Virus record (IMG/VR): IMGVR_UViG_3300030118_002181
Span: 1-22,145 of that record
Reading direction: 5' to 3' (one strand)
DNA: 22,145 bases
Source of the DNA: a virus
Below are positions 1-22,145 of this stretch, piece after piece; position 1 is the first letter of the stretch; every line of letters starts with the position of its first letter. The notes under the pieces were generated by a model, which made no database searches, was not told where the DNA came from, and saw nothing but the letters and a program-made list of their open reading frames with translations. The position numbers and the translations under genes were made by a program.

Positions 1-139
1 CTACCTTTCTGTTATACATACTATAACCTTCAGCATCCCAACTCTTATCCTCTTTACCTACCCATTCAAGATCCCATCCCAAAACATTAAGCAGCATAGT
101 TACTGCCCTTTCCCATTTATGTACCTCGCTAATCTCCAT
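1..139 (-). CDS. Hypothetical protein, cut by left edge (possible nuclease-like N-terminus)
   Basis: The first 46 codons of a gene that continues past the left edge. The ATG at 139-137 lies 11 nt inside the end of the preceding gene, as is usual in this operon. The visible part is rich in Trp and acidic residues (HKWERAVTMLLNVLGWD, then SWDAEGY). The pattern of a short helical start followed by W/Y-D-A-x-G faintly recalls small PD-(D/E)XK-type phage nucleases that continue with an EMKFR-like motif, but that part is outside the window. The function is therefore unassigned. It is the last visible gene of the early operon, after a 70-aa protein of unknown function. Confidence 0.6.
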   Translation of the reverse strand, partial: MEISEVHKWERAVTMLLNVLGWDLEWVGKEDKSWDAEGYSMYNRKV

Positions 140-341
140 TATCCCAAATCTTATTCAAGTCTTTTATCCATTGTTGGATTTGTTTTGGATTGCAGGTGCA
201 AGGTAAGTAAAAGCTATGGTTGTAGTAGGATGAGTGCAGCTCTGATACCATTTGAAATTCATCTCTTGATAAGAATGATTTTTTACCCATTCTAAATTTT
301 TCCCATTTTTTTCTATCATCTTTATTAAATTTAACTACCAT
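129..341 (-). CDS. Small hypothetical protein (70 aa)
   Basis: A 70-residue protein with a basic N-terminus (KFNKDDRKKWEKFR), a central LHSSYYNHSFY segment and a CTCNPKQIQQWIKDLN motif near the C-terminus. The two Cys of CTC and the nearby His could bind metal, but no complete zinc-binding set is visible. I recall similar short CxCNP-type proteins in Bacteroidota phages without an assigned role. Its ATG lies inside the stop region of the upstream 52-aa gene (7-nt overlap), and it overlaps the next gene by 11 nt, so it is probably translated by coupling within the early operon. Confidence 0.65.
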   Translation of the reverse strand: MVVKFNKDDRKKWEKFRMGKKSFLSRDEFQMVSELHSSYYNHSFYLPCTCNPKQIQQWIKDLNKIWDNGD

Positions 342-493
342 CTTTTTATTTTAATTTTATTCAGGCTTTGTTTTCTTTCCTCACATCCACAATCTTCATA
401 TCCTAGTTTGTTTGCTATCCAAGATGCTATTCTTTTACCCTGCCCAAATGTGATTACACTTATTATTTTTTCAGTAAGATCTCCAAGTTTCAT
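335..493 (-). CDS. Small Cys-motif protein (52 aa)
   Basis: A 52-codon gene starting at the ATG at 493-491, which forms an ATGA overlap with the TGA stop of the sigma-like gene, and ending with TAG at 337-335 across the start of the 70-aa gene. The start reads MKLGDLTEKIISVITFG and the C-terminal half contains DCGCEERKQSLNKI. The C-x-C-E/D-x-R-x-x-x-L-N pattern recurs, from memory, in many phage proteins, either as a stand-alone small protein or as the tail of a larger one. Its role is unknown; the two Cys could form half of a metal site in a dimer. The tight overlaps on both sides and the recognisable motif argue that this is a real gene. Confidence 0.6.
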   Translation of the reverse strand: MKLGDLTEKIISVITFGQGKRIASWIANKLGYEDCGCEERKQSLNKIKIKRW

Positions 494-969
494 ATTATTT
501 GTTTTAATTTATCTACCACTTTTTTATATGTATTATAAAGAGAGTAGTAAGGTATTCCTGATTTTCTAGATAATTCTGCTATTGATGTACCTGAGTTTAC
601 TATCTCAAATACCTTTTTATTATACCAATACATTTTATTTAGCTGATCCTGTATCTGCTTATACTTATCATCATAATTAACATAAGTATCAGATTTCTTA
701 TATTCAGTTAGGTTTCTTACTATTGTTACTTTCTTTTTTTTCCTATACAGATCTATAAACATACTTCTAAGAGTTTTAAATATATAGTAATAGTTTATCT
801 CATCATTGTAAGATATATCTAATTTGTCATTCTCTATTTTAAGTTGGATTTTTATATACATCTCCTGAGTAAGATCCTTAGCAGTTTCTTCATCTAAACC
901 AAAGGATTTACAGATCTCAATCCAGTCATTATTTTTTTGGAATAACAATTCCATATATTTTTTACTCAT
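490..969 (-). CDS. Small sigma-70-like protein, putative phage transcription factor
   Basis: A 159-aa protein with the layout of a minimal sigma factor. Residues about 11-80 look like region 2: an acidic helix (DEETAKDLTQEMYIKI), then IFKTLRSMFIDLYRKKKK, similar to the promoter-melting helix followed by a basic patch. Residues about 105-159 look like a region 4 helix-turn-helix: ISTF-type spacing with SIAELSRKSGIPYYSLYNTY, then a basic C-terminal helix. Small sigma-like proteins of this type occur in flavobacterial phages, where their role is mostly untested. It sits at the end of the recombination operon, 5 nt after the ATPase gene, and its stop overlaps the next ATG. It could direct RNA polymerase to the TCGTTAW motifs in this window (inference). 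An alternative is a terminase-small-subunit-like HTH protein. Confidence 0.6.
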   Translation of the reverse strand: MSKKYMELLFQKNNDWIEICKSFGLDEETAKDLTQEMYIKIQLKIENDKLDISYNDEINYYYIFKTLRSMFIDLYRKKKKVTIVRNLTEYKKSDTYVNYDDKYKQIQDQLNKMYWYNKKVFEIVNSGTSIAELSRKSGIPYYSLYNTYKKVVDKLKQII

Positions 970-974
970 AAGCT

Positions 975-1787
975 CTATGCTAAAGGATCATATAGATCAT
1001 TTACATAAGGTAGCCCAAGTTCATTTACTGTAAAGCTAAATGTTTCAAAAGAGTAGTTTCTACTTCTTTTGCATTTAACTGTAACCCATTCTTTGTTTAC
1101 TGTATTCTGTTCAAGTTGTATTTCTGTTTCTACCTTTTTCATTAAGGCAGATCCTAGATGGCCAGTTGCTTTTTCAGATCCATAGTTACTATGAATAACT
1201 GTTATGATATGGCAGCAATACTTTGCACTCCATTCCATAAGTTTCTGTACTGTATAGTTAGCCTCCTCTAACGAATTGACATCCATACAAAGATCAGCTA
1301 TACCATCTATTATAACTAATCCTATATTGTCTTTTGTCTTTAGACAATACTCTATAAATTCTATTCTTGTTTTTGGAAACTCAGATCTGAGGCTATAAAT
1401 ATAATAACATCCTAGAGATTTATCACTCATATCTACTATTCTTTTTGCTACTCTCTGAGTATGCCAAGCTCCTTGCTCTGTATCAAAATGTATCAAACAT
1501 CTTCCATTTCTATGCCCTCTAATCTTAGATCCAAATCTATTTTTACCACTAAGATATACTGATGCAAGTAAAGATATAAAAAATGTTTTCTTACTTTTTG
1601 GAGGAGCTTGTACCATTGTTATATTTGAGTAGGTACATATAGGAATAGGTAAGAGCTGATCTCCTTTACTGGATTTAATTAATTTTTCTCCTAATGAAAG
1701 TGCTACTGGAGGATATGATAATTCTTCTGATGTACTTATAAAGCAGCTCTTTTCTAATTGCTGCATTTTCTTTTGGTTTGTTTGCAT
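975..1787 (-). CDS. RecA/RepA-like (AAA_25 or Sak4-type) ATPase
   Basis: A 270-aa P-loop ATPase of the RecA/DnaB superfamily, probably a recombinase or helicase-like motor in phage DNA replication or recombination. From the chosen start there is a degenerate Walker A at residues 61-68 (APPKSKKT), a conserved DTEQ at 102-105, a Walker B strand ending in IIDG around 158-162, and a late VIHSNYG...TGHLGSAL motif at 198-215, as in RepA/Sak4 proteins that end their core with a histidine-containing motif. Both Walker A glycines are replaced; the K-T pair is kept. I chose the ATG at 1787 because the longer frame back to 1925 runs through a terminator hairpin and 65 nt of the SSB gene; the ATG at 1766 is also possible. 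Its neighbours are SSB and an annealing-type protein, which fits a recombination cassette. Confidence 0.75.
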   Translation of the reverse strand: MQTNQKKMQQLEKSCFISTSEELSYPPVALSLGEKLIKSSKGDQLLPIPICTYSNITMVQAPPKSKKTFFISLLASVYLSGKNRFGSKIRGHRNGRCLIHFDTEQGAWHTQRVAKRIVDMSDKSLGCYYIYSLRSEFPKTRIEFIEYCLKTKDNIGLVIIDGIADLCMDVNSLEEANYTVQKLMEWSAKYCCHIITVIHSNYGSEKATGHLGSALMKKVETEIQLEQNTVNKEWVTVKCKRSRNYSFETFSFTVNELGLPYVNDLYDPLA

Positions 1788-1797
1788 AAATAAATAT

Positions 1798-1833
1798 AAA
1801 AAAAAAGAGGGCAAGATATACATCTTTACCCTC
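1798..1833 (-). terminator. Intrinsic terminator or attenuator before the ATPase gene
   Basis: On the minus strand GAGGG is followed by TAAAGAT, a 4-nt loop and ATCTTGCCCTC, giving a stem of about 11 pairs with one bulged A and one G-T wobble. Nine T residues follow directly. It lies between the SSB stop (1861) and the ATPase start (1787), so the T-run ends only about 10 nt before the ATG. It should reduce read-through into the ATPase and sigma-like genes. Confidence 0.7.
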
Positions 1834-1860
1834 CTACTAATGAAAAAACTATACTTTTTC

Positions 1861-2196
1861 TTAGAATGGCAAGGCCTCTTCAGTATCTTTACTTTTAGCA
1901 AATGGCCAAGATTTATCAATCTCAAATTTATCTCCCTCTACTGTAGCTATATTAGTTACATCTAGATAGATACCATTAAACCACTCTTTAGGAGTTTTAT
2001 TTTTTCTCTCATCAGCAGTTTGAGGTTTTGAAAAAGATCCAAAGTTTCTACCACCATTATCAAAAATTTTAGGATCATCTAAATTTATTCTTAGATCCAT
2101 ATTTAAAAATGTACCAGTTTTTGTTTTTACAAAATACTGTTTGGGTAACTTCTCTACATTAAGAGATATGTTACCATAAATAATTCTTTTAATCAT
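1861..2196 (-). CDS. ssb: Phage single-stranded DNA-binding protein
   Basis: A 111-aa small protein with beta-strand-rich sequence (RIIYGNISLNVEKL, YFVKTKTGTFLNMDLRIN) compatible with an OB fold, and an acidic C-terminus DTEEALPF at residues 104-111. That tip closely resembles the SSB C-terminal tail (acidic residues then Pro-Phe), the docking site for partner proteins on SSB. It would coat single-stranded DNA during phage replication and recombination and recruit partners through this tip. It lies 4 nt after the annealing-type gene and is followed by a terminator hairpin. The overall fold is inferred; the C-terminal tip is the strongest evidence. Confidence 0.7.
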   Translation of the reverse strand: MIKRIIYGNISLNVEKLPKQYFVKTKTGTFLNMDLRINLDDPKIFDNGGRNFGSFSKPQTADERKNKTPKEWFNGIYLDVTNIATVEGDKFEIDKSWPFAKSKDTEEALPF

Positions 2197-2200
2197 AATT

Positions 2201-2689
2201 TTAATTTATTTTTTGTAACTCTAATTTAGTGAATTTATCTAACTTAAAATGTTCTTCTACTTTATTTATAGTGATTTCATTTTGTTTTAACTTCTCAGCT
2301 ATCTTTCTATATTTATCACTATCAAATTTAAGAACCTCTTTTTGATTAGCTATAGCATTTTGTACTTCTTCTGCTGATGCTACTGAAGTATCTAAACCTA
2401 TACCTAAATTACCTAAAGCTCTACCCCAAGATGAAGTTTCACAATTTTCTACATAACTTGTTTTATTTATAAATGTAGATCCTTTTATTTCTTCAGCTAG
2501 TCCAGTAGCAACTGCTACTCCATTCTCATTCCTTATTGTAGTAAGTATAAGAATACTATCAGGAGTTTTTTCTATAACTTCTGATGTCAAAGTATGATTT
2601 GGATAATGAGATCTAAAGTATTTTAATCTCTCATTTACTTCTACATACTCTTTACCTTTTATATTAATAGTTTTTAATTTCTGATTCAT
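2201..2689 (-). CDS. Putative ssDNA annealing protein (ERF-like)
   Basis: A 162-aa protein with an N-terminal strand region (YVEVNERLKYFRSHYPNHTL), a central acidic/basic sheet region, and the motif YVENCETSSWGRALGNLGIG at residues 79-98 followed by SAEEVQNAI. The E-x-x-E-T-S/A-x-x-R-A-L-x-x-x-G pattern is shared by ERF/Rad52-like annealing proteins and by a large group of marine phage proteins often found next to SSB. Such proteins anneal complementary single strands in recombination-dependent replication. The direct neighbour is the SSB gene (4 nt apart), with the ATPase further on, which supports the assignment. The C-terminal 40 residues are a charged helical tail. The start overlaps the preceding gene by 26 nt. 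Confidence 0.55.
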   Translation of the reverse strand: MNQKLKTINIKGKEYVEVNERLKYFRSHYPNHTLTSEVIEKTPDSILILTTIRNENGVAVATGLAEEIKGSTFINKTSYVENCETSSWGRALGNLGIGLDTSVASAEEVQNAIANQKEVLKFDSDKYRKIAEKLKQNEITINKVEEHFKLDKFTKLELQKIN

Positions 2690-2852
2690 ATCTTAGTTTT
2701 TCTAGTTTAATTGTTAATTCTTTTATTTTCTCATCCTTCTGTTTACAAAGGGATTTATATTTATCTGCTTCTTTTTTATTGTATTCATAAGCCTTAGTTA
2801 AAGCTATGATTTTTTTATCTCCTTTTATGTATGGCCAATCTTTATGTTTCAT
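2664..2852 (-). CDS. Small coiled-coil hypothetical protein (62 aa)
   Basis: A 62-aa, Lys/Glu-rich protein. From about residue 18 to the end it is one predicted heptad-like helix (EYNKKEADKYKSLCKQKDEKIKELTIKLEKL), so a short coiled coil is likely. No enzymatic motif is visible. Its start forms an ATGA overlap with the preceding gene, and its end overlaps the annealing-type gene by 26 nt, so translation coupling is likely. It could be a small dimerising accessory factor for the recombination genes, but this is only inferred from position. Confidence 0.6.
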   Translation of the reverse strand: MKHKDWPYIKGDKKIIALTKAYEYNKKEADKYKSLCKQKDEKIKELTIKLEKLRYESEIKNY

Positions 2853-3157
2853 TTTTCAAAAAGATTATTACCAAACATTATATCATCTGTATCACAATCT
2901 GTACTCCACCAAACATCAATCATTGCATACAATAATTTTAAATCACTAATACTTAAATCTTCATAATTAATAGTGTTTTTAAGTTTTGATTTAATTGCTA
3001 AGGCTGAAGTCCACCTATCTGTATTTTTATTAAGTGTTAATTTATGATTAGATTTTAATCTATCATATAAGTTCAAAACAGGAAGAGGCTCATTAAAAAC
3101 ATAAGCACTTTCTGTACCTGATATTATATCTTCAGGATTTAAAAATGGATTGTTCAT
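2849..3157 (-). CDS. Hypothetical protein, first gene of the early operon (102 aa)
   Basis: A 102-aa protein of unknown function. The N-terminus is acidic/hydrophobic (NPFLNPEDIISGTESAYVFNEPLPVLNLYDRLK), the middle is Lys/Asn-rich, and the C-terminus is very acidic with paired Trp (YAMIDVWWSTDCDTDDIMFGNNLF). The many acidic residues could mimic DNA or bind a basic partner, but I cannot assign a family. It is the first gene after a terminator and a likely promoter, so it should be the most strongly expressed gene of the recombination operon. Its stop overlaps the next start by 4 nt. Confidence 0.65.
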   Translation of the reverse strand: MNNPFLNPEDIISGTESAYVFNEPLPVLNLYDRLKSNHKLTLNKNTDRWTSALAIKSKLKNTINYEDLSISDLKLLYAMIDVWWSTDCDTDDIMFGNNLFEK

Positions 3158-3184
3158 ATATCTAAAGTTTAATTATTATTTATA

Positions 3185-3214
3185 TAAAGATATTAAATTT
3201 TTTGTTAAAAACAA
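3185..3214 (-). promoter_or_regulatory. Candidate Bacteroidota-type promoter for the early operon
   Basis: On the minus strand TTG (3214-3212) is followed after 19 nt by TATCTTTA (3192-3185). This resembles the Bacteroidota housekeeping consensus TTG / 19-21 nt / TAnnTTTG, with the last base different. It lies directly after the terminator at 3225-3260 and 28 nt before the ATG at 3157, where an operon promoter is expected. It lacks the TCGTTAW box seen upstream of the structural genes. Confidence 0.4.
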
Positions 3215-3224
3215 TAGATAGAGC

Positions 3225-3260
3225 AAAAAAAAAAGGATTAAAATTAATTAACCCTCTTTT
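3225..3260 (-). terminator. Intrinsic terminator after the NinG-like gene
   Basis: On the minus strand GGGTTAA, a 6-nt loop and TTAATCC form a 7-pair stem (one G-T wobble), extended by flanking A-T pairs and followed by ten T residues. It lies 39 nt after the NinG-like stop codon and just before the early promoter, so it separates two transcription units. Confidence 0.7.
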
Positions 3261-3298
3261 AAACCAAAGACAAAATGAACAGAACTAATCAAAATTAA

Positions 3299-3700
3299 TT
3301 ATTTATCCATTAAGTCAATAAATTCTTTATATCTATTTATTAACGAAATCAGATCATCATTTGATAACTTTACAGATTGTTTACTTTCCTGCAACAATTC
3401 TTGGGCTATATCGTAGCCATATTCTTTGTTTAAATTTAGAGCAAATTGGTATTGCATACCTTGATTACCTACATTACAGGAGTAGCATTGAGGTTTAGCA
3501 TTTGTTTCTTTCCACCTAGTTATATAATGCCTTCTTGATATAAAATGGCCACATTGCATATAATCTTTATAATGTCTTTTAGTGTTACAAGTATAACATT
3601 TAACATTACCATATTTATCTGCTGATTTTAACCTAATATATAAAGAGAATAAGGTATCTAATTTTTTTACTAGATATTTTCTACTAGGTTTTTTAGGCAT
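3299..3700 (-). CDS. ninG: NinG/Rap-like recombination nuclease
   Basis: A 133-aa protein of the lambda NinG (Rap) type, a zinc-containing HNH-related nuclease that acts on branched recombination intermediates. The Cys/His set is visible: CYTC at residues 35-38, QCGHFISRR at 49-57 (C50, H52), and QCYSCN at 71-76 (C72, C75). Between them, HYITRWKETNAKPQ matches the family's spacing. The protein is shorter than lambda NinG (about 200 aa), mainly at the N-terminus. Its ATG overlaps the preceding stop by 1 nt (TAATG), and a strong terminator follows. With the annealing-type protein, SSB and ATPase nearby, it would process joint molecules formed in phage recombination. Confidence 0.8.
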   Translation of the reverse strand: MPKKPSRKYLVKKLDTLFSLYIRLKSADKYGNVKCYTCNTKRHYKDYMQCGHFISRRHYITRWKETNAKPQCYSCNVGNQGMQYQFALNLNKEYGYDIAQELLQESKQSVKLSNDDLISLINRYKEFIDLMDK

Positions 3701-3936
3701 TACTTATCCTGAGCTTGTAAGAATTTATTACCTATTTCTTGATTGATTTTTGAGATAGCTTTATATATATATCTACTATTTTTTCTAATATTGTTTTTTT
3801 CAGTTTTAGTTATATTAGATCCTATATTATTAGCTATATAATTAGATTCAATCTCTAGTAATCTATCTATTTTATCTCTACTCTTTATAGTTTTATATCC
3901 TACTATTTTATCTATTGTATCTGTATTAAAACTCAT
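3700..3936 (-). CDS. Hypothetical protein upstream of NinG (78 aa)
   Basis: A 78-aa, strongly basic and Asn/Ile-rich protein that should be mostly helical (KIDRLLEIESNYIANNI, then NSRYIYKAISKINQEIGNKFLQAQ). No conserved motif is recognised. It is first in a two-gene unit with the NinG-like nuclease (TAATG overlap). It is preceded by a TCGTTAT-type promoter candidate 11 nt before the ATG and, farther up, by a homopurine mirror repeat. A DNA-binding accessory role would fit its charge and position, but that is inference. Confidence 0.6.
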   Translation of the reverse strand: MSFNTDTIDKIVGYKTIKSRDKIDRLLEIESNYIANNIGSNITKTEKNNIRKNSRYIYKAISKINQEIGNKFLQAQDK

Positions 3937-3947
3937 AATGTTTATAA

Positions 3948-3975
3948 ATATAACGATTTATTAACTTATATTTTG
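3948..3975 (-). promoter_or_regulatory. Candidate phage promoter (CAAAA / TCGTTAT) upstream of the 78-aa gene
   Basis: On the minus strand CAAAA (3975-3971) is followed by TCGTTATAT starting 19 nt after the C, then 11 nt to the ATG at 3936. The same bipartite motif occurs at 12197-12223, 14677-14703, 16896-16922 and 18687-18711, with 18-nt spacing at those four. Here it sits directly downstream of the A-tract mirror repeat. Confidence 0.55.
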
Positions 3976-3980
3976 AAAAC

Positions 3981-4026
3981 AAAGAAAAGAAAAAAGAAAA
4001 AGGACAAAAAGAAAAAAGAAAAGAAA
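3981..4026. repeat. Homopurine mirror repeat (21-nt arms)
   Basis: On the plus strand the left arm (3981-4001) reads A3 G A4 G A6 G A5, and the right arm (4006-4026) reads A5 G A6 G A4 G A3, separated by GGAC. The two arms are perfect mirror images of 21 nt. This is the sequence type that can form an intramolecular triplex (H-DNA) under negative supercoiling, and its A-tracts may also bend the DNA. It lies immediately upstream of the candidate promoter at 3948-3975. No gene covers it. Confidence 0.85.
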
Positions 4027-4028
4027 AA

Positions 4029-4136
4029 TCCCCCCCAAAAAAAAGAAACAATATTATTTACAAGATCCAACAGGAGTGATTACCTGAAGTTTAGCAACTT
4101 GACTAGATTTGCGACTAGGCTGACAAATATATATAA
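4029..4136. other. Non-coding gap: C7A8 run and a higher-G+C island
   Basis: Part of the only long gap between genes other than the fibre flank (3937-4136, 200 nt). It begins with a run of seven C (4030-4036) and eight A (4037-4044), next to the mirror repeat. From about 4060 to 4125 the G+C content is clearly higher than in the surroundings and includes two copies of GACTAG 12 nt apart (4101-4106 and 4113-4118). On the minus strand an open frame without a start codon (stop at 4058-4060) reads ICQPSRKSSQVAKLQVIT and on. It has no start of its own, but could be reached by a -1 shift from the 40-aa gene at 4137-4259. No tRNA or clear hairpin is visible. Confidence 0.6.
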
Positions 4137-4259
4137 TTATTTTAAATAAAGTTTTTTATATCTAATAATTGTTAATACACAAACAAATATTAATATAAAA
4201 GTAAATAAGTTAGGATGTGATTCTCCACAAAATCCTAATAAGTGTTTTAATGTTTCCAT
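4137..4259 (-). CDS. Tiny single-TM protein after the holin (40 aa)
   Basis: A 40-aa protein beginning METLKHLLGFCGESHPN and followed by one hydrophobic segment, LFTFILIFVCVLTII (residues 18-32), then a basic tail RYKKLYLK. This gives an N-out or N-in single-pass membrane protein with a positive C-terminus. Similar tiny proteins with an LGFCGE-like start occur, from memory, near lysis genes in marine Bacteroidota phages. It starts 1 nt after the preceding stop. It could be an accessory lysis factor (spanin- or antiholin-like), but no lipobox or periplasmic domain is visible. A run of six A near its end could allow frame slippage (see findings). Confidence 0.55.
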   Translation of the reverse strand: METLKHLLGFCGESHPNLFTFILIFVCVLTIIRYKKLYLK

Positions 4260-4260
4260 A

Positions 4261-4386
4261 TTATCTTCCTTGACCTCTATAAGGTTTTTTATATTGTTTA
4301 GATGTTTTTAATCTACTTGCATTTTTACTATGAGGATGTGATTTTCTTTTTCTCTTTCTGTATGTAGATATAATCTTTCTTGGCAT
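4261..4386 (-). CDS. Small very basic protein (41 aa)
   Basis: A 41-aa protein rich in Lys and Arg (TYRKRKRKSHPHSKNASRLK), ending KPYRGQGR. The C-terminal pattern of SKxYxKxYRGQGR recurs, from memory, in small proteins next to holin genes in Bacteroidota phages. The charge suggests binding to nucleic acid or membrane phosphate, and the function is unknown. Its ATG overlaps the holin stop by 1 nt (TAATG), and the next gene starts 1 nt after its stop, so it is translated as part of the lysis group. Confidence 0.6.
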   Translation of the reverse strand: MPRKIISTYRKRKRKSHPHSKNASRLKTSKQYKKPYRGQGR

Positions 4387-4784
4387 TATCTTTTTCTGAT
4401 CTTCTCAAATGATCTTCCTCCAAAGTATGCACCTAGAGTTACAGTAAGAGATGTAGTAAGTAAAGCTTGATTACTTTGGCTTATTTCAAATTCAATCCAT
4501 CCTGCATCTATAAAAACCATAAGCACACTTGAAACTACAAGAAATATTAATACCATAGGCCTTACATTTTTACTTAACCAACTATCACTATTAGCATCTG
4601 CCTCCCATCTTGCAGTAACATTTTTCTGCATCTCTGATTCTGCTGATATGAATACTTCAGTCATTTCTTTTTCAAATCTAGCTTGATCCTCTTTACTAAA
4701 AGTATGTTTAGCAACTATGTTACTAATTTTCTCAGCTATACCTCCACCTGCTGCTCCGAATATTTTAGCTAATATTTGTTTCAT
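4386..4784 (-). CDS. Holin (three-TM, GTA-release type)
   Basis: A 132-aa protein matching the three-TM holin family also used in gene transfer agent release. The diagnostic stretch RWEADANSDSWLSKNVRP (residues 59-76) precedes the two strong membrane segments (about 76-92 and 107-122). An N-terminal amphipathic helix with a Gly-rich AAGGG turn (residues 11-15) could form the third. A Glu/Lys-rich linker fills residues 30-55. It would form holes in the inner membrane at the end of infection to release the M15 peptidase encoded three genes upstream. It starts in an ATGA overlap with the preceding 44-aa gene. Confidence 0.85.
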   Translation of the reverse strand: MKQILAKIFGAAGGGIAEKISNIVAKHTFSKEDQARFEKEMTEVFISAESEMQKNVTARWEADANSDSWLSKNVRPMVLIFLVVSSVLMVFIDAGWIEFEISQSNQALLTTSLTVTLGAYFGGRSFEKIRKR

Positions 4785-4915
4785 TTTTTATCTTCATAAG
4801 ATTTATAACACATTGCAATAGCCTGTTCTTTGTTATGATATTTAGATAACTCAGGTACACATCTAATCATAAAATCTGATCTTTTTTCTCCTGATTTTGG
4901 TTTTGGTATTGGCAT
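4781..4915 (-). CDS. Small hypothetical protein in the lysis group (44 aa)
   Basis: A 44-aa protein beginning MPIPKPKSGEKRSDFMIRC and ending AIAMCYKSYEDKK. The P-x-P-K-x-G-E...S-D-F-M-x-R-C...A-x-x-x-C-x-x-x-Y/W motif recurs in phage genomes as a stand-alone small protein or as the N-terminus of prohead proteases or capsid proteins (from memory). The two Cys, 18 residues apart, could bind metal or form a disulfide. Its ATG follows the preceding TAG with no gap, and its TGA overlaps the holin ATG by 4 nt. Confidence 0.65.
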   Translation of the reverse strand: MPIPKPKSGEKRSDFMIRCVPELSKYHNKEQAIAMCYKSYEDKK

Positions 4916-5065
4916 CTAATATATCTTTATATGTAATACTAAAAATAGAAAGTGTACATTTATTTCTAAAAAATCATCATTTGCATCTTTAGGATGAACT
5001 GATACTCCAAATAAAAAGCAATAAGCATCATAGGATCTATCAATTATTGCTATTTCGTATTTCAC
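4916..5065 (-). CDS. Small hypothetical protein with GTG start (49 aa)
   Basis: A 49-aa protein starting at a GTG (5065-5063) that overlaps the stop of the M15 peptidase as GTGA. It reads M-KYEIAIIDRSYDAYC, then LFGVSVHPKDANDDFLEI, with a hydrophobic end FLFLVLHIKIY. The layout suggests a small beta/alpha protein, possibly membrane-attached at its C-terminus. No family is recognised. There is no in-frame ATG; the coupled start and exact join to the next gene support it. Confidence 0.5.
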   Translation of the reverse strand: MKYEIAIIDRSYDAYCFLFGVSVHPKDANDDFLEINVHFLFLVLHIKIY

Positions 5066-5565
5066 ATCTTGTAATAAGTAGCCTGAGAGCCTTTATACTT
5101 TGCTACTAGAACATTATTTCTATTAGCTTTCTTACTTACATAAGATAAGTGAATCCATCTTGGAGATCCTTCTTCACTATCAGGAGATCCACCGAACTCC
5201 CAAATTAACTGGTCAAAGTCAAGATTATCCTTAATCCAAAAAAATAATTCTCTATTTGATTTACTCCCCATTGAAGTCATATCTATAGCAGCTCCATTAT
5301 TGCAAGTATGCTGAGATGTTTTACTAGAGTTAGGTATAGCCTCACAAAGTTCTTGAGATCTATACATACTATTTACCTTGATAGGATGGCCACACCATTC
5401 TCTCAAAGGTTCAAAACACTTCTCTGCTAATAGTTTCATATTTTTTAAATGAGCCTCTGTAGGTACATTTTTTATTTTATGTTTGTTGGCAGTTTGTGAG
5501 TATGTAGCCTCTTTAAAACTTATATGCTTACTAATTCTATTATTTACTTTCTCCTTTTTCTTCAT
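5062..5565 (-). CDS. Endolysin: M15A-type peptidoglycan peptidase
   Basis: A 167-aa zinc peptidase of family M15, which cuts peptide cross-links of peptidoglycan. Metal ligands are visible: H86 in SQH, D95 in GAAIDM, and H139 in WIHLSYV. FDQLIWEFGG (residues 117-126) gives the family's catalytic/structural strand. Between H86 and G91 there are four residues (TCNN) rather than the usual two in SxHxxGxAxD, so the loop is longer. There is no signal peptide; release would depend on the three-TM holin just downstream. It is 26 nt overlapped with the coiled-coil gene and has a GTGA overlap with the next small gene. Confidence 0.85.
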   Translation of the reverse strand: MKKKEKVNNRISKHISFKEATYSQTANKHKIKNVPTEAHLKNMKLLAEKCFEPLREWCGHPIKVNSMYRSQELCEAIPNSSKTSQHTCNNGAAIDMTSMGSKSNRELFFWIKDNLDFDQLIWEFGGSPDSEEGSPRWIHLSYVSKKANRNNVLVAKYKGSQATYYKM

Positions 5566-5791
5566 CTTCTTTTATTTCTGTATAGCTACCATCTTTAATA
5601 TCTATATTGATTTTGCCATACTCTTTTTCCATTTCTACTTTAAGATCTTCTTGTTCTTTTTGGACACCTGCAAATAGATTTGAAAATGAAAATGCTTTTA
5701 CTACTAAACCACCTAGCTCAATAAGTATAGCATTTTTCTTTTGTTCTTGTTCTTGTATTTGTTTTAATTCTTCTTCTTTTATTTTACTCAT
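5540..5791 (-). CDS. Coiled-coil protein between fibre and lysis genes (83 aa)
   Basis: An 83-aa protein starting MSKIKEEELKQIQEQEQKKNAIL, with two Glu/Lys/Gln-rich helices (about residues 4-35 and 41-58) and a C-terminal GKINIDIKDGSYTEI strand followed by an acidic tail. The helix-turn-helix coiled coil with a conserved NIDxKDGSYT-like end is frequent near fibre or lysis genes in marine Bacteroidota phages (from memory). A chaperone or virion accessory role is possible; nothing in the sequence proves it. It begins 36 nt after the fibre gene, and a weak TTGTTAATAT match to the late promoter box lies in that gap. Confidence 0.6.
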   Translation of the reverse strand: MSKIKEEELKQIQEQEQKKNAILIELGGLVVKAFSFSNLFAGVQKEQEDLKVEMEKEYGKINIDIKDGSYTEIKEDEEKGESK

Positions 5792-5827
5792 TTTTTAAAA
5801 AATTTAAATTAATATTAACAAATATAA

Positions 5828-8800
5828 TTAATTACATTTACATTCTTTTTTTAAAGTATCTACTTCTTTTTTAAGTTCTTGTATTGACTTAACTAATAAA
5901 GGAACTATTTTAGAATAATCTACTCCTTGCATATCTTCTGCATCTTTTTCTCCTGTAACTGCTTGAGGTAAAACTTCTTCTAATTCGTGAGCCATCACTC
6001 CATAACCTCTGTTATCATCTACTTTCCATTTGAAATCATATACAGGGATTTTAGAAACCATATCTAATCCTGCAAAGTCTTTCAAATCTTCTTTTAGCCT
6101 ATAATCTGATGAAGTGTTATAAGCAGTTGAGGATGAATTAATTGAAATTGAACCAACTTCAGTAGCCTGTGAATGAAATATACTGGCCTTAGTTCCTGAA
6201 TTTCCTGATGTATCATTAAAACCATAACCCCTGCCTCCATTTGTTTGTAGGCTCAATTGTGCTGCACCTATATTACCTAGTGCAGTTCCAAGAAATAATC
6301 TACCATCATTTGAAATTCTCATTCTCTCACTTAGAGAAACCTCAGTATTTGTAGTTGTAGTTGCAGATGTAGATGTATTTTTAAATTTAAAATCTCCTCC
6401 TGCCATAACAAGAGCTGATGATTTATTAGCATAGGTATCTTGACTTGATAAATATTTATTATTTGTATCATTGCTTGGTTTTACTCCTTGTCCTAAAACT
6501 AACCCTGCACTTGAATATTGAATACCTATAGTAACTTGTGATTCATCACTTGCATAATTATCTCCTAAGATAGTATATCCATTAAGTTGATTACTTTTTG
6601 CTTTTATTATAGGAGTTAAAGGTGCAGTATTTGCAAAAGTTGAGCTTCCTGAAAAAGTACCACTACCTGCAATTATACCTTTTGTACCTGTGCTTAAACT
6701 TCCATTACCATCTCCTGAATTAATGTTAAGATTTCCACTAGCTGCATTAATAGTCCAACTTCTAGTTCCTGATTGATCAAAACCTAATCTTGCACCATTA
6801 GCTATATTTACACCTGCATCTCCTGTGGAATTTACATTTGAAGTGGTACTAAAACCACCTGCTGAGGCACTAATTTGCCCTCCAAAAGTTGCACTAGATT
6901 CTTGTATTGTAAAAGCATTAGTCAGATTACCACTTGTATTATTTACAAAAAATTGTAATTTAGAATTATGGGCATTACTGCTATCATCTACAACACTTCT
7001 TATAGTTGATTTTATTGCATAAGTGCTTCCAAAACCACTTGTATTAGTAGAGTGTAAACGTAAATCACAGGCTTGACCACTTCCTGTAAGCGACTTAAAT
7101 GTATGGCCACTACTATCTATTCTGTACTTTTCTGTTGGATCAGCACCATTACTTGTTTTAAATATGAGAGCCATATTATTATTGCCATCTGCATTTTGTC
7201 CTTCTATAATACAAGAACGAGTTGTATAAGAACTTGCTGTTGGTGCAAAATATATTCTATTGTGAGCACCAGCTCCACCTGCTGCATTTCTTAAAAGTAA
7301 ACTTCCACCCTGTGCACCTGAATTAGATTTATTTACTGTAGTTAAATCAGTAGAAGAAATTGTTCCTGCAAAAGTTGCATTTGAATTTGAAGATTCAATT
7401 TGTAGAGCAGTTGCACCTGTTCCGTAATTGAATAAGAAAAAGTCATCAGTTGAATTACCTCTTAATCCGTGAAACCATTTTATTGTTCCAGCAGTATGAT
7501 ATTCAAGAACTGCACCACTTGTATCATTTCCTCTGTCTACAATAAATTCTCCACTTCCTGATGCATCTATTTTTATTGTTCCCCCTGTTGAGGTTACATC
7601 TCCAGTAAAAGTTGCATTTCCATTTTTATTTATTGTAAACCTAGTTGTATTTGTATCTTGTACTCTAAATAAAGTATCTCCATCTGCATCTAAACCAGTT
7701 ATATTCATTCTTAATCCACTACCAGCATTAGAAGAATTTGCTTGTATAATAGGTGCTGCATTATCTATATTTATATTACCAGTAAATAAATTAGGACTAG
7801 AACCATTTTGGTCAATAAATCCTGATAAAGTTACATCTCCTGCAAAGGTTGCATTTTGTGATTTATCTAGTGTAAGAGCTGTTGTTAAAGCTTCGCCACC
7901 ATCAGCAACTGTATAAAATATCATTTTACTAGGTGCATCATTATTAGCTACAGCTTGACCATCTGCTACTACAGCTATTGCACCCATTTGTGCAAAATCA
8001 GTTCCATCAAATCCTTGAAATCTTATTAATCCACCTTGACCATTTGGTAAGGCTACTGTTGGTGCTGAAGCATCTCTTGACCTTAATGATAACAAATTAG
8101 CTGTTCCATCTCTCCTGCCTTCAATAATAACAGAGCCACCCTCTCCTGTACCACTACCCCCATCAGGATTGCTTGTATCTATAAATTGTGCTGATGTGCC
8201 AATTATACTACCTGCAAAAGTTGCATTTCCAGAGCCATCAATACTTGCTTTTTCTGTTCCGTTATTTCTAAACTTGTAAGTTAAACCATCAGGGCTATTA
8301 AAATTAACAGCACCACCATCCATACCAATAACAAGTTTTTGTGTGTTAGCACTTCGTTCAATAATTAAACCTGCATCAAAACCTGAGTCATCTGATTGTT
8401 TTATTGATATTTCTTTAGATGCTATTGAACCACCAAAAGTTGCACCTGAATCTACCTGAAATATACCACCACCACTTGAGTTTTCTGATAATCTTAAATT
8501 TTCTCCACTACCATATATATCCCATTGAGCAGTTCCACTACCTGCATATAATCTAACATAATCTCCACTTGATGAACTTGTTGATATAAACTTTTTAGAA
8601 GTTGCAGTTACATCTCCTGCAAAAGTTGCATCCTTATAAAGATTTATTGTATCAGAACCATCCTCTGTAAACCTCATAAACTCAGCACCACCTACAAAAA
8701 ATCTTAACCTATCATCAATATCTTCACTTATATATGTATGGCTACCACCACCAAAATATAATTTTTGAGCTGAAGCAATACTTATATCTCCACTTGCAGT

Positions 8801-11746
8801 AATATTCCCTGCTGTTAAACCATCAATTATTAAACTTGCTGCTGTATATCCTGTACCTGATAAATTCACAGTAGTTGTTGGCTCGGTTGTAAGTCCTTTA
8901 AATAATCTATATACTTCTGTACCACTTGAAGCATCCATAAATAATCCTGTATATCTATCTGTACCATCATTATACCTACCATAGAAACCAATATCTACTG
9001 AATTAGCTGAATTGTCTTTTGCCATAGATATAAGAGGATCTTCTACTGCTAGTGTAGATGTATTTACAGTTGTAGTTGTACCATTGACTGTTAAATCTTG
9101 TGCTATTGTTAAGCTACCTGCTAAACTAACATCTTGCGAACTATCAATAGATATTGCATTTGTTCCTGCACTTCTGATATATACATTGTCTGCTCCACTA
9201 TCTATTGAGCCAATATATATAGCGTCATTGTTATCTATACCTATTAATCTAATACTTCCCCCGCCTGTCGTTTTACTTTCATAATATGAATTATTATTTG
9301 TAATTGTATCGCCTGTTAATACTATATTACCTGTAACACTAACTCCTGAACTTGTAGTTGCAAATTTATTTGAACCTGCAAAATTTAATTCAACAGAATT
9401 TATAGCATTCATATTTGCTAATATATTTCCACTACCATCTTTAAATACTATATCATTATCTCCAATAATATGTAAATCTCCTGTACCAGTATCTTCTATT
9501 ACAGATTTAGTACCATCGTGATAAATTTGCAAGTCATTAGAAGCACCTGCCATAAATTTACCTGTATCACTTCCAACCCTAATATTACCACCTGTAGCTA
9601 CAATAGTATTAGATGTATCTAAAGTTCCTGTTACAACAACACCACCTGCTGTGGTTTCAAACCTTTTGCTACCATTGTGATAGAGTTCAACTGCACTATC
9701 CTCTGTGAATTTAGCCATCGTTTCACTTGCTGATGCATTAAATATTTCAACTTTGCTTGATAATATTCTTAAATCTCCTGTGCCTATATCTTGTATAAAA
9801 CTATGACTTCCATTGTGAAATATTTGTAGGTCTGAACCTGCACCAAAAATTGCTTTTACATTATCTCCAAAAAAATTAGACTTACTTGTTATTATAGATT
9901 CTGTGCTTCCTGATATTTTAAAATATTCAGTAGTACCTCCTGAACCATCGTCTGACCTTAATATAATATCTCCATCATCTACTTGTTGCTCAATGGTTAA
10001 ATTACCTGTACCATTTTTAATATGCGAGTTCGTTCCATCGTGAAGCATATAAAGGTCAGTAGAATTACCAACACCTAAAAATTTACCATCTATTGCTCTA
10101 GTATGTTGACTAAATTCATTTAAAACTAAACTACCACTGAGTTTAAAATATTCAGTCGTGCCTCCAGCACCATCATCAGTTTGAAACGAAACATTTCCAT
10201 CAGTTGCATTGTTATAAATAAACATATTGCCACTGTCTGTGAATATATTAAAATCGCCTGTTTGATTTTGAATATTTGAGTTTGTACCATCGTGAAATAT
10301 GCCTAAATCTCCACTAGCACCTGCTTTAAAAGCGACACCATCAATAGTTCTGATTTCTCTACTTGCAACAGTTCTAACATCTCCACCATCAAATCTTAAA
10401 AATTCTGTCGTTCCACCTGCACCATTATCTGTAAAGAATGCAATATCTTTATCATCTGAGAAATTTGTAATATAAAAATGTCCATTATTGATTTCTATAT
10501 AATTATTTGTTCCATTATGGAAAATTTGTAAATCCTCGCCAGTACCCAGTTTTATTCTAGAACTATCAGGAAACAATAAATTTGATGTAAATGTACTTTC
10601 TCCTGTTGCTCTTAAAGTACCTGATATGTCAATTTTATATGCAGGACTTTGGGTGCCTATGCCTAGACCTGTGTTTGTAAGTCGCATTCTTTCAGCACCA
10701 TTAGTTCCAAAATTTATTGCATTTGATGCAGTCCTATATATACCTGTATCCGTGTCGCCACTAAAAGTAATACTAGGACTACTTTCACTACCATCGCCAA
10801 CTGCTACATTGCCTGTAACCGTTACTCCTGTGCTAGTTGTTTCAAACTTTTTAGAACCATCATAATATAAACTTACCTCTGCATCAGATATACCTTGCAT
10901 TATAAATTCTCCACCATCTCCTTTTAATAATTGAAAATTAGTAGATTGTATTATTAAATTACCAGTTCCTGTTTCGTTTATTCTTGAATTTGAACCATCG
11001 TGAAAAATTTGTAAATCGTTACCTGCACCAAATCTAGCTTTAGCATTATCTGCAAAATCTACATCACTACTAAATGTAGCACCTGTAAATACTGAGCCAC
11101 CAGTTGCAGTAATTCCACCTGTAACAGTTACACCACCACTTGTTGTTTCAAACTTCTTACTATCATTAAAGTATAACTCTACCTTATCTCCACCATAAAA
11201 AGCAGCCATAGTTCTATCAGATGTATCTTTTATAACTATATTATTATTACCTTTTAAAAGTCCATTAACTTGTAAATTGCCACTTATTGTAACATTATTA
11301 GGAAGGCCTATTTGTAATTGCTGACTACCTGCTGAGGTTTCTATTTCGTTAGCAGTACCTACTACTGCAAATACTTGGCTATCTAAATCTACTGATCCTG
11401 TACCACTATCTCCACTAAAATCTAAATCTTCTAAAGTAATTTGTGCTGCTACATAAGTTGCAACTGCTGCTGAAGTAGGTATAGTTGTATCATTATTGTT
11501 TGATCCTATACCATCTGCTGCATCCACAAATTTAGATATAGTAATGTTTTCCCCTGTATCTTTTAAGCTACCAAACTCTAATATGTTAGTTACTTTTAGA
11601 TCTCCTGCATTGTTTATATGAATACCTGTAGCATTACCTGATCCATCAGATAACTCTTTAAGAGAAGAGCTGATTACTGCATTATCAAGAGTTTTGATAA
11701 GGCCTACATAAGTATTACTGATTTTAGTGTTTAATAAACTTGCCAT
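5828..11746 (-). CDS. Giant tail fibre/spike with C-terminal S74 self-cleaving chaperone
   Basis: A 1,972-aa host-recognition fibre. The last roughly 94 residues form an S74 intramolecular chaperone: SSDYRLKE at 1879-1886 holds the Ser1880/Lys1885 pair (same 5-residue spacing as in endosialidase), followed by GYGVMAHELEEVLPQAV and a coiled coil ending ECKCN. This domain helps the trimer fold and then cuts itself off. Upstream, six NDLQIFHDG-type repeats start near residues 249, 411, 486, 570, 645 and 745, alternating with KFETT-type segments. The motif NGTTTTVNTSTLAVEDP near residue 890 is common in marine phage fibres, and several NATFAG repeats follow up to about 1450. The middle of the gene is richer in CpG and poorer in GATC than its neighbours, which suggests exchange of the receptor-binding part. 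Confidence 0.9.
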   Translation of the reverse strand: MASLLNTKISNTYVGLIKTLDNAVISSSLKELSDGSGNATGIHINNAGDLKVTNILEFGSLKDTGENITISKFVDAADGIGSNNNDTTIPTSAAVATYVAAQITLEDLDFSGDSGTGSVDLDSQVFAVVGTANEIETSAGSQQLQIGLPNNVTISGNLQVNGLLKGNNNIVIKDTSDRTMAAFYGGDKVELYFNDSKKFETTSGGVTVTGGITATGGSVFTGATFSSDVDFADNAKARFGAGNDLQIFHDGSNSRINETGTGNLIIQSTNFQLLKGDGGEFIMQGISDAEVSLYYDGSKKFETTSTGVTVTGNVAVGDGSESSPSITFSGDTDTGIYRTASNAINFGTNGAERMRLTNTGLGIGTQSPAYKIDISGTLRATGESTFTSNLLFPDSSRIKLGTGEDLQIFHNGTNNYIEINNGHFYITNFSDDKDIAFFTDNGAGGTTEFLRFDGGDVRTVASREIRTIDGVAFKAGASGDLGIFHDGTNSNIQNQTGDFNIFTDSGNMFIYNNATDGNVSFQTDDGAGGTTEYFKLSGSLVLNEFSQHTRAIDGKFLGVGNSTDLYMLHDGTNSHIKNGTGNLTIEQQVDDGDIILRSDDGSGGTTEYFKISGSTESIITSKSNFFGDNVKAIFGAGSDLQIFHNGSHSFIQDIGTGDLRILSSKVEIFNASASETMAKFTEDSAVELYHNGSKRFETTAGGVVVTGTLDTSNTIVATGGNIRVGSDTGKFMAGASNDLQIYHDGTKSVIEDTGTGDLHIIGDNDIVFKDGSGNILANMNAINSVELNFAGSNKFATTSSGVSVTGNIVLTGDTITNNNSYYESKTTGGGSIRLIGIDNNDAIYIGSIDSGADNVYIRSAGTNAISIDSSQDVSLAGSLTIAQDLTVNGTTTTVNTSTLAVEDPLISMAKDNSANSVDIGFYGRYNDGTDRYTGLFMDASSGTEVYRLFKGLTTEPTTTVNLSGTGYTAASLIIDGLTAGNITASGDISIASAQKLYFGGGSHTYISEDIDDRLRFFVGGAEFMRFTEDGSDTINLYKDATFAGDVTATSKKFISTSSSSGDYVRLYAGSGTAQWDIYGSGENLRLSENSSGGGIFQVDSGATFGGSIASKEISIKQSDDSGFDAGLIIERSANTQKLVIGMDGGAVNFNSPDGLTYKFRNNGTEKASIDGSGNATFAGSIIGTSAQFIDTSNPDGGSGTGEGGSVIIEGRRDGTANLLSLRSRDASAPTVALPNGQGGLIRFQGFDGTDFAQMGAIAVVADGQAVANNDAPSKMIFYTVADGGEALTTALTLDKSQNATFAGDVTLSGFIDQNGSSPNLFTGNINIDNAAPIIQANSSNAGSGLRMNITGLDADGDTLFRVQDTNTTRFTINKNGNATFTGDVTSTGGTIKIDASGSGEFIVDRGNDTSGAVLEYHTAGTIKWFHGLRGNSTDDFFLFNYGTGATALQIESSNSNATFAGTISSTDLTTVNKSNSGAQGGSLLLRNAAGGAGAHNRIYFAPTASSYTTRSCIIEGQNADGNNNMALIFKTSNGADPTEKYRIDSSGHTFKSLTGSGQACDLRLHSTNTSGFGSTYAIKSTIRSVVDDSSNAHNSKLQFFVNNTSGNLTNAFTIQESSATFGGQISASAGGFSTTSNVNSTGDAGVNIANGARLGFDQSGTRSWTINAASGNLNINSGDGNGSLSTGTKGIIAGSGTFSGSSTFANTAPLTPIIKAKSNQLNGYTILGDNYASDESQVTIGIQYSSAGLVLGQGVKPSNDTNNKYLSSQDTYANKSSALVMAGGDFKFKNTSTSATTTTNTEVSLSERMRISNDGRLFLGTALGNIGAAQLSLQTNGGRGYGFNDTSGNSGTKASIFHSQATEVGSISINSSSTAYNTSSDYRLKEDLKDFAGLDMVSKIPVYDFKWKVDDNRGYGVMAHELEEVLPQAVTGEKDAEDMQGVDYSKIVPLLVKSIQELKKEVDTLKKECKCN

Positions 11747-11831
11747 TTGTATTTTTTATATTTTTATTCTTTTTTTCATTCAAAAAAGTTTTTAACTTCT
11801 CTATATTGTTTTTTTTTGGTTTATATTTCAT
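11724..11831 (-). CDS. Tiny Lys/Asn-rich ORF before the fibre (35 aa)
   Basis: A 35-codon frame with an ATGA overlap (ATG 11831-11829) to the connector gene upstream and its end 23 nt inside the fibre gene. It reads MKYKPKKNNIEKLKTFLNEKK and on, a single basic helix. The coupled start favours a real gene; the low complexity and A-rich sequence weaken it. It may be no more than a translated spacer that keeps ribosomes on the message up to the fibre start. Confidence 0.35.
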   Translation of the reverse strand: MKYKPKKNNIEKLKTFLNEKKNKNIKNTNGKFIKH

Positions 11832-12340
11832 AATACCCATCCATTAAAAGTTTCTTCATTTGAGGGAGAAATCTGATCATTGCTATTGTTTGTAAATTCA
11901 GGAAAGTTACTTTGATTAAAATCCATATAACTTTGAAACCTTCTTTTATACCACTCTGCATTTGTTCTAGCTTTCTCTACTAAATAATCTACCTCTGTTT
12001 TTGAAACTGTTTCAGCAGTTTCTGATGAGTGCTTGAAAATACCTCCATTCCTTATCTGATATGCAATAAATGGAATTATATTTACTTGCGAATACCAAAT
12101 TAACATAGGAGCTATATAGTCATTTAATAATGTTTTATACTTAGCATTATCACTTAGATTTATATCTCCTGAAGTAATCAATGTACTTATCTTATCATAT
12201 AACGAAGTACCTGTAATGTTTTGTATGTCTATCTGCTGAGATAGCTTTATGAATTGGATATATTTATCCAAATCAATATTGCCATCCATTATTGAATTTC
12301 TTAATACATCTTCAGGTTTTATAAATAATGCTACTGCCAT
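11828..12340 (-). CDS. Putative head-tail connector protein
   Basis: A 170-aa, mostly helical protein. It starts ALFIKPEDVLRNSIMDGNID, with a central YIAPMLIWYSQVNIIPFIAYQ and a C-terminal KTEVDYLVEKARTNAEWYKRRF helix. The helical layout, a length of about 170 aa and the place directly after the portal match a Bacteroidota phage family of connector/adaptor proteins (DUF6712-like, from memory). It would bind the portal ring and join head to tail. It starts 4 nt after the portal stop. A copy of the CAAAA/TCGTTAT promoter motif is embedded in its codons at 12197-12223. Confidence 0.6.
   Translation of the reverse strand: MAVALFIKPEDVLRNSIMDGNIDLDKYIQFIKLSQQIDIQNITGTSLYDKISTLITSGDINLSDNAKYKTLLNDYIAPMLIWYSQVNIIPFIAYQIRNGGIFKHSSETAETVSKTEVDYLVEKARTNAEWYKRRFQSYMDFNQSNFPEFTNNSNDQISPSNEETFNGWVL
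12197..12223 (-). promoter_or_regulatory. Candidate internal phage promoter in the connector gene
   Basis: On the minus strand CAAAAC (12223-12218) is followed by TCGTTATAT (12205-12197) exactly 18 nt after the C, the same spacing as in three of the intergenic copies. It lies inside codons for QNITGTSLY, about 450 nt before the fibre start, so it could drive fibre and lysis genes. Confidence 0.45.
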
Positions 12341-12344
12341 AATC

Positions 12345-14225
12345 TTACTTAGGATATGCTCCTTTATCTTTCATATTAAAAGGTGCTTTTTCACTTTCTT
12401 TTGTACCTCTAGGATTTTTTATATAACTCTTAGGGATAGTTCTTGTTTTCTTATATTCTGCTAAATTTTCTGATTCTTCAGATCCTTGCTTTAATCTATA
12501 CAAAACTCTTACCCATTTATGCCTACAATATATCCCACCTTTAAACTTAAATATATCATAAGGCTTACCTTTATGCCTAAACTCTACATTTACTCTTTCT
12601 CTAAAACTAGCTTTATCTATATCTTCTATTCTCCATACTATACCTTCTCTTGATAGATTCATCATCTCTTCACAGAAAGGCCTAGATTTATTTCCCTTCT
12701 TCATTGCAGCTCTAGATCCTATAGCATATTTATAACGAATTTTATATAAGCCATTTTTAGAATCTAAGTAACTAAATGCACTTCCATTTCTTAAACTTCC
12801 TACATTTTTATTACTTGAGCTTTCTAATCCTACATACTCTCTTATCTTAGATAGTGTACTCTTTTTTTCTTTGATAAGATAATTAGCCCAATCTTCATTG
12901 CTTATATCACTTTCCTCATCTAGTTCATCTACAAACTCATACTCTTCATCCATTACTGTACCACTCTCTCTAAGTGATCCTAGTATATCTTCTGCCTGTT
13001 CATCTGAGAGATCAGGCTGCTTACTTAGATCTTCTTGTTTGATACCAGTTTCTTCTTCTATTGTTTCATCATCTTGTACATCTGTATCTATTTCTGTAAA
13101 CTCTAGAGGTTGTAATGTAATGAAATAAAGATTTAAGGTTATGTTATTAAATGCAAGTAACTTATCAAAGTGTTCTATAAGTAACTCTTGGAAAGGCCTT
13201 ATGATAGTATTGTCAAAAAGCAAACTAGCAGTTTTAATCTCATCTGCATTGTTACCTAAACCTGTACTATCTTTGATACCTAAAAGCATTGGAGAAACCA
13301 CTCTATGAGCTAACATAATCTTCTTTGTACTCTCTTCACTAAGGAATTGATACTGTTGATGAGCATCTGATAATTGTACTGGAGTTATCTCTGCTTGAGC
13401 ATCTCTGTTATCATTGAAGGCTAATATAAATTTACCTGCATTACTAGATCCACTAAATTTTTGTGCAATCTTATGTTCAAGTAATCTTCTCTCTTCTTCA
13501 TTTGGAATACCATTATTAAAATTAATTAACATTGAAGGGCTGAGGCCTTGTTGTATATTATTGATGTGATAGTTAGATATTTCTTCTTCTAGTAAACAGT
13601 ATTGAATACCACCTTGATAATCTACAGGAGAATAATAATAAAATCCTGCTGAATATGGTTGAATGTACATTATTTCTATTGCCTCATTGCTTTTACCAAA
13701 TGCAGGTATTCTTCTAGGCTCATCTGACTGTTTTATGTTTTCCCAGTCTTTAAAATAGTAATAAGCATCTACTTCTCCTTCTTTGTTTGCTTTTTCAGCT
13801 CTTAGTGTTTCTATAGGTAAGTGTTCTAATTGTGCTATACTTTTTCTATCTTTTGAGTATATTACTTGTACTGCACATTGCCCCATTAATTTTAGATCAT
13901 AACATAATTTTCTAACAGTATTTGGTTTTAAAAGAGTAATCATCTTTGCATACTCTTCAGGTTTTTTGTTAGCATCTGTAGCATCTAAACCTTTACCATA
14001 TATTTGTTGAGATATGCCATTGATAGCAGCAGAGTTTGTTGGAGATCCATTATATCTATCTATGAGATATTGAAAATAATTATTATCCTCTCCATACTCT
14101 ACAAAATCTTTATTTACTACTTCCTTAATCTCAGGAGCAGTATAACTATTTAAGTTTACAAAACTTACCTCTGATTTAGAGTGTTTTGTAAATTGCCCTA
14201 ATTTATTTCTTAATCTTTTTTTCAT
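12345..14225 (-). CDS. Portal protein with C-terminal Cys/His extension
   Basis: A 626-aa protein. Residues about 40-370 have portal features: FVEYGEDNNYFQYLIDRYNG, TNSAAINGISQQIYGKG, a central FLSEESTKKIMLAHRVVSPMLLG segment and a stem-like helix NTIIRPFQELLIEHFDKLL. The portal ring is the channel through which DNA enters and leaves the head. An acidic linker (about 380-460) leads to an extra domain at about 485-575 with SRPFCEEMM (C518) and GGIYCRHKWVR (C567, H569, W571); I recall such a domain on structural proteins of Bacteroidota phages. The start overlaps the preceding 149-aa gene by 4 nt, and the connector follows by 4 nt. Confidence 0.8.
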   Translation of the reverse strand: MKKRLRNKLGQFTKHSKSEVSFVNLNSYTAPEIKEVVNKDFVEYGEDNNYFQYLIDRYNGSPTNSAAINGISQQIYGKGLDATDANKKPEEYAKMITLLKPNTVRKLCYDLKLMGQCAVQVIYSKDRKSIAQLEHLPIETLRAEKANKEGEVDAYYYFKDWENIKQSDEPRRIPAFGKSNEAIEIMYIQPYSAGFYYYSPVDYQGGIQYCLLEEEISNYHINNIQQGLSPSMLINFNNGIPNEEERRLLEHKIAQKFSGSSNAGKFILAFNDNRDAQAEITPVQLSDAHQQYQFLSEESTKKIMLAHRVVSPMLLGIKDSTGLGNNADEIKTASLLFDNTIIRPFQELLIEHFDKLLAFNNITLNLYFITLQPLEFTEIDTDVQDDETIEEETGIKQEDLSKQPDLSDEQAEDILGSLRESGTVMDEEYEFVDELDEESDISNEDWANYLIKEKKSTLSKIREYVGLESSSNKNVGSLRNGSAFSYLDSKNGLYKIRYKYAIGSRAAMKKGNKSRPFCEEMMNLSREGIVWRIEDIDKASFRERVNVEFRHKGKPYDIFKFKGGIYCRHKWVRVLYRLKQGSEESENLAEYKKTRTIPKSYIKNPRGTKESEKAPFNMKDKGAYPK

Positions 14226-14671
14226 ATTACAATATACTCATTATTGTAAGAATCATTTGTGATATATACATCCTTATTAATATTATAATGGTCATTGTCA
14301 TTTAATTGGTCAATATCTTGATCTGTTACAAATAATCTATCTTTATAAATTCTTTCTTTTTGGTTGCTATCTGTTTGCCAAATCTCATCATACATCTGCC
14401 ACAAACTTAAGTTCATATTCCAAAAATTAAAATCTGCAAATAGATCAAAATCATAATATCTTGCTTCTTTAAATATACTTGCAAGTTCACTTGCATTATT
14501 AACAAAAGTTCCATCAAAAGTTAGAAAATCTCCTACTCTAGTTGGATCACTAATAAAGTAAGTGAATTTTTTATTAAGTAGGTTATCTCTAATTTCTGTT
14601 TGAAATGCAGTTAAATATTCTCTAGGAATAACTTTAAATGATTGACCTGCTCCTGTGTTTATTACTATCAT
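14222..14671 (-). CDS. Hypothetical virion-region protein upstream of portal (149 aa)
   Basis: A 149-aa acidic protein of unknown family. It starts MIVINTGAGQSFKVIPREY, has an aromatic-rich middle (YYDFDLFADFNFWNMNLSLWQMYDEIW) and ends Asp/Asn-rich. The beginning of beta-strand character followed by a hydrophobic core suggests a small beta-sandwich-type structural protein, for example a head decoration or tail-related protein. It heads the portal-connector unit: a candidate promoter is placed directly in front of its start, and its stop overlaps the portal start (ATGA). Confidence 0.7.
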   Translation of the reverse strand: MIVINTGAGQSFKVIPREYLTAFQTEIRDNLLNKKFTYFISDPTRVGDFLTFDGTFVNNASELASIFKEARYYDFDLFADFNFWNMNLSLWQMYDEIWQTDSNQKERIYKDRLFVTDQDIDQLNDNDHYNINKDVYITNDSYNNEYIVI

Positions 14672-14676
14672 TGCTT

Positions 14677-14703
14677 ATATAACGAATTAATTAATTTAAT
14701 TTG
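14677..14703 (-). promoter_or_regulatory. Candidate phage promoter upstream of the 149-aa/portal unit
   Basis: On the minus strand CAAAT (14703-14699) is followed by TCGTTATAT (14685-14677) 18 nt after the C; the ATG at 14671 is 5 nt further. The T-run of the terminator hairpin at 14713-14736 ends just upstream, so a stop signal and a restart signal are directly joined. Confidence 0.55.
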
Positions 14704-14736
14704 TAAAATAAAAAAGCACCCTGATAAGAGTGCTTT
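14704..14736 (-). terminator. Intrinsic terminator after the tail-tube-like gene
   Basis: On the minus strand AAAGCACTC, a 6-nt loop and GGGTGCTTT form a 9-pair stem (one G-T wobble) followed by TTTATTTTA. It lies 30 nt after the stop of the 173-aa gene. This is the second terminator within 650 nt after the capsid gene. Confidence 0.75.
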
Positions 14737-14765
14737 CTTAAATTAAACTAAAATTAGATATATTA

Positions 14766-15287
14766 TTAGTTAGGAGTAATCTGAGTTGCATTAGCAGTTA
14801 TAACTCCTGCATCTACAAAAGCAGGTGCTTTTTCCTCTTGACCTTCAAGAGTTAGTGTAAATCCATATAGATCTCCTGCTGCTGCTCCAGTTACTACTGT
14901 ACCTCCTGTTACTTCACATCCATTCTCTATACCACAAAGGAATTGATTTCCTAAGTAATCTTCTACTACCACGTGAGGCCTAGAAACTATAATTAGTTGT
15001 AGCTCTTGCTGAGTAGCATTATCTAAGAATGGCAATGTAAGATTAATGGTTTGTGCAAAGAATGTAGTACCATTTTCTCTAGAACTATTTACTGTAGATT
15101 CTAAAGAAGAGTTACCTTTTACATCAAACTCAAAAAAAGCAGGGCTTCCTGAAAAAGCAGATATAGTACCATCTGCATCTACAGTTACAGTACCTAGTGT
15201 ACCAAAGTCAGCAAAGTAAACTTTTTTTACTCCACCAAATCCTGTTTTACAAGGTAATTTTCTTCCTGTTGTTAATGTACAAGCCAT
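14766..15287 (-). CDS. Putative tail tube or other virion protein (173 aa)
   Basis: A 173-aa protein rich in beta-strand residues, Gly, Thr and Ala. It starts ACTLTTGRKLPCKTGFGGVK, continues VYFADFGTLGTVTVDADG and has a late GFTLTLEGQEEKAPAFVD. A start with CTLTTGR-x-x-PC-x-x-G-GG followed by KxVYF is a recognisable pattern in capsid-adjacent genes of Bacteroidota phages (from memory). Its size and beta content suit a tail tube or decoration protein. A tube protein should be made in high amount, which fits its place between the capsid gene and a terminator. It is flanked on both sides by terminators. Confidence 0.55.
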   Translation of the reverse strand: MACTLTTGRKLPCKTGFGGVKKVYFADFGTLGTVTVDADGTISAFSGSPAFFEFDVKGNSSLESTVNSSRENGTTFFAQTINLTLPFLDNATQQELQLIIVSRPHVVVEDYLGNQFLCGIENGCEVTGGTVVTGAAAGDLYGFTLTLEGQEEKAPAFVDAGVITANATQITPN

Positions 15288-15310
15288 ATTATTATTTTTT
15301 TAAAAATGTT

Positions 15311-15346
15311 AAACAAAAAGGATAGGCAGGTTAATACCTACCCTTT
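15311..15346 (-). terminator. Intrinsic terminator after the capsid gene
   Basis: On the minus strand AAAGGGTAGG, a 10-nt loop and CCTATCCTTT form a perfect 10-pair stem (one G-T wobble), with T-rich sequence (TTTTTGTTT) following. It begins 11 nt after the capsid stop codon. Partial termination here would keep capsid mRNA more abundant than downstream messages. Confidence 0.75.
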
Positions 15347-15357
15347 GTTAAAATTTA

Positions 15358-16272
15358 TTATACTGTAGGATCGTATAAAACTACTTCACTACCAAATCCA
15401 TACTGGATTCCTGAAGTAAATCTCATAATTACTCTTACATTTTGTGATCCATCTAAATCAGCCATATCTAGAGTTTTTACTAAGTTATGATCTGATAATA
15501 GTCCTGTACCAAAGTATAGGTTAGATTTTTGAGCTAGTACCATTTGATTATCATTTAATCCCTGTGCTAGGAAAATACTGATACCATCAAAAGTTAGTGG
15601 CTGATCCATTGAATACCACATATTAACTCTATTCTCATATCCACCACCTTGAGCAGCTAAAGCTCTGATATATGCCTTTGCTACATTTTTAGATACATAC
15701 AAGTATAAATCTTCTTTACCATATAAAGCAGAAGGACAAGCATCTACTACTTTACCAATTTCTGCAATTACATTAGCAGAAGTTACAGTAGTACCTGAAA
15801 TATCATTTACATCTGAATCTGCTTTGAATAATGTTACAAAACCATCAAACTCTCCTACATTACCATTAGCACCATTCCAAATAGATTGCTCAGTTTTTTG
15901 TGCTACTTGAGCAGCTACTTCTGCAATTAGAAAATCACTAAATTTCTTAGGCATTTTTTCGTAAGATGAGAACCCAAGCTCTGCGGCTTCCCACGAACTT
16001 ACGAATGGAGTTAAACAAAACTCATTGTTTACTTGGAACTCTTCAGGTTGTAAAACTCTTTCAGTAAGAGCTATATTACCTGCTGATGTGAAATCACAAC
16101 TAGCATTAGCAATAATACCTGATACTGCCATCTTGCTGATGTTCTCTTTATATTTAATATTAGGCAATACTTCTATACCACCTTTTGCGATTGTATCGCC
16201 TGATAACAATGCAGCAGCTATATATTTACCTGCCCATTGACCTGCATAATTACTTGTTATACTTAAAGCCAT
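15358..16272 (-). CDS. Major capsid protein
   Basis: A 304-aa protein with the length, composition and setting of an HK97-fold major capsid protein. It has an N-terminal GQWAGKYIAAALLSGDTIA helix, then conserved QVNNEFCLTPFVSSWEAAELGFSS, a long helix FSDFLIAEVAAQVAQKTEQSIWNG, and a C-terminal beta-rich region ending VRVIMRFTSGIQYGFGSEVVLYDPTV. It self-assembles with the scaffold-like protein encoded 12 nt upstream to build the procapsid. It has no large N-terminal delta domain; the separate scaffold fits this. The ATG is preceded only by A/T-rich sequence. It is followed by a strong terminator. Confidence 0.75.
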   Translation of the reverse strand: MALSITSNYAGQWAGKYIAAALLSGDTIAKGGIEVLPNIKYKENISKMAVSGIIANASCDFTSAGNIALTERVLQPEEFQVNNEFCLTPFVSSWEAAELGFSSYEKMPKKFSDFLIAEVAAQVAQKTEQSIWNGANGNVGEFDGFVTLFKADSDVNDISGTTVTSANVIAEIGKVVDACPSALYGKEDLYLYVSKNVAKAYIRALAAQGGGYENRVNMWYSMDQPLTFDGISIFLAQGLNDNQMVLAQKSNLYFGTGLLSDHNLVKTLDMADLDGSQNVRVIMRFTSGIQYGFGSEVVLYDPTV

Positions 16273-16284
16273 TTTTATTTATAT

Positions 16285-16887
16285 TTATAGGTTATTTAAT
16301 TTTTCTAAAATTCTATCTTTTACAGTTTTTGCTCTGCTTTCTGAGAATTGGAAACCACTTGCTCTTTTAGCACTTCCTGTTTCAGGGCTATGCTTGATTG
16401 GCTCAGTAGCAGGTTTTGACAACTCTTCATTGATTATCTCTTCTGCTTTGACTTCCTCATCCTTAGATAGTTTTTCTTCTGCATCAACTTTTTCCTCTTC
16501 TTCTTTCTTCTCTTCTTCTTTGTGATCCATCATATCTTCAATATGTTTTTTAAGTTCATCCATTTCTTTTCTGAACTCTTCTCTTGTAACATATTTCATT
16601 TCTTCCTTATCTTCTTTTTCTTCGTGTTCTTCAAGCCCTTCTTCTTTGGCTTCTTTTAACTCTTCAATAAGGCCTTCTTCTTTTACAACTAGAACCTCTC
16701 CTGATTCTAATTCATATTCTCCAATAGGCATTTTTACTTTTTCATCATCTGTTTTGATGAATACTTCTTTTCCATTAGAAAATGTTTCAGCAGTTATTAC
16801 TGTACCATTCTCTAGTTTCCTATCTTCAAGATCTACTTGAATGTCTAGGATAGTTTTAATTTTATTAAGCATATCACTACTTTTCAT
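16285..16887 (-). CDS. Head scaffolding protein
   Basis: A 200-aa, very acidic protein. The N-terminal part is a compact beta domain (LENGTVITAETFSNGKEVFI, then MPIGEYELESGEVLVVKEEG). After it comes a long Glu/Lys-rich coiled coil (about residues 75-155, with EEMKYVTREEFRKEMDELKK) and a basic C-terminal helix (AKTVKDRILEKLNNL). This matches the scaffold proteins of Bacteroidota phages, in which the C-terminal basic segment binds capsid and the acidic part stays inside the shell. It lies 12 nt before the capsid gene and downstream of the prohead protease, which would cut it during maturation. A TCGTTAA-type promoter is just upstream. Confidence 0.75.
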   Translation of the reverse strand: MKSSDMLNKIKTILDIQVDLEDRKLENGTVITAETFSNGKEVFIKTDDEKVKMPIGEYELESGEVLVVKEEGLIEELKEAKEEGLEEHEEKEDKEEMKYVTREEFRKEMDELKKHIEDMMDHKEEEKKEEEEKVDAEEKLSKDEEVKAEEIINEELSKPATEPIKHSPETGSAKRASGFQFSESRAKTVKDRILEKLNNL

Positions 16888-16895
16888 AATTACTA

Positions 16896-16922
16896 TATTA
16901 ACGATTATTAAATTTAATTTTG
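16896..16922 (-). promoter_or_regulatory. Candidate phage promoter upstream of scaffold/capsid
   Basis: On the minus strand CAAAA (16922-16918) is followed by TCGTTAATA (16904-16896) 18 nt after the C; the scaffold ATG at 16887 is 8 nt beyond. It fills the 40-nt gap between the small Cys-rich gene and the scaffold gene. Confidence 0.55.
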
Positions 16923-16927
16923 CATTT

Positions 16928-17083
16928 TCAGGATGCTACCCTATTAATTACACCTATACCTTGAGCAAATAGTGATCCATCACAACACTCAATAGAATAG
17001 GTATTTCTATCCTTACAATAACAAGCTCTTCTGCTTCCAAGAGGGCTTGTTCTACTTGGAAAATAATTTTTTTTATTTACCAC
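16928..17083 (-). CDS. Small Cys-rich protein (51 aa)
   Basis: A short gene whose conserved part reads NKKNYFPSRTSPLGSRRACYC, then a TYS..CCDG motif, then LFAQGIGVI. The ACYCK-D-x-x-TYS-x-x-CCDGxLxAQGIG pattern is known to me from Bacteroidota phage genomes beside capsid genes; function unknown. Four Cys (C-x-C...CC) could bind zinc. The best start is the GTG at 17083-17081 (11-nt overlap with the protease gene). In-frame ATGs at 17113 and 17149 would overlap the protease end by 41 and 77 nt and add residues that look like read-through. The 40 nt after it carry a promoter motif. Confidence 0.6.
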   Translation of the reverse strand: MVNKKNYFPSRTSPLGSRRACYCKDRNTYSIECCDGSLFAQGIGVINRVAS

Positions 17084-18680
17084 TTTTAGGATGTTTTTTA
17101 GGTAGTAAGTCATTATCCGATTTATATTTGGGATTCTGAGGCCTACCATTTTTTACTAAATACATATAAGCATTAACTCTTGCAAATGCCCAAGCTGATG
17201 CTGATTTAATTTTAGGAGAATGTGAAACATTAAAAGCACCTAAACCTCTTTGAAATACTGATTTAAGTTGGCCTACTGTAACACCATATCCTAATTTATC
17301 TTTATATCTTTTATTAAAGTCATCTGCCTTTTTTTGTAAAGTAGCTTCATCAGCTTTTGATACTTTTGCTCCTCTACTTGTTGAGGCATCTCCTTTTGCA
17401 GTTCCTTTGCCTTTTGGATTTGGATTAGGAGTATCTGATTTAGGAGCTTTAGGACTTTTTCTAATACCTCCTCTTTCTCCTACTTCTGCATAATTGTCTC
17501 TTTCTTTAACACACTTACCATCCTTTTTTTTATATCCCATAGGACATTTTTTATGTTTACTCATATCATCCTTAATATGAAACTCGCAAGGCATATACCA
17601 AGTCTTACCTTCAAACTCGTGTTCGTGTATTCCTTCACATCCAATATTTCTAGCCATCTCTTTGGCTTTCTCTTCTGTAGAATAAGCTAGTCTATCATCA
17701 ATAATAGCAAACTCATCATTTACCACTTGGCTATATAATTCTAGTTTACCTAGTTTTTTAAGTTTAGCCTCACTCCATCTCTTAGCAGCTAGGCCTCCCC
17801 ATAGTAAGTAAGATATAGTGCCACAGGCCTCCTTATCATCTGCATTATAGTATTCTTCTGCTCTTGACAAAAATGAATACATCCTCTTTATTGTTTGTTC
17901 ACTTATAGGCTTACCTTGAGCTAATTGAGATGCTCTTATTTTACCGACATCTGTAGCACATTTATTATTTACTTTTTTATTAAGATCTATACCTCTCTTT
18001 GCATTATTCTTTACTGCATCAGGATAATCTGAAAAACTTTCTAAAACTAAGTTCTTACCATCTTTAAATCTTGCATCATCTTTAATAATGCCTTTTATAA
18101 TATTAAGCATATACTCTGCTTCTTCTTCTTCTATTTTTGCAAGTTCATCTTTATTGCTTTTTGGTACATCCATTTTATCTGCAAAATATCCTTCAATACT
18201 GAAACCTTTTACTTTACCAGTTTTTACATATTCATTCCATACATCATCATTATCTACTTTTACAGATCCCATCCAAGTACCTACAGGTACATCAAATCCA
18301 TACTTTCTTGATTTGTCTAGTTTCTCATCTTCTACTATCCAACTTTCTACTAAAGTAAGGCCATTGATTTCGTGATTATGTTCTAAGGTAGAATTACTTT
18401 GATGTCCTTTTTTTAAATATAGCTGAGAGGCTTTTTCTATTGTTTCTTTTGAAAAATATATATAATATTCTCCATCTTTATTTTTTCTGTATATAGGTTT
18501 GTTAGGTACTAATAAAGCACCCATCAATATTTTTTTCTCTTTGTCTATTTCAGCTAATCTAATCTCTTGATCTTTAAGAGCTATAAAATCTTCTTCTATT
18601 GCAGGATTTTCTACTATTGAGATTGCCTCAACTCCTGTTACTTCTTGATCTTCATCTAAGACTAATTCTACTATCTTCAT
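17073..18680 (-). CDS. XkdF-like prohead protease, multidomain
   Basis: A 535-aa polyprotein-like chain. Residues about 50-170 form an XkdF-type serine protease: MGALLVPNKPIYRKNKDGEY, then LEHNH (H101), then VKGFSIEGYF with candidate nucleophile S161. It would cleave scaffold and capsid during head maturation. Residues about 214-305 hold a helical module (YPDAVKNNAKRGIDLNKK...CGTISYLLWGGLAAKRW) that is often attached to phage head proteases. Residues about 319-368 hold a HEFEGKTWYMPCEFH module. Residues 376-391 hold a CP-G-x-KC Cys motif. Residues about 393-530 hold a basic, Gly/Pro-rich module (EVGERGGIRKSPKAPKSDTP ... FARVNAYMYLVKNGRP), resembling DUF5872. The last parts are probably removed or act as DNA or capsid binders. 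A promoter motif precedes the start. Confidence 0.75.
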   Translation of the reverse strand: MKIVELVLDEDQEVTGVEAISIVENPAIEEDFIALKDQEIRLAEIDKEKKILMGALLVPNKPIYRKNKDGEYYIYFSKETIEKASQLYLKKGHQSNSTLEHNHEINGLTLVESWIVEDEKLDKSRKYGFDVPVGTWMGSVKVDNDDVWNEYVKTGKVKGFSIEGYFADKMDVPKSNKDELAKIEEEEAEYMLNIIKGIIKDDARFKDGKNLVLESFSDYPDAVKNNAKRGIDLNKKVNNKCATDVGKIRASQLAQGKPISEQTIKRMYSFLSRAEEYYNADDKEACGTISYLLWGGLAAKRWSEAKLKKLGKLELYSQVVNDEFAIIDDRLAYSTEEKAKEMARNIGCEGIHEHEFEGKTWYMPCEFHIKDDMSKHKKCPMGYKKKDGKCVKERDNYAEVGERGGIRKSPKAPKSDTPNPNPKGKGTAKGDASTSRGAKVSKADEATLQKKADDFNKRYKDKLGYGVTVGQLKSVFQRGLGAFNVSHSPKIKSASAWAFARVNAYMYLVKNGRPQNPKYKSDNDLLPKKHPKSGK

Positions 18681-18686
18681 AATTAA

Positions 18687-18711
18687 ATAACGAGTTTAAA
18701 ATTATATTTTG
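18687..18711 (-). promoter_or_regulatory. Candidate phage promoter upstream of the prohead protease
   Basis: On the minus strand CAAAA (18711-18707) is followed by TCGTTAT (18693-18687) 18 nt after the C, and the ATG at 18680 comes 6 nt later. It fills the 33-nt gap after the tape-measure gene. No terminator hairpin is visible in that gap. Confidence 0.55.
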
Positions 18712-18713
18712 TA

Positions 18714-20723
18714 TTATAATGATGCACCATCTATTATATTCCTATCTAAGCCCTGAGCAGTAGTTACATCATTACTTACTACAAAGGCCTGTACTGGTTG
18801 CTGATTGCCTAAAGCCTCAGCTATTTGACTAACACCTGATCCTCCAACTCCTGTAACATCAGGAGGAGTAGATTCTATTGTTGGTGCTGCTGCTGCTACA
18901 CTAGGAGCTTCTATATTTATAGCTCCACCTGCACTTGCACCTGCTGCTGCTGCTGCACTCTTGGTAGCACCTACTGCTGATTTTATTGCACTTACAATAC
19001 CAAAAGCAGTTGCAGCAAAACTTAAAATAAAAGGAATGTTAAAAGGAGGAGGAGCTGCACTTGCTGCTTTAGCAGCACCTTTACCTAAAGTTACACTTGC
19101 ACCTGCAGTATCTGTTTGAGCAGTAGTCAGGTTTTTTTTAGCATTAGATATTTGCTCTTTAGCATCTAAGATTAATTGCCTTGCTAATAATATTTGTTTT
19201 GCTACTAATAATGCTTTACCTACTTTACTTTCAGCACCTGCTAATAAGACTGCATTGTCAAATGTTTTTTCTCTAGTAGCTCTTTTTTGTGCTTCTATTT
19301 TTTCTTCTTCTGCAAGTTCTTTTTCTTTTTCTGCTTTTATCTTATCTGCATTGGCCTTTCTTCTTGCTTCATCCTCAGCATCAAACTCATCTTGTTTTGC
19401 TTTGACTGCTTCTCTTCTAGCTGCCTCTAATTCATCAGTTACTAAGTTTTGTTCTTCAGCTTGAGTAATAAGTTTTTGAAACTGCTCATCTATTTTGACT
19501 AATTCTAGATCTCTTCTTTCTTGTTCAGAAATTGCAGTAGCATCTCTTATTTGTTTTTTTAATTCTGCTAAGGCCTTTGCTGCTGCTAATTCCTCTGCAT
19601 CTTTTTGTTTTTGTTCTGCTTTCTCAGCAGCCTCTTCTGCTTTCCTTTCTGCTTTTGCCTCTCTAAGGTTAGTAGTAATCTCAGCAGTAAGTGTTTTTTG
19701 TTTCTTTAATCTTGAGGCTTCAAGTTCTATAAGTTTTGCTCTTAATGCTGCCTCTTCATCTAGATCCTCTTTTGTGGAATCAGCTAAAGCATTTTCTGCT
19801 ACCTTAGCATCTAGCCTTAACTGAGCAGCCTTTATTTCAGCATCAGTTATTTCTGCCTCTATTCTACCTGCTTCTTTCAATGCCTCTATTCTATCTTCAA
19901 TAGATACATTTTCTTTATCTGCTGCTTTCTCTCTTAATTCATTAAATTTTCTAGTAGCTTCTGCTCTATCTATTAATAATTGTCTTTCTAGTTTATCTGC
20001 CTCTGCTCTTTTATCAGCTAACTCTCCTGCAATTTTTATCTCCTTTCTAGTTTCTTCTCCAAAGTTTGCTATACCCTGCCTAACTTCTTCTAAGGCCTTA
20101 CCTGCTTCTTTAAAATTACCAGTAAAAACATTAAGAACTACATTACCAAAATCTGCTAGTATATCAGATACATTGCCTATAACTGCTTGGATCTGAGTAA
20201 AAAATCTTCTGAATTTATTTTGGCCTTCTTCTGAGGAGGTAAATGCTTTTGCTACACCTGCTATTGCAGCAGCTATTGCAATTAAAGGTACTGCAAGTAA
20301 AGCTATTCTAAGTAATTTAGAACCTTTTGTCGCTGCACCTAAAGCTCCAGTAAAACCTTGAGTTCTACTAATTAAACCACCTGTTTGCTGATCTAATAAT
20401 CCTACTACCCCTGAATAATCTCTTGCACTTTTTTGAGAATCTTTTAACTGGTCATTTGCTTTCTTTCTTTGTTTTGTAAGATCTTGTAATCCTTTTTTCT
20501 CATCAGCTATCTCTGCCTTTATTTGTTTAATTCTTTTTTTTAAAGCACCCCTATCTTGAATCTTAACAGTATCTTCTAATCTTTTGTTATATTTAAAAGA
20601 GGCCTTCTCAAGATCTTTTATTACCTGTTCTTGGATTTCTAATTGCTCATTAAGTTCAGCAACTTTTTTTTCTGCATCAGCTACACTTAGCTTTAATTCA
20701 TATTCTCTTGCAGTTACTGCCAT
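18714..20723 (-). CDS. Tail tape measure-like protein
   Basis: A 669-aa helical protein. Residues 1-100 form a coiled coil (VADAEKKVAELNEQLEI...), a hydrophobic segment lies at about 137-158 (LLRIALLAVPLIAIAAAIAGV), and residues about 210-490 are a long Ala/Glu/Lys-rich coiled coil. A second hydrophobic Ala/Gly-rich stretch (about 555-600) comes before the conserved end QAFVVSNDVTTAQGLDRNIIDGASL. This layout of coiled coils, membrane-active segments and short C-terminal motif is that of phage tape measures, which set tail length and help DNA enter. With about 1.5 angstrom per residue, 669 aa would give a tail near 100 nm. A siphovirus or myovirus is therefore expected. The gene overlaps the 46-aa gene by 10 nt. 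Confidence 0.75.
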   Translation of the reverse strand: MAVTAREYELKLSVADAEKKVAELNEQLEIQEQVIKDLEKASFKYNKRLEDTVKIQDRGALKKRIKQIKAEIADEKKGLQDLTKQRKKANDQLKDSQKSARDYSGVVGLLDQQTGGLISRTQGFTGALGAATKGSKLLRIALLAVPLIAIAAAIAGVAKAFTSSEEGQNKFRRFFTQIQAVIGNVSDILADFGNVVLNVFTGNFKEAGKALEEVRQGIANFGEETRKEIKIAGELADKRAEADKLERQLLIDRAEATRKFNELREKAADKENVSIEDRIEALKEAGRIEAEITDAEIKAAQLRLDAKVAENALADSTKEDLDEEAALRAKLIELEASRLKKQKTLTAEITTNLREAKAERKAEEAAEKAEQKQKDAEELAAAKALAELKKQIRDATAISEQERRDLELVKIDEQFQKLITQAEEQNLVTDELEAARREAVKAKQDEFDAEDEARRKANADKIKAEKEKELAEEEKIEAQKRATREKTFDNAVLLAGAESKVGKALLVAKQILLARQLILDAKEQISNAKKNLTTAQTDTAGASVTLGKGAAKAASAAPPPFNIPFILSFAATAFGIVSAIKSAVGATKSAAAAAGASAGGAINIEAPSVAAAAPTIESTPPDVTGVGGSGVSQIAEALGNQQPVQAFVVSNDVTTAQGLDRNIIDGASL

Positions 20724-20854
20724 CTTAATTCATTTTTAAGTTGTTTATATGCTTTTTTAAAAGTCATAGGTAAAGCATATTTACCCTGAGCTATCCTTAT
20801 GTTTTCAGTTTCTCCTTCACAAACCTGCAATAAATCTATTATGTTTTTTATCAT
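20714..20854 (-). CDS. Small hypothetical protein before the tape measure (46 aa)
   Basis: A 46-aa protein reading MIKNIIDLLQVCEGETENIR, then AQGKYALPMTFKKAYKQLKNE and ending LRWQ. It starts in an ATGA overlap with the tail protein and ends 10 nt inside the tape-measure gene, so it is coupled on both sides. The position just before the tape measure is where tail assembly chaperones are encoded, but the sequence is too short and no frameshift partner is visible. Function unknown. Confidence 0.6.
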   Translation of the reverse strand: MIKNIIDLLQVCEGETENIRIAQGKYALPMTFKKAYKQLKNELRWQ

Positions 20855-22145
20855 ACTATATTCAATAATTCTAAACTACTATCTCCTGTTGTTAAATTTG
20901 TTTTGATACTATTTATTCTATAGTTTCTATTATGTAACGAAATTTTATCATTCAATTTTAAATCAAATATAATTTTTAGTGGTAGCTTGGCTTTTACTTT
21001 TGTTAATCTTCTACCTGCATTAAATACATCTTGTATATAAGTCTTATAACAATTTTCAAAAAGTGTACCTGTAAAAGTAGATCCTCCTGTATATTCATTA
21101 ACTTCTAAATCAAAATGTATATTATCAGTAGAGGTAGAACTTGATATTGCTCTTGAATTACTTGGAATCCAATAACTTGATATTGATTGATTACTTGTTT
21201 CTGTATTTTTAAGACTGATTGCAGTTGTACTTGAAGATTGTTTTATTGCATAAAATATAAGTGGTAATCCATAGAAGGATTCTTTGTTATCATCCACAAA
21301 CCATCCAAATTGTATGGATGTATTTGCACCTCCAGTTGCATTTACTAATCTTTGATATTGTAAATGTTCAAAAGGTATTTCTACTTTATAAGTATCAGAT
21401 GGAGCATCAAAAGTTGAATCTGCTGAATATTCTATAGTACCCCATCCTTTATTTTCTAATTGCTCAAATTGTTTTGATAAAAATGTACCTAATCCTTTAT
21501 AAGCAAAATCTATCTCTTTGAATGGTAAAGCCACATCTACACTACTACTTTTAATATCTACATATTCATCTATATTATGAGTAATGGAAGATGCAGCATA
21601 GAAATCATCTAATTTTTGTACAACTATAGTACCTGCATCATTTATAAAAGCAGTCAAGTTAAACATTCTAAAAAGGCCTGTAAGAAAGTCTATAACTTTC
21701 ATTTTAGGTATTTGCTCATTTATTCTAAATTCAAATGTAGTACCAGTAACTGTTTGACTTGTAGATCTCCACTCATCATTCCAAGTGCTAACACTACCAT
21801 CATCTTGACCACCTAATTCCCCATTTACTGCAAATCTTACATTACCTGCATTAAATGTTACTGTACTAGTAGAACCAATAGCAACTGTATATGTACCTGA
21901 TGCTAGGGTAAAATCACTTTCAGAAACTAATTGAGTGTTTTGTACATCTTCTGCTTGAAATATTTGAGAACCATTCCTAAAAATTCTTATAGTATATAGA
22001 TCAGTAGTTGTTGGTATAAATGTAAAAGTAAAGCCTTGAATAGTATTTGGATAAGTAGTATAAGTTGATGATACATTTACTCCATTACCTGATACACTTG
22101 TAGTAGCAGGAGGAGAACTATTTAAAGAAAATCCAGTTACAGTTC
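20851..22145 (-). CDS. Tail/baseplate-type structural protein, N-terminus cut by right edge
   Basis: The frame is open to the right edge, giving about 430 residues; the true start is outside the window. The first roughly 150 residues are Ser/Thr/Gly-rich and beta-like (TIQGFTFTFIPTTTDLYTI, then ESDFTLASGTYTVAIGSTS), similar to carbohydrate-binding or Ig-like modules. A second part begins near the internal Met at 21702 with KVIDFLTGLFRMFNLTAF and TIVVQKLDDFYAA, and ends FDLKLNDKISLHNRNYRINS then LTTGDSSLELLNIV. This C-terminal pattern is common in virion proteins of Bacteroidota phages and fits a tail-tip or baseplate hub. The gene just before the tape measure supports a tail role. Confidence 0.65.
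   Translation of the reverse strand, partial: TVTGFSLNSSPPATTSVSGNGVNVSSTYTTYPNTIQGFTFTFIPTTTDLYTIRIFRNGSQIFQAEDVQNTQLVSESDFTLASGTYTVAIGSTSTVTFNAGNVRFAVNGELGGQDDGSVSTWNDEWRSTSQTVTGTTFEFRINEQIPKMKVIDFLTGLFRMFNLTAFINDAGTIVVQKLDDFYAASSITHNIDEYVDIKSSSVDVALPFKEIDFAYKGLGTFLSKQFEQLENKGWGTIEYSADSTFDAPSDTYKVEIPFEHLQYQRLVNATGGANTSIQFGWFVDDNKESFYGLPLIFYAIKQSSSTTAISLKNTETSNQSISSYWIPSNSRAISSSTSTDNIHFDLEVNEYTGGSTFTGTLFENCYKTYIQDVFNAGRRLTKVKAKLPLKIIFDLKLNDKISLHNRNYRINSIKTNLTTGDSSLELLNIV

Follow-up and report, generated by a model that had tools for sequence, protein, structure and literature searches.

A mirror repeat whose arms covary among uncultured phages, joined to a conserved structured block: a candidate for selected three-stranded pairing

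A long-standing question is whether natural triplex DNA or RNA-DNA triplexes are selected for function, or whether they arise as by-products of repeats and are tolerated. It is raised again by a mirror repeat at positions 3981 to 4026 of the 22,145-nt stretch of viral DNA analyzed here (IMG/VR record IMGVR_UViG_3300030118_002181), referred to below as the window. An exact letter check agrees with the initial annotation that two perfect 21-nt mirror arms surround GGAC, with the left arm, AAAGAAAAGAAAAAAGAAAAA, at positions 3981-4001 and the right arm, AAAAAGAAAAAAGAAAAGAAA, at positions 4006-4026 of the plus strand. The term homopurine, under which the repeat was described, holds for the arms and fails across the center because of the C in the spacer. 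Since the flanking genes are both on the minus strand, the pyrimidine strand is the biologically relevant reading, and on this probably transcribed strand the tract consists of the 5′ arm Y1 (4006..4026), the spacer or loop GTCC (4002..4005), and the 3′ arm Y2 (3981..4001). No other mirror repeat with arms of ≥12 nt (gap of ≤10 nt) occurs in the window. H-DNA is by definition a homopurine-homopyrimidine mirror repeat (PMC4666352, PMC9171763, PMC13125764), and the tract, with its 4-nt spacer, fits this sequence definition. No Watson-Crick fold was found for the arms in the window (RNA fold of 0 kcal/mol on either strand), and neither a second copy of an arm 14-mer nor an arm-complementary tract of ≥14 nt is present elsewhere in the window.

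The symmetry goes beyond what A-richness requires, as had been proposed. When the whole window was dinucleotide-shuffled 100 times, the longest mirror arm averaged 9.9 nt and did not exceed 14 nt, and when the 51-nt tract itself was shuffled (5,000 mononucleotide and 5,000 dinucleotide shuffles), an arm of 21 nt was never reached (maxima of 17 and 20 nt, respectively). The inner 18-mer TCTTTTTRYYCTTTTTCT provides a further control. Among its 91 occurrences not flagged as belonging to the family, 90 reach mirror arms of only 7 to 12 nt, and the remaining one (L419), with an arm of 19 nt, is by eye a family member. The flagged family members with this 18-mer mostly have mirror arms of 19 to 21 nt; a C-to-T change in one arm shortens the mirror arm of L354 to 11 nt, and L358, with an arm of 9 nt, looks like a false flag. 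Two 59.7-kb viral contigs (L368 and L377) carry five copies each of the 18-mer, none of which extends into a long mirror. In the 1.62 Mb of fetched DNA, all nonperiodic mirrors of ≥16 nt are of this element type. A pattern scan of bacterial and archaeal genomes returned nine chance-like matches, none with a mirror, and when the gap and the structured blocks of both subfamilies were compared with cultured phage DNA, no meaningful match and no mirror turned up.

The repeat lies between a gene for a NinG-like recombination endonuclease downstream (3299..3700, minus strand; PHROG 5034, E value of 3.5e-22) and a holin gene upstream (4386..4784, minus strand; PHROG 3427, E value of 8.4e-21). All window genes with assigned functions are on the minus strand, in the order capsid, portal, endolysin, holin, and then NinG and further small genes; no tRNA gene was found in the window. 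A small basic protein ending in GQG[KR] is encoded at about 4260-4386 (minus strand) and is located between the holin and the element in many relatives. Elsewhere on the minus strand, positions 490-969 encode a protein with weak, below-cutoff similarity to sigma-70 region 2, a possible phage sigma factor, and positions 5828-11746 encode a 1,972-amino-acid tail-fiber-like protein of repeated modules, whose C terminus resembles, by eye, a self-cleaving chaperone domain of the S74 type. For the capsid, a distant relationship (31%) was found with Nonlabens phages P12024L/S and a weaker one with Bacteroides phages, and this kinship makes Bacteroidota the likely host of this uncultured virus family.

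Relatives of the locus were collected by NinG- and holin-based searches of viral contigs and by pattern scans for the structured block described below. NinG is downstream in 138 of 140 elements, and the holin is upstream in 138 of 140. In the loci fetched by the structured-block pattern, the corresponding counts are 81/83 and 82/83, with the exceptions located near contig ends. One relative, L009 (32.4 kb, IMG/VR class linear), has its recognizable genes on one strand and carries the element between holin and NinG, followed downstream by ERF, an AAA ATPase, a 5′-3′ exonuclease, a protein weakly matching DnaA-C, and terminase; the subset of its open reading frames searched included no recognizable DNA polymerase or primase. 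The large terminase gene is located about 7 kb from the element in this genome, and no evidence was found for the packaging-related signal suggested earlier. An origin-associated role, also suggested, is not supported in the form proposed, as GC skew has no inflection marking an origin, a result that neither proves nor excludes one.

On the sense strand, the relatives share a common layout consisting of the TATATTTG box, the structured block, the segment TTGGWWCnnGTAA, a T-tract with a G-motif, the left pyrimidine arm, a spacer of 4 to 6 nt, and the right pyrimidine arm. The arms are T-runs split by single C residues. The lengths of these runs, read from the inner to the outer end, vary among relatives (e.g., 5-6-4, 5-5-3, 6-6-4, 3-6-4, 3-5-3, 4-3-4, and 5-3-4), and the opposite arm has the same lengths, mirrored. 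Nearly all of 87 distinct homologous elements have inner T-runs of equal length in the two arms, and all three inner T-runs are equal in 67 of 70 elements. Fully symmetric pairs account for 16 of the 19 distinct arm pairs, compared with a mean of 0.9 and a maximum of 8 in 100,000 re-pairings, with the scoring taking the best mirror center and so being mildly biased toward symmetry. In the three asymmetric pairs (L174, L330, and L231), the difference is confined to the third, outermost run, with an additional C-to-G substitution in L231. When changes were counted on a tree of the flanks, the left runs, the right runs, and the joint pattern each changed 35 times. The count itself is rough because the flanks in the tree are short, and cassette exchange would inflate it (about 15 changes can be taken as a firm minimum), but the coincidence of the three counts is not rough. 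Intermediates with unequal run lengths hardly occur, a surprise if the arms change one after the other.

When only T and non-T were distinguished, 51 distinct arm pairs were mirror-exact, the longest being those of L235 and L284 (27 to 29 nt), although their interrupting bases differ between the arms. The interruption pairs among these T-exact mirrors include C/G, G/G, A/A, A/C, and A/G, and most of the mismatched ones are C/G, a combination compatible with a G.G-C triad. Substitutions at C positions are sometimes tolerated, whereas shifts in inner run length are essentially absent. In some relatives (L089 and L284, with A in L284), G or A occupies mirrored positions of the two arms; such pairs restore no canonical triad, and so part of the identity symmetry is left unexplained. 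Judged from these sequence comparisons, the mirror is kept by covariation of both arms; that is, its symmetry is conserved through changes of pattern. Homologous loci with simple A/G tracts lacking mirror symmetry would have spoken against the initial annotation, and the relatives keep the symmetry through changes in both arms, which lends strong support to its idea of a triplex-forming mirror.

The mirror also varies in its center and in the number of its arms. The spacers of the relatives are either of 4 nt (ACTC, GAGC, GTTG, and others) or of 6 nt in the form G-NNTA-C. In a second subfamily, a third arm, Y0, partly mirrors the next arm around GTAGG-type centers, with a mean Y0/Y1 mirror of 7.4 nt against a maximum of 6.9 nt in 20,000 re-pairings. 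Its counterpart in the window is the T-tract and G-run TTTCTTTTTTTTGGGGGGG (4030..4048, minus strand), where the Y0/Y1 mirror is weak. In L226, L218, L101, L085, L314, and others, a third pyrimidine arm upstream of a GTAGG, GCTGGC, or ACTAGG center partly mirrors the next arm and so gives a three-arm zigzag. The mirror is centered on GGGGG instead in L043, L171, and L184, and it is degraded or absent in a few relatives (L220, L267, L294, L302, and L315).

The initial annotation recognized the repeat and missed the larger conserved element to which it belongs. The mirror tract is the tail of a composite of about 150 nt on the minus strand, made up of a box, a pseudoknot, a hairpin, a T/G tract, and the pyrimidine mirror. 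The TATATTTG box (4131-4124, minus strand), a putative promoter of the element, immediately precedes the structured block in nearly all relatives; on the minus strand of the window, the mirror lies about 100 nt downstream of it. It matches the Bacteroidota −7 consensus TAnnTTTG, and the promoter call is weak because no −33-type box was identified. The CAAAA box previously put forward as a promoter candidate on the plus strand is on the nontranscribed side, with no excess of promoter-like sites, and is not retained.

For the structured block, the aligned sequences of 24 relatives support an H-type pseudoknot of two 4-bp stems and a hairpin. In stem S1 (4103..4118, minus strand), CTAG at 4118-4115 pairs with CTAG at 4106-4103; 96.8% of the cells are paired, and three of the four pairs show changes on both sides. 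In the pseudoknot stem (4094..4112, minus strand), GCAA at 4112-4109 pairs with TTGC at 4097-4094; all cells (100%) are paired, two of the four pairs show compensatory changes, and the variants are GCAA/TTGC, GCAG/CTGC, GCAC/GTGC, GAAC/GTTC, and GTAA/TTAC. In hairpin P3 (4071..4086, minus strand), CAGG at 4086-4083 pairs with CCTG at 4074-4071, with 96.9% of the cells paired and both-side changes in all four pairs; in the second subfamily, this hairpin occurs in nine 4-bp combinations, all of them Watson-Crick. It is followed by the conserved segment TTGGATCTTGTAAA (4057..4070, minus strand), which reads TTGGWWCnnGTAA in relatives. Overall, 97.9% of the cells of the structured block are paired and 9 of 12 pairs have changes on both sides; cells changed on both sides number 48, compared with 11.4 in shuffles, and slid controls show 25 to 60% pairing. 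Compensatory base-pair changes, the test of a structured RNA, are thus present in the upstream block. GU pairs are nearly absent from its helices (2 of 286 cells) despite the 48 compensatory cells, which would be unusual for an RNA family, and the structure may instead act as single-stranded DNA. Local minimum-energy folding scored the block no better than shuffles (z score of −0.35), as the pseudoknot is outside that model, and the case for the structure rests on covariation. The covariance models of Rfam 15 gave no match for the element. A structured core of the form ACTT-stem-TTGGWWCnnGTAA also occurs in other viral contigs, some of them large, where its neighbors vary and no mirror accompanies it (L165, L173, L183, L191, L195, L199, L202-L207, L246, L277, and L289), lying near tRNAs in L289. 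The occurrence of a similar block without the mirror in other phages indicates that the composite is modular.

The covariation of the mirror, together with the lack of Watson-Crick pairing between the arms, can be explained by Hoogsteen pairing in a Y.R.Y triplex, and the tract is probably under selection for such three-stranded pairing. T-rich arms with isolated, nonadjacent C residues and a loop of 4 to 6 nt are suited to a Y.R.Y triplex near neutral pH. The tolerance of C-to-G changes and the near-lack of run-length asymmetry fit a pairing in which register matters most. Somewhat less firmly, we favor the reading that the tract forms the 3′ portion of a conserved phage composite element kept by selection for this pairing. 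The polypurine strand of one arm would be sandwiched between two pyrimidine strands in T.A.T and isolated C.G.C triads, with a loop of 4 to 6 nt and with the 5′ arm perhaps serving as the Hoogsteen strand. More speculatively, the TATATTTG box may drive transcription of the element, and the mirror may influence how its own template is transcribed or replicated. H-y DNA could arise from the negative supercoiling that trails RNA polymerase, and its orphan purine strand would be captured by the nascent pyrimidine transcript; alternatively, the two arms of the transcript could clamp the template. By arresting transcription, a persistent RNA-DNA structure of this kind would mark the boundary between late and early regions, and it might also serve as a primer for replication. 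The sense strand is invariably the pyrimidine strand, which agrees with the involvement of a transcript, but shared descent explains the orientation too. The participation of RNA together with the template is tentative, as is the function, and the position of the element suggests either a boundary (arrest or insulation) between the lysis and NinG operons or a replication primer.

A triplex of DNA only, in which an H-y5 structure extruded under negative supercoiling would act as a supercoil sink, a replication pause or origin, or a boundary, is a possibility that we take seriously without expecting it to be correct; the upstream pseudoknot would then be single-stranded DNA or unrelated. The tract fits the H-DNA definition (PMC4666352, PMC9171763), GU pairs are nearly absent upstream, and C/G interruptions in arms of the common three-run type mostly have their G in the 5′ arm, as expected if the 5′ half is the third strand, a bias that is weak since it comes from about three lineages and L235 goes the other way. 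H-y5 was also the prevalent isomer in a mouse survey (PMC9171763). However, the constant sense orientation of the pyrimidine strand and the TATATTTG box ahead of the block in nearly all relatives hint at RNA, a hint softened by shared descent, which also accounts for both, and GC skew has no inflection. The same skew result counts against an R-loop replication origin, in which the leader and G-run would anchor the transcript, the mirror would lock it on the template, and DNA synthesis would be primed. This seems unlikely, although recombination and replication genes lie downstream (ERF, AAA, 5′-3′ exonuclease, and a DnaA-like HTH), the search of L009 recognized no phage DNA polymerase or primase in the subset of open reading frames covered, and the structured block is followed by G5-7 in many members, because in the second subfamily GTAGG replaces the G-run.

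The remaining readings are less probable still. ENE (MALAT1-type) triple helices use two U-rich arms with isolated C residues, and the transcript of the element, which has such arms, might wrap an A/G-rich strand of another RNA or a tail, protecting the RNA or capturing a target. We regard this as improbable because no matching A/G strand (no arm 14-mer) is present in the window outside the locus, the arm sequences vary among relatives so that a separate partner would have to covary, and the isolated C residues would mismatch a plain poly(A) tail. It is quite improbable that the tract is a protein-binding or promoter A-tract (an UP element, an intrinsic terminator, or a site for a pyrimidine-binding protein) with incidental symmetry. 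The tract is U-rich and adjoins promoter-like boxes, but dimeric proteins select inverted or direct repeats rather than mirror repeats, the run lengths change freely provided that both arms change together, and no intrinsic terminator (a GC-containing stem followed by a U-run) was found at the mirror site. The protein-dimer, UP-element, and terminator readings were set aside since none predicts mirror covariation; the UP-element or A-tract role proposed in the initial annotation does not need it. A low-complexity A/G tract made by chance or slippage, without selected symmetry, is conceivable in a T-rich genome, where homopolymer tracts slip easily. This reading was rejected as extremely improbable in view of the shuffles, the nonfamily 18-mer control, and the symmetry kept through many pattern changes.

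With three-stranded pairing as the preferred reading, evolution would have run the symmetric double-mutant experiment many times, as the arms change together in dozens of related phages. The element is a small, defined candidate for a natural triplex, coupled to a new, unclassified structured element. The structured leader and mirror-symmetric arms (three in one subfamily) could constitute a new class of phage control element, forming a transcript-template triplex at its own locus (RNA.DNA-RNA, or H-DNA plus a hybrid) and setting the late/early boundary or priming replication, a suggestion that we advance with less than even confidence. If it is true, the element would be a natural triplex whose pairing register shows as covariation.

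Several known systems resemble the element in part. ColE1 RNA II and mitochondrial CSB II combine a structured transcript, a G-run, and then a tract that could stay hybridized to the template. The phage element is like these R-loop primers in its structured block, G-run, and tract; unlike in them, the G-run is not conserved and the hybrid strand would be pyrimidine RNA, and the likeness carries no demonstrated sequence relation. ENE/MALAT1-type RNA triple helices likewise have two U-rich arms with C interruptions, but the phage arms are 4 to 6 nt apart rather than separated by a stem, and no A-rich partner was found in the window. Triplex potential in prokaryotic DNA is shared with the bacterial intrastrand triplex motifs (ITxF), in which a single strand contains purine as well as pyrimidine segments and folds on itself (PMC4666352). 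Membership in this group was rejected, as the phage arms are all pyrimidine on one strand and the RNA fold is 0 kcal/mol. Nonlabens phages P12024L/S, which are cultured and distantly related in capsid (31%) and holin (about 36 to 37%), have a similar gene order of lysis followed by ERF/SSB, but DNA searches detected neither the structured block nor the mirror in records of cultured phages. In the open-access literature searched, no comparable phage family came to light, which is not proof of its absence. The closest likeness is to H-DNA motifs, with which the element shares a homopurine-homopyrimidine mirror repeat, a short central loop, and T-rich arms with isolated C residues. H-DNA motifs are mostly simple eukaryotic repeats and are reported to be few in prokaryotes (PMC4666352), whereas the phage element, known here from its sequence, is syntenic, covarying, and joined to a structured block. 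The element fits the sequence definition of an H-DNA motif and would appear to work like one, and there is a real chance that it represents a new class of element.
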